Notes under the pieces: generated by a model | What the model saw: only the letters and a program-made list of their open reading frames with translations | The model's database searches: none | Told to the model about the DNA's origin: nothing | Position numbers and translations under genes: made by a program | In this document: in pieces, positions 1-64,000 of the stretch | Position numbering within the stretch: the stretch's first letter is position 1 | Layout: each line of letters starts with the position of its first letter | Assembly: GCF_903642285.1 (NCBI RefSeq) | Contig: NZ_CAHJWJ010000014.1 | Location: forward strand, 1-64,000 | Length of the DNA: 64,000 nucleotides | Source of the DNA: Sphingomonas bacterium | GTDB taxonomy: Bacteria; Pseudomonadota; Alphaproteobacteria; Sphingomonadales; Sphingomonadaceae | Reading direction: 5' to 3'

Positions 1-326
1 TGAAACGACCCATCCGACGCCTCCCGCTAACACCTCACAGCATAGCATATTACGTCGTTTTCACACAGCCTCGGTGGATTACGGCCCGGCCGCTTTCGAG
101 CGCAAAGATCGCGTAAGCAGACGCTTGTTCATGAAGGTGGCATTAGACAGCTAAACGCGGCATTCGGCCATTTGTACCGTCAGCGAGTCCGAGCAACGGG
201 GAGCCGGATCCCTAACCATCTCGTAATTGAGGACCTAGTCCGACAGGACGTTACGCGACTTGTGGCGGCTCTGCGCGCGCATTCTAAAGTACTTCGTCCC
301 GCAACTAGCCACGTCCAATACGGCGC
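1..326. other. No gene seen at left edge
   Basis: This stretch lies downstream of the CBASS operon stop and holds no convincing reading frame on either strand. I see no hairpin with a T-run, no tRNA and no clear repeat. It may carry the remains of whatever flanked the defence island on the left. Confidence 0.5.
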
Positions 327-815
327 TTAGCGACTATAAGCCAGGTCGGCGGCTTCCTCAGATATCACATCTAGCTTGAAGGTGGACGCAAACAGAGTTT
401 TCTCACGCGTATAGAAGAACGTCGGCAGTGGTGTTCCAGCGTCGATCAGTCCGATTACAGGCTGCGCGACCGCTCGCGCCAGCGTTCGCCATGCCTTCTT
501 GTCCATCCCAGACGGGTCGCCTGAGCCATAAGGATGGGTGTGCCAATCGCCAAGAACGGTAATTAGGGCCTTGCTCCGACGCCATTCCGACTCGATGGCG
601 CGGGCGTGAGCCGGATCGCGGCGCTCGAAGGTGTAGGCGGTGGCGACGTCCTGCGCCTGTTGCTCCGTGGCGCCGGTGATTTCCAGATGATGCCCGCGTC
701 TCATGCCCAAAAGGAAGCCGCCCGTCTCGGCTGGCAGACGTCGCAGCCGCTGCGCGCGGATGCGGTCTACAACCGCCCGCGGTATCACCACCGTCGGCCT
801 CAAGCTGGTGTGCAC
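327..815 (-). CDS. cap3: CBASS Cap3, JAMM-family isopeptidase
   Basis: A 162-residue JAB/JAMM metalloprotease. The zinc motif is complete: Glu30 (PAETGGFLLG), then HTHP with His92 and His94, and the SGMD Ser102/Asp105 pair. In type II CBASS, Cap3 removes the CD-NTase from the targets to which Cap2 has joined it. The frame is open further upstream but that part only shadows cap2; I chose GTG at 815, which overlaps the last codons of cap2 (stop at 800-802) and leaves a normal-sized JAMM domain. It is the last gene of the cdn-cap2-cap3 operon. Family assignment is secure from motif plus context; the exact start is inferred. Confidence 0.88.
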   Translation of the reverse strand: MHTSLRPTVVIPRAVVDRIRAQRLRRLPAETGGFLLGMRRGHHLEITGATEQQAQDVATAYTFERRDPAHARAIESEWRRSKALITVLGDWHTHPYGSGDPSGMDKKAWRTLARAVAQPVIGLIDAGTPLPTFFYTREKTLFASTFKLDVISEEAADLAYSR

Positions 816-2380
816 GCCGGACAATTGGCCGCCATGCCCGGACTGCTCGGATCGCGGCGCACCGATCGCTCCCAATCCAAGCGCACGGTCCGAAGCAGAT
901 GATGTGGGTGACCCCGCGCCCAATCCACCGCGTGCTGAACAGCGAGCGCGGCGGCCGCCGTCGGCGCCGCCGGGCCATAGGGCGTCATGAGCTGCTCGCC
1001 GCACGTTGCGACCGGCTCGCTCGGCGGCTCGCGTAGCGGATCGAATCGCGGGCGAGTCCCCTGATCAGGCTGGAGACATCGGTAACAGGCATAGCCCGGC
1101 TCGGTCGAAATGAAGCTCTGAACGGCGATCCCTGCACCGGAAATCCAGCAATGGAGTAGGGTCGGCTTCAGCGCCTCACGGCCAGCGCGCCCGAGATGCC
1201 AGGCGTTGAGCCAGTCACTCACCGCCTGTTCGCCGGTCGCGTCGATCAAGAGATCTGACGCTTCGAGGATCATCCGCTGGGATTGTGCAGGGGCCGGTCG
1301 GGAGACGACGTTTAGACCAGGGAAGTCGCGCAGCGTCGCTTCCGCTACCGCCTCGGCCTTGAAGCGCCCGATGGCAGACGCGCCGAGCGCATGACGACGG
1401 ATATTGAACACGTCGAGGATGTCGCCATCGATGAGCGTCAACCGTCCTCGACCGAGCCCCGCGCCTATTTGCGCCAGCATACGGGCAAGATAGCCCCCGA
1501 TCGCGCCGCAGCCCACCAGCGTCACCGCCTGATCGGCCAGAGGCGCTTCGTTCGCGCCGAGCACGCTCGCTAGGTCGGCACGGCGGCCATTTAGGCGCGT
1601 AATCCAGGTGGCGCGCGCCGCCCCCGTCTTCACCCAGCGTGACCAGGCACTCGGGCGTTCGAGCGAGCGCACGAAGGCCGCGCCGCTACGCGACACCATC
1701 AAACGCGCTATCGCGATCCCGTTGGGGGCTTCGATCGCCACCGCCGGGTCCGATGCATCCTGGGTCGCGAATGCGTCGGTGATGGCCGCAGGCAGCGCGC
1801 GATCCCAGTGCGCCGACCAATCTAGCAACCCGCCCAGCGTCGCCGGCTTGTCCTGGTGCGCCTCGAAGGAGAGACGCGCAGCCGTTTTCACCAAAGCGAG
1901 CTTCGGCTTTACCGCGGCCGACGTGCTCTTCCTAATGACCTTCGCTTCTCGGCATAGGTCCGCAAGCGAGTCGATATCGTAGCGGGATGCGCCCCAATAG
2001 GACGGGAACTCGCGCGCGATCTCCGCGGTCGCAGCCGAGGACAGGCCAGCGGTCAATAGTTCGGCTGCGCGCGCAATGATCCCTCGGGTCTGAGCAGGGG
2101 CACTATAGCGGTCGAACACGTGAAAGGCGCGGTTGATCACGCATAGCTCGCCCGCGTCGTCGAGGTGCGGCACCACCTTGCGCAAGAGCGCCGCAGGCTG
2201 CTCGACATACACTCGGGGCGGCTCGATAAACTCCAGGTCGTCGAACACCAACCGCAGGGCTATGGGTGTTTGTTTGACACGGACCTCGCCCGTCAAGGTC
2301 AGGCCACGAGCGGTAAGGTGTGCGGTGAAGCCGTCAGTGGCGACCGCGTCGATGACCGCTTGCGCGATCACCGCGCTCAC
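800..2380 (-). CDS. cap2: CBASS Cap2, E2-E1 ubiquitin-transferase-like fusion
   Basis: A 526-residue protein with the Cap2 layout. Residues about 1-150 form an E2-like domain with candidate catalytic Cys80 (AGELCVINR). Residues about 280-480 form a ThiF/E1 adenylation domain with the nucleotide loop VGCGAIGG at 289-296 and the acidic strand LTLIDGD. Cys432/Cys435 (CYRC) and Cys460 (ATCGEQ) lie in the E1 part; Cys460 is my candidate E1 catalytic cysteine. In characterised type II CBASS, Cap2 activates the C-terminus of the CD-NTase and conjugates it to targets, which primes cyclic nucleotide synthesis. Its ATG overlaps the CD-NTase stop by ATGA, so the two are translationally coupled. Length fits the family. 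Confidence 0.92.
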   Translation of the reverse strand: MSAVIAQAVIDAVATDGFTAHLTARGLTLTGEVRVKQTPIALRLVFDDLEFIEPPRVYVEQPAALLRKVVPHLDDAGELCVINRAFHVFDRYSAPAQTRGIIARAAELLTAGLSSAATAEIAREFPSYWGASRYDIDSLADLCREAKVIRKSTSAAVKPKLALVKTAARLSFEAHQDKPATLGGLLDWSAHWDRALPAAITDAFATQDASDPAVAIEAPNGIAIARLMVSRSGAAFVRSLERPSAWSRWVKTGAARATWITRLNGRRADLASVLGANEAPLADQAVTLVGCGAIGGYLARMLAQIGAGLGRGRLTLIDGDILDVFNIRRHALGASAIGRFKAEAVAEATLRDFPGLNVVSRPAPAQSQRMILEASDLLIDATGEQAVSDWLNAWHLGRAGREALKPTLLHCWISGAGIAVQSFISTEPGYACYRCLQPDQGTRPRFDPLREPPSEPVATCGEQLMTPYGPAAPTAAAALAVQHAVDWARGHPHHLLRTVRLDWERSVRRDPSSPGMAANCPACTPA

Positions 2381-3591
2381 CCCGATTGCGTCCGCGGCAC
2401 CGTGGGCTTCGGCTGGACCTGCGCCGGGGTACTCCGCACCGCCGCGACGGCGCCGCCCATGGCGATCAAATCCTCGTTCGCGGGCACGCGGTCGCCAAAG
2501 ACCGCTGTCGCGTGACTGAGAGCAAGTCCCTTGTGGAAGGTGCCGTCAATCGCCGCATCCATGCGGTCGGCTACGCTTAGAAAAATGCCGCGAACCCGCT
2601 GTCGGTAGTCGGGCGTCCAATCCTTACAAAGCAGCTTGTCGGTGTCGCCGGGAAATGCCGGGTTGCCGACTGGCTGCTCCACCTGCCGGGCGATCGCGCG
2701 CGCCGTCCTCACCAGCGCGATATCGAGCCGGGTCGGATCAAGATCCTTCATCGTCTCCATCGCGCTCACGACAAGCGCCATGATGCAGATCGACGACAGC
2801 CCTCCGTCGAAACGTGCGTCGCGCATGCCCTTGAAGCAGCGCGACAACTCCCGAACGATCGACCCGTGCAATTTCACGGCGTTCTCGAACCAGCCCTCAA
2901 GCTTGCGCGGGTCGGACTCGATCCAGCCGTCGTCCCGATGCGCGAGCATGATCTCCGCTTCGGCCAGGGTGCGATAGATGCGCTCGTCGAGATCGACGGA
3001 GTCACGCATTTGAAGCGATTTGGTGAGACTGTCCGCCGCCGTGAACTCTACGAGCTGCTCAAACGCACTGTCCTTGATGGCGTATAGGGGCAAGTCGATG
3101 TGGAGCCGCTCGCTGATCTCCACGCGGACGCACGACCCCTTACGCACGGGGTTCAAGGTCCAGCCCTCGCGCCGGCACAAGGGCGCCAGCGCCTTCTCCA
3201 CCAGCTTGAAATAGGCCGCCGACGCGATCGTGGGGCGAACGCGGTTTCCGACTAGCACGAAGGACTGGGGGAGAAACACGCCATCGTCCTGGTCGATCTG
3301 CTGCCCCGGTGGGTTCTGGCAGTCATTCACTGTGTGGTAGGCGAAGCTACCCTGGATGCGGAACTTCGGCCGAGGCACCTGCGGGTCGAATGTCGTCGCG
3401 GCGAGTTCCCTGCCTAGCAGCTCCTCACGCAGAAGGTACTGGTTCCAGTTCCGAAAGGCGCCCCGAAGGGTGTCCCGGATCATCTCGCGCGCCGTAGCCA
3501 GCTCCCGCCGATCGAGCGTCTCGACCGCAATCTCGTCGAGATAGCCTTGGCCGACAGCCATCAACTTGTGCAGATTCAGCTTCGTTGCCAT
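2377..3591 (-). CDS. cdnA: CD-NTase (DncV-like cyclic nucleotide synthase)
   Basis: A 404-residue nucleotidyltransferase of the CD-NTase superfamily that makes a cyclic oligonucleotide signal on phage infection. The active site is visible: QGSFAYHT (Gly81-Ser82), IDQDDG with metal-binding Asp100 and Asp102, and the third acidic strand HIDLPLYA with Asp166. These blocks resemble Vibrio DncV, so a clade A-like enzyme is likely, though product nucleotides cannot be read from sequence. The chain ends in Ser-Gly; a small C-terminal residue is what Cap2 conjugates. I set the start at 3591, not the upstream frame extension, because a strong AGGTGGGG ribosome site sits just before it. First gene of the CBASS operon, transcribed away from the dac-like gene. 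Confidence 0.9.
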   Translation of the reverse strand: MATKLNLHKLMAVGQGYLDEIAVETLDRRELATAREMIRDTLRGAFRNWNQYLLREELLGRELAATTFDPQVPRPKFRIQGSFAYHTVNDCQNPPGQQIDQDDGVFLPQSFVLVGNRVRPTIASAAYFKLVEKALAPLCRREGWTLNPVRKGSCVRVEISERLHIDLPLYAIKDSAFEQLVEFTAADSLTKSLQMRDSVDLDERIYRTLAEAEIMLAHRDDGWIESDPRKLEGWFENAVKLHGSIVRELSRCFKGMRDARFDGGLSSICIMALVVSAMETMKDLDPTRLDIALVRTARAIARQVEQPVGNPAFPGDTDKLLCKDWTPDYRQRVRGIFLSVADRMDAAIDGTFHKGLALSHATAVFGDRVPANEDLIAMGGAVAAVRSTPAQVQPKPTVPRTQSG

Positions 3592-3746
3592 GCCGTCCCC
3601 ACCTTTATGCTCAGTATGGGGCTGCTTCGGCTTGTGAACAAGAGGCGAACGGAACTCAGGGCGTAGCGGATCTTGGCGTGGGCACCAGGGGTAGAGCAAG
3701 TACCGCCGGGATTGCGCTTTGCAGCGAGACGCTTCACGTCGTCCTT
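3592..3746. promoter_or_regulatory. Divergent CBASS promoter region
   Basis: This 155-base gap separates the CD-NTase operon (minus) from the DAC-like/Cap15 operon (plus), so it must carry both promoters. On the minus side there is a clear ribosome site before 3591. On the plus side I see no good Shine-Dalgarno before the ATG at 3747. I could not pick out convincing -35/-10 pairs. Shared control of sensor, enzyme and effector from this gap is inference. Confidence 0.45.
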
Positions 3747-4238
3747 ATGAGCCAAACCGACCTTGGATTGACCGATGCTCTGCTCGGGCTCCTCGTTGAG
3801 GTCGACGCGCGTGCCGACGCCGACTTTTCAGGTACCGGTGTGATTGTCAGCGCGTCACCAAATGAACTGCCGATCCTTGCTCTGCGCTTGATCAGCGATC
3901 CGGGCGAGGTCGCGGATGTCGCAGGTATGCTCGCGACCATTTCCAATCCAGCGCACGAGCATCACGACGGGTTTCACGTGCTGAGCCCGAAGCTTCGTAT
4001 CCTTCGCCTTGGGCAATACTTCTCGCCCCCGATCATCCACAACGCGCCCGTCGACCGCACTAGGCGTTTCGGCGGACGCTATCTCGCCGCGCTGTTCGGC
4101 TCGGCTGTTCCAGGAGTCGTCGCAACCGGCGTCGCGAGCTGCGAATTCGGCATCGCTGTCTTCCGTGAGGGCAAGGAGATCGCATATCGGTGCGGCCGTT
4201 CTCCGGCCGCCGTGACGGCTCAGGGAAATGCGTCGTGA
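3747..4238 (+). CDS. DAC-fold (DisA_N-like) protein with degenerate active site, CBASS-associated
   Basis: A 163-residue protein that I read as a single diadenylate-cyclase-fold domain. An N-terminal strand (SGTGVIVSASP) is followed by HHDGF, matching the catalytic HDGA block of DAC enzymes, then a strand pair resembling the segment after it (RILRLGQYFSPP), then FGGRYLAAL in place of GTRHRAAL, and a C-terminal strand (EFGIAVFREGKEIA) in place of VVSEETG-IS-A. Asp of DGA is kept, but the RHR nucleotide-binding residues become R-Y-L, so it is probably a sensor or ligand-binding relative (DACN-type) and not an active cyclase. It precedes the Cap15-like effector and is coupled to it by a GTGA overlap. 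No signal peptide or membrane segment. Fold assignment is by eye and needs a profile search. Confidence 0.6.
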   Translation: MSQTDLGLTDALLGLLVEVDARADADFSGTGVIVSASPNELPILALRLISDPGEVADVAGMLATISNPAHEHHDGFHVLSPKLRILRLGQYFSPPIIHNAPVDRTRRFGGRYLAALFGSAVPGVVATGVASCEFGIAVFREGKEIAYRCGRSPAAVTAQGNAS

Positions 4239-4924
4239 TCCTGGCGCTAAACCGGTCCATCATGCTGACAATCCTAGTCGCGTTGGTGCTCGCGCCGGTG
4301 GCGATCCTCGTCGGCTTCGACGTGGTGCGGACGCCCGCCGACATCCTCAAGTGGTCGAGTCGGATAGTTTCTTTCCTGACCTGCCTCAGCCTGCTTCTCA
4401 GCTGGACACCGGCCTTGCGCTTCGTCCACTGGATCACGCTGGGGCGCCTCTGGTGGTATCCCTGGATCGGAGGGGAGTGGCGGGCCGAGATCCGGTCCAA
4501 CTGGCCGAAGATTGAGCGCCTCTACGAGGCCGCCAAGGGCAACGGGCGACGCTTCGATGCGCTGACCGAGCCGATCACCGAGGCCGACGCGAAGATCACG
4601 GGCGCCAATGTCACGATCAAAGTCGGCCTCTTCGAGATCGAGATCGAGATCGTGCCCGACGGTACGGAGAGGTGCAGCACCACCGATTACGTGCGGCCGA
4701 GCTGGGCCAAGCCCGAGAGGCCGAAGCTCAGCTACGTTTACACCCAGGTCGACCCGCTGCCGGTGGCCCCGACCGACACCCGGATGCATTCGGGGGCTGG
4801 GATCGTTCAGGTCATGTCGAACGGCGAGCTTCGCGGCGAGTACTGGACCAATCGCAAGGGCGAGAACGGCCTCAACACGTCCGGAACAATCATCATCCGC
4901 CGCGTCTCAGAGGAGGCGGTTTAA
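4235..4924 (+). CDS. cap15: Cap15-like CBASS effector (2-TM, beta-barrel)
   Basis: A 229-residue membrane protein. Two hydrophobic segments lie near residues 9-28 and 41-58, followed by a strand-rich soluble domain opening with YPWIGGEWRAEI and closing with LRGEYWTNRKGENGL and TIIIRR. This is the layout of the S-2TMbeta (Cap15) effectors, whose barrel binds a cyclic nucleotide and whose membrane part then damages the inner membrane. I chose GTG at 4235, which overlaps the preceding stop (GTGA) and has AGGGA eight bases upstream; the next ATG is at 4262 and would clip the region just before the first TM segment. Divergent placement from the CD-NTase operon is unusual. Family call is good, ligand unknown. 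Confidence 0.75.
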   Translation: MILALNRSIMLTILVALVLAPVAILVGFDVVRTPADILKWSSRIVSFLTCLSLLLSWTPALRFVHWITLGRLWWYPWIGGEWRAEIRSNWPKIERLYEAAKGNGRRFDALTEPITEADAKITGANVTIKVGLFEIEIEIVPDGTERCSTTDYVRPSWAKPERPKLSYVYTQVDPLPVAPTDTRMHSGAGIVQVMSNGELRGEYWTNRKGENGLNTSGTIIIRRVSEEAV

Positions 4925-5005
4925 CCCGTCACGTTGAGCGCGCGTAGCAGCAGCTCACTGAGGTTTGCTTTCGCCGGCAGCGCAAGAATGCTCTAAAACG
5001 GCGCC

Positions 5006-5905
5006 GTGGACTTCATCAACCTCAACCGCCGGTTCCGCTTGATCGACGCAGAGAAGCCGTTCGAGCTCACCGACTGGGAAGCCTTCGGAATTGATCGGGG
5101 CTTGGACTGGCCTGCCTTGTTAAAACGGCCGCGGGTGATCGTCCTCGCTGAAGCGTCGGCCGGCAAGACTGCCGAGTTCAAGGGCCAGCGCGATCTGCTC
5201 CGCGACGACGGCGAAGCGGCCTTCTATCTGACCGTCGAGACGCTCGCCAGCTCGGGCCTCGACCGCTCGCTGTCGCGCGACGACGCGCTGCTGTTCGCCG
5301 AATGGCGACGCTCGGCGGCGACCGGCTGGTTCTTTCTTGATTCTGTCGACGAAGCGAGGATCAACAAGAAGGATATCGAGACAGCGCTGAACGTCTTCGC
5401 CCGTGATCTTGGGCTTGCTTATGACCGGGCGCGCGTTCTGATTTCGTGCCGTGGCAGCGTCTGGACGGGCGAGGAGGATCTCGCGCTGGTCCACCGAACC
5501 CTGCGGCCGGAAACGCCTCGGCAGCCAAGGGCACCGGTCGATCGCAATGCCGCGCTCTTTGCCTCGTCCCGCACCGCCACGACCGAGACGAAGGTCGAGG
5601 ACGGGCCGCGAGGGACGCTGCCCGACATTACCGTCGTCGGCCTAACCAAGCTCACCGCCGCCCAACGGCTGAGCTATCTCACCGCCGCCGGGATAGAGGA
5701 TCCCGAAAGCTTCGAAGCGGCGCTCGTCGCGCACAACCTCGTTCAGTTCGCCGAACGGCCCGGCGACCTCAGCACGCTGGTGCGGTATTGGGCGAAAGCG
5801 CGCCGCTTCGACGGGCTGGTGCAGATGACCGAGCTCGGCATCACCGAGCGACTTACCGAACTGAGCAAGACGCGCCGCGAGCCTCGGCCTTGCCGCCACC
5901 ATTGA
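5006..5905 (+). pseudogene. NACHT/STAND-like P-loop ATPase, N-terminal fragment
   Basis: The first part of what is normally a much longer protein. A P-loop (AEASAGKT, residues 48-55) and a Walker B-like strand FFLDSVDEA (109-117) are followed by an arginine-finger-like ISCRGSVW stretch, the pattern of NACHT/STAND ATPases used in phage defence and signalling. It begins with GTG at 5006 and has no strong ribosome site. After about residue 292 the reading frame runs antisense into an HNH gene, so the native C-terminal sensor and effector parts are missing. The break is near 5880. Probably non-functional. Which defence family it came from cannot be told from the fragment. Confidence 0.7.
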
Positions 5906-6515
5906 CCATGCGCAAACCAGTTACCGCGCACCGGTTGTCATAAGCGTCGAGCACGTGGCCGCGGAAGGCGGCGCTACGCACCTTGCGGTTGACCAGAAGC
6001 TGCGCGACACGCCGCTCGTCGGGCGGTGATGCCAGCAATGCGGCAGTGGGAGCATCGATGTTCCGTGGATCGAGCTCGAGCCGGATCGCGTGTTCGGGGG
6101 ACAGCGTGTCGATAAGACCGCGGTTCACAATGGCGGCGAAATCAGCATCGTCGATGGGGCGAACCGATCGGCCGCGCAGCGCCCGACCGGCGATGGCCGG
6201 ATTGTCCAACTCGCGCAGCATACGCTCGAGGAAGCGGCCGTCCGGATCACGGTACGGCACCGGGCGATCGAACTCGATGAAGTCGCTGATACGGGCATAA
6301 AAGAGCGTGCGGTCGGCGTGATCTGGGTCGATGCTGTGCACCCGATCGGCTGCCACATAGGCCTTTCGGCCACCAGCCGAGCCGGTCTCCCGGTAGACGA
6401 TCCAGTCGCCGACGCATGCCTCAGCTGCGCGCAGGTAGACGCGCGGGAAGTGGTAGCGTTCGGCGATCAGGTCGTCGTAGCGCGATGCACCGCTGATCTC
6501 GAACACACCCTTCAT
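5853..6515 (-). pseudogene. HNH restriction endonuclease, 3'-truncated
   Basis: N-terminal about 210 residues of a putative restriction endonuclease. Residues 1-140 form the PUA/EVE-like N-terminal module seen in this family (SRYDDLIAERYHFP, CVGDWIVYRE). The HNH module then starts (FRGHVLDAYDNRCAVTGLR, NGGGKAEA) but stops before the expected AAHI-P block carrying the catalytic histidine, and runs into unrelated sequence (RGASC). So the nuclease lacks its active site. It converges on the truncated ATPase with a shared break near 5880. I used the ATG at 6515 since upstream residues do not fit the family. Confidence 0.75.
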
Positions 6516-6569
6516 GCCAGGATCGTGACGCGGTTCTCGGGCTGGAGCAACCTTGCTGACGATCTCCAA

Positions 6570-6876
6570 CGGTCAGCATTCTTGAAGCAGGTTGTTGCTG
6601 AACGAACGGTCGCTTTCGAGGAGTGCAGATGCCGCCTCGAACGTCCGGGTCTAGGTCATCCTACTCCCATCCGGAGTTCTCCCTTCAGGCTTAAGGAGTT
6701 GGTCTTGGACGCGACCCCTGACCGAGGCAGCGCCGTGCTACTACAGCCGGATTGTTTGGAGGCGCAGAAACGAACTCCATCTCGAACTGCTGATCAGCGT
6801 TTGGCCCCAAGCAAGCATTGCCTGTTGCGAAATCAACCGTCACGCTAGCTATGGGCGAGGGCTAGGGGATTATGCG
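6570..6876. other. Intergenic region, no gene seen
   Basis: About 300 bases between the HNH fragment and the amidohydrolase. Reading frames here are short and do not resemble proteins. The promoter of the amidohydrolase should lie near its right end, but I cannot name its boxes. Confidence 0.4.
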
Positions 6877-8895
6877 ATGTCGGTAACAGCAGGACGGCTT
6901 CTGCGACAAGCGGGCGCTATTGCGATGTTCCTTCTCCCCGCACATGGAACGGCGCAGCTGAAAAAATCGCCAACCGGCCACGACCATGGCACCTTCGTGC
7001 TTCATAAATTCGCCCGAGCGATCGGAAAGGAAACCTGGCAGATCAAGCCGGATGCCAAGGGCAACACCGTACTTACCTCTGATTTTCTTTTTACCGATCG
7101 TGGCGGCAAGGTGCCGCTGAAGACGACATACGTCGCTTCCGCGGCGCACGAGCCGGTCTCGCTGAAGGTTGCAGGCAAATCCTCGCGGCTTTCCGAATTG
7201 AACGACGAGTTCCGGCTCGACGGCAAGCGGATCTCGTTGCTCCGCAGCGGCACGACGACGACCTACCTGACCAAAGGACCCGCTTTCTTGATCGACGGCT
7301 ACTCGCCGGTCGCGATGCAAGGCGAACTCATGCGCTGGTGGCTGGCGCACAACAAGCCGGCGCTGATTGAGACGCCACCTGGCGGTTCCATCCATATTCA
7401 GCCCGCCGGAGACTTGATGGCCGGCGGCACGACGCTGCATGGCTACGTCGTCAACGGACTCATTTGGGGCGGGGAAACCCTCTGGCTGGACGACGACCGA
7501 CAGCTGGCAGCGCTTGTCTCGACCGATGCCGAGTTCGACCATTTCGAAGCCATCCGCGAGGATCTCGAGCCGTCGCTCGGCACGTTCATCCAGGCGGCGG
7601 CCAAGAATAGTTTGGCGGCGCTCGCTCAACTAGCCTCAAGTGCCCAAGAGCCCCCAGCCAAGCGGCTCGCGATCGTCGGAGTGACGCTCATTGACGGCAC
7701 GGGGGCGGCCGCCGCGCCCAACAGCACCGTCGTGATCGAGGATGGCCGCATCAGTAGCGTTTATCGCGGCGCGATGCCCAAGCTGAAAGACGTGACCGTC
7801 CTCGATGGGCATGGCAAATACCTCATCCCCGGTCTCTGGGACATGCACGCCCATTACGAGCAGGTCGAGTGGGGTCCGATCTATCTTGCTGCGGGCGTGA
7901 CGACCGCACGAGACTGCGGCAACGAGTTCGACTTCATCACGACGGTCCGCGATACGCTCGCGTCAGGAAACAGCATCGGCCCGCGCTTGCTCATCGCAGG
8001 CATCGTCGATGGCACCGGCCCGCGTACGCTCGGCGCGATCACCGCAGACACGCCCGATGAAGCAGTGGCGGTCGTCCGAAGATATAAGGCTGCGGGCGCG
8101 CTTCAGATCAAGATCTACAGCAGTATGAAACCGGCATTGGTCCCGGTCATCACACGCGAGGCCCACCGCCTCAGCATGACCGTCACCGGCCACGTGCCCG
8201 ATGGGATGACGACGGTGCAAGCCGTCGAAGCCGGGATGGATCAGATCAACCACATCAATTACCCGTATGCCGACTTCTTGCCCAAGGACCTCGTGCGGTC
8301 GGCGCCGGTGACCGATCTCGATTTTCAGACCCCTGCGGTCCAGCACGCGCTGGCTGTCTTCAGGCAGCACGCCACGGTATTTGATCCCACCATGACGGTG
8401 TTCGAAATGCAGTTGCACATGTCGACCATGCCCATCGCCTCCGTCGAACCCGGTATGGCGCATCTGCCCCCCCAATTGGCAGCGGCGCTGGACACGCCTG
8501 GCATTCCGCTATCGGAGGCCACCCACCTGGCGAAACTGTACTCAACGCTCACGGCAACGCTGCGGACGTTGCACGAGAACGGCAATCCGATCGTCGCCGG
8601 CACCGACCAGAGCGTTCCGGGCTACAGCCTCCACCGGGAGCTCGAAATCTATGTCGAGCAGGCGGGCTTTACGCCGATGCAAGCGCTGCAGTCAGCAACC
8701 ATCGTGCCGGCCCGTGTAATGGGCCTCGACAAACAATTGGGTACCATCGAACCGGGCAAGCAGGCGGACATGGTCTTGCTCAATGCCGATCCGTTGGCGG
8801 ATATTCATAATACCCGCCGCATCGCGAAGACGATCAGCGCAGGCGCGGTCTACGATCCCGCACCGCTTTGGACGGTGGTAGGCTTCAAGCCCTAA
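6877..8895 (+). CDS. Secreted amidohydrolase-family protein with extra N-terminal domain
   Basis: A 672-residue protein. A signal peptide (residues about 1-26) leads into a roughly 240-residue domain of no known fold to me, then an imidazolonepropionase-like amidohydrolase barrel from about residue 262. Metal-site elements are present: DMHAH, a lysine in LQIKIYSS, GHVPDG, NHIN and the terminal aspartate in AGTDQS. Such proteins are exported prolidase-like or amide hydrolases; substrate unknown. It stands alone with its own gap on each side. The catalytic half is confidently assigned, the N-terminal part is not. Confidence 0.85.
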   Translation: MSVTAGRLLRQAGAIAMFLLPAHGTAQLKKSPTGHDHGTFVLHKFARAIGKETWQIKPDAKGNTVLTSDFLFTDRGGKVPLKTTYVASAAHEPVSLKVAGKSSRLSELNDEFRLDGKRISLLRSGTTTTYLTKGPAFLIDGYSPVAMQGELMRWWLAHNKPALIETPPGGSIHIQPAGDLMAGGTTLHGYVVNGLIWGGETLWLDDDRQLAALVSTDAEFDHFEAIREDLEPSLGTFIQAAAKNSLAALAQLASSAQEPPAKRLAIVGVTLIDGTGAAAAPNSTVVIEDGRISSVYRGAMPKLKDVTVLDGHGKYLIPGLWDMHAHYEQVEWGPIYLAAGVTTARDCGNEFDFITTVRDTLASGNSIGPRLLIAGIVDGTGPRTLGAITADTPDEAVAVVRRYKAAGALQIKIYSSMKPALVPVITREAHRLSMTVTGHVPDGMTTVQAVEAGMDQINHINYPYADFLPKDLVRSAPVTDLDFQTPAVQHALAVFRQHATVFDPTMTVFEMQLHMSTMPIASVEPGMAHLPPQLAAALDTPGIPLSEATHLAKLYSTLTATLRTLHENGNPIVAGTDQSVPGYSLHRELEIYVEQAGFTPMQALQSATIVPARVMGLDKQLGTIEPGKQADMVLLNADPLADIHNTRRIAKTISAGAVYDPAPLWTVVGFKP

Positions 8896-9239
8896 TTGGA
8901 ATACCTCGCGAGATCGCGGGCATCCGTGGCATCAAACACAGGCATGGCATGGATCTCGTTGGAAGGCGCAACAAACGGCGGCTCAGCGTCAAACTCTGTG
9001 AACGGCCGTCCGCTTTGGGAGCGCAGCGCAGCCGGGTGAAGGTCTGAAATTGGGTCTTTTCTGCCTGCAAGCGGCTGGCGGGCAAGTGGCACGAACAGAC
9101 CTTCGACCGTTCGGCGCCGAGGCTGAAGACCATCGTAAAACTGACGGAAGTCCCAGTGCTACTTTTACGATGCTAGCCCCTGACGTTGCGCAGTGCTAGT
9201 TTTTATATACGCTCACCAAGTTCGTGCCGGGGGGTAACA
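8896..9239. other. Intergenic region with possible minus-strand gene relic
   Basis: The left part contains a minus-strand open frame of about 60 residues (8892-9092) with protein-like composition (FTEFDAEPPFVAPSNEI) but no start signal and no family I recognise; it may be the tail of a lost gene. The right part contains the likely promoter of the S9 peptidase. Confidence 0.3.
9180..9208 (+). promoter_or_regulatory. Possible housekeeping promoter of S9 peptidase gene
   Basis: CTGACG at 9180-9185 and TTATAT at 9203-9208 are spaced by 17 bases and lie about 30 bases before the start codon, in a locally AT-rich patch. This fits a sigma-70-like promoter, but it is only a visual match. Confidence 0.35.
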
Positions 9240-11384
9240 ATGATGCGTCGCAAGATCCTAGCAGCTTTCCTCAGCTCGGTTGCATCCGGCGTATCAGCAC
9301 AGTCCGGCCTTCCGAGTGCACCGCCCAAAGCCGTGCCGCATCCGGTCACCGAAGCATACTTTGGCATGCAAGTCACCGACCGCTACCGATCCATGGAGAG
9401 TAAGGACGCCGAAACAATTATTTGGATGAAAGCACAGGATGCCTGGTCGCGATCTGTCCTTGATAGGATCACACCGCGAGAAGCATTTCTCGCGAAGATG
9501 ACCACTTTCTCCGCCGCTTTTGGCAAGGTCGGCGGTATATGGGCGGCAGGCGGCAAGCTGTTCTACTTCGATCGTGCGCCGGGCAAGGATGTCTTTAGCC
9601 TCGGCGTTTTCGAGAACGGTCACAAACGAATATTGCTCGATATGGCAGCGTTCATGGCGGCCCACGGCGGTACGCCTTATGCAATTGACTGGCTGCAATC
9701 GTCGCATGACGGGGCAAAAATCGCCGTGGGTATTTCGGCCGGAGGGTCCGAAGATTCATCAATAACCGTTTTTGACGTTGCCACAGGGAGGGCTATCGCC
9801 GGCCCGATCGATCGGGCGGCGGATGACGGGGTTGATTGGAGCGAGGATGGATCGAGCCTCTTTTTCATTCGATCACAACCTTTTGGTCCCGCATCGAAGC
9901 CCACCGACAAATACCGCAACGAAGCTACCGATTATTGGGATCTTAAAAGCGAGCCGCGCGCGGTCCTAGGAGCTGCGTTACCTGGCGGTCCGATTACCGA
10001 TCCGGATGAGGAAGGCTTCCTCAGGCACGTGCCGCACCGAAGCGAGCTGCTGCTTATGGGGGTTACAGGGGTCAAACCGGAGAGACGACTATGGTGGGGT
10101 AAGCCCGCAGATCCGCGGGCCCAACGTGTCACGTGGACGCCGATCGCCGCGTACGAAGACGGAATTACCAATGTCGAAATGAACAGGACAACGCTGTTCT
10201 TGATGACCCACAAGGATGCGCCTCGGTTTAAGATTTTAGCGCTGCCGATAGGCGGCACACTTGCCCAGGCGAAGACAATCATTCCCCCAAGCGACAGCCA
10301 ACTCGTCGAAGGCGAAGTGGTAGCCGCAGACGGGCTCTACATCAGCGTACGAAGGGGGATCTATAGCCAGCTCTTACGCTTCAGCAACGATGGGAAGGTA
10401 AGCGAGATCGCTTTGCCGGTACATGGATCGATTGAAAATCTGGCGGCCGACGTGGACGAGCCTGGTGCAGTAGTTATGCTCGATGGTTCGAAAACACCTG
10501 TTGCGCACTATCGCTATGATCCGGCGCGCAAGGCGTTTGATGTGCTGCCACTCGACATCCATCCAGCGTTCGAACCTGACCGCTATGCCGTGTCCGATCT
10601 GGAGGCTATCGCAAGGGACGGAAGCAAGATTCCCCTCACGGTCGTCGGGCCGGCCGGGGCAATCCAGCCACGCGCGATGATCCTCACCGCCTATGGCGCC
10701 TATGGCAGATCGGACTTCCCTTACTTCGATTTCAATATGCCGACTTTCGTCGACGCGGGAATCAGCATGGCCAAATGCACTGTTCGGGGCGGTGGTGAAC
10801 TTGGTGAAGCCTGGCGGCTGGCCGGTAAGGGCAAGGACAAGCCGAACACGTGGCGCGACGCTATTGCTTGCGCGGAAACGCTGATCGCAAAGGGGTATAC
10901 GACCCCCGCCTTGCTTACCATAGAAGGTACATCAGCTGGTGGGATAATGGTCGGCCGTGCCGCGACCGAGCGGCCCGACCTGTTTGCCGCTGCGATCGAC
11001 AGGGTCGGCGATGTGAACATGCTGCGCGCCGAGACAATGCCAGCGGGTCCAGCGAATATACCGGAGTTTGGTACGGTCACCGATCCGCAGGGTTTCAAGG
11101 ACCTCTACGAGATGGACGTGATCCAGCACGTCAAGCTAGGCGTGCAGTATCCCGCGTTTTTGATCACGGCTGGCCTGAACGACGCTCGTGTTGAACCCTG
11201 GACCGGTGCGAAGCTCGCTGCGATGCTCGAAGAGAACCCTGCTCACCGCCCCGTGCTGTACCGCCTGGAGCAGCAGGATGGGCACGGATTAGGTAGTGCC
11301 AAATCTACCCGTGAGGCTGAACAAGCCGATATCGCAGCCTTTGTACTTTGGCAGACCGGCGCCCCTGCGTGGCAACCGCGTTGA
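9240..11384 (+). CDS. Prolyl oligopeptidase family (S9) peptidase, exported
   Basis: A 714-residue serine peptidase. A signal peptide (MMRRKILAAFLSSVASGVSA) is followed by a beta-propeller region (about 60-430) and an alpha/beta hydrolase domain. Catalytic elements are GTSAGG (nucleophile Ser), LNDARVEPW (Asp) and QDGHGLG (His). The nucleophile motif has Thr-Ser-Ala-Gly-Gly where many homologues have Gly-Ser-Asn-Gly-Gly. ATG at 9240 was chosen since it follows a G-rich ribosome site and starts the signal peptide. It likely trims proline-containing peptides in the periplasm. Not in an operon. Confidence 0.88.
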   Translation: MMRRKILAAFLSSVASGVSAQSGLPSAPPKAVPHPVTEAYFGMQVTDRYRSMESKDAETIIWMKAQDAWSRSVLDRITPREAFLAKMTTFSAAFGKVGGIWAAGGKLFYFDRAPGKDVFSLGVFENGHKRILLDMAAFMAAHGGTPYAIDWLQSSHDGAKIAVGISAGGSEDSSITVFDVATGRAIAGPIDRAADDGVDWSEDGSSLFFIRSQPFGPASKPTDKYRNEATDYWDLKSEPRAVLGAALPGGPITDPDEEGFLRHVPHRSELLLMGVTGVKPERRLWWGKPADPRAQRVTWTPIAAYEDGITNVEMNRTTLFLMTHKDAPRFKILALPIGGTLAQAKTIIPPSDSQLVEGEVVAADGLYISVRRGIYSQLLRFSNDGKVSEIALPVHGSIENLAADVDEPGAVVMLDGSKTPVAHYRYDPARKAFDVLPLDIHPAFEPDRYAVSDLEAIARDGSKIPLTVVGPAGAIQPRAMILTAYGAYGRSDFPYFDFNMPTFVDAGISMAKCTVRGGGELGEAWRLAGKGKDKPNTWRDAIACAETLIAKGYTTPALLTIEGTSAGGIMVGRAATERPDLFAAAIDRVGDVNMLRAETMPAGPANIPEFGTVTDPQGFKDLYEMDVIQHVKLGVQYPAFLITAGLNDARVEPWTGAKLAAMLEENPAHRPVLYRLEQQDGHGLGSAKSTREAEQADIAAFVLWQTGAPAWQPR

Positions 11385-11646
11385 CCAAGGCCAGGATGAA
11401 TAAGCGGCTGCTATCGGGGAACCGCTGAGCGTTGCTGGATGACCGAGAATGGGTCGAAGCAGCCAGCCCCATCATCCCTCGCAATGTTGGATTTTCCGTG
11501 CGACGCCCTCGGACATGCCAGCCGCTCGAACCCCGACATACGCGATTGCTGAAAGTGCAATCGCTCGCGCGGGGGCGATTCCCATCGCAACGTGGCCTCC
11601 ACTTCGTCCACTTCCGATTGCATTTCCTGCAATCGTCGGCTGCGAA

Positions 11647-12537
11647 TCACCCCCGGGCCCGCGCCTGCGGATAGGTCCCCAGCAGCCGTACCCATTTCGA
11701 ATGGAACGCCAGTTCCTCGATCGCGCGGTCGAACCCCGCGTCGCCGGGCTTCCCGTCCACGTCCGCGTAGAATTCGGTCGCCGCGAAGGTGCCGCCGCGC
11801 TGGTAGCTTTCGAGCTTCGTCATGTTGACGCCGTTGGTCGCGAAGCCGCCCATCGCCTTGTACAGCGCGGCGGGGATGTTCTTCACCTCGAAGATCAGGC
11901 TGGTCATCCACGGCCCCGCGCCGGTCGCGGGCTTGCCGCCGCGCGCCAGCGTCACGAAGCGGGTCATGTTGTGGTCCGCGTCCGCGATATCGGTTGCCAG
12001 CAGCGTAAGGCCATAGGTGGCGGCGGCGGCGGGCGGCGCCAGCGCGGCGACGTGCGGGTCGCCGATCTCCGCGACCATCGCCGCGGCGCCTGCGGTGTCG
12101 GGATAGGCGACGGGCGCGATGCCGTGCGCCTTCAGCCAGTGGCGGCATTGGCCCAGCGCCTGCGGATGGCTCATCGCCTCGCGCACCTGGTCGCGCGTGC
12201 CGGTGCCCATCAGCGCGTGGCGGATCGGCAGGAAATGCTCGCCGGTGATGACCAGCCCCGATTCCGGCAGCAGGAAATGCATGTCCGCGACGCGGCCGTG
12301 GAGCGAATTCTCGATCGGGATGATCGCGCAGTCCGCGCGCCCGTCCTTCACCGCGTCGATCGCGTTGGCGAAGTCGAAGCATGGAAGCGGCAGTCCGTCG
12401 GGGAACGCCTGCACCGCGGCGACATGGCTGTTCGCGCCGGGCGCGCCCTGGAACGCGACGGTGCGTTCCGGTTCGGCGGCGGCGGCGGCGGTCATCGCGG
12501 CGACGATGGGGCGGGCGGGGGCGGCGAAATTCTCCAC
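11647..12537 (-). CDS. pheA: Prephenate dehydratase
   Basis: A 296-residue monofunctional enzyme converting prephenate to phenylpyruvate for phenylalanine synthesis. The dehydratase domain opens with VAFQGAPGANSH and includes IPIENSLHG and the catalytic NMTRFV motif; an ACT regulatory domain follows (SLIFEVKNIPAAL, TKLESY). The start is GTG at 12537; an ATG at 12495 would remove a short N-terminal extension that sphingomonad homologues share as I recall them. It is divergent from the cytochrome c gene, so the gap 12538-12644 holds both promoters. Confidence 0.93.
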   Translation of the reverse strand: MENFAAPARPIVAAMTAAAAAEPERTVAFQGAPGANSHVAAVQAFPDGLPLPCFDFANAIDAVKDGRADCAIIPIENSLHGRVADMHFLLPESGLVITGEHFLPIRHALMGTGTRDQVREAMSHPQALGQCRHWLKAHGIAPVAYPDTAGAAAMVAEIGDPHVAALAPPAAAATYGLTLLATDIADADHNMTRFVTLARGGKPATGAGPWMTSLIFEVKNIPAALYKAMGGFATNGVNMTKLESYQRGGTFAATEFYADVDGKPGDAGFDRAIEELAFHSKWVRLLGTYPQARARG

Positions 12538-12644
12538 GGGGGCGAAGCGTTACGCGCTTGGCGACGCGATGAGCAAGCGCGCTTGCGGAGGCTTCGTGGC
12601 TTTTCTATGGGAATGAGGACGTATGACCGGGGCAGGCTGAGATA

Positions 12645-13379
12645 ATGGACAATCGGACCAACACGATCGCGGGCTGGGTGCTGGCCGGTTGCGGGATCGC
12701 GCTCGGGCTGACGATCGTCGGGACCAAGATCTACGACACCGGCCGTCCCGAGAAGATGGGCTATGCAATCGAGGGAGTCGAGGATGCGGGCGGCGGCGGG
12801 GAGGCTGCGGCCATCCCCGTGGCGTCGCTGCTGCCGACCGCGGACGCTGTCAAGGGCGGCGAGGTGTTCAAGAAATGCGCCGCCTGCCACACGATCAACC
12901 AGGGCGGGGCGAACGGCATCGGCCCGAACCTGTACGGCACGCTCGGCGAAGCGATCGGCCAGGGCAAGGCGGGCTTCGCCTTCTCCGATGCGCTGAAGGG
13001 CGTCGGCGGCAATTGGGATTTCGAGAAGATGAACGCGTGGCTGACGAGCCCGCGCAAGTTCGCGGCGGGTACGAAGATGACATTCGCCGGCCTGTCGAGC
13101 CCGCAGGACCGGGCCAACGTGCTCCTCTATATCAACCAGCAGGGATCGAACCTGCCGCTCCCCGCCGCGCCGGCAGCCGGGGCAAAGCCCGATGCCAAGG
13201 TTGGTGGTGCCGCACCAACCGGTGCCACCGCAGCGCCCGGGGCGAAGAGCGCGGTGGACGCGGTCGCGACCGATCGCCGCAGCGCGACCGGCGACATCGC
13301 CAACACGGGCACCCCGGCATCTGGCGCGCCGTCGATCGATCCCGAAGCGGCCCGGCGCGGGGCGAAGGTGGGGAAGTAA
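12645..13379 (+). CDS. Membrane-anchored cytochrome c
   Basis: A 244-residue class I cytochrome c. An uncleaved N-terminal membrane segment (about 8-27) leads to the haem site CAACH and a downstream methionine ligand in GTKMTFAG. The C-terminal 80 residues are Ala/Pro/Gly-rich and low in complexity. It resembles CycM-type cytochromes that pass electrons from the bc1 complex to cytochrome oxidase in the periplasm. The long Ala-Pro tail is longer than usual. Confidence 0.88.
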   Translation: MDNRTNTIAGWVLAGCGIALGLTIVGTKIYDTGRPEKMGYAIEGVEDAGGGGEAAAIPVASLLPTADAVKGGEVFKKCAACHTINQGGANGIGPNLYGTLGEAIGQGKAGFAFSDALKGVGGNWDFEKMNAWLTSPRKFAAGTKMTFAGLSSPQDRANVLLYINQQGSNLPLPAAPAAGAKPDAKVGGAAPTGATAAPGAKSAVDAVATDRRSATGDIANTGTPASGAPSIDPEAARRGAKVGK

Positions 13380-13430
13380 ATCCGGGCTTGCTGTCCTCAC
13401 CGGAAGGGTGAGGGCAGGACGGACGGTGGT

Positions 13431-14318
13431 CTACGCTTCCCCCGCATCCTTCGCCACCGCCCGGTCCTGATAGAAGCGCTGCACGGCAGCCCAAGCCTCT
13501 TCTGCGGTCTCGACGAAGGTGAAGATCCCCAGGTCGCGTTCGCTGACCACGCCCTCCTCGACCAGCGCCTCGAAGTTCACCACCCGCTTCCAGAAGGCCC
13601 GTCCGAACAGCAGCACCGGGATCGGTTCGATCTTGCCGGTCTGGATCAGCGTCAGGAGCTCGAACAATTCGTCGAAGGTGCCGAACCCGCCCGGGAACGC
13701 CGCCAGAGCGCGGGCATGGAGCAGGAAATGCATCTTGCGCAGCGCGAAATAGTGGAACTGCATCGACAGCGCGGGGGTGACATAGGGGTTGGGGGCCTGT
13801 TCGTGCGGCAGGACGATGTTCAGCCCGATCGACTCCGCGCCGACATCCGCCGCGCCGCGGTTCGCCGCCTCCATGATCGACGGACCACCACCCGAGCATA
13901 CGACGAACTGCCGATTGCCGTCCGCGTCGCGCGGCAGTACGCTGACGATCCGGGCGAGTTCGCGAGCGACCTCGTAATAGTGCGACTTCTCGACCAGGCG
14001 CTCGGCGATCCTGCGCGCCTCGTCGTCGGTCGCCAGCGCCAGCAGCGCCTCGGCCTTGGCGGGTTCGGGGATCCGCGCCGAGCCGTAGAACACGAAGGTC
14101 GACGCGATCTTCGCCTCGTCGAGCAGCAATTGCGTCTTCAGCAGCTCCAGTTGGAAGCGGACCGGCCGGAGATCCTCGCGTAGCAGGAAATCCATATCCT
14201 GGAACGCCAGGCGATAGGCCGGGTTCTCGGTCTGCGGCGTGCTGATCCCACGCTTGGCGGAGGCGGCGTCCTCTCCGGCGGGGGCGAAGACGCGAGTGGG
14301 TATGTGGGTGTCGGTCAT
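13431..14318 (-). CDS. LOG-family (TIGR00730-like) nucleotide hydrolase
   Basis: A 295-residue protein with a Rossmann-like fold and the LOG signatures GGGPSIMEAANRGA and PGGFGTFDELFE. Related enzymes cleave nucleoside monophosphates to base and ribose phosphate (cytokinin activation in plants); older labels call them lysine decarboxylase. It is longer than the plant-type enzymes because of an N-terminal 80-residue helical part. I chose ATG at 14318 because sequence upstream in this frame has no family character. Substrate in this organism unknown. Confidence 0.82.
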   Translation of the reverse strand: MTDTHIPTRVFAPAGEDAASAKRGISTPQTENPAYRLAFQDMDFLLREDLRPVRFQLELLKTQLLLDEAKIASTFVFYGSARIPEPAKAEALLALATDDEARRIAERLVEKSHYYEVARELARIVSVLPRDADGNRQFVVCSGGGPSIMEAANRGAADVGAESIGLNIVLPHEQAPNPYVTPALSMQFHYFALRKMHFLLHARALAAFPGGFGTFDELFELLTLIQTGKIEPIPVLLFGRAFWKRVVNFEALVEEGVVSERDLGIFTFVETAEEAWAAVQRFYQDRAVAKDAGEA

Positions 14319-14491
14319 CCGGGGCCGGTAGAGCATCGGTGCGCGGTACGCCAGCGACGGAAATCGGTGCGATCGTGCGGGTCGGCTGCAGGCCGGCATA
14401 ACCCGCTTGCTACGATGCCCGGGCGTCCCTAGGGCCGTCGACGGGCCACGCTGTCCCAACGCAGCGCGCGCTCTCTGTGAGGAGAGAGACA

Positions 14492-15658
14492 TTGACGGAT
14501 ATACTGACCGCTCCGGATACGGGTGCGCCGAATGCTGATGGTGCGAAGCCTGCGACGAAGCCGGCACGCCCCTATTTCTCCAGCGGCCCCTGCGCCAAGC
14601 CTCCGGGCTGGGACGCTGCGAAACTCGCCACCGCCTCGCTCGGGCGCTCGCACCGGTCCAAGATCGGCAAGCAGCGCCTGCAATATGCCATCGACCTGAT
14701 GCGCGACGTGCTGAAGCTTCCCGATACGCACCGCATCGGCATCGTCCCCGGCTCCGACACCGGCGCGTTCGAAATGGCGATGTGGACGATGCTCGGGCAG
14801 CGCGGCGTGACGACGCTGGCCTGGGAAAGTTTCGGCGAAGGCTGGGTGACCGATGCGGTCAAGCAGTTGAAGATCGATCCGATCGTCATTCGCGCCGACT
14901 ATGGGCGATTGCCCGATCTCGCGCAGGTCGACTGGTCGACCGATGTGCTGTTCACCTGGAACGGCACCACCAGCGGCGTGCGCGTGCCGGATGCCGAATG
15001 GATCCCGGACGACCGTGAAGGGCTGAGCTTCGCCGACGCGACGTCGGGCGTGTTCGCCTATGACGTCGACTGGGCGAAGATCGATGTGGCGACCTTCAGC
15101 TGGCAGAAGGTGCTGGGCGGGGAGGGCGCGCACGGCGTCCTGATCCTGGGCCCGCGCGCGGTGGAACGGCTGGAAAGTTACACGCCCGCCTGGCCGCTAC
15201 CCAAGGTCTTCCGGCTCGTGTCCAAAGGCAAGCTGACGGAGGGCGTATTCAAGGGCGAGACGATCAACACGCCGTCTATGCTGGCGGTCGAGGATGCGAT
15301 CTTCGCGCTGGAATGGGCGAAGGGGCTGGGCGGAGGCGGGCTGATCGCACGGTCGGATGCAAATGCCGCGGCACTCGATGCGATCGTCGCGGCGCGGGAT
15401 TGGCTGGGGCATCTGGCCGCGGACCCGGCGAGCCGTTCGAAGACCAGCGTGTGCCTGACCGTCAAAGGCGCGGACGAGGCGTTCATCAAGGCGATGGCGT
15501 CGGCGCTGGAGAAGGAAGCCGCGGCCTACGATATCGCCGGCTACCGCGACGCGCCGCCGGGGCTTCGCATCTGGTGCGGCGCGACCGTGGACACTGCGGA
15601 CATCGTCGCGCTCGGGCCGTGGCTCGACTGGGCCTATGCGGTGGCGAAAGCTTCTTAA
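14492..15658 (+). CDS. serC: Phosphoserine aminotransferase
   Basis: A 388-residue PLP enzyme of the alphaproteobacterial SerC type (starts with PYFSSGPCAKPPGW after a 30-residue extension). The PLP lysine lies in FSWQKVLGGEGAHG. It makes phosphoserine from 3-phosphohydroxypyruvate. The frame could also start with GTG at 14477, but GAGGAGAG sits seven bases before TTG at 14492 and the resulting MTDIL start looks natural. It is followed by serA, the preceding step of the same pathway, with a palindromic repeat between them. Confidence 0.92.
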   Translation: MTDILTAPDTGAPNADGAKPATKPARPYFSSGPCAKPPGWDAAKLATASLGRSHRSKIGKQRLQYAIDLMRDVLKLPDTHRIGIVPGSDTGAFEMAMWTMLGQRGVTTLAWESFGEGWVTDAVKQLKIDPIVIRADYGRLPDLAQVDWSTDVLFTWNGTTSGVRVPDAEWIPDDREGLSFADATSGVFAYDVDWAKIDVATFSWQKVLGGEGAHGVLILGPRAVERLESYTPAWPLPKVFRLVSKGKLTEGVFKGETINTPSMLAVEDAIFALEWAKGLGGGGLIARSDANAAALDAIVAARDWLGHLAADPASRSKTSVCLTVKGADEAFIKAMASALEKEAAAYDIAGYRDAPPGLRIWCGATVDTADIVALGPWLDWAYAVAKAS

Positions 15659-15676
15659 CCCTTTCCCTCTTTCATC

Positions 15677-15755
15677 GTCACCCCGGCCTCGAGCCGGGGT
15701 CCCGCTTCTTCGGCCCGCTGCGAATAGCGGGACCCCGGGTCAAGCCCGGGGTGAC
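15677..15755. repeat. Dispersed palindromic repeat, family A, copy 1
   Basis: Inverted repeat bounded by GTCACCCCGG and CCGGGGTGAC with inner arms around GGGTCCCGC and GCGGGACCC. It sits between serC and serA. Related copies occur at 33321, 36840 and 46136. It may fold as a transcript hairpin and reduce readthrough. Confidence 0.85.
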
Positions 15756-15779
15756 GGCTAGACTCTAGGATGAACCAAA

Positions 15780-17357
15780 ATGCTCAAAGTCCTCATCTCC
15801 GATAAAATGGACCCTCGCGCCGCACAGATCTTCCGCGAACGCGGGGTCGAGGTCGATGAGATCACCGGCAAGACGCCCGAAGAGGTGATCGCGATCATCG
15901 GCGACTATGACGGTCTTGCGATCCGCTCCTCGACCAAGGTGACCAAGGCGATCCTTGATGCCGCGACGAAGCTGAAAGTGGTCGGCCGCGCCGGGATCGG
16001 GGTCGACAATGTCGATATACCCGCCGCGTCGGCGAAGGGCGTCGTCGTCATGAACACGCCGTTCGGGAACAGCATCACCACCGCCGAACACGCGATCGCG
16101 CTGATGTTCGCGCTCGCCCGCCAATTGCCCGAGGCGGATACCAGCACGCAGGCGGGCAAGTGGGAGAAGAACCGCTTCATGGGCGTCGAGCTGACGTCGA
16201 AGACGCTGGGCCTGATCGGCGCGGGCAATATCGGGTCGATCGTCGCGGACCGGGCGCGCGGGCTGAAGATGAAGGTCGTCGCGTTCGATCCCTTCCTGAC
16301 GCCCGAACGTGCGATCGAGATCGGGGTGGAGAAAGTGACGCTCGACGACCTGCTCGCACGTGCCGATTTCATCACGCTGCATACGCCGCTGACCGACCAG
16401 ACGCGCAACATCCTGTCGGCAGAGAATCTGGCGAAGACGAAGAAGGGTGTGCGGATCGTGAACTGCGCGCGCGGCGGTCTGATCGACGAGGTGGCGCTGA
16501 AGGCGGGCCTCGACAGCGGCCATATCGGCGGTGCCGCGCTCGACGTGTTCGTCAGCGAACCCGCCAAGGACTCGCCGCTTTTCGGGACGCCCAATTTCGT
16601 TTCTACCCCGCATCTCGGCGCTTCGACGACCGAGGCGCAGGTCAACGTCGCTATCCAGGTCGCCGAGCAGATGGCCGATTTCCTGGTCTCCGGCGGCGTC
16701 ACCAATGCGCTCAACATGCCGAGCCTGTCGGCGGAGGAAGCGCCCAAGCTGAAGCCGTACATGGTGCTCGCCGAAAAGCTCGGCTCGCTCGTCGGCCAGC
16801 TGGCGCGTGGGGCGATCGACCGTATCTCGGTGCATAGCGAGGGCGCGGCCGCCGAGCTGAACGCCAAGCCGATCACGAGCGCGGTCCTTGCCGGCTTCCT
16901 GCGCACCCAGACCGCGACGGTCAACATGGTCAACGCGCCGCTGTTGGCACGCGACCGCGGGCTCGAGGTACGCGAAGTGCGTACCGAGCGCGAAGGTGAT
17001 TACCACACGCTGCTACGAGTCGCGGTACGGACCGAAGACGGCGAGCGCTCGGTCGCAGGAACCCTGTTCGGCGATCAGGCACCGCGGCTGGTCGAGCTGT
17101 TCGGGATCAAGGTCGAGGCCGATCTGGCGGGACCGATGCTGTATGTGGTCAACGTCGATGCGCCGGGGTTCATCGGCCGGCTCGGTACGACGCTCGGCGA
17201 GGCGGGGGTCAATATCGGGACCTTCCATCTCGGACGGCGTTCGGCGGGGGGCGAGGCGGTGCTGCTTTTGTCGGTGGATGAGGCGGTGACGGGGGAACTG
17301 CTGACGAAGGTCCGCGCATTGCCGGGGGTGAAGACCGCGACCGGTCTGGTGTTTTGA
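15780..17357 (+). CDS. serA: D-3-phosphoglycerate dehydrogenase
   Basis: A 525-residue long-form SerA. Substrate and NAD domains come first (GLIGAGNIGSIVADRARG, NCARGGLIDE, TPHLGASTTEAQ), then an intervening ASB domain and a C-terminal ACT domain (VVNVDAPGFIGRLG). It catalyses the first step of serine synthesis. Length matches the long class found in alphaproteobacteria and Mycobacterium, where the ACT domain senses serine. It follows serC. Confidence 0.96.
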   Translation: MLKVLISDKMDPRAAQIFRERGVEVDEITGKTPEEVIAIIGDYDGLAIRSSTKVTKAILDAATKLKVVGRAGIGVDNVDIPAASAKGVVVMNTPFGNSITTAEHAIALMFALARQLPEADTSTQAGKWEKNRFMGVELTSKTLGLIGAGNIGSIVADRARGLKMKVVAFDPFLTPERAIEIGVEKVTLDDLLARADFITLHTPLTDQTRNILSAENLAKTKKGVRIVNCARGGLIDEVALKAGLDSGHIGGAALDVFVSEPAKDSPLFGTPNFVSTPHLGASTTEAQVNVAIQVAEQMADFLVSGGVTNALNMPSLSAEEAPKLKPYMVLAEKLGSLVGQLARGAIDRISVHSEGAAAELNAKPITSAVLAGFLRTQTATVNMVNAPLLARDRGLEVREVRTEREGDYHTLLRVAVRTEDGERSVAGTLFGDQAPRLVELFGIKVEADLAGPMLYVVNVDAPGFIGRLGTTLGEAGVNIGTFHLGRRSAGGEAVLLLSVDEAVTGELLTKVRALPGVKTATGLVF

Positions 17358-17361
17358 ACCT

Positions 17362-17389
17362 AATTCCTCCCCGTAAACGGGGAGGAATT
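17362..17389. terminator. Perfect 12-bp hairpin after serA
   Basis: AATTCCTCCCCG, a TAAA loop and the exact complement, beginning five bases past the serA stop, then TTT. The short T-run makes it a modest terminator. The arms match the tips of repeat family C (28006 and 34352), so it may be a minimal copy of that repeat. Confidence 0.6.
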
Positions 17390-17425
17390 TGCGTTGTGCT
17401 CCTACCACGCTATCAACCTCCGGGC

Positions 17426-18532
17426 ATGACCGCGCTGCTTCCTCAGGGTTTCCACGACCGCCTGCCGCCCTTTGCCGACGCCGCCGCGGGGGTCGAGGCG
17501 CGAGTGTTGGAGGCGGCGCGGCTCTATGGTTATGAGCGCGTCGATCCGCCGCTGGCCGAATTCGCGGAGGGGCTCGGCGCGCGGCTGAAGGCGGGGGGGC
17601 TCGCGGATGCGGTTCGATTCGTCGATCCGGTCAGCCAGGCGACCCTTGCGATCCGCCCCGACCTGACCGCGCAAGTCGCGCGGATCGCCAGCGCGCGGCT
17701 GGGACATCATCCGCGGCCGGTGCGGCTGTCCTATGCGGGTACGGTGCTCAAATTGCGTGCGAGCGAATTATCGCCGGCGCGCGAAACGCGGCAGATCGGG
17801 GCGGAGTTGATCGGGCTCGACTCGGTCGCGGCCGCGCAGGAGGTCGTCGGCGTCGCGGTCGATGCGCTGGTCGCCGCCGGGGCGAAGGGCCTGTCGATCG
17901 ACTTCACGCTGCCCGACCTGGTGGACACGCTTGCCGCCGGGCCGCTGCCGGTCGACCCGGCGTGGATCGGTCCTTTGCGCGAACGCCTCGATGCGAAGGA
18001 TGCGGGCGGCGTCGCTGGCATCGCGTCCCCCTATCTGCCGCTGATTGAGGCGGCAGGACCGTTCGATCCCGCGATCGATCGGTTGCGGCGGTTCGATACC
18101 GGCGGCGTGCTGCGTAGTCGGCTCGACGCTCTGGTCGCGATCGCGACCCGGATCGGCGACCGCGTGACGCTGACGCTCGACCCGACCGAGCGGCACGGCT
18201 TCGAATACCAGACCTGGCTGGGCTTTTCGTTGTTCGCGGAGGGCGCGTCGCGTGAGGTCGGGCGTGGGGGCACCTATACGATCGTCCATGCGGATGGCAG
18301 CGAGGAACCCGCGACCGGGTTCTCGCTATTCGCCGATCTGTTGACCGGCGGCGCGCAGTCGGTCGAGCGACGGCGGCTATTCGTGCCGTTCGGCACCGCG
18401 CCGCAGGATAGCGCGGCCATGCGCCGCACCGGCTGGGTAACCGTCGCCGCGCTTGAGCCGAACGACACGCCTGGGGCGCAATTGTGCACGCATGTGCTGA
18501 CGGATGGGATGCCCCGGCCGCTCGGCGATTGA
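17426..18532 (+). CDS. hisZ: ATP phosphoribosyltransferase regulatory subunit
   Basis: A 368-residue class II aminoacyl-tRNA synthetase paralogue that lacks the tRNA-binding part, as expected for HisZ. Recognisable elements are LLPQGFHDRLPP, VRFVDPVSQATLAIRPDLT and the GRGGTY block. HisZ works with the short HisG as a feedback-inhibited complex at the start of histidine synthesis. No hisG is present in the window. I used ATG at 17426 since residues upstream of it do not fit the family. Confidence 0.92.
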   Translation: MTALLPQGFHDRLPPFADAAAGVEARVLEAARLYGYERVDPPLAEFAEGLGARLKAGGLADAVRFVDPVSQATLAIRPDLTAQVARIASARLGHHPRPVRLSYAGTVLKLRASELSPARETRQIGAELIGLDSVAAAQEVVGVAVDALVAAGAKGLSIDFTLPDLVDTLAAGPLPVDPAWIGPLRERLDAKDAGGVAGIASPYLPLIEAAGPFDPAIDRLRRFDTGGVLRSRLDALVAIATRIGDRVTLTLDPTERHGFEYQTWLGFSLFAEGASREVGRGGTYTIVHADGSEEPATGFSLFADLLTGGAQSVERRRLFVPFGTAPQDSAAMRRTGWVTVAALEPNDTPGAQLCTHVLTDGMPRPLGD

Positions 18533-18639
18533 CACTTGCGGGGCGCACCCGCTAGCGCGCCCTCGCATCACTGAACCATCCGCGCGTCGAGCCCTGTCGA
18601 AGGGCGCGCGGGTCCGTCCGGCAGGCGGAGAATCATATC

Positions 18640-19929
18640 ATGGCGAACGTAGCGGTCATCGGCGCGCAATGGGGCGACGAGGGCAAGGGCAAGATCGTCG
18701 ACTGGCTTGCGAGCCGCGCCGACATGGTCGTCCGCTTCCAGGGCGGCCACAATGCGGGCCATACGCTGGTCGTCGGCGACAAGACGTACAAGCTGTCGCT
18801 GCTGCCATCGGGGCTGGTGCGTGGGACGCCGTCGGTGATCGGCAACGGCGTCGTGCTCGATCCGTGGGCGCTGCGCGACGAGATAGCGCGGTTGGGCGAG
18901 CAGGGGGTGGTCGCGACACCCGACGTGCTGCGCATCGCCGACAATTGCGCGCTGATCCTGCCGTTCCACCGGGATCTTGATGGCTTGCGCGAGGATGCGA
19001 GCGGGGCGGGGAAGATCGGCACGACGCGGCGCGGGATCGGGCCCGCCTATGAGGACAAGGTCGGCCGCCGCGCGGTCCGGGTGTGCGATCTGGCGCATCT
19101 GGACGATCTCGGCGCGCAGCTCGACCGCCTGACCGCGCATCACGACGCGCTGCGTGCCGGGTTCGGCCAGCCGCCGATCGATCGCCACCGTTTGATCGCC
19201 GATCTGCACGAGATTGCGGGTTTCGTCTTGCCCTTCGCCAAGCCGGTCTGGCGCGATCTCAATGAGGCGCGGTCGGCGGGTAAGCGTATCCTGTTCGAGG
19301 GCGCGCAGGGGGTGCTCCTCGACAACGACCACGGAACCTATCCGTTCGTCACCTCGTCGAATACCGTGGCCGGGGCCGCGGCTGCGGGATCGGGGATCGG
19401 CCCATCCGGCGTCGGCTTCGTGCTCGGGATTGCGAAGGCGTATACCACGCGCGTCGGCTCCGGGCCGTTTCCGACCGAACTGGATGACGAGACCGGCGAA
19501 CGGCTGGGGCAGCGCGGGCATGAATTCGGTACGGTCACAGGGCGCAAGCGGCGGTGTGGCTGGTTCGATGCGGTGCTGGTCCGGCAATCGGCGGCGGTCG
19601 GCGGCGTCACGGGAATTGCGCTTACGAAGATCGACGTGCTCGACGGGATGGAACGGATCGCGATCTGCATCGGCTATCGGCTCGGCGACCGGACGCTCGA
19701 CTATTTTCCCGCACACGCCGCGGACCAGGCGGCGGTCGTGCCGATTTACGAGACGATGGACGGCTGGCAGGGATCGACGGCCGGCGCACGAAGCTGGGCC
19801 GATCTGCCTGCACAGGCGATCAAGTATATCCGCCGCGTCGAGGAATTGATCCGCTGCCCGGTATCGCTCGTGTCGACGAGCCCGGAACGCGAGGATACCA
19901 TCCTCGTCCGCGATCCCTTCGCCGACTGA
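18640..19929 (+). CDS. purA: Adenylosuccinate synthetase
   Basis: A 429-residue enzyme joining IMP and aspartate with GTP in AMP synthesis. Key blocks: [17 protein letters not shown] at the N-terminus, [43 protein letters not shown], and the closing STSPERED. Full length and typical. A 107-base gap separates it from hisZ, so it may have its own promoter. Confidence 0.97.
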
Positions 19930-19939
19930 CGCAAACATG

Positions 19940-19970
19940 AAACCGGGCGACCTTGCGGCCGCCCGGTTTT
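19940..19970. terminator. Bidirectional terminator between purA and the Gly/Ser/Thr-rich gene
   Basis: A 10-bp stem AAACCGGGCG / CGCCCGGTTT ending in TTTT, with an A-run on the other side. It can end purA and the convergent minus-strand gene. Clear rho-independent shape. Confidence 0.85.
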
Positions 19971-19994
19971 CTGCGGCATCAAGCCGGTCGGCGA

Positions 19995-20438
19995 TCAGCG
20001 CTGCGGCGGGGTCGTGGTGGTGCCGGTGCTGGTGCCGCCGCCCATCGTACCCGTGGTCGAGCCACCCATGGTCGACCCGGTCGTTCCGGACGACGAACCG
20101 GTACCCATCGATCCGCCGGTGCTGCTGCCCGTCGACATCGAACCGTCGGTGCTGGTGCCCGGCATCGCGGTCGACATCGACCCGTCGGTGCTCGTGCCCA
20201 TCGTCGAGGACGTCGAACTGGTGCCCGACTTGCCGCGGGTCGACTTGCCGCGCGTCGTCTTCGTACCGGTCGTGGCCTGGCCATCGGTGCCCGACGACAT
20301 CGTCGACCCGGCGGTCGATCCCGAGCCGGTCGAACCCATCGACCCGCCCGCGCTCGAACCGGTGCCGCCCGTCGTCTGGGCAGCAGCCAATGTCGGCAGC
20401 ATCATCGCGGCGGCGGCGATCGTGATTGCAATACGCAT
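19995..20438 (-). CDS. Low-complexity Gly/Ser/Thr-rich secreted protein
   Basis: A 147-residue protein with a signal peptide (MRIAITIAAAAMMLPTLAAA) and then an almost pure Gly/Ser/Thr/Met chain built of variations on GSMGTGSS and STDGSM, with a short basic patch (KTTRGKSTRGK). No domain is recognisable. A good AGGAGAG ribosome site and a matching EcfG-type promoter upstream suggest that it is made in the general stress response. It may be a flexible envelope protein; function unknown. Confidence 0.7.
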   Translation of the reverse strand: MRIAITIAAAAMMLPTLAAAQTTGGTGSSAGGSMGSTGSGSTAGSTMSSGTDGQATTGTKTTRGKSTRGKSGTSSTSSTMGTSTDGSMSTAMPGTSTDGSMSTGSSTGGSMGTGSSSGTTGSTMGGSTTGTMGGGTSTGTTTTPPQR

Positions 20439-20467
20439 CTTTTCTCTCCTGTATGTAGCAGGGGATG

Positions 20468-20492
20468 AACGATCGTTTAGCAAGTCCGTTCC
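20468..20492 (-). promoter_or_regulatory. EcfG-type general stress promoter
   Basis: On the minus strand GGAAC (20492-20488) and CGTT (20471-20468) are separated by exactly 16 bases. This is the consensus of EcfG sigma factor promoters in alphaproteobacteria. It overlaps the end of aroC and lies about 30 bases before the start codon of the Gly/Ser/Thr-rich protein gene. Confidence 0.65.
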
Positions 20493-21565
20493 GTGATTTG
20501 GCCGATCTGACCGCGATGGAGCAAGGACTGGTCGGCCAGAACGAGCGCCATCATCGCTTCCACGACCGGAACGCCGCGAATACCGACGCACGGATCGTGG
20601 CGACCTTTGGTGGCGATTTCCGTCGCTTCTCCGCCCCGCGTGATCGTGGCGACCGGCGTCAGGATCGAACTGGTCGGCTTGAACGCGACGCGCAGCCGGA
20701 TCGGCTGACCGGTCGCGATTCCGCCGGCGATCCCGCCGGCATGATTGGACAGGAATGCGGGGCCGTCGGCACCGGGGCGCATCGCGTCCGCGTTGGTTTC
20801 GCCCGACAAGGCGGCGGCGGCGAACCCGTCGCCGATCTCGACGCCCTTGACGGCGTTGATCGACATGCAGGCGGCGGCGAGTTCGGCGTCGAGCTTGGCG
20901 TAGAGCGGTGCCCCCCAGCCGGCGGGCACCCCGGTCGCTTCGCACGCGACGACCGCCCCCAGCGACGACCCCGCCTTGCGCGCGGTATCGACCAGCGCCT
21001 CCCAGCGTCCCGCGGCGCCGACATCGGGACAGAAGAACGGGTTCGCATCGATCTGCGAATCGTCGAAATTCGCCGGATCGACCGCATCGCCGCCGATCGC
21101 CTCGACCCAGGCGCGGATCCGGACCTGGGGCACGACCAGCCGCGCCACCGCACCCGCGGCGACCCGGCTTGCGGTTTCGCGCGCGGATGACCGCCCGCCA
21201 CCGCGCGGATCGCGCAGACCGTATTTCGCGTCATACGCGTAATCGGCATGGCCCGGGCGGTAGGCGCGCGCGACGTCGCCATAGTCCTTCGATCGCTGAT
21301 CGACATTCTCGATCATCAGGCTGATCGGCGTGCCCGTCGTGCGGCCTTCGAACACGCCCGACAGGATGCGCACCAGATCGGGCTCGCGCCGCTGCGTCGT
21401 GAAGCGCGAAGTGCCCGGGCGGCGCTTGTCGAGCCAGGGCTGGATGTCGGCTTCGCCGAGTGCGAGGCCGGGCGGGCACCCGTCGACGACCGCGCCGATC
21501 GCGGGGCCGTGCGATTCGCCCCAGGTGGTGAAGCGGAACAGGCGACCGAAGCTGTTGACGCTCAT
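20477..21565 (-). CDS. aroC: Chorismate synthase
   Basis: A 362-residue enzyme of the shikimate pathway that makes chorismate using reduced FMN. Signatures include [18 protein letters not shown] near the start, [20 protein letters not shown], and [15 protein letters not shown]; all are intact. It produces the precursor used by pheA elsewhere in this window. Full length. Confidence 0.97.
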
Positions 21566-22205
21566 GCGGAGGGGCCGCGCCTGAGGTTACAAAGTTTACG
21601 ACAATGCGCGAGATTCACGCCCCCCGCTGCCGAAAGCGAACGAGGACAGGGCGTGAGGCGGCGGCGATCCATGTCACGGCCATGCCACAGCGCGTCCGTG
21701 TAGGACAGGCGCGACCGCGCCGTCGCGGCGGGACCGCGAGCGCGGTCGGACCGTCGGCGAAGCCTTGTGCCGCCGACCGGATCGCTCGCGGAAGTGGAGG
21801 AAGTGGAGGTGTGCCATTCGCCTTTCCACTTTGCGTAAAAACAACGGTTACGGCAAGGGGCGTCCGAACGGGCGACAGGTGATCAACGTAGCATCGCATC
21901 GTGCGAGCATGGCATATCGATTGGTTTGTAGGACAGAGGCGTATGTCCGGTTTCGACCCAAGTCGGATGCTCATGAGCGCAATCCGACCACCGAAAGCCG
22001 CCGTTCGTTCAACACCGCCTTTCCCGGTTCTCCGTCTCAGAGCAGCAATTTCAGGAAGCAATTGGGAACGGATTTCGAGAAAGCGGCACCTGCTGACATC
22101 CTCCGGCGAGACGGGCGGCATCGCTTTCCCGCTGTGGGCTCGTTTGTAGGACCGATGAACATCGTTATGAGGGCGGAACAACAACTCTCCTAAACGAGAC
22201 GCAGG
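21566..22205. other. 640-base non-coding region
   Basis: No convincing gene. Composition changes near 21780 from the GC-rich core to less GC-rich sequence. A small tandem GGAAGTGGA duplication lies near 21790-21810. The promoter of the methyltransferase gene should be toward the right end. Open frames here have no protein character. Confidence 0.5.
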
Positions 22206-22991
22206 ATGCAGAGTGCCCTTGATGTTGGTGATCAGGCCCGTGCCGAACTTGCAGACTTAATAGATCGGCAAATGAGACCCTTGGGGGAAGCGGTCCTGAA
22301 CAAGCTGCCCCTTGCAGAAGGGCAAACGATCATGGACGTTGGTTGCGGGGCCGGAGAGGCAACTATGCAGCTAGCTGATCGGGTTGGCCCTTCTGGGCGT
22401 GTGATCGGTGTCGATATAGCTCCGCGTGTCCTGGCGCTTGCTAGCCGCAGGGCAGAGGGCGCACCTCAAGTGACGTTTGTGCAGGAGGACGCTGGCAGCA
22501 TGTCGCTTCCCGATCGGACGCTAGACCTAGTCTATTCGCGCTTCGGAATAATGTTCTTTGCCGAACCTGTAGCCGCCTTCCGCAATTTGCATCGGATGCT
22601 GAAGCCCGGCGGTCAAATAGGCTTTGTCTGTTGGCGGTCGGTAGAAGAGAATGAGTTGGACTCTTTCTGCATCGAGGCCGCTGGTTTGCCGATCACGATC
22701 GATACATCGCCTTACAGCTTGGAAAAATCTGCCGCTATTCAGCAGGTGCTTGTCGCAGCAGGTTTTAGAAACATCACGATAGAGGCGCATGATGCGCCTA
22801 TCGCCGCTGGCGATACTGCTACGACATTGAAAGTGGTGACGCGGGTCGGTGCTTTAGGGAAAGCGCTACGAGAAAATCCTGATCTTTTGCCCGAAGCGGA
22901 ACCGGTAGTACGTTCCGCCCTTGCAGCGCGTGAGCGCGACGGCATGGTTCATCTGGGGTCGGCAACGTGGATCGTCACGGCCAGCGCGTAG
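22206..22991 (+). CDS. Class I SAM-dependent methyltransferase
   Basis: A 261-residue UbiE/COQ5-like methyltransferase. Motif I is MDVGCGAGEATMQLA with an acidic residue ending the next strand (IGVDIA); later blocks are VQEDAGSMSLPD and LKPGGQIGFVCW. Such enzymes methylate small molecules or lipids; the substrate is unknown. It stands alone in a region whose base use looks less GC-rich than the flanking core, which hints at transfer. Confidence 0.82.
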   Translation: MQSALDVGDQARAELADLIDRQMRPLGEAVLNKLPLAEGQTIMDVGCGAGEATMQLADRVGPSGRVIGVDIAPRVLALASRRAEGAPQVTFVQEDAGSMSLPDRTLDLVYSRFGIMFFAEPVAAFRNLHRMLKPGGQIGFVCWRSVEENELDSFCIEAAGLPITIDTSPYSLEKSAAIQQVLVAAGFRNITIEAHDAPIAAGDTATTLKVVTRVGALGKALRENPDLLPEAEPVVRSALAARERDGMVHLGSATWIVTASA

Positions 22992-23119
22992 AATAAGCCC
23001 GCGCCGGTAGGCGCTTGTCCATCGCTTCGCTTTGCCGATATTCGATCGTTGATCGGGAAAGGGCCCTGCCGGGTCAGGCGTGCTGGATCGAAGGGCGTCT
23101 TTACCGATCAGCGTTGTGG

Positions 23120-23560
23120 TCATCGAGCGTTCTGCGGCGCTTCGGGCGAGCCGAGTACCTTCACCCGCTCCTTGGTTAGCGCGTAGAGGCACTGCTGATA
23201 CTCGAAGCCCTCCAGCGGAGCGCCAATCGCGACGGCGCTGCGATAGCTGCACTCCGCCGTGCGATAGCCGAGCCAGGCACGCTCGGACAGCACGAGACGC
23301 CGGATCACGGCCGGGTCGGATGGCGCGTGGGTGGAGCCGGGATGGCGCAGCGAGGCCATCACGTCGCGATAGACCGTGTTGAGAATGCTATCCGCAGCAA
23401 CGAACGCGCCCTGCTCGCAGGACGCGCTGCCCGGAATGTCCGGATGCGCGGCGCTGCATTGCCTTAGCCGCGCCTCGATTGCGGGGAAGTTGCCGGTCGA
23501 TTGCGCGGATGCCGGCGCAGACGCGATCAGGGTCAACGCCGCCGCTTCCAAAAGCCTCAT
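23120..23560 (-). CDS. LprI-like (DUF1311) secreted protein
   Basis: A 146-residue exported protein: signal peptide (MRLLEAAALTLIASAPASA), cysteines at CSAAH, CEQG, CSYR and CLYA, and the family core LNTVYRDVMASL followed by SERAWLGYRTAEC. The Mycobacterium LprI protein of this family inhibits lysozyme, but most bacterial members have no assigned role. ATG at 23560 gives a clean signal peptide. Confidence 0.75.
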   Translation of the reverse strand: MRLLEAAALTLIASAPASAQSTGNFPAIEARLRQCSAAHPDIPGSASCEQGAFVAADSILNTVYRDVMASLRHPGSTHAPSDPAVIRRLVLSERAWLGYRTAECSYRSAVAIGAPLEGFEYQQCLYALTKERVKVLGSPEAPQNAR

Positions 23561-23704
23561 CTCAAGTTCTCCGCCAAGCCGCATCGCTTTCCTGCGCCTT
23601 GCGGCTTGTATGTTCGGTGAACCGGGGCAGCGTTTCTCTTTTCACCATCGATTCCGAGAACGTCCGCGCCGTCTCGCTCGCCGTTCCTTTGCGGGAAGGC
23701 CGCT

Positions 23705-24250
23705 TTACCGGTGAGCCATAGCGAGCACGATGAGCGTCGCGGCCGTTGCGGCATGCAGGATCGTATGAAGAGCGTTCGGCACCATCCCGTTGCGTTCGGG
23801 AAGGAACGTCGCTGTGCCACCGAACATCACCCTGTAGCGTGCGGCTCTTACGGGGTCGGGTCGGACTAGGTAGGGCCACCACCAGGCGCGAAGTTCGCCG
23901 GCGAATAAGATGGCGTAGCTGATCCACAGCCAACTCCAGACCCATGATGGATGTCCGGTTCGTGCGAAGACGATGCTGGCAACCAGACCAACCGTGAAGG
24001 GCAGGCTCTGGATGACCGTAACTCGGATCAGCCGACCTCGGCTGTCTTGGGCCTGAGCCTCTACCACGTCGTTTAAGGGCCTCAGCGGGAGCCAATCGTG
24101 CAACCACAGGATCGCAACCTGTAAGGCTTGTAGGGCGATCAGCACCGAAAGCATCAGGCGGCTCCAAGACTTTTCCCCAGCAAGCTTGTCGCTGCGCTCG
24201 ATCGTAGTCAAGATCCGCCGATCTCCTGGAACTCGATCCTCTTTGGGCAA
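23705..24250 (-). CDS. Uncharacterised membrane protein, about four TM segments
   Basis: A 181-residue protein with hydrophobic stretches around residues 32-50, 80-97, 102-120 and 162-180. Tryptophan-rich loops (LWLHDWLPL, WWWPYLV) sit between them. I do not recognise the family. The start at 24250 is uncertain. The composition and membrane pattern make it a believable gene. Confidence 0.5.
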   Translation of the reverse strand: MPKEDRVPGDRRILTTIERSDKLAGEKSWSRLMLSVLIALQALQVAILWLHDWLPLRPLNDVVEAQAQDSRGRLIRVTVIQSLPFTVGLVASIVFARTGHPSWVWSWLWISYAILFAGELRAWWWPYLVRPDPVRAARYRVMFGGTATFLPERNGMVPNALHTILHAATAATLIVLAMAHR

Positions 24251-24345
24251 GCCGGCGGCGCTCGACTACGTCAGTTATTCGCATCCGCTGGCCAGAGAGC
24301 GAACGGAGGGCTCACCACCATAACCGGGCCTAAATCCGCCCGCTA

Positions 24346-25149
24346 TCACACCAAAGCGATATCCGGTGCGTCCTCCGCCTTCATCCCAATCACGTTGTAG
24401 CCCGCATCGACATGGTGGATCTCGCCCGTCACGCCGCTCGCGAGGTCGGACAGCAGGTACAATCCCGCGCCGCCGACATCGTCGATCGTCACGTTGCGCT
24501 TCAACGGGCTGTTCAGCTCGTTCCATTTCATGATGTAGTTGAAATCGCCGATCCCGCGCGCCGCGAGCGTCTGGATCGGCCCGGCGGAGACCGCGTTGAC
24601 CCGGATGCCGTCGCGCCCGAGATCGACCGCGAGATATTTGACGCTCGTCTCCAGCGCGGACTTGGCCAGGCCCATGACGTTGTAATGCGGAATGACCTTT
24701 TCGGCGCCGTAATAGGTGAGCGTCAGCACGCTGCCGCCCGCCGGCATCATCTTCGCGGCGCGCTGCGCGACCGCGACGAAGCTGTAGACGGAGATGTTCA
24801 TCGTCATCAGGAAATTGTCGAGCGTCGTGTCCATGAACCGGCCGCGCAGCTGGGTCTTGTCGGAGAAACCGATCGCATGGACGACGAAATCGATCGTCTC
24901 CCATTCCTTCGCCAGCGCGGCGAACGTCCGGTCGAGCGCGTCCATGTCCGCGACGTCGCAATCGAACAGGCGCGCGACGCCCAGTTGTTCGGCGAGGGGG
25001 CGGACACGCTTCTCCATCGCGGCACCCTGGTAGCTGAAGGCCAGTTCCGCACCCGCTTCGCTGAGCTTGCGCGCGATACCCCATGCGAGCGACTTGTCGT
25101 TGGCGAGCCCCATGATCAGCCCGCGCTTGCCCGCCATCAGTCCATTCAC
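24346..25149 (-). CDS. fabI: Enoyl-ACP reductase (NADH)
   Basis: A 267-residue SDR-type FabI that completes each fatty-acid elongation round. The nucleotide loop GLANDKSLAWGIA and the catalytic Tyr and Lys in YYGAEKVIPHYNVMGLAK are present; it is the usual target of triclosan. I chose GTG at 25149, which overlaps the yihY stop (GTGA) and has GGGGAG six bases upstream; the alternative is ATG at 25137. Last gene of the dnaJ-yihY-fabI run. Confidence 0.93.
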   Translation of the reverse strand: MNGLMAGKRGLIMGLANDKSLAWGIARKLSEAGAELAFSYQGAAMEKRVRPLAEQLGVARLFDCDVADMDALDRTFAALAKEWETIDFVVHAIGFSDKTQLRGRFMDTTLDNFLMTMNISVYSFVAVAQRAAKMMPAGGSVLTLTYYGAEKVIPHYNVMGLAKSALETSVKYLAVDLGRDGIRVNAVSAGPIQTLAARGIGDFNYIMKWNELNSPLKRNVTIDDVGGAGLYLLSDLASGVTGEIHHVDAGYNVIGMKAEDAPDIALV

Positions 25150-26108
25150 GCGCCGCTCCCCGCCGTTTCTGCCTGGCCCTCCTGTAGCGCCACCTCGGGT
25201 GGTTCTGCCAGCGCCGCGTTCAGATGCGCCCCGAAAACCAGCCCCAGCCCGACGAGGTAGAAGAACAGCAGCGCGACGATCACGCCCGCCAGGCTGCCAT
25301 AGGTCATGTCGTAGCCGCCGAGCTGTGCCAGCACGATCGGCAGGAGCGCGGTGATCGACACCCACCAGACCGTCGTGAACAGCGCGCCGGGCCATTTGCG
25401 GCTGCCGGTGTAGCGGTATTTGGACGGCGTCACCGAATAGAACAGCGCGTACAACGCGAAGAACATGATGACCCCCGGGATCGCACGCGACACGCCGATC
25501 CAGGTCACGGCATCCGCGGCGAAGGGCAGCAGGCGGTAGATGAACTGCTCGACCGCGGTCAGGACGCCCTGCGCCAGGAACGACAGCATCGCGATCACGA
25601 CCGAGGCGACGATCGCCAATGTCGATCCCAGCCGCGCCCGCCAGAACGGCGATGTGGACGTGACCCCGTAGGCGCGGCGGAAGATGTCGCGGATCGTCTC
25701 GACGAAACCGCCCACCGTCCAAAGCCCGACCAGCCCGCCCAGCCACAGCAGCGAGCCCGTCCGCGCGGCGAGGACGGTGGCGATCGGCGCGCGCAGGATC
25801 TCCGCGACCTTGTCGGGCACGACGTGGAGAAAGCTCTCGACCGCACGGTGCGTATCGTAGCTTTGCCCCAGCAGCGACAGGATCGCGGCGGCGACGATGA
25901 AGAACGGGAACAACGTCATGATCGCGAGATAGGCGAGGTTCCCGGCATGGATGAACCCGTCTCTGAAGACGCCGAAGATGGTGCGTTTCGCAATTTCGAA
26001 GGCGTAGGAGCCGGGCCGGACCTTCGCCAGCTGCCGGTCGAACCGCGCGCGCGCGGTGCCCCCATGACGGCCGCGATCTTCCGGGGTCAAAGTGATCGCA
26101 TCGGTCAT
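25146..26108 (-). CDS. yihY: YihY/BrkB-family inner membrane protein
   Basis: A 320-residue protein with about six membrane segments, including the family hallmark GNLAYLAIMTLFPFFIVAAA and the LPFAADAVTW and GSLAGVIVALLFFYLVGL regions. Earlier called ribonuclease BN by mistake; the real role is unknown, with suggested links to envelope function. It is seven bases after dnaJ and overlaps fabI. Confidence 0.85.
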   Translation of the reverse strand: MTDAITLTPEDRGRHGGTARARFDRQLAKVRPGSYAFEIAKRTIFGVFRDGFIHAGNLAYLAIMTLFPFFIVAAAILSLLGQSYDTHRAVESFLHVVPDKVAEILRAPIATVLAARTGSLLWLGGLVGLWTVGGFVETIRDIFRRAYGVTSTSPFWRARLGSTLAIVASVVIAMLSFLAQGVLTAVEQFIYRLLPFAADAVTWIGVSRAIPGVIMFFALYALFYSVTPSKYRYTGSRKWPGALFTTVWWVSITALLPIVLAQLGGYDMTYGSLAGVIVALLFFYLVGLGLVFGAHLNAALAEPPEVALQEGQAETAGSGA

Positions 26109-26115
26109 TACGATG

Positions 26116-27054
26116 TCAGACGCCCATCGCCGCCCGCGGGTTCCCGGCCTGTTCGACCGCCCAATGCTCGACGAACGCGGTCAGCGCCGCGTCGTCGGCC
26201 GGCACGTTCACCATCAGCGTGATCAACTGATCGCCGCGCCCGCCGCCCTTCTTGTGGAAACCCTTGCCCTTCAGCCGCAACGTCCTGCCCGAACTCGTGC
26301 CCCTGGGGACCGTCAGCATCACCGGTTTCTCGACCGTCGGTGCCTTGACCGAAGCGCCCAGCACCGCCTCGCCGAGCGTGATCGGCAGGTCGACCCGGAC
26401 GTCGTCGCCATCGCGTACGAAGAAACGGTGCGGCAGGACCTCGATCGTGACGATCGCGTCGCCCGCGCCGCCGGGAGCGGGCTCGCCCTTCCCCGCGAGC
26501 TTCATCTGGGTGCCCGTTTCGACGCCGGCGGGGAGTTTCAGATCGATCGTCTTGCCGTCGCCGAGCGTCACGCGCTGCGCGCTCAGCATCGCCGCGTCGA
26601 CGAACGGCACTTGCAGCGAATAGGCGATATCGGCACCCCTCGGCTGCGGGCGGCGGCCGAAGCCGCTCGCGAACCCGCCGCCGCCGCCGCCGCGCTGCGC
26701 ACCGCCGAACAGCCCTTCGAAAATGTCGCTCATGTCGGGCTCGCCGCCACCGAACCCCTGGCTGCGAAACCCCGCGCCGCTCGACTGCGGCCGACCGCCG
26801 CCGCCCCCGCCATGGCCGAACGGTGCGGCGGGATTGCCGTCGCCGTCGATCTCGCCGCGGTCGAACCGTCCGCGCTTTTCCTTGTCGGTCAGCAGGTCGT
26901 ACGCGCCGGTAACCGTGCTGAACCGTTCGGATGCTTTCGGATTGTCCTTGTTGCGATCCGGGTGCAGCTCCTTGGCGAGCTTGCGATAGGCCTTCTTGAT
27001 ATCGGCCTCGGACGCGTCGCGCGCCACCCCGAGCGTCTTGTACGGATCGGCCAT
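26116..27054 (-). CDS. CbpA-type DnaJ co-chaperone
   Basis: A 312-residue J-protein. The J domain (residues 1-70) has the HPD motif in KELHPDRNKDNP. A Gly-rich linker (about 78-140) follows, then two C-terminal beta-sandwich domains. The zinc-finger cysteines of canonical DnaJ are missing, as in CbpA. It stimulates DnaK ATPase. ATG at 27054 was chosen because MADPYKTLGV is the natural J-domain start. Confidence 0.9.
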   Translation of the reverse strand: MADPYKTLGVARDASEADIKKAYRKLAKELHPDRNKDNPKASERFSTVTGAYDLLTDKEKRGRFDRGEIDGDGNPAAPFGHGGGGGGRPQSSGAGFRSQGFGGGEPDMSDIFEGLFGGAQRGGGGGGFASGFGRRPQPRGADIAYSLQVPFVDAAMLSAQRVTLGDGKTIDLKLPAGVETGTQMKLAGKGEPAPGGAGDAIVTIEVLPHRFFVRDGDDVRVDLPITLGEAVLGASVKAPTVEKPVMLTVPRGTSSGRTLRLKGKGFHKKGGGRGDQLITLMVNVPADDAALTAFVEHWAVEQAGNPRAAMGV

Positions 27055-27112
27055 TCTATCCCCGTTCGCGTGTATTGCCCGCCTATGTGGGGCAGGCGTT
27101 CCCCCAAGGCAA

Positions 27113-28003
27113 TCAGGTGGCGTATTCGTCGACCGGCGCGACGTCGACGCTGACTTGCATGTCCTGCGCGCTCGCGCCCAGGACGACGCCGTCGACGGGT
27201 GCGATCTCGGCATAATCGCGGCCCACCGCCATCACGACATGATCCTGCGCCATCCAGATGCCGTTGGTCGGGTCGAGCCCTACCCAGCCGCGTGCGGGGC
27301 CGCACCACAGCAATACCCAGGCATGCGTCGCGTCCGCACCGACGAGCCGCGGCCGGCCGGGCGGCGGGATGGTGCGGATATAGCCCGAAGCATAGGCGGC
27401 GGGCAGGCCGGCGGCGCGAAGCCCGGCGATCATGATCTGCGCGAAGTCCTGGCAGACCCCGCGGCGGTGGGCGAACGCTTCGGCGGGGGTGGTGGTGACG
27501 ATCGTGGCCGACCCGTCGAAGGTGAAATCGCGCTGGATCCGCCGGGCAAGGGCGATCCCCGCCTCCAGCGCGCCGCGGCCGGGGTCGAGATCGGGCAGGC
27601 AATAATCGCGGATCGCGGCGTCGAGCGGGATCAGCGGGGAAGGGTAGAGATACCCCGCGGGCCCTGACGCCGACAGGTCGCGACTGGCGCGCGCGAGGGT
27701 CGCGACCTCCGCCAGCGTGGGATCGTCCGCGGCGGGGACGGGGACGAGCCGATCGACGACGACGCGTGCGCGGCTTTCGATCGTCAGCGTGCGGACGGGC
27801 GTGTCGATCACCAGCCGCGTGACGTTCGCCACCCCCGCTTCCGCGCGCGCCGGCCGGAGCCGGCCCGCGGGCGCGACGGTCAGCGTATAATGCTCGAGCC
27901 GCTGGCCGGGCCAATCGACGGGCTTGAGCCGCAGGTTGCAGCGGGCGAATTCGACCGTGCCGCCATAGTCGAAGCGGGTGAGGTGCCGGATGTCGTAGAT
28001 CAC
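27113..28003 (-). CDS. Transglutaminase-like protease-fold protein
   Basis: A 296-residue protein with an N-terminal beta domain (MIYDIRHLTRFDYGG) and a transglutaminase core with its triad: Cys in RRGVCQDFA, His in DATHAWV, Asp in GLDPTNG. It is commonly encoded beside circularly permuted ATP-grasp and alpha-E proteins, as here. The set is proposed to handle peptide bonds in a non-ribosomal peptide-like product; no substrate is proven. Confidence 0.88.
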   Translation of the reverse strand: MIYDIRHLTRFDYGGTVEFARCNLRLKPVDWPGQRLEHYTLTVAPAGRLRPARAEAGVANVTRLVIDTPVRTLTIESRARVVVDRLVPVPAADDPTLAEVATLARASRDLSASGPAGYLYPSPLIPLDAAIRDYCLPDLDPGRGALEAGIALARRIQRDFTFDGSATIVTTTPAEAFAHRRGVCQDFAQIMIAGLRAAGLPAAYASGYIRTIPPPGRPRLVGADATHAWVLLWCGPARGWVGLDPTNGIWMAQDHVVMAVGRDYAEIAPVDGVVLGASAQDMQVSVDVAPVDEYAT

Positions 28004-28005
28004 CT

Positions 28006-28141
28006 AATTCCGCCCCGCTTGGCAGGGAGGGGGACCGCCGCGCTCTTGCGCGGTGGGGGAGGGGGGGTGCCACGAGCGGACCGCCGATTGCCTGCCCCCT
28101 CCACCAGCTTCGCTGGTCCCCCTCCCCGTGCCGGGGAGGAA
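28006..28141. repeat. Dispersed palindromic repeat, family C, copy 1
   Basis: An inverted repeat with arms of the type CCGCCCCGC...GGGAGGGGGACC and GGTCCCCCTCCCC...CCGGGGAGGAAT, with an inner CAGCTTCGCTG hairpin. It fills the gap between the ATP-grasp/alpha-E gene and the transglutaminase gene. A related copy lies at 34352-34496. Confidence 0.8.
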
Positions 28142-28154
28142 TGAGCATGCCCCG

Positions 28155-30629
28155 TCATGCCAGCGTCAGCCCGCCGGCGCGCAAGGGTTCGGAGCCTTGC
28201 AGGAAATACCGCCGCGCGATCGCGTCGGACAGCGATCCGAGCCGCCGTTCGACATCGCCGAGCAGGTCCGCGTCCAGTGCCGCCGCAGTCGCGGTCGCCA
28301 GCACGGCGTCGAGCGCCACGCCTTCGGACTGCTGCGCCTCCGCCATGCCGTCGTCCGCCAACACGGGCAGTTCGCGCAAGCACGCGACGATCCGCTGCGA
28401 CTGATAGGCAAGCGCGCGCGGGTTTCCCGGATCGAGTGCGACCAGATCGACGACGGGTACGCGCGCGATACCCGTCAGATACCGCTGGCGATAGCTGATC
28501 TGGCTGTCCGCCAGGTCGAGCAAGGTCGACAGATCGTCCGCCGACGCGCCGGACATGCCGAACAGCCGGATCGCGCGGGAGATGGTCGCCGCGCGCTCCA
28601 CCCGGCGGCCGAGATCGTGAAAACGCCATGCCGCCGTCCGGCACATATGTTCCGCCGACAGCCCCGCGATGGCGACGTAGCGGCGCTGGAGCGAACCCGC
28701 ACGGTCGAGCATCCCGCGGTGGGTAGGGAAGGGTGCTTCGAGCAGCCGGATCATGTCCGCGGACAACCGGTCGCGCGAACCCTCGCCGATGGCGCGGGCA
28801 TGGCCGTTCATCGACGCGACCGACTGATGCCCCATGTCCTCCATCGCGGTGCGCGCGAAGGCCTGCAGATCGGCGCGACGGAGCGAGGGCGGGTGCGGCG
28901 CGGCACCCGCGCCCACGATCAGCCCGACCAGCCGACCGACCGTGTCCGCCGCCATCGCCGCACCACCGTCCACGTCGATCGAATTGCCGAGCAATACGCG
29001 GATCGCCGCCAGCAAAGCCTCGCCGCGCTCCAGATACCGGCCCAGCCAGTAGAGATTGTCCGCGACCCGGCTGGGCAGGGTACCCGGATTGCGACGGACT
29101 TGCAGCGACGTGCTGGCGGGGAGCAGCGATGTCGGCGCGACCGGATCGCTGCCATGGACGCACACGTCCGCCGACCACAGCCCTTCGCGCATCACCGCCG
29201 CGCGCGGGTCCGGATGCTCGCCGATCCGCGCGAAGCCGCCGGGCAGAACGGTCCAGCCGCCATCCGCGCCCCGCGCCGCGAACACGCGCAGCGTAAAGGG
29301 CCGCGCGACCAGCGAATCCTCGGCGACGACGGGCATCGTCGACAGGCGCACGATCTCCCGACCGACATAGTCCTGCGGCCGCCGTGCCATGTCGGCGAGC
29401 ACCGCCGCGCGGGCTTCGCCGGTGATGTCGCTGCCCGGCACCGGCCGGTCGCCGGGCAATCCGAGCGGTGTCGCGCCGAACGCCGGTCCGATCAGCATCG
29501 CATCGAACGCCTCGACGATCCGTGCCGCTTCGCCCGGCTGGCCGCCCCACCATGTCGCGATGTTCGGGAGCTGGAGGTCATCGCCCAGCAGATGCTTCGC
29601 CAGCATCGGCAGGAACGCGCCGAACGCAGGTACCTCCAGCACGCCCGCCCCCGGTGCGTTCGAGATCACGACATTCCCGGCAGCATAGGCGTCGATCAAT
29701 CCGGGGACGCCGATATGCGACCGGGTGTCGAACGCCAGCGGATCGAGCATCCGCGGATCGACCCGCCGCCAGATCGCGTCGATCCGCTTCAGCCCGCCGA
29801 TGGTGCGGACGTACAGCCTGTCCTCCAGCGCGGCCAGATCGTCGCCCTCGACCAGCAACAGCCCGAGATAACGCGCCAGATGCGCCTGTTCGGGATAGGT
29901 CTGGTTGTAGCGTCCCGGCGTCAGCAGCCCGATCCTCGGATCGCTGCGCTTGCACAGACCCGCCAGTCCGTCGCGGAACGCCGCGAAGAACGGCGCGTGA
30001 CGCTGGATGTTCAGCCTGTCCTGCAACCCGCCGAGCGTCCGCGCGAGCGCCAGCCGGTTCTCCAGCGCATAGCCCGCGCCGGCGGGTGCGCGCAGATGAT
30101 CGGCGAGCACGAACCATTCACCGGTCGGTCCGCGGCCCAGATCCATCGCGACGAATTGCAGATGGCTGCCGCCGGGCGGCTCCAGCCCGACCATCGGCCG
30201 AAGGAAATACGGGTTGCCGGCCACCAGCGCCGCCGGGATCAGCCCATGTTCGACGAGCCGCGCGGGGCCGTAGAGATCGGCGAGGATCGTCTCCATCAGT
30301 TCGGCGCGCTGCACCACGCCGCGCGCGATCCCCGCCCATTCCCGGGCCTCGATCAGCAGCGGGACGGGGGAAACGGGCCAGGGCCGCTCGTCCGCCTCGC
30401 CGATGATGCGGAAACCCGTGCCGATATCGGCGGCATGGCGCTGCACCCGCTCGCGCGCATGACCCAGGTCGTCGGACGCGACCGCGGCCAGTTCCTCGAA
30501 CATCGCGGTCCAGGCGGGATCGTCGCTTTGCGCCAGCACGTCGCCGGCATGGACGTGCGCGCGGTAGTCCGCGATCAATCGGCGCGCGTGGAGTCCGGCG
30601 TCGAACAACGTGGCCGCGTGCGTCGCCAT
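28155..30629 (-). CDS. Circularly permuted ATP-grasp/alpha-E fusion protein
   Basis: An 824-residue two-part protein. Residues about 60-490 form a circularly permuted type 2 ATP-grasp domain (LLTPGRYNQTYPEQAHLARYL, DPRMLDPLAFDTRSHIGVPG, ISNAPGAGVLEVPAF). Residues about 510-824 form the alpha-E helical domain (LPSRVADNLYWLGRYLER, an unmistakable start). In many genomes these are two genes; here they are fused. With the downstream transglutaminase this is a recognised conserved trio thought to make and process a small peptide. ATG at 30629 begins the family-like sequence. Confidence 0.88.
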   Translation of the reverse strand: MATHAATLFDAGLHARRLIADYRAHVHAGDVLAQSDDPAWTAMFEELAAVASDDLGHARERVQRHAADIGTGFRIIGEADERPWPVSPVPLLIEAREWAGIARGVVQRAELMETILADLYGPARLVEHGLIPAALVAGNPYFLRPMVGLEPPGGSHLQFVAMDLGRGPTGEWFVLADHLRAPAGAGYALENRLALARTLGGLQDRLNIQRHAPFFAAFRDGLAGLCKRSDPRIGLLTPGRYNQTYPEQAHLARYLGLLLVEGDDLAALEDRLYVRTIGGLKRIDAIWRRVDPRMLDPLAFDTRSHIGVPGLIDAYAAGNVVISNAPGAGVLEVPAFGAFLPMLAKHLLGDDLQLPNIATWWGGQPGEAARIVEAFDAMLIGPAFGATPLGLPGDRPVPGSDITGEARAAVLADMARRPQDYVGREIVRLSTMPVVAEDSLVARPFTLRVFAARGADGGWTVLPGGFARIGEHPDPRAAVMREGLWSADVCVHGSDPVAPTSLLPASTSLQVRRNPGTLPSRVADNLYWLGRYLERGEALLAAIRVLLGNSIDVDGGAAMAADTVGRLVGLIVGAGAAPHPPSLRRADLQAFARTAMEDMGHQSVASMNGHARAIGEGSRDRLSADMIRLLEAPFPTHRGMLDRAGSLQRRYVAIAGLSAEHMCRTAAWRFHDLGRRVERAATISRAIRLFGMSGASADDLSTLLDLADSQISYRQRYLTGIARVPVVDLVALDPGNPRALAYQSQRIVACLRELPVLADDGMAEAQQSEGVALDAVLATATAAALDADLLGDVERRLGSLSDAIARRYFLQGSEPLRAGGLTLA

Positions 30630-30723
30630 CCTTGCCGCTGTCCCTGTTCCCGTGCCCCGGGTGCAGTTGCACGGGTTTGGCAGTATGGCGCAATGGTTAA
30701 ATTGGTTCGTTGCCCGGCGACTA

Positions 30724-30835
30724 TCCCCACCCCGGCGAAGGCCGGGGCCCAGTTGGGAAAAGCTTGGCATATCGACGGTCGACCGTCGTCACGCCGTTCA
30801 TTGCAACTGGGCCCCGGCCTTCGCCGGGGAGGGTA
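30724..30835. repeat. Dispersed inverted repeat, family B, copy 1
   Basis: Long inverted repeat: CCCCGGCGAAGGCCGGGGCC on the left pairs with GGCCCCGGCCTTCGCCGGGG on the right, with CAGTTG/CAACTG next inward and a GACGGTCGACCGTC palindrome at the centre. It lies between ligD and the ATP-grasp gene. Confidence 0.85.
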
Positions 30836-30856
30836 GGGAGGTCGCGCGCCCGCCTC

Positions 30857-33325
30857 CTACAAATCCGGCAATACCTGATCTGCCACGCCCCAGTCCGCCA
30901 GCGCCCGCCCGTTCGCCCGCTCCACCAGCGCCGCGCCGTCGCGCACGTTCCATTTCGCCGCGGTGTCGATATCGCGCAGTTCGGTCCACGACACCGGCAC
31001 CGCGACCGGCGCGCCGGCCCGCGCGCGCGCCGAATAGGGCATGATCGCGGTCGCACCGCGCTGGTTGCGCAGCCAATCGATGAAGATCCGGCCTTTGCGC
31101 TTCGCCTTCGTCATCACCGCGACATAGCGTTCGGGCTCCGCGCCGGCCAAAGCGCGCGCGAACCGGTCGGCGAAGTCCTTGACCGCAGGCCATTCCGCTT
31201 GCGGCGTCAGCGGCACGACGACATGAACGCCCTTGCCGCCCGACAGCAGCGGGAAGCTGACCAGGCCCAGTTCGGCCAGCTGTTCCTTCAGATGCTCCGC
31301 GGCCTTCTTGGTGTCGCCGAAGTCCAGCCCTTCGTCGGGGTCGAGATCGAACACCATCCGGTCGGGCTGCTCCAGCGCGGCGTTGGTCGATCCCCAGCCG
31401 TGGAATTCGATCGTTCCCATCTGGACGCACGCGACCAGCCCGTCGGCATCGTCGACCCACAGATAATCCTCGGTCGATCCGTCCTTCTCGCGGATCGGCA
31501 CCTGATGGACCGCGCCGCCGAAGCTGCCGGCATCGTGCTTCTGGAAGAAGCACGCCTTGGCGCGACCCTGCGGGCAGCGGACGAGGCTGACCGGTCGCGC
31601 GCCGGCCCAGGGAAGCATGATGGGCGCCAACGATGCGTAATAGTCGGCCAGTTCGCCCTTCGTCACGTCGCTGTCGGGAAAGATCATGCGGTCGCGGCTC
31701 GAGACCTTGACGGTGACGGTGGACGGTTCGGGCAGCGCGGCCGGCGTCTCGGCAACCACGTCGTCCGCCGCCTTGTCCTCGCGCAGGCCGAGGAAGCTCG
31801 AATGGCGCAGCACGCCGTCTGGCGTCGTTTCGGCGAACGCGATCTCGGCGACCATTTCGGGGCGCACCCAGTGTGCGTGGCGGACGGCCGCCCGGGGCGC
31901 GTCGACGGTCGGCGTCTTGCGTTCCAGCCTGGCCATTCGCGCGGACAGATCGTCCATCGTCGCCTGATCGAACCCGGTGCCGACCTTGCCGGCATATTTC
32001 CAGCCGTCGCCTTCGCGCACCCCCAGCAGCAGCGACTTGAACCCGCGGGTCTTGTCCGACGGCAGCCACCCGACGATCACGAACTCCTGACGAAGCGTGC
32101 ATTTGGTCTTGAGCCACGCCTTCGTCCGGCCCGCGCGGTAGGGCGCGTCCGCCAGCTTGGAGACGACACCCTCCAGCCCCTCGCGACACATCGCCTCGAA
32201 CAATTTCTCGCCCGACCCGATGACGTGTTCGGCATATTTCAGGCGGTCGTGATCAGCGGGCAGGATCGCCGCGAGCCGATCCTTGCGCGTGACGTTAGGC
32301 AGGCCGGTCAAGTCCTCGCCATCCAGCGACAACAGGTCGAACGCGAAGCACGTCATGTCGCCGGCGCTGGATATCGCGTCCTTCAGCGTGGAGAAATCGG
32401 GCTTGCCGTCCTTGAACGCGACGATCTCGCCGTCGATCAGTGCGGACCGGACGGGCAGGGCTGCTGCTGCTTCGGCGATTGCCGCGAACTTGTCGGTCCA
32501 GTCGAGGCCGGAACGCGTGAAGACCTTCGCCTTGCCGTTCGCGACCGCGATGCGCGTGCGGTAGCCGTCATATTTCACCTCGTGCAGCCATGCGCTTCCG
32601 GTCGGGACGGTGTCGACCAGGGTGCAGAGCTGGGGTTCCCTGAAAGCGGAGGCATCCGACCCTGTTCTCCCGCGAACGCGGGAGCCCAGGGCCGCGGGCG
32701 GTGCGCTTGGAACCCTGGGCCCCCGCTTTCGCGGGGGAACAGCAGGCTTCCCCTCCTCGATCTCCATCATCGTCCGCCCGGTCGAGACGCTCGTCAGCCT
32801 CTCGTCGACCAGCACGTCGGTGCCACCCGCCGCGGCATCCTCGACCTTCCGCAGCAACCAGTTCTCGCGCTTCTCCTTCGCGCGGGGTTTCAGGCGGATG
32901 AGGATCCACTCGCCCTTCATCCGTTCGCCTTCGAGGACGAAGTGCAGATGGCCCTTGTCGATGTCCTTGGCCGACTTGCCCTTGACGGGCGACCACGTGC
33001 CGCGATCCCACAGCATGACGGTGCCGCCGCCATATTCGCCCTTGGGGATCGTCCCCTCGAACGTGGCGTAGGACAGGGGATGATCCTCGGTCCGGACCGC
33101 GAGCCGTTTTTCGTTCGGGTCGATGCTCGGCCCGCGCGTCACCGCCCAGCTTTTCAGGACGCCATCGACTTCGAGCCGGAAATCCCAGTGCAGCCGGGTG
33201 GCATCGTGCTTCTGCACCATGAAGCTGTTGCCATGACCGGGTGCGAGCGTACCGGCGGGTTCGGCGGTTTTCGCGAAGTCGCGCTTGGCGTTGTAGAGCG
33301 CGAGGGGGTCGATTTGCGTCGTCAT
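30857..33325 (-). CDS. ligD: ATP-dependent DNA ligase D (PE-ligase-polymerase)
   Basis: An 822-residue non-homologous end-joining enzyme. Phosphoesterase domain about 1-190 (KHDATRLHWDFRLEVDG), ligase domain about 230-530 with the nucleotidyl-lysine motif EVKYDGYR, and polymerase domain about 545-822 (MVFDLDPDEG, SGGKGVHV). Residues about 195-222, between the first two domains, are encoded by an 81-base palindromic repeat. The start codon at 33325 lies in the edge of a family A repeat. It lies just downstream of ku. Domain order is the same as in Pseudomonas LigD. Confidence 0.95.
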   Translation of the reverse strand: MTTQIDPLALYNAKRDFAKTAEPAGTLAPGHGNSFMVQKHDATRLHWDFRLEVDGVLKSWAVTRGPSIDPNEKRLAVRTEDHPLSYATFEGTIPKGEYGGGTVMLWDRGTWSPVKGKSAKDIDKGHLHFVLEGERMKGEWILIRLKPRAKEKRENWLLRKVEDAAAGGTDVLVDERLTSVSTGRTMMEIEEGKPAVPPRKRGPRVPSAPPAALGSRVRGRTGSDASAFREPQLCTLVDTVPTGSAWLHEVKYDGYRTRIAVANGKAKVFTRSGLDWTDKFAAIAEAAAALPVRSALIDGEIVAFKDGKPDFSTLKDAISSAGDMTCFAFDLLSLDGEDLTGLPNVTRKDRLAAILPADHDRLKYAEHVIGSGEKLFEAMCREGLEGVVSKLADAPYRAGRTKAWLKTKCTLRQEFVIVGWLPSDKTRGFKSLLLGVREGDGWKYAGKVGTGFDQATMDDLSARMARLERKTPTVDAPRAAVRHAHWVRPEMVAEIAFAETTPDGVLRHSSFLGLREDKAADDVVAETPAALPEPSTVTVKVSSRDRMIFPDSDVTKGELADYYASLAPIMLPWAGARPVSLVRCPQGRAKACFFQKHDAGSFGGAVHQVPIREKDGSTEDYLWVDDADGLVACVQMGTIEFHGWGSTNAALEQPDRMVFDLDPDEGLDFGDTKKAAEHLKEQLAELGLVSFPLLSGGKGVHVVVPLTPQAEWPAVKDFADRFARALAGAEPERYVAVMTKAKRKGRIFIDWLRNQRGATAIMPYSARARAGAPVAVPVSWTELRDIDTAAKWNVRDGAALVERANGRALADWGVADQVLPDL
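32662..32742. repeat. Palindromic repeat inserted in frame inside ligD
   Basis: Inverted repeat with arms CTGTTCTCCCGCGAACGCGG and its near complement ending in GCGGGGGAACAG, plus inner CCCAGGG/CCCTGGG arms. The span is 81 bases, a multiple of three, and it encodes Arg/Pro/Gly-rich residues about 195-222 of LigD. It resembles intergenic family A and B repeats in structure but sits inside a gene. Confidence 0.85.
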
Positions 33326-33402
33326 GCCGGGCTCGTCCCGGCATCCAGGGTTGCGGGCGTCACGCTGCTTGGCTCTGGACCCCGGGACGAGCCCGGGGTG
33401 AC
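33321..33402. repeat. Dispersed palindromic repeat, family A, copy 2
   Basis: Bounded by GTCATGCCGGG and CCGGGGTGAC with CTGGACCCCGGGACGAGCCC on the right arm. It fills nearly all of the ku-ligD gap. The left tip contains, in reverse, the ligD start codon. Confidence 0.85.
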
Positions 33403-33412
33403 CGGTGCGGCC

Positions 33413-34297
33413 TCAGGCACGTTTCTTCGCCGCGGGCTTCTTCGCCGGTGCCTTTGCCGCGGGCTTCTTCGCTGCCGGTGCCGCCTTCGCCGGCGCATCG
33501 TCCTTCGGTGCCGTCCCCATCGACTTCTTCAGCGCCGCCATCAGGTCGACCACGTTCGATCCACTCCGCTTGCCGTCGTCCTTGTCCTCGATGATCTTGC
33601 CGCCGCCCTTCGCCTTGCGCTTGCGCTCGACAAGATCCTTCAGCGCGTCGACATAGCGGTCGTGGAATTCCTGCGGGTGGAACGTGCCGCTGCGCTTGCC
33701 GATCAGCGCTTCGGCCAGTTCGAGCAGTTCGTCCGAGGGCTTGTCGTCGGGAATCTCCCGGAAATAGCCTTGCGCCTTGTGCACTTCGTCGGCGTAGCGC
33801 AGCGTCTCCAGCACCATGCCGCGCCCGCACGGCTTCAGGCTGACGACATATTCGCGGCCGCGCATCGCCAGCTGGCCCAAGCCCACCTTCTTCGTCCGCC
33901 GCAGCGCCTCGCGCAGCACGATGAACGCCTCCTCCGCCAGATCGTCGGCGGGCACCACGAAATAGGGCTTTTCGTAATACAGCACGTCGATCTCGCTCGC
34001 GTCGACGAACTGCGTCAACTCCAGCGTCTTCTTCGATTCCAGCTTCACCGCGTCGATCTCGTCCTGGTCGAGCAGGACATATTCGCCCTTCGAAATCTCG
34101 TAGCCCTTCATGATCTCGCCCACGTCGACCGGGCCGACCCCGGTGACGACTTTCTCGTAATGGATCGGCTGGCCCGACGGTTCGTGGATCTGCTTGAACG
34201 AAATCGCCGCGCCCGATTTGGTGGCGGAATAGATTTCCACCGGGATCGAGACGAGCGCGAGCCTGATCTGTCCCTGCCAATAGGCGCGTGCGGCCAT
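33413..34297 (-). CDS. ku: Ku DNA end-binding protein
   Basis: A 294-residue bacterial Ku. The core (MAARAYWQGQIRLALVSIPV at the start, EIMKGYEISKGEYVLLDQDE in the middle) forms the homodimeric ring that threads on DNA ends and recruits LigD. The C-terminal 40 residues are a Lys/Ala/Pro-rich tail (KKPAAKAPAKKPAAKKRA), common in Ku and thought to help DNA binding. Transcribed toward ligD with a repeat between. Confidence 0.95.
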   Translation of the reverse strand: MAARAYWQGQIRLALVSIPVEIYSATKSGAAISFKQIHEPSGQPIHYEKVVTGVGPVDVGEIMKGYEISKGEYVLLDQDEIDAVKLESKKTLELTQFVDASEIDVLYYEKPYFVVPADDLAEEAFIVLREALRRTKKVGLGQLAMRGREYVVSLKPCGRGMVLETLRYADEVHKAQGYFREIPDDKPSDELLELAEALIGKRSGTFHPQEFHDRYVDALKDLVERKRKAKGGGKIIEDKDDGKRSGSNVVDLMAALKKSMGTAPKDDAPAKAAPAAKKPAAKAPAKKPAAKKRA

Positions 34298-34351
34298 GTC
34301 GATCGTTCCCCGTTTCGAAGGCGATTCAATCCTCAGGCGGGGGAGTCGTTC

Positions 34352-34496
34352 CCAATCCTCCCCGGGACGAGGAGGGGGACCGTCGGGCGAAGCCCGATGG
34401 TGGAGGGGGTGGGCCGCAAGTGGTTCGCTCGCGGCCTGCCCCCTCCACCATTTGCTTTCTGCAAATGGTCCCCCTCCCCGTACCGGGGAGGATTGG
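34352..34496. repeat. Dispersed palindromic repeat, family C, copy 2
   Basis: Long inverted repeat with outer arms CCAATCCTCCCC and GGGGAGGATTGG and inner arms GAGGGGGACC/GGTCCCCCTC. It fills the gap between ku and pdxH. Its right arm contains the GGGGAGG that serves as the ribosome site of pdxH. Confidence 0.85.
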
Positions 34497-34500
34497 CTAT

Positions 34501-35088
34501 ATGCCCCGGATGACCACCAATCCCTTCGCCCTGTTCGACGAATGGTATGCCGCAGCGAAAGCCGGCGAACCCAATGATCCCAACGCGATGGCGCTGGCCA
34601 CCGCGGACGCCGACGGTCGCCCGTCGGTGCGCATGGTGCTGTTGAAGGGGCATGGGCCGGACGGGTTCACCTTCTACACCAACCGCGGCAGCGACAAGGC
34701 GGCGCAGCTGGCGGCGAACATGCAAGGCGCGCTGCTGTTCCACTGGAAGTCGCTGCGCTGGCAGATCCGCATCGAGGGCGCGGTGGTGCTGGCGACGGAC
34801 GCGCAATCGGACGCGTATTTCGCGAGCCGCGGCCGCGACTCGCGGCTTGGGGCCTGGGCATCGGACCAGTCGCGGCCGCTGGCGGACCGCGCGACGTTCG
34901 AGGCGCGGGTCGAAGAGGCCAGGGTGCGGTTCGAGGGCGGCGATGTGCCGCGGCCGCCGTTCTGGGGCGGCTATACGGTCGTTCCCGATCGGGTGGAATT
35001 TTGGCAGGACCGCGCGCATCGTCTACATGAGCGTCGCCTGTTCGTGCGCACCGGCGATGATTGGACGGAAGGGTTGCTGTACCCATGA
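34501..35088 (+). CDS. pdxH: Pyridoxine 5'-phosphate oxidase
   Basis: A 195-residue FMN enzyme that makes pyridoxal phosphate. Conserved parts: DADGRPSVRMVLLKG, FTFYTNRGSDKAAQL, FHWKSLRWQIRIEG, and the C-terminal RLHERRLFVR...LLYP. ATG at 34501 has GGGGAGG ten bases upstream; ATG at 34510 is an alternative. First gene of a tight pdxH-fieF-phzF operon (ATGA and TGATG overlaps). Confidence 0.95.
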   Translation: MPRMTTNPFALFDEWYAAAKAGEPNDPNAMALATADADGRPSVRMVLLKGHGPDGFTFYTNRGSDKAAQLAANMQGALLFHWKSLRWQIRIEGAVVLATDAQSDAYFASRGRDSRLGAWASDQSRPLADRATFEARVEEARVRFEGGDVPRPPFWGGYTVVPDRVEFWQDRAHRLHERRLFVRTGDDWTEGLLYP

Positions 35089-36032
35089 CGCAGGACGAAC
35101 GCCGCAAGCTGCTGCCCCTCGCCACGCGCGCGGCGCTCGCCAGCGTGGCGATGGCGACGTTCCTGCTGCTGTTGAAGGGTTTCGCCGCATGGCTGACCGG
35201 ATCGATCGCGATGCTTGGATCGCTTGCCGATACCGGACTCGATCTGCTCGCGAGCCTCGTGACGCTGTACGGCGTCCGGTTGGCGGCGACGCCGGCGGAC
35301 AGCGACCACCGCTTCGGGCATGGCAAGGCGGAGGCGCTGGCAGCCTTGTTCCAGGTCGCGCTGATCACCGCATCCGCGGTCGGTATCGCCTGGCGCGCGA
35401 TCCTGTCGTTCGGGAACCAGACCGCGACGACCGACGCGAATTTCGGGATCGGCGTGTCGATCGCGGCGATCGCGGCGACGGGCGTGCTGCTATGGTATCA
35501 GCGGCGTGTGATCCGAAGCACGGGATCGGTCGCGATCATGGCGGACAATGTCCATTACCAGTCGGACATGCTGCTCAACGGATCGGTGATCCTGGCACTG
35601 GTGCTGGACCAGTATTTCGGGTTCCACGATGCCGATCCGGTGTTCGGCATCATCATCGCGTCGTGGCTCGCCTGGGGCGCGTTCCAGGCATCGTCGAACG
35701 CGATCGACCAGCTGATGGACAAGGAATGGCCCGAGGATCTGCGCGCGCGCTTCCTCGATGTCGCGGCGCGGCAGGACGGGCTGAAGGGCATCCATGATTT
35801 CCGCACGCGGCGCTCGGGCAGCCACGACTTCGCGCAGTTCCACATGGAGGTCGACCGGCACCTGAGCGTCCACGACGCGCACGAGATCGTCGAGTCGGTC
35901 GAATGCAATCTGAAGAAGGCGTTTCCCAAGGTCGAGGTGCTGATCCACCTCGATCCGGAGGGTCATGTCGATACCGACGATCCGCTGGTCGAGGCGGACG
36001 TGACACCGCACTGGTTCGCGAAGAGGTTGTGA
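35085..36032 (+). CDS. fieF: Cation diffusion facilitator, FieF-type
   Basis: A 315-residue inner membrane metal-proton antiporter for Zn or Fe. Six predicted membrane segments; metal-site motifs are LGSLADTGLDLLASL and DNVHYQSDMLLN, with SDHRFGHGKAEA between. The C-terminal cytoplasmic domain (HDFRTRRSGSHDF, HMEVD) is intact. Start overlaps the pdxH stop (ATGA). Confidence 0.92.
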   Translation: MTQDERRKLLPLATRAALASVAMATFLLLLKGFAAWLTGSIAMLGSLADTGLDLLASLVTLYGVRLAATPADSDHRFGHGKAEALAALFQVALITASAVGIAWRAILSFGNQTATTDANFGIGVSIAAIAATGVLLWYQRRVIRSTGSVAIMADNVHYQSDMLLNGSVILALVLDQYFGFHDADPVFGIIIASWLAWGAFQASSNAIDQLMDKEWPEDLRARFLDVAARQDGLKGIHDFRTRRSGSHDFAQFHMEVDRHLSVHDAHEIVESVECNLKKAFPKVEVLIHLDPEGHVDTDDPLVEADVTPHWFAKRL

Positions 36033-36829
36033 TGCGCATTCCTTTCACGCAGGTCGACGCGTTTGCCGACAAGGCGTTTGCCGGCAATCCCGCGGCGGTG
36101 ATGCCGCTCGACCAATGGCCGGACGACGCGGTGCTTCAAGCGATCGCCGCGGAAAACAATCTGTCGGAAACGGCGTTCCTCGTGGCGGCCGATGACGACC
36201 AGGCGGATTTCGAACTCCGCTGGTTCACACCGGTCGACGAGGTGCGGTTGTGCGGTCATGCGACGCTGGCGAGCGGGCATGTCGTGCTGTCGAACGACGC
36301 CGCGCGGGATCGAGTCCGGTTCCGTACCCGCAAGGCAGGCATGCTGGCGGTGGTCCGCGCGGGTGCCGGCTATGAATTGGCGCTGCCCGCCTGGAAGCCC
36401 GAGCCATGCCCGCTGCCCGAGATGGTCGCCGCGCTCGGTGTGACCGATGTCGCCGAGACGCTGTGGCGCGATGGCGGATACGGCGTGATCGTCCTCGAAA
36501 GCGAAGCGGCCGTGCGCGCGGTGATGCCCGACTTCGCCGCTCTCGCGGCGTGCGGCGATCGTCAGGCGATCGTCACCGCGCCGGGTGCCGAGACGGATGT
36601 GGTCAGCCGGATGTTCGCGCCGGGTGCGGGGATCGACGAGGACCCGGTGACGGGTTCGGCGCACGCGGTGGTGGTGCCTTATTGGGCGGAGCGGCTCGGC
36701 CGCGACCGCTTCACCGCGTTTCAGGCGAGTGCGCGGGGCGGGCGACTGACCTGCACGCTGGATGGCGAGCGGGTGGTGCTTGGCGGGTCGTGCGTGACGG
36801 TGATCGAGGGGACATTCCTGTTGCCTTGA
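36032..36829 (+). CDS. PhzF-family isomerase/epimerase
   Basis: A 265-residue PhzF/DapF-fold protein. Signatures: VDAFADKAFAGNPAAV, NNLSETAFL with the catalytic Glu, LRWFTPVDEVRLCGHATLA, and DEDPVTGSAHAV. Family members isomerise small acids, as in phenazine synthesis, but the substrate here is unknown. Its ATG overlaps the fieF stop (TGATG). Confidence 0.88.
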   Translation: MRIPFTQVDAFADKAFAGNPAAVMPLDQWPDDAVLQAIAAENNLSETAFLVAADDDQADFELRWFTPVDEVRLCGHATLASGHVVLSNDAARDRVRFRTRKAGMLAVVRAGAGYELALPAWKPEPCPLPEMVAALGVTDVAETLWRDGGYGVIVLESEAAVRAVMPDFAALAACGDRQAIVTAPGAETDVVSRMFAPGAGIDEDPVTGSAHAVVVPYWAERLGRDRFTAFQASARGGRLTCTLDGERVVLGGSCVTVIEGTFLLP

Positions 36830-36839
36830 ATACTTCCTG

Positions 36840-36918
36840 GTCATGCGGGCCCGTCCCGGCATCAGAGCCGCGCGCGATAGGTTCTTGGCCCTGGACCCCG
36901 GGACAAGCCCGGGGTGAC
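36840..36918. repeat. Dispersed palindromic repeat, family A, copy 3
   Basis: Bounded by GTCATGCGGGCC and CCGGGGTGAC, right arm CTGGACCCCGGGACAAGCCC. It lies between the converging ends of the phzF gene and the UVR-motif gene, so it can act as a two-way terminator. Confidence 0.8.
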
Positions 36919-36928
36919 GGTAGCACGG

Positions 36929-37183
36929 CTACCGCTTCCGACCCTTCGTCATCGGATCGGGCTTCTTCGGTTTCACCCACCCCGGCGGCGGCACCATGCG
37001 CTGCTGGCTGGTGCCGAGCCCCATGCTTCCCGGCTGCTGGCGCACCAGCCCCGCCAGATCGTTCGCCGGATCGTCGCCGCCACCACGCAACACGCTGATC
37101 CGGTCGCGCAGCCGGCCTGCCTCCTCGAAGTCGAGCGCGGCGGCGGCGGCGTGCATCGCCGCCTGAAGCTCGTCGATCGTCAT
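36929..37183 (-). CDS. Small UVR-motif protein
   Basis: An 84-residue protein made of one UvrB/UvrC-interaction motif ([25 protein letters not shown]) and a basic Pro/Lys-rich tail ([13 protein letters not shown]). Such stand-alone UVR motif proteins occur in sphingomonads; they may bind UvrC-like partners or act in protein quality control. Start overlaps the mnmA stop (ATGA). Confidence 0.75.
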
Positions 37184-38283
37184 GCCGCGGCCCGTGCCGC
37201 CTCGGTTTCCGCGATCCAGCCGCCGCCCAGCACGCGCTCGCCCGCATACAGCACCGCCGCCTGGCCCGGCGCGACGCCGTATTCGGGCGCGTCGAACACC
37301 ACGCGGTCGCCGACCAGCCGCGCCGGCACGGGCTTCGCCATCGACCGGACCTTCGCGGTCAGCGGCCCGGCGAAGTCGCCGCCAAGCCAGTTGACGCGCT
37401 CGACCCGCGCCGCATCGACCGCCAGCGCGGCGCGCGGGCCGACGACGACGCGGCGGGTGTCGGGTTCGAGCCGCACGACATAGAGCGGCTCCGGCACGCC
37501 GCCGATCTCCAGACCGCGACGCTGGCCGACGGTGTAATGGATCAGCCCGCGATGCGCCCCCAGCCGCCGCCCGGCCATGTCGACGATCTCGCCCGTGGTA
37601 TCCACGCCCGGCCGCAGTTTCGCGACGAGGCCTGCATAATCGCCGTCCGGGACGAAACAGATATCCTGGCTGTCGGGCTTGGCCGCGACGCCGAGCCCCA
37701 TTTCGGCGGCGATCGCGCGGACCCGGTCCTTGGGCAGACCGCCGAGCGGGAAGCGAAGATAGTCGAGCTGGGCCTGCGTGGTCGCGAACAGGAAATAGCT
37801 CTGGTCACGCGCCGGGTCCGCGCCGCGGTGCAGTTCGGCACCGCGCGGTCCCTCGACCCGGCGGACGTAATGACCGGTCGCCAGGCAATCCGCGCCCAGG
37901 TCGCGCGCGAGCGTGAGCAGGTCGGTGAATTTCGGGCCCATGTTGCACTGGACGCACGGGATCGGGGTGCGGCCCGCGATGTAATCGTCCGCGAACCGGT
38001 CGATCACGTCCGCGCGGAACCGCGTTTCGTGATCGAAGACATAATGCGCGATCCCCAGCCGATCGCAGACCGCACGGGCGTCGCGGATGTCGCGGCCCGC
38101 GCAGCACGAGCCGGCGCGCCCGATCGCCTCGCCATGATCGTAGAGCTGCAGCGTGACGCCGATCGTCTCCGCAGCCGTAGCCGCCGCCAGCGCGGCCACG
38201 ACGGAGCTGTCGACACCGCCCGACATCGCCACGACGATACGCTTGCCCCGCGGGTCCGCCCCGATCTGAAAGTCGGCTTCCAT
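37180..38283 (-). CDS. mnmA: tRNA-specific 2-thiouridylase
   Basis: A 367-residue enzyme that thiolates the wobble uridine of tRNA-Lys, Glu and Gln. Pyrophosphatase loop [10 protein letters not shown], first catalytic Cys in PCVQCN, second Cys in DSQDICFV, and the [10 protein letters not shown] block are all present. ATG at 38283 was preferred to TTG at 38304; the conserved part begins at [11 protein letters not shown] either way. Confidence 0.95.
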
Positions 38284-38763
38284 CGCGGACGGGCCATAGC
38301 GCAAGCGCCGGCGGCGCGCAAAAGAACCGCGAATTCATACGTGTTCACGAAGCGTTGCGGCGGGCTTTACCCGGTTTTCATTCGCCCCGGCCTAGGGCGT
38401 ACATCCCCCCGCCGTTCCAGCGAGTATGCTTTTTGGACCTGAGTTTTCCCCCCTTCGTCGGCCCGACCGAACTCACCGTGCTGCCCGCCGATCTGGCCGC
38501 GCTGATGACCGGTATCGCCGCGCGCCAGGCCGGCAGCACGACCGCCGCGATCCAGGGCGACCTTTCCTATCGGACGATCGACCCGCGCCTGTTCGCGCCC
38601 GTCGACGGCGCGTTCAACGGCCCGATGGCGGCGACGATCATACGTTGGAAAGAGCAATGAAGACCGCGTTTACCGAAGCGTTTCAGGCGATCTTCAAATC
38701 CCGCGCCTACACGCAGCATCACTGTTGGAGAGGGGGCCCCCCGCCCCGATCGAGGTTGAGTTT
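38284..38763. other. Region upstream of sciP with two doubtful small frames
   Basis: About 480 bases. A plus-strand frame ending at 38660 reads protein-like (ELTVLPADLAALMTG, IDPRLFAPVDGAFNG) but lacks a clear ATG; a 36-codon frame starts at 38657 in ATGA overlap with its stop and ends at 38767, just past the sciP start. They could be a small operon or a leader for sciP. I see no family and no promoter match. Confidence 0.3.
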
Positions 38764-39063
38764 ATGATCGAGAACCAGAAGATCCGTCCCGCCAAAGTCA
38801 TCGGCCCGCTCGGCGAGCAGCTGACGATCGAGAGCTTGCCGCCCCCCTCCACCACGCGCTGGGTGGTACGCCGCAAGGCCGAAGTGGTCGCTGCGGTGAA
38901 CGGCGGGCTGCTGTCGGTGGACGAGGTCTGCGAACGCTACGGCCTGACGCCCGAGGAATTCGCCGGATGGCAGCGCGCGATCGACCGATCGGGCATGCCG
39001 GGCCTGCGTGTGACCCGGATCCAGCACTACAATGCGCTTTACGAGCGTCAGCAGAAATATTGA
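38764..39063 (+). CDS. sciP: SciP-like CtrA inhibitor (DUF1153)
   Basis: A 99-residue DUF1153 protein. The conserved core LPPPSTTRWVVRRKAEVVAAV, then GGLLSVDEVCERYGLT, and GLRVTRIQHYN matches Caulobacter SciP, which binds CtrA and blocks activation of its promoters in the early cell cycle. GAGGTTGAG precedes the ATG. It implies a CtrA-type cell-cycle circuit. Confidence 0.85.
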   Translation: MIENQKIRPAKVIGPLGEQLTIESLPPPSTTRWVVRRKAEVVAAVNGGLLSVDEVCERYGLTPEEFAGWQRAIDRSGMPGLRVTRIQHYNALYERQQKY

Positions 39064-39156
39064 TCGAGGTTATCGGACCGCCTACGGAACAATAATCCCG
39101 GCTCGCGAGTCTGTTGGTCATCGCCCGGTAACGGGGACCAATAGAGGGACGCGATC

Positions 39157-39402
39157 ATGGGTATCATCATCTGGCTTATCGTGGGTGGCCTGTGCGGCTG
39201 GCTGGCCGGGCTTATCATGCGCGACAATCAGGGCATCTTGCTGAATATCGTCGTCGGGATCGTCGGCTCGGTCATCGCCTCGGCGATCTTCGGTGCCGGG
39301 ATCAACGAGGTGATCACGGTATCTACGTTCATCTATTCGCTGGTCGGTGCGATCATCCTGCTCGCGATTGTCAACCTCATCCGTCGCGGCCGCGTGCGGT
39401 AA
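39157..39402 (+). CDS. GlsB/YeaQ/YmgE-family membrane protein
   Basis: An 81-residue protein of three hydrophobic helices with Gly-rich packing (IIIWLIVGGLCGWLAGLI, GIVGSVIASAIFG, YSLVGAIILLAIVNLI). The family is small, stress-linked and of unknown molecular role. Followed by a strong terminator. Confidence 0.88.
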   Translation: MGIIIWLIVGGLCGWLAGLIMRDNQGILLNIVVGIVGSVIASAIFGAGINEVITVSTFIYSLVGAIILLAIVNLIRRGRVR

Positions 39403-39427
39403 GCATCGGCAATCGGAATTCAGGAAA

Positions 39428-39456
39428 GGCCGTCCGGGCGACCGGGCGGCCTTTTT
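39428..39456 (+). terminator. Rho-independent terminator
   Basis: GGCCGTCCGG, loop GCGA, CCGGGCGGCC (one G-U pair) and then TTTTT. It ends the GlsB/YeaQ gene and stops just before the convergent SIMPL gene. Confidence 0.85.
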
Positions 39457-39466
39457 CATGGCCGCG

Positions 39467-40195
39467 CTATTCCAGCAGGAATCGCACTGATAGCGTCGCC
39501 GTGACGTCCTTCTCGCCCGGCGCGATCGCGGTATCGACCTTTAGCTGGGCACGCGCGTAGACCATCGGCGCGTTGCCGCCGCCCGTATTCTCGCCCGACT
39601 CCGAAATCGAAACGATCCGCACGACGTGCAGGCCGGCCGCGCGCGCGTACAGATCGGCGCGGATGCGGGCGCGGCGCACCGCATCGGTACGCGCTTCGTC
39701 CAATGCGGCATCGGGATTGTCGAGCGACAGGTCGGGCCCGTCGATCTGGTTCGCCCCTTCCGCCACCAACGCGTCCAGGATCGGACCCGCCCGGGCGATG
39801 TCGTGGAACCGGATCGAGACGCTGTCGGTCGCCTGGTAACCCGTCAGCGTCGGCGGCCGATTGTCGGCGTAGCGATATTGCGGGTTCAACCTTACGCTGG
39901 CGGTCGCGATGTCGCGGGGTGCGATACCGGCCTTCTTCAACGCGGCCAGCACGCGCTGGATCCGCATCGCATCGTCGGCCAGCGCGGCGGATGCGGTCGC
40001 GGCCTGCGCCACCACCCCGGCCCGGATCGTCGCCAGGTCGGGTATGCGGGTCGTGCGCCCTTGCGCGGTGATATCCAGCACGGTGCCCGTCGCCGGGACC
40101 ATCGGCGGGACCGATTGGGCACGGGCCCGGGCGGTCGCCGCGACCAGCGGCAGGGCGGCGAGGGCGGACATGGCGGTGCGTGACGGACGGAACAT
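39467..40195 (-). CDS. SIMPL-domain (DUF541) periplasmic protein
   Basis: A 242-residue protein with a signal peptide and a SIMPL/BP26-like domain (VLDITAQGRTTRIPDLATIRAGV, LNPQYRYADNRPPTLTGYQA, AQLKVDTAI). The role of these proteins in bacteria is not settled; some are stress or surface antigens. ATG at 40195 gives the signal peptide. Confidence 0.85.
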   Translation of the reverse strand: MFRPSRTAMSALAALPLVAATARARAQSVPPMVPATGTVLDITAQGRTTRIPDLATIRAGVVAQAATASAALADDAMRIQRVLAALKKAGIAPRDIATASVRLNPQYRYADNRPPTLTGYQATDSVSIRFHDIARAGPILDALVAEGANQIDGPDLSLDNPDAALDEARTDAVRRARIRADLYARAAGLHVVRIVSISESGENTGGGNAPMVYARAQLKVDTAIAPGEKDVTATLSVRFLLE

Positions 40196-40365
40196 CGGGG
40201 CCTCCCAGCGAAGTGACGACGGGCATCGTGACACGGAAACGATGAAACCCCCGGTGAACGCAAGGGGTCGGCTTGCGGAAAACGGGCTTTTCGGCCATGT
40301 CGCTGCCCACTTGAGGTTGGTGACTTATTCCTATAACACAGTCACTCCGAAGGGTGGGGACGAAC

Positions 40366-41541
40366 ATGAATTACGAGTCGCGACAGATCGGCGGCGAAGA
40401 CCGGGCCGCGTTGCCCGACTATACCGACGCCCGGCCGGGCCGCGGACGTCGCGCGCTCGGCCTCGTCGGCCTCGTGCTGCTCGCGGCCGTGCTGATCTGG
40501 GCGTTCTTCCTGCGCGGGCATGCCGCGCCCAATACGCAGCCCGTCGAGCAGGTGCCGAGCGTCAGCGTCGTCGTCCCCGGGCGCAAGACGATCGACCGTC
40601 AGCTGAGCGCGAACGGCAGCCTGGCCGCCAAGCGGGAAATGCCGGTCGGCGTGGCCGGCGAAGGCGGGATGGTCCGTCAGGTCCTCGTCGAGCCGGGCCA
40701 GTGGGTCCAGGCGGGGCAGGTATTGGCGACCATCGACCGGTCGGTGCAGACGCAGACCGCCGCTTCGCTCGGCGCATCGATCAAGGTCGCGCAGGCCGAT
40801 GCGACACTGGCGCAATCCGAACTCGACCGCGCGCAGCAGCTGGTGGCGCGCGGGTTCATTTCGCGGTCGGATATCGAAACCAAGACCGCGACCCGCGACG
40901 CCGCCGCGGCGCGCGTCAAGGTGGCGCAGGCGCAGCTCGCGCAGCAGCAGGCGACCAATGGCCGGCTCGATATCCGCGCGCCCGCGGCGGGTCTGGTGCT
41001 GACCCGTCAGGTCGAACCCGGACAGATCGTCAATTCCGCGTCGGGCATGCTGTTCCGGGTGGCGATGGACGGCCTGCTGGAAATGCGTGCGGCGCTGAGC
41101 GAATCCGATCTGGCGACGGTCCATGTCGGCGCGCGCGCGACGGTGACGCCGGTGGGTTCGACCGACAGCTTCCAGGGCGTGGTATGGCAGGTGTCGCCGG
41201 TGATCGATCCGACGACGCGCCAGGGCATCGCGCGCGTGCAGCTGACCTACAATCCCTCGCTTCGCCCCGGCGGGTTCGCCGCGGCGACGATCGTCAGCGG
41301 TGCCAATGTCGCGCCGCTGCTGCCCGATTCGGTTTTGCAGAGCGACGACAAGGGCAATTTCGTGTATGTCGTCGGACCGGACGACAAGGTCGAACGCCGC
41401 AACGTGAAGATCGGGCAGGTCTCCGATTCCGGCGTGACGATCCTCGGCGGGCTGACGGGGACGGAGCGCGTGGTGGTGTCCGCGGGCGGGTTCCTGGCCC
41501 CGGGACAGAAGGTGAAGCCGATCGTGCAGAAGGCATCCTGA
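40366..41541 (+). CDS. RND efflux periplasmic adaptor (MFP)
   Basis: A 391-residue membrane fusion protein: N-terminal anchor (about 33-50), lipoyl half-motifs (GEGGMVRQVLVEPGQWVQAGQVLA and its partner), a hairpin helix region (AQADATLAQSELDRAQQL), and beta-barrel parts. GGTGGGGA precedes ATG at 40366. It joins the permease encoded one base downstream. Confidence 0.92.
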   Translation: MNYESRQIGGEDRAALPDYTDARPGRGRRALGLVGLVLLAAVLIWAFFLRGHAAPNTQPVEQVPSVSVVVPGRKTIDRQLSANGSLAAKREMPVGVAGEGGMVRQVLVEPGQWVQAGQVLATIDRSVQTQTAASLGASIKVAQADATLAQSELDRAQQLVARGFISRSDIETKTATRDAAAARVKVAQAQLAQQQATNGRLDIRAPAAGLVLTRQVEPGQIVNSASGMLFRVAMDGLLEMRAALSESDLATVHVGARATVTPVGSTDSFQGVVWQVSPVIDPTTRQGIARVQLTYNPSLRPGGFAAATIVSGANVAPLLPDSVLQSDDKGNFVYVVGPDDKVERRNVKIGQVSDSGVTILGGLTGTERVVVSAGGFLAPGQKVKPIVQKAS

Positions 41542-41542
41542 T

Positions 41543-44500
41543 ATGAATTTCCGCAACATCTCCGCCTGGGCGATCCGCAACCCGGTGCCGCCGATCGTGC
41601 TGTTCGTCGCGCTGACGCTGGCAGGCATCGTCAGCTTCATGGGGATGAGCGTCAACGATCAGCCGGATATCGATTTTCCCGTCGCGATCGTCGTCATCAG
41701 CCAGCCGGGTGCCGCGCCGACCGAGCTTGAGACGCAGGTCACGCAGCGCGTCGAGGCGGCGGTGCGGTCGTTGCAGGGCATCGACGAAATCAGTTCTACC
41801 GTGACGGAAGGGCAGTCTCAGACCGTCGTTCAGCTGGCGATCGGCACCCCGATCGACCGCGCGGTCAACGACGTGCGCGACGCGATCTCGCAAATCCGCG
41901 GCAACCTGCCGCAGGGCATCCTGGAACCGCAGGTGTTCCGCGCGAACACGACGGGCAACGATCTCGCCAGCTATTCGGCCGTCGCGAGCGACATGACCGT
42001 CGAACAGCTGAGCTGGTATATCGACAATACCGTGACCAAGGAATTGCTGTCGATCCCCGGCATGGCCGAGGTGGACCGCAACGGTGGCGTCAGCCGTGAA
42101 ATCCGGGTGATCCTCGATCCGCTGAAGCTTCAGGCGCAGGGCGTCACCGCCAGTCAGGTCAACACGCAGCTGCGCTCGGTCAATCTGAACGCCGCTGGTG
42201 GTCGGGCCGAGATCGCCGGGTCCGAACAGTCGGTCCGCGTGCTCGGCAACGCCCGCAACGCGGTCGATCTCGGTCAGTCGCAGATCAACGTCGGCGGCGG
42301 CAGGACGGTGCGCCTGTCCGATCTGGGTCAGGTCCGCGACCTGTTCGCCGAACAGCGCAGCCGCGCGGTGGTGGACGGACGCCAGGTCATCAGCTTCGAT
42401 TTCCAGCGCGCGAAGGGTGCGTCGGACGTCAGCGTCTACAACGAAGCGGTCAAGAAGCTGACCGCGCTGGAGCAGCGCAACCCGCGCGTGCATTTCGTGC
42501 TGCGCCAGAACAGCGTGAAGCGCACGGAAGAGAATTATCACAGCGCGATCGAGGCGATGATCGAAGGCGCGGTGCTCGCGGTCTTCGTCGTGTTCCTGTT
42601 CCTGCGCGACGTGCGCGCAACCGCGATTTCCGCGCTGGCCATTCCGCTATCGGCGATCCCGACCTTCTGGTTCATGGACCTGATGGGATTCACGCTGAAC
42701 CAGATGACGTTGCTCGCGCTGTCGCTCGTCGCCGGTGTGCTGGTGGACGATGCGATCGTCGAGATCGAGAATATCGTTCGCCATATGCGGATGGGCAAAT
42801 CGGCGTATCAGGCGTCGATCGATGCCGCGGACGAGATCGGGCTGGCGGTGCTGGCGACGACGATGTCGATCGTCGCCGTGTTCCTGCCGGTCGCGCTGAT
42901 GCCCGGCGTGTCGGGGCAGTTCTTCAAGAATTTCGGCATGACCGTCGTCGCGTCGGTGCTGATGAGCCTGGCGGTCGCGCGTCTCGTCACGCCGATGATC
43001 GCGGCCTATTTCCTGAAGGCCGCGGGGCCCGCCAAGCATGGCGAGGGTCGCATGATGGACGGTTACATGGCGACGCTGCGCTGGACGTTGATCCGCGGGC
43101 GCGCCGGGGGTCAGGCGGCGGGGGGTTTCGGCCGGCGACTGATGGCGCGTCTGTGGGACCATCGTTTGTGGGTGACGGGGCTCGGCGCGGTCGCGTTCGT
43201 CGCGACGATCGCGATGTTCGGCGTGTTGCCGATGACGTTCCAGCCGGCGAGCGATAGCGATACCTCGACCGCGACGATCGACATGGTACCGGGAACGACG
43301 CTGGCCCAGACGGACGTGGTCGTGAAGCGAGTGGCCGCGCTGCTCGGCGCGCAGCCGGAAGTCGCATCGGTCTATTCGCGTACCGGCCAAAGCGGCGCGG
43401 TGAATTCGGGTCGCGTCACCGCGACGCTGAAGGACAAGCGCACGAAGACCAGCACGCAGTTCGAGCGCGATCTCGCACCGCAACTGGCGAGCATACCGGA
43501 CGCGCGGATCGCCTTCCGGTCGCAATTCGGGTTCGGGACCAGCTCGCGCGACGTGAACGTGACGCTGGGCGGCGACGATCCCGTGATGCTGCAGCAGACC
43601 GCGGACAAGATCGTCGCGCAGATGTCCAAACTGCCGATGATCACCGCACCGCGCGTATCCGGCAATCTGCAACGACCCGAAATCGTGCTGAAGCCGCGGA
43701 TGGATCTGGCCGCCAATCTCGGCGTGACGACCGATGCGCTGTCGAACGCGATCCGGATCGCGACACTCGGCGATATCGATCAGAACAGCGCGAAATTCTC
43801 GCTGTCGGATCGCCAGATCCCGATCCGCGTCGCGCTGGACCAGAATGCGCGGACCAGCCTGTCGACGATCCAGAACCTGCCGGTCGCGACCGCGTCCGGC
43901 GGCGCGGTGCCGCTCAGCCTCGTCGCGGATATCGGCCTGGGATCGGGGCCGACCAAGATCGACCGGGTCAATCAACAACGTCAGATCACGCTCGGCGCCG
44001 ATCTCGCGCCCGGCGTCGTCAGCGGTGTCGCGAACAAGGCGATCCACGATCTGCCCGCGATGAAGGACTTGCCGATCGGCGTCGCCGAACTGACGCTCGG
44101 CCAGTCGAAATGGCAGGAGGAGATGGTCACCAATTTCATCATGGCGGTGATCGCGGGCATCTTCCTCGTCTTCGCGGTGCTGGTCCTGCTGTACCGCCGC
44201 GCGCTGCCGCCGTTCGTCAACATGGGGTCGCTGATGCTGGCACCGCTCGGCGGCCTGGTGGCGCTGTGGGTGGCGGGGCAGCCGCTGTCGCTCCCCGTCT
44301 TCATCGGCATCCTGATGCTGCTCGGCATCGTCGCGAAGAATTCGATCCTGCTGATCGACTTTGCGCTGGAGGAGATGGCGAAGGGGGTGGACGTCGTCAC
44401 CGCGATCATCGATGCCGGGCACAAGCGCGCGCAGCCCATCGTCATGACCACGGTCGCGATGGTCGCCGGTATGGTGCCGACCGCCTTGTCGCTCGGCGGC

Positions 44501-44773
44501 GACGGATCGTGGCGTGCGCCGATGGGTATCGTCGTGATCGGCGGGCTGTTGCTGTCGACCGTGCTCACCCTGCTGATCGTGCCGGCGACGTTCAGCCTGG
44601 CGGTCGGGATCGAACGCTGGGCGGGCCCGCGGCTCGGACGCCGCCTGCTGACGTATCGCCCGGGCGACGACGGCAGCGAAGTCATCGGCATCGCCGGCCC
44701 CCGCGGTCCGGCGCTCGGCCCGATGCCCGGACGGATCGGTTACGACGACGACGGCACGCAGCCGGCGGAATGA
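41543..44773 (+). CDS. RND multidrug efflux permease
   Basis: A 1076-residue inner membrane antiporter of the AcrB/MdtB group. Twelve membrane segments, two large periplasmic loops, and the proton-relay stretch GVLVDDAIVEIENI in TM4 are visible, with the second-half GIVAKNSILLIDFALEE. It starts one base after the adaptor stop. No outer membrane factor is in the pair, so a TolC-like partner must be encoded elsewhere. Slightly longer than the usual 1030-1050 because of the C-terminal tail. Confidence 0.95.
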   Translation: MNFRNISAWAIRNPVPPIVLFVALTLAGIVSFMGMSVNDQPDIDFPVAIVVISQPGAAPTELETQVTQRVEAAVRSLQGIDEISSTVTEGQSQTVVQLAIGTPIDRAVNDVRDAISQIRGNLPQGILEPQVFRANTTGNDLASYSAVASDMTVEQLSWYIDNTVTKELLSIPGMAEVDRNGGVSREIRVILDPLKLQAQGVTASQVNTQLRSVNLNAAGGRAEIAGSEQSVRVLGNARNAVDLGQSQINVGGGRTVRLSDLGQVRDLFAEQRSRAVVDGRQVISFDFQRAKGASDVSVYNEAVKKLTALEQRNPRVHFVLRQNSVKRTEENYHSAIEAMIEGAVLAVFVVFLFLRDVRATAISALAIPLSAIPTFWFMDLMGFTLNQMTLLALSLVAGVLVDDAIVEIENIVRHMRMGKSAYQASIDAADEIGLAVLATTMSIVAVFLPVALMPGVSGQFFKNFGMTVVASVLMSLAVARLVTPMIAAYFLKAAGPAKHGEGRMMDGYMATLRWTLIRGRAGGQAAGGFGRRLMARLWDHRLWVTGLGAVAFVATIAMFGVLPMTFQPASDSDTSTATIDMVPGTTLAQTDVVVKRVAALLGAQPEVASVYSRTGQSGAVNSGRVTATLKDKRTKTSTQFERDLAPQLASIPDARIAFRSQFGFGTSSRDVNVTLGGDDPVMLQQTADKIVAQMSKLPMITAPRVSGNLQRPEIVLKPRMDLAANLGVTTDALSNAIRIATLGDIDQNSAKFSLSDRQIPIRVALDQNARTSLSTIQNLPVATASGGAVPLSLVADIGLGSGPTKIDRVNQQRQITLGADLAPGVVSGVANKAIHDLPAMKDLPIGVAELTLGQSKWQEEMVTNFIMAVIAGIFLVFAVLVLLYRRALPPFVNMGSLMLAPLGGLVALWVAGQPLSLPVFIGILMLLGIVAKNSILLIDFALEEMAKGVDVVTAIIDAGHKRAQPIVMTTVAMVAGMVPTALSLGGDGSWRAPMGIVVIGGLLLSTVLTLLIVPATFSLAVGIERWAGPRLGRRLLTYRPGDDGSEVIGIAGPRGPALGPMPGRIGYDDDGTQPAE

Positions 44774-44813
44774 TCGCTTGAACCATCCCCCCGTTCGGGG
44801 ATTGTCCGACGCG

Positions 44814-46091
44814 ATGTCGAACCGCGCCATTCGTACGACCGCCGCTGGCGAGCCTGCGCCCGCGGCACTGGTGCGGATGCGGCTGGTGGCGACCGGGCTG
44901 CTGGTCGCGATGGCGATCCTGTTCCTCGTCGCCCGTGCGGCGCTGCGGAGCGGGCATCCCGCCGGATGGGGTTTCGTCCTGGCCTTTGCCGAGGCGGCGA
45001 TGGTCGGCGGTCTGGCGGACTGGTTCGCGGTCACCGCCTTGTTCCGGCACCCGCTCGGCCTGCCGATCCCGCACACCGCGATCGTGCCGCGCAACAAGGA
45101 CCGGATCGGCGACACGCTCGCGCAATTCCTGCGCGACAATTTCCTGATCCCCGCCGTCATCGCCCGGCGGATGCGGCCGCTCGACGTCGCATCCGCCATC
45201 GCGCGCTGGCTGACCGATCCGCCCGAGGGCGCGGGCGGCCGGTTCCGCAAGGGCGCGTCGAAGCTCGTCGCGCAGATGCTGGAAGGACTCGATCCGCAGC
45301 GAATGGGCGGGATGGTCAAGGCGGCGATCGCGACCCGGCTGCGCACGACCGGACTCTCGCCCGTGCTCGGCCGGCTGATGAAGGCCGCGATCGCCGAGAA
45401 CCGCCACGCGCCGTTGCTGGAGGCGGGGGTTCGCTGGGGGGCGAAGGCACTGGCGCAGAACGAACATCTGGTCCGCCGGATGGTGCACGACCGCGCGGGC
45501 TCGATCTTGCGCTGGACCGGCCTCGACGAAACCGTCGCCGACAAGCTGATCGCGGGGCTCGACAAGCTGCTGACCGACATGGCGGACGATCCGCAGCATC
45601 CGTTGCGGCTGCGGGCGGAGGAGGGGCTCGATCGCCTCGCCTGGGACCTGCAATATGACCGCCGTGTGCGCGCGCGCGTCGAGGCGATGAAGGAGGAACT
45701 GCTCGCCAACCCGGCGATGCAGCGCTGGATCGACGGGTTGTGGGAACAGGCGCGCGGCAGCCTGCTGAGGATCGCGCGCGATCCGGAGGCGGCGATGGCG
45801 GGCCGGCTCGGCGAGATCCTCCGTCAACTGGGCGAGACGCTGCAGAACGACCGCCGGCTTGCGCGCACGATCAATCGTTTCGTTCGCCGCAGCGTCGTCG
45901 GCGTCGCGGCGGATTATGGCGACGGGATCGTCCGACTGGTGTCGGAAACGGTCCGCGGCTGGGACTCCAGGACGATCACGCGGCGCCTGGAAAATGCGGT
46001 CGGCCGGGACCTGCAATATATCCGCGTCAACGGTACCATCGTTGGGGGCCTGGTCGGGCTGACGATCCACGCGGTCGATCTGGTGTTGTAG
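44814..46091 (+). CDS. DUF445 membrane-associated protein
   Basis: A 425-residue protein with two N-terminal membrane segments and a long helical part. The DUF445 signature FAEAAMVGGLADWFAVTALF followed by HPLGLPIPHTAIVPRNKDRIG is clear, and a final hydrophobic helix (IVGGLVGLTIHAVDLVL) ends the chain. Function unknown. ATG at 44814 was chosen; TTG at 44778 is possible. It lies 40 bases after the RND permease gene. Confidence 0.85.
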   Translation: MSNRAIRTTAAGEPAPAALVRMRLVATGLLVAMAILFLVARAALRSGHPAGWGFVLAFAEAAMVGGLADWFAVTALFRHPLGLPIPHTAIVPRNKDRIGDTLAQFLRDNFLIPAVIARRMRPLDVASAIARWLTDPPEGAGGRFRKGASKLVAQMLEGLDPQRMGGMVKAAIATRLRTTGLSPVLGRLMKAAIAENRHAPLLEAGVRWGAKALAQNEHLVRRMVHDRAGSILRWTGLDETVADKLIAGLDKLLTDMADDPQHPLRLRAEEGLDRLAWDLQYDRRVRARVEAMKEELLANPAMQRWIDGLWEQARGSLLRIARDPEAAMAGRLGEILRQLGETLQNDRRLARTINRFVRRSVVGVAADYGDGIVRLVSETVRGWDSRTITRRLENAVGRDLQYIRVNGTIVGGLVGLTIHAVDLVL

Positions 46092-46135
46092 AAGCGCACA
46101 TAATCATTTCGTTTTCGGACGCCCCGTCGATCAAC

Positions 46136-46217
46136 GTCATCCCGGGCTTGTCCCGGGATCCGGAGCCAAGCAGCGACACGCCCGTAACCCTGGATCCCGG
46201 GACAAGCCCGGGATGAC
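46136..46217. repeat. Dispersed palindromic repeat, family A, copy 4
   Basis: GTCATCCCGGGCTTGTCCCG on the left and the exact complement ending in GCCCGGGATGAC on the right, with GGATCC at the inner ends. The most symmetric copy. It lies between the DUF445 gene and mlaE. Confidence 0.9.
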
Positions 46218-46318
46218 GCAAGGGGTACCGACAGCCCTGATCGCCAATCGCGCCAGCGCGCCGTCGCACGCCGCAATCGTCTTGCCGTGCCTGCCGCTTT
46301 CCCGCAAAGGTACGGGCG

Positions 46319-47425
46319 ATGAGCGCAACCGCCGACTTCGAACGCACCGACCAGGACGGCGGCACGCTGCGCTTCACCGGCAATCTTTCGCTGTCGCGGA
46401 TCGGCGATCTGCCCGAACGGCTCGGAAAGCTCGACGGCCCGGTCAGGATGGTCGATCTGAGCGGAATAGAACGGATCGACACCGTCGGCGCGTGGATCGT
46501 CCACCGCTTCGCCGCCACGCACGATGCCGCGGTCGAGGGCCTGAACGACAATGACCAGCATCTGATGGATCAGGTGATCCGATCGGATCAGCCGGTCGAC
46601 ATGCGGCCGGGCCATGTCGGTGCGGTCACGCGCCTGGTCGGCGAGGTCGGTACCGCGGCCGTCACCGCGGGCCGCACGATGCTCGGGCTGCTCGGTTTCC
46701 TCGGCGCGACGGCGCTGGCCTTCCTCGCGACGATGCGGCACCCCGGCCGCTTCCGGTTCAACGCGGTGGTGCAGCAGTTCGAGGTCGTCGGCGTCTCCGC
46801 GCTCGGCATCATCGGCCTGATGAGCTTCCTGATCGGCGTCGTCATCGCACAGCAGGGCGCGGTCCAGTTGCGCCAGTTCGGGGCGGAAGTCTTCACGATC
46901 AACCTGGTCGGCCGCCTGACGCTCCGCGAGATGGGCGTCCTGATGACCGCGATCATGGTCGCCGGTCGATCGGGCAGCGCGTTCGCGGCGCAGATCGGCA
47001 CGATGAAGCTGACCGAGGAGATCGACGCGATGCGAACCATCGGCGTGTCGCCGATGGAGGCGCTGGTGGTCCCGCGCACGCTCGCTGCGATCATCCTGAT
47101 GCCGCTGCTCGGCTTCTACGCGTCGATGATCGCGTTGATCGGCGGCGGATTGCTGGTGTGGATCACGATCGGCGTGCCACCCGTCACCTATATCCAGCGG
47201 ATCCGCGAAGTCGTGCCGATCACCGATCTGTACGTCGGCCTGATCAAGGCACCCGTGTTCGGCGCGATCATCGCGATCGCCGGCTGTTTCCAGGGCCTGC
47301 TCGTCGAGGCGGACGCCGAACAGGTCGGGCTGCGCACCACCGCGGCGGTGGTGCAGGCGATCTTCCTCGTCATCGTGCTCGACGCCTTCTTCGCGGTGTT
47401 CTTCACCTGGCTGGGGTGGAACTGA
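46319..47425 (+). CDS. mlaE: MlaE-family lipid ABC permease with N-terminal STAS domain
   Basis: A 368-residue protein: STAS-like domain about 1-100 (DLSGIERIDTVGAWIVHRF), then the MlaE permease (FLIGVVIAQQGAVQLRQFGAE, MVAGRSGSAFAAQIGTMKLTEEIDAM). It forms the membrane core of the phospholipid transporter that keeps outer membrane asymmetry. First of the mlaE-mlaF-mlaD-lipoprotein operon, joined by TGATG overlap. Confidence 0.93.
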   Translation: MSATADFERTDQDGGTLRFTGNLSLSRIGDLPERLGKLDGPVRMVDLSGIERIDTVGAWIVHRFAATHDAAVEGLNDNDQHLMDQVIRSDQPVDMRPGHVGAVTRLVGEVGTAAVTAGRTMLGLLGFLGATALAFLATMRHPGRFRFNAVVQQFEVVGVSALGIIGLMSFLIGVVIAQQGAVQLRQFGAEVFTINLVGRLTLREMGVLMTAIMVAGRSGSAFAAQIGTMKLTEEIDAMRTIGVSPMEALVVPRTLAAIILMPLLGFYASMIALIGGGLLVWITIGVPPVTYIQRIREVVPITDLYVGLIKAPVFGAIIAIAGCFQGLLVEADAEQVGLRTTAAVVQAIFLVIVLDAFFAVFFTWLGWN

Positions 47426-48288
47426 TGCCCGTCGAAACCGCCTGGCCGCGCGGCGACGACATCGTCATATCGGTCAAGGGGCTGAAGAATTGTTTCGGCG
47501 ACCAGGTCGTTCATGACGGGCTCGATCTCGACGTCAGGCGTGGCGAGATCCTCGGCGTGGTCGGCGGATCGGGCACGGGCAAATCGGTGCTGATGCGCTC
47601 GATCATCGGGCTGCAGGTGCCGAATGCCGGCGATGTCACCGTATTCGGTGAGAACGTGTTGCGGCTGAGCGACGCCGATGCGGTCGAACTGCGAAAGCGC
47701 TGGGGCGTGTTGTTCCAGGGCGGCGCGCTGTTCTCGACGCTGACCGTCGCCGAGAACGTCCAGGTTCCGCTTCGCGAATTCTACCCCGCGCTCGACCAGG
47801 CGCTGCTGGATGAGATCGCGTCGTACAAGGTCGTGATGACGGGCCTGGCGGCGCAGGCCGGTCCGAAATTCCCCGCCGAGCTTTCGGGCGGCATGCGCAA
47901 ACGCGCCGGGCTGGCGCGCGCGCTGGCGCTCGATCCCGACCTGCTGTTCCTCGACGAACCGACCGCCGGGCTCGACCCGATCGGCGCGTCGGCGTTCGAC
48001 GATCTGACCAAATCGCTCCAGAAGACGCTCGGGCTGACCGTGTTTCTCATCACCCACGATCTCGACTCGCTCTACGCCATCTGCGACCGGGTGGCGGTCA
48101 TCGCGGACAAGAAGGTCATCGCGGTCGGGACGATCCCCGAACTCATCGCGCTCGACCATCCGTGGATCGAGGAATATTTCAAGGGCCCCCGCGGCCGCGC
48201 GGCGGTCGCCACGCAAGAAGCGCAGGCGGGGATCGCGGCCCACCGGACACCGGTGGACGCCGACCAACCGGCAAGGACGACGCGCTGA
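47425..48288 (+). CDS. mlaF: MlaF-family ABC ATPase
   Basis: A 287-residue ATPase with Walker A GGSGTGKSV, signature LSGGMRKRAGLARAL, Walker B DLLFLDEPTAGLDP and switch His in ITHDLDS. Powers the MlaE permease. Both ends overlap neighbours by TGATG. The C-terminal about 40 residues are an Ala/Arg-rich extension. Confidence 0.94.
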   Translation: MPVETAWPRGDDIVISVKGLKNCFGDQVVHDGLDLDVRRGEILGVVGGSGTGKSVLMRSIIGLQVPNAGDVTVFGENVLRLSDADAVELRKRWGVLFQGGALFSTLTVAENVQVPLREFYPALDQALLDEIASYKVVMTGLAAQAGPKFPAELSGGMRKRAGLARALALDPDLLFLDEPTAGLDPIGASAFDDLTKSLQKTLGLTVFLITHDLDSLYAICDRVAVIADKKVIAVGTIPELIALDHPWIEEYFKGPRGRAAVATQEAQAGIAAHRTPVDADQPARTTR

Positions 48289-49253
48289 TGGAAACCCGAT
48301 CGAACCATGTCCTTGTCGGCACCGTGGTGCTGATCCTGCTCGCGGTCCTCGCGCTGTTCACGGTGTGGATCGCGCGGCTGGGCGGCGCGTCGACCAAGGA
48401 ATACGACATCTTCTTCAAGACGTCTGTCGACGGCCTCGCCAAGGGGTCGGCGGTCACCTTCTCCGGCGTGCCGTCGGGCCAGGTGAAGGAGATCGCGCTG
48501 TGGAAGCCCGATCCCCAGTTCGTCCGCGTGCGAATCACCGTCAACCAGGACACGCCGATCCTGCAGGGCACCACCGCGACGATTTCCGGCGTCGGCTTCA
48601 CCGGGGTCAGCCAGATTTCGCTCGACGGCGCGCGTAAGGGTGCCGAAGCCATCGGCTGTCCGGACGACAATCCGCAGAGCCAATGCCCCTACGGCGTCCC
48701 CGTCATCCCGACCAAGCAGGGCGGGCTGGGCGCGATCCTGAATTCCGCGCCGCAACTGCTGGAGCGGCTGTCGACGCTGACCGAACGGCTTACCGGGCTT
48801 CTGACCGACAAGAACCAGGCGTCGATCGCGGGCATTCTGGCCAACACCAACCGCCTGTCCGCGGCGCTCGCGGATCGGGGCCCCGAAATCGCCGCCACGC
48901 TGGCGCAGACGCGGGTCGCGATCCAGCAGGCGGGCGATGCGGCGCAGCAGATCGGCGCGCTGGCGCAGACGTCGAACGGCGTGCTGACCAGTGACATAAA
49001 ACCCGCGATGGCCAATCTGGACCAGGCGATCCTGTCCGCGAAGAAGAGCGCGGACACGCTGAACGGTGCGGTGGAGGATGTGCGGCCCGGGCTCCAGTCC
49101 TTCTCGAAACAGACGATCCCCGAGGTCGGGCAGCTTGTCCGCGATCTCAGGGTCATGTCGGCATCGCTATCGTCGGTCGCCGAAAAGGTCGACCAGCAGG
49201 GTGCGGGATCGATCCTGGGCCAGCCGAAGCTCCCCGATTACAAGGGCAAGTGA
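48288..49253 (+). CDS. mlaD: MlaD-family MCE-domain protein
   Basis: A 321-residue MCE protein: one N-terminal anchor (LVGTVVLILLAVLALFTVW), an MCE domain (VDGLAKGSAVTFSGVPSGQV, FTGVSQISLDG), and a helical C-terminal region with repeated Gln/Ala heptads. It forms the periplasmic lipid-binding ring on MlaE. The C-terminal helix part is longer than in E. coli MlaD and resembles a PqiB/YebT-like or Mce needle segment. Confidence 0.9.
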   Translation: METRSNHVLVGTVVLILLAVLALFTVWIARLGGASTKEYDIFFKTSVDGLAKGSAVTFSGVPSGQVKEIALWKPDPQFVRVRITVNQDTPILQGTTATISGVGFTGVSQISLDGARKGAEAIGCPDDNPQSQCPYGVPVIPTKQGGLGAILNSAPQLLERLSTLTERLTGLLTDKNQASIAGILANTNRLSAALADRGPEIAATLAQTRVAIQQAGDAAQQIGALAQTSNGVLTSDIKPAMANLDQAILSAKKSADTLNGAVEDVRPGLQSFSKQTIPEVGQLVRDLRVMSASLSSVAEKVDQQGAGSILGQPKLPDYKGK

Positions 49254-49254
49254 C

Positions 49255-49836
49255 ATGAAGACACCGTTCCTCCTCTTCGCCGCGTTGCCGCTCGCGGGTT
49301 GCATCAGCTTCGCCGCGAAGCCACCCGCCTCGCTGCTGACGCTCGACACGCAGGCCAGCGTGCCGGTGGGCCAGGCCCAGAATTCCGCGACCGCCAAGGC
49401 GATCACGATCCAGGTTCCGGCGGTGCCGCAAAGCCTCGCGACCGCGCGTATCCCGGTGCAGGCGACGCCGACCTCGATCGCCTATGTGAAGAACGCTTTA
49501 TGGGCCGAACCGCCCGCACGACTGTTCGCGCGGCTGCTGTCCGACACGATGACCGCGCGCACCGGCCGCGTCGTGTTGTCGAGCGCGCAGTCCTCGGTCG
49601 ACCCGGGGGCACGGCTTTCCGGCGAATTGCGGACCTTCGGGCTCGACGCCGGGCAAAACCAGGCGGTCGTCATATTCGATGCGTCGCTCATCCGGATGAA
49701 CGCGACGACGGTCGAGAAGCAGCGTTTCGAGGCGCACGTGCCGGTGACGGCGATCGACGGACCTAATGCCGCGACGGGGATCAGCGCCGCCGCCAACCAG
49801 GTTGCGCAGCAGGTCGCCGACTGGGTAGGGCGCTAG
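49255..49836 (+). CDS. ABC-type transport auxiliary lipoprotein (PqiC-like)
   Basis: A 193-residue lipoprotein with lipobox LAGC at residues 13-16. It belongs to the DUF330/PqiC-type component group found with MCE systems (SIAYVKNALWAEPPARLF, GELRTFGLDAGQN). Likely an outer membrane partner of the MCE ring. It follows mlaD by one base. Confidence 0.82.
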   Translation: MKTPFLLFAALPLAGCISFAAKPPASLLTLDTQASVPVGQAQNSATAKAITIQVPAVPQSLATARIPVQATPTSIAYVKNALWAEPPARLFARLLSDTMTARTGRVVLSSAQSSVDPGARLSGELRTFGLDAGQNQAVVIFDASLIRMNATTVEKQRFEAHVPVTAIDGPNAATGISAAANQVAQQVADWVGR

Positions 49837-49843
49837 ATTACGT

Positions 49844-50737
49844 TCAGCGCGCCCGGCGGGTCGCCAGCGGCACGTCGCACACGTCGACGCCGCCCAGCCC
49901 GACCGTCGGCGGCTTGGGCGCTACCCGGGCGGCGACCATTGCGGTGAAGCGTGGATTGTCGGCGGCGCGGTATTCGAACCGCGGTCGCGTCGCCGCCGGA
50001 ATGTCGCTCGCCAGCCGGACCGACACGATCGGCAGCCGTTCCGCCGCGGTCGCATACATCCCCATCGCCGCCCCACTGCGCGGCAAGCCCGACAGATACG
50101 CCATCCCCTCGATGACGCGGCCGACGATGGCGTAGTTTCGATCGAGCCGTCGCGCCGACCCGCCGATCGGCGTGAACAATTCCGCGCCGCTGCCCGTATC
50201 GGGGCTGGCATCGCGCGCGACGCCGACGGTGCCGTAGCAGTGAGTGAGCCACGCCGCCCCACCGTCGGATGCCGTCGCCCAGCCGTCCGCCGTGATGCCG
50301 GACGCGGTGGAATATGCATCCGCGCGCGCCATCGTCTGCGCGACCCTCAGCCCGCCAGGCACGAGATCATATTCCGCCGCGGGCCGCACGGCGACACCGG
50401 GCGGCAGCGGCTTCTTCTCGGTCTGGTCGCCCCACTGCGTCACCCAATTGTCCTGCACGCGGTAGACGCTCGTGCCGTCCCACCAATGCGCCAGCGCGAG
50501 CGCGCGGACATTGGCGACATGCTCCGGCGCATAGGCCGCGGCGAGCCGGATCACGACCGTCCGATCCCCCGCCAGCGTCATGACGAGGAGCTGGTCGTCG
50601 GCGATCGCCACCCAGTCCGCCGCGACCGGATCCCCGGGGGTCGTTGCCGTCGGCGCGGCTGCGGGCGGGGCAGGGGGCGGAGGCGAAGCAGGCGCGGCCT
50701 GAAGCGCGGCGGCAAGCGCGAGGAGCGGAGCGATCAT
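49844..50737 (-). CDS. Cyclophilin-type peptidyl-prolyl isomerase, exported
   Basis: A 297-residue protein: signal peptide (about 1-15), a Pro/Ala linker, then a cyclophilin fold (VVIRLAAAYAPEHVANVRAL, YRVQDNWVTQWGD, YAIVGRVIEGMAYLSGLPR). Cyclophilin active-site residues are only partly kept, so its isomerase activity is uncertain. ATG at 50737 was chosen; it converges on the mla operon with an eight-base gap. Confidence 0.82.
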   Translation of the reverse strand: MIAPLLALAAALQAAPASPPPPAPPAAAPTATTPGDPVAADWVAIADDQLLVMTLAGDRTVVIRLAAAYAPEHVANVRALALAHWWDGTSVYRVQDNWVTQWGDQTEKKPLPPGVAVRPAAEYDLVPGGLRVAQTMARADAYSTASGITADGWATASDGGAAWLTHCYGTVGVARDASPDTGSGAELFTPIGGSARRLDRNYAIVGRVIEGMAYLSGLPRSGAAMGMYATAAERLPIVSVRLASDIPAATRPRFEYRAADNPRFTAMVAARVAPKPPTVGLGGVDVCDVPLATRRAR

Positions 50738-50826
50738 CGCGTCAACCTGCCCGACCGCGACGCCCTGCGCAATCGCTTGCGCTAACCACTGCCCCGCTCT
50801 ACGGCCCGTCCCCTCCAGTGCACAGC

Positions 50827-50917
50827 GGAGCGGTGGCCGAGTGGTCGAAGGCGCTCGCCTGGAAAGTGAGTATACGCCAAAAGCGTATCGAGGGTTCGAA
50901 TCCCTCCCGCTCCGCCA
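50827..50917 (+). tRNA. tRNA-Ser (GGA anticodon)
   Basis: A 91-base class II tRNA. Acceptor GGAGCGG pairs with CCGCTCC, T-loop GGTTCGAATCC is perfect, a long variable arm (TATACGCCAAAAGCGTA) is present and CCA is encoded. The anticodon GGA (50861-50863) follows CT and precedes AA. It reads UCC and UCU serine codons. It sits at the edge of a disordered region, as integration-prone tRNA genes do. Confidence 0.97.
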
Positions 50918-51059
50918 AAAGCCATTGTTTATTAAGCATTTTTCTATGCTACTGAACTGGCAACCCGGTCTGCAACCCTGTTTCATACCGGACAGATGCG
51001 GTCAAGCGTGGCCTGTAGCGGGTGATCTGAGGCAAATCCGTCATACCCCGCTGCTTAGG

Positions 51060-52448
51060 ATGCAGGTGGGAGTCCGCTACGGCGAAGGTCGCTTGGTGCG
51101 ACAATACCGGTCGTTTCAGGCGATCCTCGAAGGCCTGCTTCTCAACGCTCTAGTACTGGCCTCCAACGGCTATGCATTTTGCCTGATGCTACGGTCCATG
51201 CTCGAACGCTGGCACCTCGCCGGCAGCTTGGATCTAGCCGGGCTTCTGATGATCGGCTTCTTCGCAGCGGCCGCCGCCTATGCCGTGATCGTAGGATTTC
51301 GCGGCCTTGCCCGATCGGATGCGGTCGGCTTCTTCGCCGTCATCGTCGCCGGCATCATGCTTGCGGCTTTCGTGCTGGCCCGGCTGCCTGACGGGTTGTC
51401 GAGTCTCGCGACGAAGGAAGCGGTCCGTGCTGGGCAACCCGTCTTCGGCGCTTGGCCCAACAAGGACGCCTTCGGCCCGCTGCTCCTGCTTGCGGTCGGC
51501 TGGTGGCACTCCGCGCCCGGGCGCGGCATGCTGATACAAAGGGTCGTAGCGTCGCGGGACGAAGCCTCCGCGATGAAGACGGTCGGCGCCTTTGCGGCAT
51601 TACACTACGTCGTCCGCCCCTGGAGCTGGTACGTCGTCGGTGCGGCGGCGCTGCTCTACCTGCCCGCCGGCGCCAACCCGGAGGGCGCACTTCCTCTGAT
51701 CGCTGGTCGCCTCCTCCCGCCAGGCTTCTTTGGGATGATTCTCGCGGTCACCACGCTCGCCTTCATGGGCTGCGTCAACAGCCGCCTGAACTTCGGCGCA
51801 TCCTACATCGTCAACGATGTTGCCGCCCCCCTGCTGCCAAGCGTTGGCCCGGTATGGATGCGGCTGATCGAGATCGCGACCGTGATCGCATTAACGATCT
51901 CGGCTGTGTTCCTCGTTCGCGCAGGCATCGTCTCTCAGATACGGGCTCTGTACCAGTTCCTGGCCATGATGCTCGCCGGTACAGGCTTCGTCGCTATCGC
52001 AAGGTGGTACTGGTGGCGCACCACCATAGTCTGCGAAATCGCCTCCCTAAACAGCGCGGTCGTGGTGGCGGGCGTCGCCGCTCTCCTCTTTGACATCGCG
52101 CGTCCAACTGAGTTCGCCGAGGCGGTCGCGGTCAACTTCCTCGTTGGCGCGGTAACTACCGTTGTGGCGGCGCTCGTCGGCCGGCCGACCGCGTCCGAGG
52201 TGGTTCGGCACTTTAATGACAAGGTGTCTCCGGGCGGCCCAGGCTGGCCTCCGCTCGGATCGAGGGAAGCAAATGCGTTCGGTATCCTGGCAACCCGTTG
52301 GCTATTGGCGACGGGCGCCCTGTTCGCGATTGTGGCGGCGGGCTCCCGCCTGCTCGCGTTGGCCTACCGAGACGCCGCTATCGCGCTCGCGGCGGCCGGA
52401 ACATGCCTGCTGATTACCGCCATCTTGCCGGCAAAGCGGCTCGTTTGA
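51060..52448 (+). pseudogene. Sodium:solute symporter, 5'-truncated
   Basis: The last about 460 residues of an SSS-family transporter. Conserved blocks include MLIQRVVASRDEASA, LHYVVRPWSWYVVG, RLLPPGFFGMILA and RLNFGASYIVND. Homologues normally have about 100 more residues at the N-terminus with the first membrane segments; here the homology begins around VGVRYGEG and sequence upstream runs back to the tRNA gene without resemblance. The reading frame itself is open back to the tRNA. Transport function is probably lost, although an ATG at 50946 or 51060 could still start translation. Confidence 0.7.
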
Positions 52449-52912
52449 CGCCCGTCAGGCAGGAGGGCCAACTTGCCGGGCCTGGGAGAAAACCTGCGCG
52501 ATGGGTAGGGACTGCCCTGTCCGTAGACCCTAAGTATAGAGTTGAGGCCATCGACCTCGCGCCCGATCTGCGCGGCCGCCCCGTCGTCCGGCGCAACTCG
52601 GTCAGCCGACGCGACCGGCGCGGCAGAGGCGAGCAACTTTCGCTCGTCGTCGGTCCAGATCGAGGCCGCGATGACGCAGCGGGCATCCTGCCCGCACCGT
52701 TCGATCCGGATGCGCCTCGCGTCCAGCATGCGCCGCGCCGCCCCCTCCAGCCGATCACCCCGGATCGACTGGACGAAGGGGAATAGCGCAGCCGCCATCG
52801 CGGCGGAATGCACATCCCTTACGGGTAGCGGCCCGGCTTCGGGCCGTGCGGCGACGAGGACTGTCGCCAACGCGAGCGAGGTCATCGCCGTCATAAACCC
52901 GTGTTGAAACAA
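52364..52912 (-). pseudogene. Secreted protein fragment, 3'-truncated
   Basis: The first about 137 residues (52502-52912) look native: a signal peptide (MTAMTSLALATVLVAA) and a helical part (MLDARRIRIERCGQDARCVIAASIW, REVDGLNSILRVYG). After YGQGSPYP the frame reads into sequence antisense to the region after the symporter stop. I do not recognise the family; the pattern resembles the start of a larger sphingomonad periplasmic enzyme. Confidence 0.5.
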
Positions 52913-52925
52913 TGCTTCGGTCCGC

Positions 52926-54650
52926 TCAGAACTTGTACCGTAGCTGGACCAGCACCTCCCGGCCGTCGATCGACCGCGCGAGCTGCGGCCCCGGGGCGGG
53001 GATCCCGGACCCGAACGAGACCCGCGGATTGATCTCGGTTATCCCGATCTGGTCCGTCAGGTTCGTGCCCGACACCAGCAGGTTCCAGTGGTCGCCGTAG
53101 GTAGCCTCAACCCCTGCGCTAAGCGCGTAGTACGGGCGGAGCGCCTGGGCCTGGAGCATGTCGCTATAGCGGTGCCCAACGTAGTCGAGATTGTCGAAAA
53201 TCCTCGCGGTCCCTCGGCCGAAGTCGGCCTTGTAGGCGGGCGAGATGCGCGTCTGGAAGTCCGGCTGCCGCGCAAGCTTCTTGCCGGTGAAGTTATCCGC
53301 CGCGACGCAGTATGTCACCGGAGTGACGCCGCCGGTGTAGTAGATGCATCCGTTAGTCTGCGTATACGTCCCGGTTGCGTAATTGCCCGTCGCGGCTAGG
53401 GTGAGGCCCCCAAGCGCGCTACCGCGACCGAACGGGGTCAGAACGAGCGAATACAGCAGTCCCGGCGTGTTCGACCCGTAGACGATCGTGCCAATGCCGG
53501 TTGTCGTCGTTCCGGGAACCGGAATGCCAGTGATCTGAACAGGCACGTTGCGGAACGTCCGATAGAAGCCGCTGATGTCCGCATACAGGAAGTCTGTGTT
53601 AATCTTGATGCCCGCTGATAATTATGAGCAGTCTGCAGCGGCCCGTAATTATTCACGGGCAGGCCGAGGACGTCCGACATCGACAGGAAATGAACGCCCT
53701 TGTTGGCGCGCACGTAGGCGCTGAACCGGTCACTGAAGGTGTAATTGAGGCCAGCGGTCCACGAGAAGCCAAGCTGGTTGAAGTGGTAGCGTGTCGAGCC
53801 CGTTCCGGTTAGGTAACGACCCGTTCCCCAAAGATCGGTAGCGTTGCCCGTCAGGTTGGTCGAGGCGGTGTTCTGGAGATACTCGTTGAAGCTCTGGTTT
53901 TCGCCGCGCCCACCCAAATCTAGCAGGAAGCCACCGAACTTCCAGCTGTCGCTGATGAAAAGGGCGTTATTGACGCCGCTGCCGCTCGCCGACTGGAGGC
54001 CGGTCGCGCCGTTGACGAACCCTTGCGCGTTCGTGAGCTGGTAGTTGGTCGTGCCGTTTGTCAGACTGACCTGGACCGGCGTCGGGTTGTCCTGCGCCTG
54101 GAGCAGGATATCGCCGCCCGTGTAGGAGAGCAGGTTGATGTCGTAGATCGAAATCTTATGACCAAACGTGACCGTATTGCCCGGGAAGACGTCAACGCTC
54201 AAATGTATCTCGTTCGAGGCGTCGTGAAATGCCTGCCGCAGGTAGCGCGTCTCGGCCTCCAGCACGTTCTGCGCCAGCGGGACGGCCGAGCCGTCCGTGG
54301 TAAGCGACGCAGTGATCCCGGTTATACCGGTCAGCTTGAGTTGGGTCTGGCGCAGCGTGACGAAGGACTGCAGGCTCTGCGGATTAATCGGTGAGCTGTA
54401 GAGGGCGTTGTTGAAGACGATGCCGCGGGTTACGTTGAAATTGTCGAGGATTTGGACGCCGTCGCCCGCCTTCAGCTGAAGTTCACCGCCAAAGGAGCCG
54501 CCGATCGCTCCGCGGCCGTCCGCACCGTTGCTCCTCAGCATGCCGGGGGCGCACCCGGTACCCGTACAGGGCGCGATGGGAAGATCGAGGTACTGGTTCG
54601 CCCGGCTGCTGAGCGTGCTCGTCAGGGCGCTGAAACCCGGACACGAGCCC
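52926..54650 (-). pseudogene. TonB-dependent receptor, truncated and frameshifted
   Basis: C-terminal beta-barrel part of a TonB-dependent receptor. Barrel strands are visible throughout (SFGGELQLKAGDGV, FGHKISIYDINLL, WTAGLNYTFSDRFSAYVRANKG), and the last strand ends with LVQLRYKF, the typical aromatic end. A one-base loss near 53605 shifts the frame (after NNYGPLQTAHNY; the other frame resumes with GIKINTDFLYADISGFYRTFR). The N-terminal plug and signal are missing; the frame starts after a stop near 54655. Not functional. Confidence 0.8.
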
Positions 54651-55007
54651 TTTCACTCACCGCTCGCTGCTCCTCGTCGTCAACGAGCGTGGCACGGTGC
54701 GGCTGCCGTAGTGCCTGTCGAAAGAGGCCAAGGCGGCACTTGCCACGCTGGACGCGCATGGCGAGCGGACGGCCGTCTGCAGATCCGTGGGAAAGTAGGT
54801 TGTTCAAAGCCGCCAGCTTGCTGCTCGATCAAGGAATGGCAGGTTTAAGGGCAGCGCTGAATCAAGCCGAACGAACGTGATGAAGGCGCGAAGCTGCCGC
54901 CGACGCGTCGATGAACGAAAGGCGAATATCGAAAAACGCCGTGGTACCGCTGAGCGGCCGACTATGGGTCTTACTGTTTAATACGACGGATTCTCAATTA
55001 CGTCCGA
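54651..55007. other. Degenerate region before the M13 peptidase
   Basis: No intact gene. A plus-strand frame near 54650-54800 reads like a protein tail with internal stops (LLLVVNERGTVRLP, then KEAKAALATLDAHGE) and may be a relic. Near 54880-55007 nothing is recognisable, and no terminator stands out. Confidence 0.35.
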
Positions 55008-57044
55008 TTACCAGATGTGCACCCGCTGCTCAGGCGCGAGGTAGAGAGTGTCGCCCGGCTTTACGTTGAACGCTCGATACCAAGCATCAACGTTGCGGAT
55101 GACGCCGTTTACCCGATCGTTGGGTGGTGAGTGCGGATTGCTCGCGAGACTTTGACGCAGCAAATCTTCGCGGAATTTCATTCGCCATGCTTGCGCATAC
55201 GCGAGGAAGAAGCGTTGATCGCCTGTCACGCCCCCGATCACGGGCGCCTTCCCATGCCGCGCCTGATACCGCTGGAACGCAGCATACGCCGCCTCCACGC
55301 CGCCAAGATCTCCGATGTTCTCGCCCAATGTCAGCTTGCCATTGAGCTTGACGCCCGGCACCGGCTCGAACGTACTATATTGTGCAGCTAGCGCTGCAGT
55401 TCGGGTCTCGAATGCCTTCTTCGCATCGTCGGTCCACCAGTTTTCGAGCTTGCCCGTAGGGCCGAACTGGCTTCCTTGGTCATCGAAGCCGTGGCCCATT
55501 TCGTGGCCGATTACGGCACCGATGGCACCATAATTGACGGCGGCATCGGCATTGGGGTCGAACATCGGCGGTTGTAGGATGCCGGCCGGGAAGGTGATCT
55601 GATTGGTCTGCGCGTTGTAGTAAGCATCCGACGTCTGCGGTGTCATTTCCCACAACCCGCGATCCACGGGCTTGGGAAAGCGCGAAAGGTCAAGACGATG
55701 CTGGAACTCTTCTGAACGGATGACATTGCCGAGCAGGTCGTCCCGGTCGATGACCAGGCTCGAGTAATCGATGTACTTGACGGGATGGCCGATCCGCGGA
55801 TCGAACGCCGCGAGTTTGACCAGTGCAGCCTGTCTGGTCTTCGCATCCATCCACGTCGATGCGTCGAACCGCTCCTTGTAAGCGGCCCGTAAGTCTTCGA
55901 TCAGCTCGCCCATTTTGGCTTCGGAGGTCGGCGGGTAATAACGCTTCACGTAGATCTGGCCGACCGCTTCGCCCATTTGCTTATCGAGCAGTGCTACGCC
56001 GCGCTTCCAGCGCTCGCGTTGTGCCTGTGTGCCGGAAAGCGTGTGCGAGTAGAACTGCCAATGAGCCGTGTCGAACGCGCTGGACAGATACGGGGCATTA
56101 CTGGCGATGAACCGGAACGCCAGATAGTCCTTCCAGGTTTGAAGCGGGGTCGAAGCGAAAATCTTGCCCAGGGCCGTGATGGCGGAATTGGTAGCCATGA
56201 GGATTTGTGGAGAGGCATCGAAGCCGCTGGTCTTGAGCATCAGCGCCCAGTCGAACTCGGGCGCCTTGGCCTTCAGGCCGGCAAGCGTCTCTGGATCGTT
56301 CATGCGCGGAATGTCCCGCAGTTCCTCGGGCGACCATTGCGCATTGGCCATTGCGGTCTCCAGGGCGAAGATCCCCTCGGCCTTGGCGCTTGCATCCTGG
56401 ATGCCGGCAAGCGTCAGCATCTGCTGTATTAAGGCGCGGTAGGCGGTTCGGTACGCATCATAGCGCGCGCCGGTCTTGATGAAATAATCGCGTGGCATGC
56501 CGAGATCGCTTTGCGATACGGCTGCAACGTAACGTGTCGGATCCGCCAGGTTGGGCGTGTCGTTGACATCCACCGGGGTTGCATAGCCAGGCGTGGCGAA
56601 TAGCACCTGAAGGTCGGACGTGTTCCTCACGGCCGCTATGCGTTGGAGATACGGTGAGAGGGGTGCCGCACCTTTGCGCTCGAGCGCGGCGGTGTTCATC
56701 CAGCTGGCGTAGAACCCGCCGACCTGTTGGCCGACCTGCCCGAACGTTGCCGAATGGGCCGATACGTCGTCCAGGATCGAGCGAACCTGAATGTCGATCC
56801 CATCCACTACGTCGATGAACGCGCCAGCCATTGGGCGATCGGCGGGGAAGGGTGTACGCTTGTCCCAGCCGCCATTGGCGAACGACCAGAAGTCATCGCC
56901 CGGCTTTATGGCGGGATCCTCAGCAGTCAGGTCAACGCCGAACTTGCCATATTTGGGCGCGGTTGCCTGCTGTGCGATAGCTGGCATCGCGGTCGCGAAT
57001 GCCAGAGTGCCAAGCCCCAACTTTGACCACGCTCTGATTGTCAT
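55008..57044 (-). CDS. M13-family metallopeptidase (neprilysin-like), exported
   Basis: A 678-residue zinc peptidase with a signal peptide (about 1-25). The zinc motif is VIGHEMGHGF, the third ligand block is ENIGDLGGVEAAY, and the substrate-binding NAQTNQITFPAGILQPP is present. C-terminal VHIW is close to the family's usual CxVW end. It cleaves short peptides in the periplasm. Length is normal and no disruptions are seen, in contrast to its neighbours. Confidence 0.93.
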   Translation of the reverse strand: MTIRAWSKLGLGTLAFATAMPAIAQQATAPKYGKFGVDLTAEDPAIKPGDDFWSFANGGWDKRTPFPADRPMAGAFIDVVDGIDIQVRSILDDVSAHSATFGQVGQQVGGFYASWMNTAALERKGAAPLSPYLQRIAAVRNTSDLQVLFATPGYATPVDVNDTPNLADPTRYVAAVSQSDLGMPRDYFIKTGARYDAYRTAYRALIQQMLTLAGIQDASAKAEGIFALETAMANAQWSPEELRDIPRMNDPETLAGLKAKAPEFDWALMLKTSGFDASPQILMATNSAITALGKIFASTPLQTWKDYLAFRFIASNAPYLSSAFDTAHWQFYSHTLSGTQAQRERWKRGVALLDKQMGEAVGQIYVKRYYPPTSEAKMGELIEDLRAAYKERFDASTWMDAKTRQAALVKLAAFDPRIGHPVKYIDYSSLVIDRDDLLGNVIRSEEFQHRLDLSRFPKPVDRGLWEMTPQTSDAYYNAQTNQITFPAGILQPPMFDPNADAAVNYGAIGAVIGHEMGHGFDDQGSQFGPTGKLENWWTDDAKKAFETRTAALAAQYSTFEPVPGVKLNGKLTLGENIGDLGGVEAAYAAFQRYQARHGKAPVIGGVTGDQRFFLAYAQAWRMKFREDLLRQSLASNPHSPPNDRVNGVIRNVDAWYRAFNVKPGDTLYLAPEQRVHIW

Positions 57045-57728
57045 CTGCGCGCACCTTTATCTGAGTCGAAGGAACGTAACTGTCGGGGCGAGACTTCGCA
57101 ATACAGCCCGGGATGGAGTCCGATTCGACGCTGTCATCGCTCTTTTGCGCCCATTCTCGGGCTTCCCGCCCTATTTGCCGTGCGCTCGCGCCTTATGGGG
57201 CCGGCATGACCTGGACTACGGCCCTGCGCGCCGTTGCCGACCAGTGGCTCGAACTCGTTCCAGCATGGCGCATGTTCGGACGTCGGGTCGCGGCGCGCCT
57301 GCCTAACCATGGCGACTGCGCGCAGCTGTTTGCTAGCATGGACATGATCCTTCCGGGTATCGCGACCGCTGCCGGCAAACCGAGCGCAATACGTTGCCCT
57401 TCGAACAGCCAAGTTGAGAATCAGTGCCAATGAACAGATGTTGGAAGTTGGGCATCGCGAAAGGACCGCTGAACGTCTGCTTCTCGGTCTCACAGCGCTA
57501 CGACATCGGCGATCTCGACTCAGCATCAATAGCTCCCGTTCAACGCGAAGCTCGAGGACTGTCAGGATTTCCGTGTGTGGGCGGGCGGTTTAACATTACG
57601 CCGCCATGGCCCTGATCAAGGGCTCGTCGAAGATGACGGCGATGTTGCACTCGGGCGAGGTCAGACCCGATAGATGACCGTCATGGGCCAGCATGTCGTG
57701 GGAGCACGGCCAAGAGGAGGACAAACGC
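57045..57728. other. 680-base intergenic region
   Basis: Contains the divergent start regions of the M13 peptidase (minus) and the ParB-like gene (plus). Open frames are short and lack protein character. An AGGAGG ribosome site lies just before 57729. I see no repeat or RNA gene. Confidence 0.4.
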
Positions 57729-58346
57729 ATGGCAAATTCGGTGCCGATCGGGATCCAAGTTGAAGAGCTGCGGCCGACCCAGATGACCGTCGGGCTGCGC
57801 GAGGTCGAGCAGAAGCGGCGGCACTGGCGCGAGGCGGACGAGAAGGGGCGCTCCCGCCTGCTCCGCCGCCATGTGCTGCCGGCGGTAATCGGTCCCAAGG
57901 ACCGGACCTACATCGTCGACCATCACCATTTCGCGCGGGCGCTGCTGGAGGAGAAGGCCGGCGGCGTCGCGGTCTACATCCTTGCTGACCTGTCGAGCCT
58001 AGCCCGCCGCGAATTTTGGACGTTCCTCGACAACAGCGCCTGGTGTCACGCCTACGACGCCAAGGGACACCGCTGCAAGCTGGAGGCGATCCCCAAGCAC
58101 CTGTCCGACCTCGCCGACGATCCCTATCGCAGCCTGGTCGGCGATCTCATTCGCGCTGGCGGGGTTGCCAAGAGCGGCAAGCCGTTCGCGGAGTTCCTCT
58201 GGGCGGACTTCCTGCGTCACCGTGTCGACCGCGAGCTGGTCGATGACGACCCTGCCAAGGCGCTCGCCACCGCGTTGGCGCTCGCGAAGGGCGACGCGGC
58301 CGCGAGCCTGCCGGGCTGGTGCGGGCAGAACCGAGCCGGACTCTAG
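57729..58346 (+). CDS. ParB-like nuclease-fold protein (ParBc_2 type)
   Basis: A 205-residue protein of the ParB/Srx-fold family typified by VEELRPTQMTVGLREVEQKRR near the start and a YIVDHHHFARALLEE block that corresponds to the ParB GxxRxxA region. These proteins are short, mostly orphans, and not part of chromosome partition; some ParB/Srx relatives bind or hydrolyse nucleotides. AGGAGG precedes the ATG at 57729. No ParA is nearby. Confidence 0.75.
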   Translation: MANSVPIGIQVEELRPTQMTVGLREVEQKRRHWREADEKGRSRLLRRHVLPAVIGPKDRTYIVDHHHFARALLEEKAGGVAVYILADLSSLARREFWTFLDNSAWCHAYDAKGHRCKLEAIPKHLSDLADDPYRSLVGDLIRAGGVAKSGKPFAEFLWADFLRHRVDRELVDDDPAKALATALALAKGDAAASLPGWCGQNRAGL

Positions 58347-58460
58347 TCGCGACGACTGGCTTCGCTCCGTCCGGAGCGGATCCGGGCGCGCCGCTGCCGA
58401 GGGCCGTTCAGGTTGCGGACTGATTGATTGCGCTAGCCCGGTGAAAGGAGGCTCGTCGTC

Positions 58461-59534
58461 ATGCTACTCGCCCGCTACGCCTTGCCGTTTCTACTGCTCA
58501 CCTCAGCCGCTGTGCCGCCGCAGCCCGGGACCGCGCTGCCGCTGTGGCACGCCGGCATTGCCGGCGACCTCGCGTTCGAGACGAGCGCGTTCCTGCAGGG
58601 CATGGCCTACGCGCATCCCGAGAGGGCGGCGGACCAGCAGGCGCCCGACGGTGCCTACGGCCCGCTCAACCGAGCGTGGGAGGCGGGACGGGGCGACCGT
58701 TGGCTGATCGAGGAGCAGCGCTACGCCATCGATGCGGTGATCGCCGGTATCGGCCACCACCGGCAGGACGTGGTCGAGCGCGGCGAGCGGATCTTCGACT
58801 GGGGCTTCGCGCAGGAGCGGCCCGACGGCTCGTTCGACTGCCCGGAACGTTTCCACAGCGCGTCCTTCTTCGTGGAGGCGGCCGCGCATGCCGCGCTGCT
58901 GCTGCGCGCGTCCGACATGGCGGCCGCGAACGAGGCATGGGTGGAGCGTGTCGCACCCCGGCTGCACCAGGCGGCGCGCTGGATGGTGGCACCCGCCAAC
59001 GCTGCCCCGGGGCAGGCGCACGATGCGCCCTATACGCATCGCTTCTACCTCGACGCCGACGCGCTCGGCGAGACCGGGCTGCTGACCGGGGACGCGGCGC
59101 TGATCGCTGCCTCGCGCGGCTATGTCGAGCGCGGGTTGGCGCGACAGGACCCGAGCGGGTTCAACCCGGAGAAGGGCGGCTCCGACACCAGCTACCACGC
59201 GGTCGGCCTGCTGTTCGCGGCCACCTACTACACGCTGGTCGCCGACGCGCCGCTGCGCGCGGCGATGCGGCCGATGGCGGATCGCGGGCTCGCCTGGCTC
59301 GCGGCGCGGGTGCGACCGGACGGCACGGTGGACCAGACCGGCAACACCCGCACCGGGTTCGGTCAGGAGCGCGGGCCGCAGGGCAACCTGAAGACGATGA
59401 GCTACGGCTCCGCCTACCGCGCGTTCTACTATTGGGGCATGATCGAGCGCGATCCGCGGCTCGCGGCAGAGGCCGCGCTGCTCCACGCTGGCCAGCAGGT
59501 GGAAAACGCGCAGCGCAAGGCAGCGGGCGCCTGA
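58461..59534 (+). CDS. Secreted alpha/alpha-toroid-like protein of unknown function
   Basis: A 357-residue protein with a signal peptide (MLLARYALPFLLLTSAAV). The rest is helical with repeated aromatic motifs (FDWGFAQERPDGSFDCPERFHS, SDTSYHAVGLLFAATYY, YGSAYRAFYYWGMI), as in six-hairpin glycosidase or lyase folds. I cannot name a family. AAAGGAGG precedes the ATG. It follows the ParB-like gene by about 110 bases and may share a transcript. Confidence 0.6.
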   Translation: MLLARYALPFLLLTSAAVPPQPGTALPLWHAGIAGDLAFETSAFLQGMAYAHPERAADQQAPDGAYGPLNRAWEAGRGDRWLIEEQRYAIDAVIAGIGHHRQDVVERGERIFDWGFAQERPDGSFDCPERFHSASFFVEAAAHAALLLRASDMAAANEAWVERVAPRLHQAARWMVAPANAAPGQAHDAPYTHRFYLDADALGETGLLTGDAALIAASRGYVERGLARQDPSGFNPEKGGSDTSYHAVGLLFAATYYTLVADAPLRAAMRPMADRGLAWLAARVRPDGTVDQTGNTRTGFGQERGPQGNLKTMSYGSAYRAFYYWGMIERDPRLAAEAALLHAGQQVENAQRKAAGA

Positions 59535-59789
59535 CCTGCCCGGCGCGATACGGACCCGTCGTGTGCCTCAGATGAACCGGCGTCCGATCCGGGGAGTGCT
59601 CAAGCGGGCCTAAGCGTCCGAGTGTGGGTCTTCGCCACCGCGAACGGACCGGCAGGGAGCGATCCCGTTACGATCGTTCACGCAATCAGCCGACTTCGTC
59701 AACAGGGGGCGGCGTCGGTCACAAGTGCGTCACGAACCAGCGAGTGGTCGCGTCCATGACCTGCAGGGAACCGGAGCACGTCGGACCAG

Positions 59790-60023
59790 TGAGAGGTGAC
59801 CAGCCGTTCGTCCACAACGCCCGCGACCAGCGGCGCGATGTCGGGGCCGGCATCGCGATCATCAACGGGACGATCGCCGCCGCTTTGGGTCTCGGCTTGC
59901 AGCAATGGCTGGTCGGGATCGCCATCTGGGCGATTGGTCACAGCATCGCGGTCTTCGCCGCCCGCCGCGATCCGGACTTCATGCCCGTGCTACTGCGCCA
60001 CCTGCGCCAGAAGGGATATCCGG
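59790..60023 (+). pseudogene. trbD: trbD-like relic (conjugation, VirB3 type)
   Basis: The frame encodes a TrbD-like membrane segment: IAIINGTIAAALGLGLQQWLVGIAIWAIGH, then ARRDPDFMPVLLRHLRQKGY. The usual start region is not recognisable. The protein end is fused directly to an internal part of TrbE, so this is a relic of a Trb-type mating apparatus. Confidence 0.65.
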
Positions 60024-61230
60024 AAGCTGCGTTTCCTGATGCCGCCTCGTGGCTCGTCGACCAGGAGCGGCGCGCCGGCTTCGAAGCCGAGGGCCAGCAT
60101 TTCGAGAGCCGCTTCCATGGGACGCTGACCTGGCTGCCGCCCGCCGACAGCAGCGACGCGGCGGGACGCACGCTGGTCGAGCAGCCCGACGACGCGAAGG
60201 GCCGGGACTGGCGCGCCAGCCTCGCCGGCTTCGTCGCCGAGACCGACCGCGTGCTCGACCTCCTGTCCGGTTTCATGCCCGAGGTACGGGCCTTAAGCGA
60301 CGCCGAAACGCTGACCTATCTCCACGATACCATTTCCAGTCGTCGCCACCCGGTCGCCGTGCCGGAGACACCGATCTACCTCGATGCGTTGCTCACCGAC
60401 ACGCCGCTGGTAGGGGGCTGGAGCCGAAGCTCGGCAATCGGCATTTGCGCACGCTGACCGTGCTCGGTTTCCCGAACGTCAGTCGGCCCAGCATCCTCGA
60501 TGCGCTCAATGACCAGAATTTCGAATATCGCTGGGTCACGCGCTTCAGCGCGCTCGACAAGACCGACGCGACCAAGACGCTGACCAAGCTCCGCCGGCAA
60601 TGGTTCAACAAGCGCAAGTAGATCACCGCGCTACTGCGCGAGGTGATGTACAACCAGCCGGCCCAGCTTCTCGACAGCGACGCCGACAACAAGGTGGTCG
60701 ATGCGGATCTTGCGCTTCAGGCGCTCGGCGCCGACATTCTCGCCTTCGGCTACCTGACCACGACGATCACGGTGTCGGACCCCGATCGTACCATGCCGAG
60801 GACAAGGTTCGCGCGGTCGAGCGCATCGTCAACGGGCTCGGCTTCACGGCCAAGCGCGAAGGCGTCAACGCGGTCGAGACTTGGCTGTCATCGCTGCCAG
60901 GTCAGGCTTACGCGAATGTGCGCCAGCCGCTGGTTCACACGCTCAACCTCGCCCAGAGGAACGCACGCTGACCGGGCTCGCCATGCTGCTCCAATCGAAT
61001 GCGCTGCGCACCGCGCTCACGGCCTATACGCTCGATGGCCCCTATGGCCGTCTCCTCGACGCGGCCGAACAGCATCTCGTGCTTGGCCGTATCCAGTGCT
61101 TCGAGACCGAAGCGCTGATGGGACAGGCCGGCGTCGTCGCGCCCGTTCTGACCTATCTTTTCCACCGTCTCGAGGAGCGTTTCGACGGCCGAACTACTTC
61201 GCTGCCGCAGGATACGATGCAGAATGATCA
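60024..61230 (+). pseudogene. trbE: trbE relic (conjugation ATPase, VirB4 type)
   Basis: Segments of TrbE in order: YPEAAFPDAASWLVDQERR with FESRFHGTLTWLPP, frameshift near 60416, HLRTLTVLGFPN to RRQWFNKRK, an in-frame TAG at 60619, DADLALQALGAD, frameshift near 60788, VRAVERIVNGLGF to ANVRQPLVHTLNLA, then a deletion near 60955 that removes the Walker A half, and RTLTGLAMLLQS to VLTYLFHRLEERFDG. The chain then ends in unrelated sequence near 61195. No function possible. Confidence 0.8.
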
Positions 61231-61378
61231 GAAACCGCTCTAGCCCTAATGAACGGACGGGAATATGCCTACGGTTGCCGCGGTGTCGTTCAAGCGTGAT
61301 CCCGGCCACATGCGTCGCAGGCTGTTCGTAGACCAGCTGCCGATAATAACGTGTAACCGTCTTCTCCGCGACTTTCAT

Positions 61379-62983
61379 TCAATCGATCTGATTGAGATCG
61401 ATAGTCGAGGGCGTCACACCCGCCTTTTTGAGCTCAAGCTTTTTGACCTTCTCGGTCGCTGTTTTCGGAAGAGCCTTCATGAACTCCACAAAGCGGGGCT
61501 GGGCGAAACGCGGCATGTGATCGCGAGCATGCGATCTTATTGAGGCGCTGGTCGCAGGTGATCCCGGATCTGGGATGATTGCCAGCATGATCTCATCTTC
61601 GGAGCCAGCCGCTTCTGATGGCACGGCATAAGCCGCAACCTCGACCACACCCGCCAGTTGCGACATGATGTTCTCGATCTCGACGGCCGAAATATTCTCG
61701 CCTCGGCGACGGATACAGTCCTTAATGCGGTCGACGAAGGTGAAGTTACCTTCTTTGTCGACCCGCCCAGCGTCACCGGTGTGGAACCAGAGACCACGCC
61801 ACGCCTCGACCGTCTTTTCCGCCTGATTGTGATAGCCGGCCATGAATGCCTGGCCCACGCGTGGACGAACCACGATTTCACCGATCTCACCGGTAGCGAC
61901 CGGTAGGCCGGTGCCGGCGTCCTGGATCTCGACCTCGAAATATTTAGACCAGGCCTTTCCACATGTCCCTGGTCTCGGGTCTTTCAAATCGACGAAAAGC
62001 GGAATGTTGCATTCCGTCATGCCAAATCCGCTCATCACCTCGCGAATACCAAAGCGATGACGCCACATCCGGTCGTGATCGGGGTGGTTTGGTGCGGTAG
62101 AAAGGAGCCGAAGGCGATGATCTCGATCTCCAGGGGTTTCCGGTTGGGCGGCCATGTACGCGTTGATGACGCCGAGCGTATTCGTGACGGTTGCGCCGCT
62201 AGTACGGATGTCGTTCAGCCAGGAGGACACTGAGAACCGCTCCGCCAATGTAGCGGTAGCGCCCGCTATAAGGACGGCACCCAACTGTATCATCAACGCA
62301 TTGACATGAAAGAGCGGAAGGCAGATGTAATAATGATCGTCCGCCGTGATGCCGACATTCTCCACGCTACCAAGACTGAACAGAAAACAGTGGGCGTGCG
62401 GCATGAGGACACCCTTGGGAGCGCCGGTCGTTCCCGAGGTATACATGATACCAGCGATGTCCGTCGAGGCGGCGAACGGACCCTCATATCGCGCAGCGCT
62501 ACGCCAGGCATCAAAGGGCAGACCCACATCCGAGACGCCTTCCCCATCTCCGACGATCAGGATCTGTTCAAATTCCGGCAGGTCTCTTCCAAGTCCCGCA
62601 AGGCGTCTAACAAGAGAATGATCGACGATGAGAACGCGCGGTTCGGAGTCACGAAGCGGATGAAGTAGAAACTGACCCATCAGTTCTGGGTTCAGAAATA
62701 CGCATGTTGCGCCAAGACGCTCTAACCCAGCCCAAGCTCGGATGAAGTCAAGCGAATTCGGGACCAGAATGGCGACGCGGTCCCCCGGTCCAATGCCCAT
62801 GCTTGCCAACATTCCCGCCACCTGCGCGGCGTTATCGGCCAATTGAGAGTAGGACAGGAATTCGCCGTTCACCATCGACACCGCTCGCGCGTCGCCCTTC
62901 GCCTGAGCCTGCTCGGCGATTACCCTTGAAAGCAACCAAGTGCTCGGATTGTCGATGCCGGAGTACATGCGTTGCCTCTTCAT
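61379..62983 (-). CDS. AMP-forming acyl-CoA ligase
   Basis: A 534-residue adenylate-forming enzyme that activates a carboxylic acid as its CoA thioester. Motifs: the P-loop TSGTTGAPKGVLMPHA, the substrate-pocket block MSGFGMTECN, LWFHTGDAGRVD, and the C-terminal lysine region LPKTATEKVKK. It is of the CaiC-like group. It is 112 bases after an SDR gene and on the same strand, pointing to a degradation pathway; the acid is unknown. Confidence 0.9.
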   Translation of the reverse strand: MKRQRMYSGIDNPSTWLLSRVIAEQAQAKGDARAVSMVNGEFLSYSQLADNAAQVAGMLASMGIGPGDRVAILVPNSLDFIRAWAGLERLGATCVFLNPELMGQFLLHPLRDSEPRVLIVDHSLVRRLAGLGRDLPEFEQILIVGDGEGVSDVGLPFDAWRSAARYEGPFAASTDIAGIMYTSGTTGAPKGVLMPHAHCFLFSLGSVENVGITADDHYYICLPLFHVNALMIQLGAVLIAGATATLAERFSVSSWLNDIRTSGATVTNTLGVINAYMAAQPETPGDRDHRLRLLSTAPNHPDHDRMWRHRFGIREVMSGFGMTECNIPLFVDLKDPRPGTCGKAWSKYFEVEIQDAGTGLPVATGEIGEIVVRPRVGQAFMAGYHNQAEKTVEAWRGLWFHTGDAGRVDKEGNFTFVDRIKDCIRRRGENISAVEIENIMSQLAGVVEVAAYAVPSEAAGSEDEIMLAIIPDPGSPATSASIRSHARDHMPRFAQPRFVEFMKALPKTATEKVKKLELKKAGVTPSTIDLNQID

Positions 62984-63095
62984 GATTAAGACAGGTCAGG
63001 TCTGGAGGTGAGGCAGGAGGTTTCACCTGTGCCGAGGGCCTCTCAAGTCGATCCCATATCTCCGCTGCAAACGGTTCGCATCATCCACAGCAGCG

Positions 63096-63923
63096 TCAGG
63101 TATTGATGCCGCCGCCCACGATAAGCACCTGGCCGCTCACGTAATCGCTCTCCGGGATACAGAAGAGATAGATGCTGCCGGCGGCCTCCTCTGGGGTGCC
63201 TGCTCGTCCGAGCGGCACCATCGTCTTCAAGGTGTCGAGCATGGCGCTTGGAACACCGGCCTGGATCTTCCGCCCTTCGATCTCGATCTGCGTCGCTGGA
63301 TCATCGTTCGCCTTGGTCAGGCGCGTTTCGATGAAGCCGAAGGCGACGCAGTTCACACAGACTTTGTAGCGGCCCCACTCTTTGGACAGGGTCTTTGTAA
63401 CCCCCACCAACCCCGCCTTTGCCGCCGCGTAGTTCACCTGACCCGCGTTGCCGTTGGTACCCGTCATCGACGAAATGTTGACCACCTTGCGGATGACCTC
63501 GCGTCCTTCCGCCGCTTCCTGCTTTTGGAGCGTGCGGATCGGCTCGGCCGCGGCTCGCAGGATGCGGAACGGCGCGATCAGATGGACATCAAGCATCGAC
63601 TGGAATTGCTCATCTGTCTGCTTCTGGATGACCCCATCGCGCGTATAGCCGGCGTTGTTGACGATGATGTCGAGGCCGCCGAACTCGCGCAGAGCGGTCT
63701 GTACAAATCGCTCGCCGAAATCCTCCTCGGTGACATTTCCGACACATGAAACCGCGCGGCCACCGGCCGTCTCAATGGCGGTCACAACCTCGGCCGCCGG
63801 CGCTTCGTCGAGGTCATTGACGACGACGCTGGCCCCCTCCGAAGCTAGTTTCAGGGCGAGAGCACGCCCGATGCCCCGGCCCGAGCCTGATATAATAGCG
63901 GTCTTGCCCAAAAGCTTACCCAT
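63096..63923 (-). CDS. Short-chain dehydrogenase/reductase
   Basis: A 275-residue SDR with nucleotide loop SGSGRGIGRALA, NNAGYT, a catalytic Ser in NISSMTG, and YAAAK. It resembles 3-hydroxyacyl-CoA/3-ketoacyl-ACP dehydrogenases of side-chain oxidation, slightly longer than the standard SDR by an insertion near residues 205-235 (GRKIQAGVPSAM). It precedes the acyl-CoA ligase gene in transcription order. Confidence 0.9.
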   Translation of the reverse strand: MGKLLGKTAIISGSGRGIGRALALKLASEGASVVVNDLDEAPAAEVVTAIETAGGRAVSCVGNVTEEDFGERFVQTALREFGGLDIIVNNAGYTRDGVIQKQTDEQFQSMLDVHLIAPFRILRAAAEPIRTLQKQEAAEGREVIRKVVNISSMTGTNGNAGQVNYAAAKAGLVGVTKTLSKEWGRYKVCVNCVAFGFIETRLTKANDDPATQIEIEGRKIQAGVPSAMLDTLKTMVPLGRAGTPEEAAGSIYLFCIPESDYVSGQVLIVGGGINT

Positions 63924-63938
63924 GGTTCAGTCCCTTTT

Positions 63939-64000
63939 TTACGATGGCAGAAGCACGACGGCTTCGCCGTCGAGCGTCTGCAGGTTCTTGTCAGCCCAAG
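63939..64000 (-). CDS. C-terminal end of a CDS running off the window, MaoC-like guess
   Basis: The last 19 residues (WADKNLQTLDGEAVVLLPS) of a minus-strand gene; the stop lies just upstream of the SDR start. The ending resembles MaoC-domain hydratases, which would suit the SDR and acyl-CoA ligase that follow, but 19 residues are not enough to be sure. Confidence 0.4.
   Translation of the reverse strand, partial: WADKNLQTLDGEAVVLLPS

Follow-up and report, generated by a model that had tools for sequence, protein, structure and literature searches.

In a Sphingomonas DNA ligase D (LigD), the linker that joins the phosphoesterase domain to the ligase domain includes 27 codons that are very probably a copy of a dispersed head-to-head REP dimer, which landed in frame in a disordered stretch and is now coding sequence. 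Going beyond the preliminary description of this DNA, we established that the insertion is one among many at the same site, derived from several repeat families. The sequences show that the repeat is dispersed and in frame, that the same place is filled by other repeats in many relatives, differing even between close species, and that other genes of the same genome (those for ValS, IleS, E2 and SURF1) carry such inserts in frame. The window, by which we mean the whole 64,000-nucleotide stretch of DNA analysed, contains the following features:

30857 to 33325, minus strand: ligD, an 822-residue NHEJ DNA ligase D with the domain order phosphoesterase (PE), ligase, polymerase (open reading frame and domain search)
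32894 to 33214, minus strand: 3'-phosphoesterase domain, residues 38-144 (PF13298; coordinates derived from residues)
32627 to 32779, minus strand: PE-ligase linker, residues 183-233, 51 residues (bounds set by alignment)
32102 to 32599, minus strand: ATP-dependent ligase domain, residues 243-408 (PF01068; coordinates derived from residues)
30917 to 31663, minus strand: primase-polymerase domain, residues 555-803 (PF21686; coordinates derived from residues)
32662 to 32742, minus strand: in-frame head-to-head REP dimer, 81 nt (local repeat scan, genome copies, models)
32713 to 32742, minus strand: first REP unit on the coding strand, with tag GTTC, stem CCCCCGC, loop GAAA and tail CCCAGGG (parts named from sequence)
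32662 to 32691, minus strand: second REP unit, inverted (repeat scan, copy alignment)
34352 to 34496, no strand assigned: type A palindrome upstream of ku, two 69-nt arms, 80% complementary (window repeat scan, family models)

The ligD open reading frame (ORF) is intact and has all three domains expected of a LigD, namely PE, ligase and polymerase; its 822 residues score 612.8 bits against TIGR02776, for a cut-off of 373.2. From its sequence, we take the gene at 33413-34297 on the minus strand to be ku. Two further palindromes border ligD: in the space separating it from ku, another inverted pair of REP-like character (33321-33402), whose GTCAT end contains the ligD start codon as mechanically listed (33323-33325, minus strand), and a pair with 30-nt arms, 97% complementary, immediately downstream of the gene (30726-30833). 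A structure model of LigD, itself modest (mean pLDDT 69, built from 32 sequences), has its confidence minimum at residues 201-220, with mean pLDDT of 29 for residues 201-210 and 28 for residues 211-220; residues 197-224 lie below 50 and contain neither helix nor strand. The 50 of 598 Foldseek matches listed for this model are LigD polymerase and ligase domains, Prim-PolC, NHEJ polymerases, and other DNA ligases and their complexes, and they added nothing on the linker.

The preliminary description had placed an 81-base inverted repeat, divisible by three and free of stops, between the PE and ligase domains, and our analysis bears this out. The arms, 30 nt each, lie at 32662-32691 and 32713-32742 and form a pair of inverted hairpin units; they are 90% complementary, with a short spacer of 21 nt between them. 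Searching the whole window with one arm at up to three mismatches returned just these two places, and 0 in 100 shuffles. The repeat falls between the end of the PE domain at residue 144 and the beginning of the ligase domain at residue 243. It spans 27 stop-free codons, though it starts inside a codon: its first base is the second of codon 195 and its last is the first of codon 222, the residues numbered 195-222 being AVPPRKRGPRVPSAPPAALGSRVRGRTG. A repeat scan of the whole window with an exact seed of 9 left this palindrome off its list, probably because the longest exact run common to both arms is 8 nt, and a finer local scan detected it. Rfam gave five matches, four to the repeat and one to the type A palindrome, each of them to a microRNA family and below its gathering score; we took them as what any long hairpin would match and rejected a structured RNA.

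The palindrome might be a coincidence of an Arg/Pro/Gly-rich linker encoded by G+C-rich DNA, an explanation to which we give almost no credit. It draws on the fact that repeat-free linkers are also basic, and on a synonymous-codon test in which the window's own linker, taken alone, reached a moderate z of just -2.3 (3 of 200 as low); the case for this palindrome is one of sequence homology. Against coincidence, the 81-nt stretch has 63 matches at E <= 10 in its own 3.05-Mb genome, both strands counted, corresponding to 15 other near-full places and many halves. The view that a repeat became a protein segment gains support from these copies, although they are similar rather than identical to the ligD repeat, the identical copies that had been anticipated giving way to a best identity of 85% over near-full length. 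We aligned and folded 16 near-full places (the ligD one included) and two halves. They share a common unit, with variants, of tag GTTC, stem CCCCCGC, loop GAAA and tail CCCA, arranged in head-to-head pairs that fold as one long hairpin. Outside its own genome, the repeat is matched in 105 of the 150 other congeneric genomes (106 of 151 with its own), at up to 89% identity; within-genome counts are lower bounds, five candidates having been scored per genome. Eight genomes (G018, G024, G058, G061, G071, G092, G093 and G127) each gave 161-200 first-look candidates for the window's repeat, and their own LigD linkers hold type A in six cases and another repeat in two.

Several REP families seem to be present in the window's genome. 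Repeats of type A are found in 135 of the 151 genomes of the genus, that one included, and CGTC-tagged palindrome pairs lie in the window at 15676-15756 and 46135-46218, the latter with 27-nt arms that are 100% complementary.

LigD was detected in 146 of the 151 genomes, its own included, and we collected one locus from each of 139 (L027-L165), leaving out seven with partial or distant matches. In 133 of these loci a single ORF runs through the linker. The others comprise L164 and L165, which run to the contig end, L160, L161 and L163, broken in the linker, and L162, broken past it; these breaks may be real frameshifts or hairpin assembly errors, which are indistinguishable from sequence. None of the 29 nearest LigD has the window's linker residues, in repeat or in ordinary codons; at the same place they carry other repeats or a Lys/Ala/Pro linker. 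In many species the linker is about 32-47 residues long and rich in Lys, Ala and Pro. It is longer in other species, with phrases such as SSPARGGGPAKLVEGAGRK...PPSTTAKGRGGPPPRAGE, ILPGTGRGTA...RSPSPSRGG, SPRRRPGPP...GPGLRRGD and ALPSRLREGSGEG...PPASGRG. The DNA of 15 relatives' linkers, when inspected, contained other palindromes, and CGTC-like tags are found in the linkers of L050, L101 and L122. Two records named Arthrobacter sp. TPD3018 and Microvirga sp. SRT01 (L201 and L223) are probably misnamed, because their LigD, at 75% and 77%, are about as close as those of Sphingomonas.

We built profile models from own-genome copies alone, using 15 copies of family B, to which the ligD repeat belongs, without the ligD copy, and 15 of the longer type A palindrome without three in-gene copies; an intergenic position is established for part of them. 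Searched against the 133 LigD ORFs, the models matched 46 linkers (33 by A, 13 by B, none by both). The linkers amount to 21,471 of the 331,329 nt searched, and the sole matches elsewhere were two, both at the upstream end (nt 25-78) of a single ORF, L041. Family B matched the linkers of twelve other congeners, L063 most strongly. Among the matches listed, L063 (the ligD of G022) aligns with the window stretch over 1-91 of 96 at 79%, and it lies far from the window gene on the LigD tree; shared origin, transfer or repeated insertion are each possible.

Sequence sharing with DNA outside ligD was assayed by blastn against 836,575 nt of non-LigD DNA, in which some loci overlap and some were chosen for holding A or B repeats. 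At least three loci were matched by 59 of the 133 linkers versus 0 of 532 control segments from the same ORFs, and at least one locus by 67 linkers versus 13 controls. On a stricter set of 608,332 nt, from which the A/B-chosen loci and the window were removed, the corresponding figures were 54 of 133 linkers versus 0 of 532 controls, and 63 linkers versus 8 controls. This difference argues further against coincidence, and together with the dispersed copies it led us to reject a chance palindrome arising from codon composition. Of the 133 linkers, 17 had a 120-nt window whose hairpin energy undercut every one of 9,324 non-linker windows, and 27 fell below the 0.1 percentile of the non-linker values.

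The 133 linkers were assigned to five states (none 72, A 33, B 13, C 3, other 12), which include at least three distinct repeat families, and mapped on a FastTree of LigD made with the linker columns removed. The five states need at least 37 changes, a figure in which gains and losses are not separated; for repeat versus none at least 22 are needed, 17 of which are forced by well supported branches. A clade of six near species (L106, L112, L113, L121, L158 and L159) bears four state labels. The sister clade of the window gene (14 rows) has 11 A, 2 other and 1 weak B, and none of the 133 rows is an empty-site relative close to the window gene. The total of 61 repeat linkers is a low count, because the state none includes L073, L089, L098 and L099, which are repeat-like by eye. 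Of 68 top-ranking LigD matches from other genera of the family, three have a repeat linker: L303 and L318, detected with model A, and L310, detected by blastn. L310 shares its genus with L318. Repeats peculiar to other genera may be missed, since Sphingomonas supplied the models and most of the DNA.

The own-genome copies of type A are open in 65 of 90 frames and those of family B in 72 of 90, so survival in frame would not be rare; the open fractions for shuffles of the same composition are 0.445 and 0.563, respectively. As to which frame is used, motifs identified it for 23 of the 25 linkers of states B and other: the basic PRKRGP-type frame in 20, PAKAG in 2 and PREGGD in 1. L074 and L133 matched no frame motif. 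Type A linkers are distributed as 19, 9 and 1 over the three frames, the third being acidic, with 4 unread. The motifs also struck eight linkers of state none, all dropped, four of them repeat-free by eye (L047, L107, L110 and L115) and the four repeat-like ones named above. This bias of repeat linkers towards basic frames is suggestive in strength, because the rows are not independent: the counts include kin, 11 of the 33 type A rows lying in one clade. A comparison of the charge of the used frame, which was higher in 47 cases and lower in 12 with 2 ties, is biased by flanking codons and shared descent and gives weak support for frame selection.

Such a bias is what one would expect if the linker were selected for its inserts, with palindromes being recruited as pre-formed linkers, basic, disordered and DNA-binding, to the benefit of LigD and beyond mere tolerance. 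We consider this unlikely. It fits the preservation of net charge (means of +7.8 in core linkers without repeats and +7.4 to +10.0 with repeats), the over-representation of basic frames, and the abundance of repeat linkers in the genus set against their rarity in the 68 LigD of other genera. However, the repeat-free linkers reach much the same charge in 26.6 core residues, compared with 40-53 in those with repeats, and both the differences between close species and the 72 of 133 linkers that are repeat-free suggest tolerance. Moreover, sites in ValS and IleS are filled too, where we see no obvious need of a basic stretch. In our preferred reading, the predicted inserted peptide most likely makes little difference to how LigD functions, being nearly neutral.

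These other insertions were found among 18 type A loci examined in the same genome, three of which lie in frame inside recognisable enzymes:

L259: type A insert in ValS, in frame
L266: type A insert in IleS, in frame
L255: type A insert in the 2-oxoacid dehydrogenase E2, in frame, between the lipoyl and E3-binding domains

At 25 A or B loci, 40 ORFs of at least 200 residues span copies; in the 20 of these that were scanned with Pfam, family B lies inside a recognised domain in two cases only, the ligD copy and a half-length copy, in frame, in the SURF1 gene. For ValS, 26 of 30 loci, drawn from 61 genomes, could be delimited: 11 have an insert at the same site and 15 the short form, in a set that favours filled sites because the query carried the insert. 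By eye, these inserts come from different repeats. The repeat in the LigD linker of L106 and the ValS insert of L276 (nt 2965-3075) are 81% alike over 107 nt. In one of the 11 filled loci, L288 (valS of G024), the frame breaks inside the repeat insert to leave ORFs of 618 and 445 residues, which is either a hairpin assembly error or a genuine disruption of a presumably essential gene. For IleS, with 19 of 20 loci delimited, only the window's own genome has site 1 filled; at site 2 several congeners have a long form, and other congeners, like 6 of 7 loci of other families, have a short one. Recurrently filled sites are present in ValS too and, to judge by eye from the relatives' putative inserts, in IleS.

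How the repeats move bears on a further explanation, in which the NHEJ machinery (Ku/LigD) itself spreads them and the LigD linker is struck through where or how they move. CGTC repeats apparently lack a dedicated transposase, according to PMC3733652, and Y1 transposases are rare in the genus, above cut-off in 15 of 151 genomes. Type A repeats are nevertheless present in three of the five genomes in which no LigD was matched (G003, G079 and G113, but not G087 and G122), and inserts also occur in unrelated genes; spread by NHEJ is, to our mind, very improbable, and we rejected a requirement for LigD on the count of LigD-less genomes. Mobilisation by a RAYT was rejected likewise, the window's own genome (assembly 99.43% complete, 54 contigs) giving 0 matches to the Y1 transposase (PF01797) and such enzymes being rare in the genus. 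With type A in so many genomes, including most of those without a LigD match, and Y1 so rare, neither a RAYT nor LigD therefore looks necessary for the presence of the repeats.

The best reading of these data is that palindromes are mobile, insert frequently, and persist in frame where the protein is disordered. Several repeat families would insert into new places, and their G+C-rich palindromes, with few stops, would make stop-free landings common. Landings elsewhere in LigD or out of frame would be purged by purifying selection, whereas the linker would tolerate changes of length and sequence in near-neutral drift. Selection may also keep the linker positively charged and so filter the reading frame, a step for which the support is weaker. 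More tentatively, and with rather less than even confidence, we propose that several palindrome families of Sphingomonas constantly provide raw material for coding sequence. A small number of permissive positions, namely the LigD linker, a single ValS site and one or two IleS sites, would be repeatedly refilled, protein selection would pick the frame, and protein-specific linkers would arise about as fast as species diverge. One enzyme's linker, rebuilt over and over from a variety of repeats, amounts to a natural replicate experiment, in which the freedom of an interdomain linker, selection on reading frame and charge, and the movement of repeats without a known transposase can be measured. 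REP-like inserts in presumably essential genes of Sphingomonas, valS and ileS among them, may also disturb annotation and assembly.

REPINs, which are mobilised by RAYTs, consist of an inverted REP pair with a short spacer and occur in many dispersed copies. The element described here has the same architecture, but its genome is without a Y1 transposase, for which reason we do not class it as a REPIN, and its ligD copy is coding. Rickettsia palindromic elements (RPE) are known from intracellular bacteria. As described in PMC2229807, these are repeats of 105-146 bp fused in frame inside conserved proteins, and a guanylate kinase bearing one is translated and active, with a changed substrate affinity. 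The likeness to the Rickettsia elements drawn in the preliminary description holds as an analogy, by description: here too a stop-free palindrome lies in frame within a conserved protein and encodes a predicted peptide, in 81 nt as against 105-146 bp.

The species E. litoralis and S. alaskensis are sphingomonads. REPs have been reported in tRNA synthetases of both and of X. oryzae, and in a DNA ligase of O. terrae, in the main text of PMC3733652. There, GTAG/CGTC REPs are described as palindromic units of 20-40 bp, often dimers, that lie within genes, frequently those of DNA synthesis and repair, and encode 20 to 30 residues; some CGTC repeats are equated with RPE-4 and RPE-6. Insertion of palindromic repeats inside genes is hence of an already known kind. 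LigD has 0 occurrences in the main text of PMC3733652, its supplementary gene list lying outside our search, and Sphingomonas is unmentioned in the text of the LigD review PMC8656161 that the search covered. A literature search that reached few papers of subscription journals turned up no account of a LigD linker being filled again and again, by several families, within a genus. With the GTAG/CGTC intragenic REPs, the window element shares a palindromic dimer inside a gene and 20 to 30 encoded residues. The CGTC REP has a CGTC tag, an 8-9 bp stem, a 4-5 nt loop and a CCA tail (PMC3733652, main text); the loop GAAA and tail CCCA of the window element fit this pattern, its tag being GTTC instead of CGTC. 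Finally, recB of two Xanthomonas species has a REP inserted at the same site, again according to the main text of PMC3733652, whereas the LigD linker has been refilled by several families across the genus.
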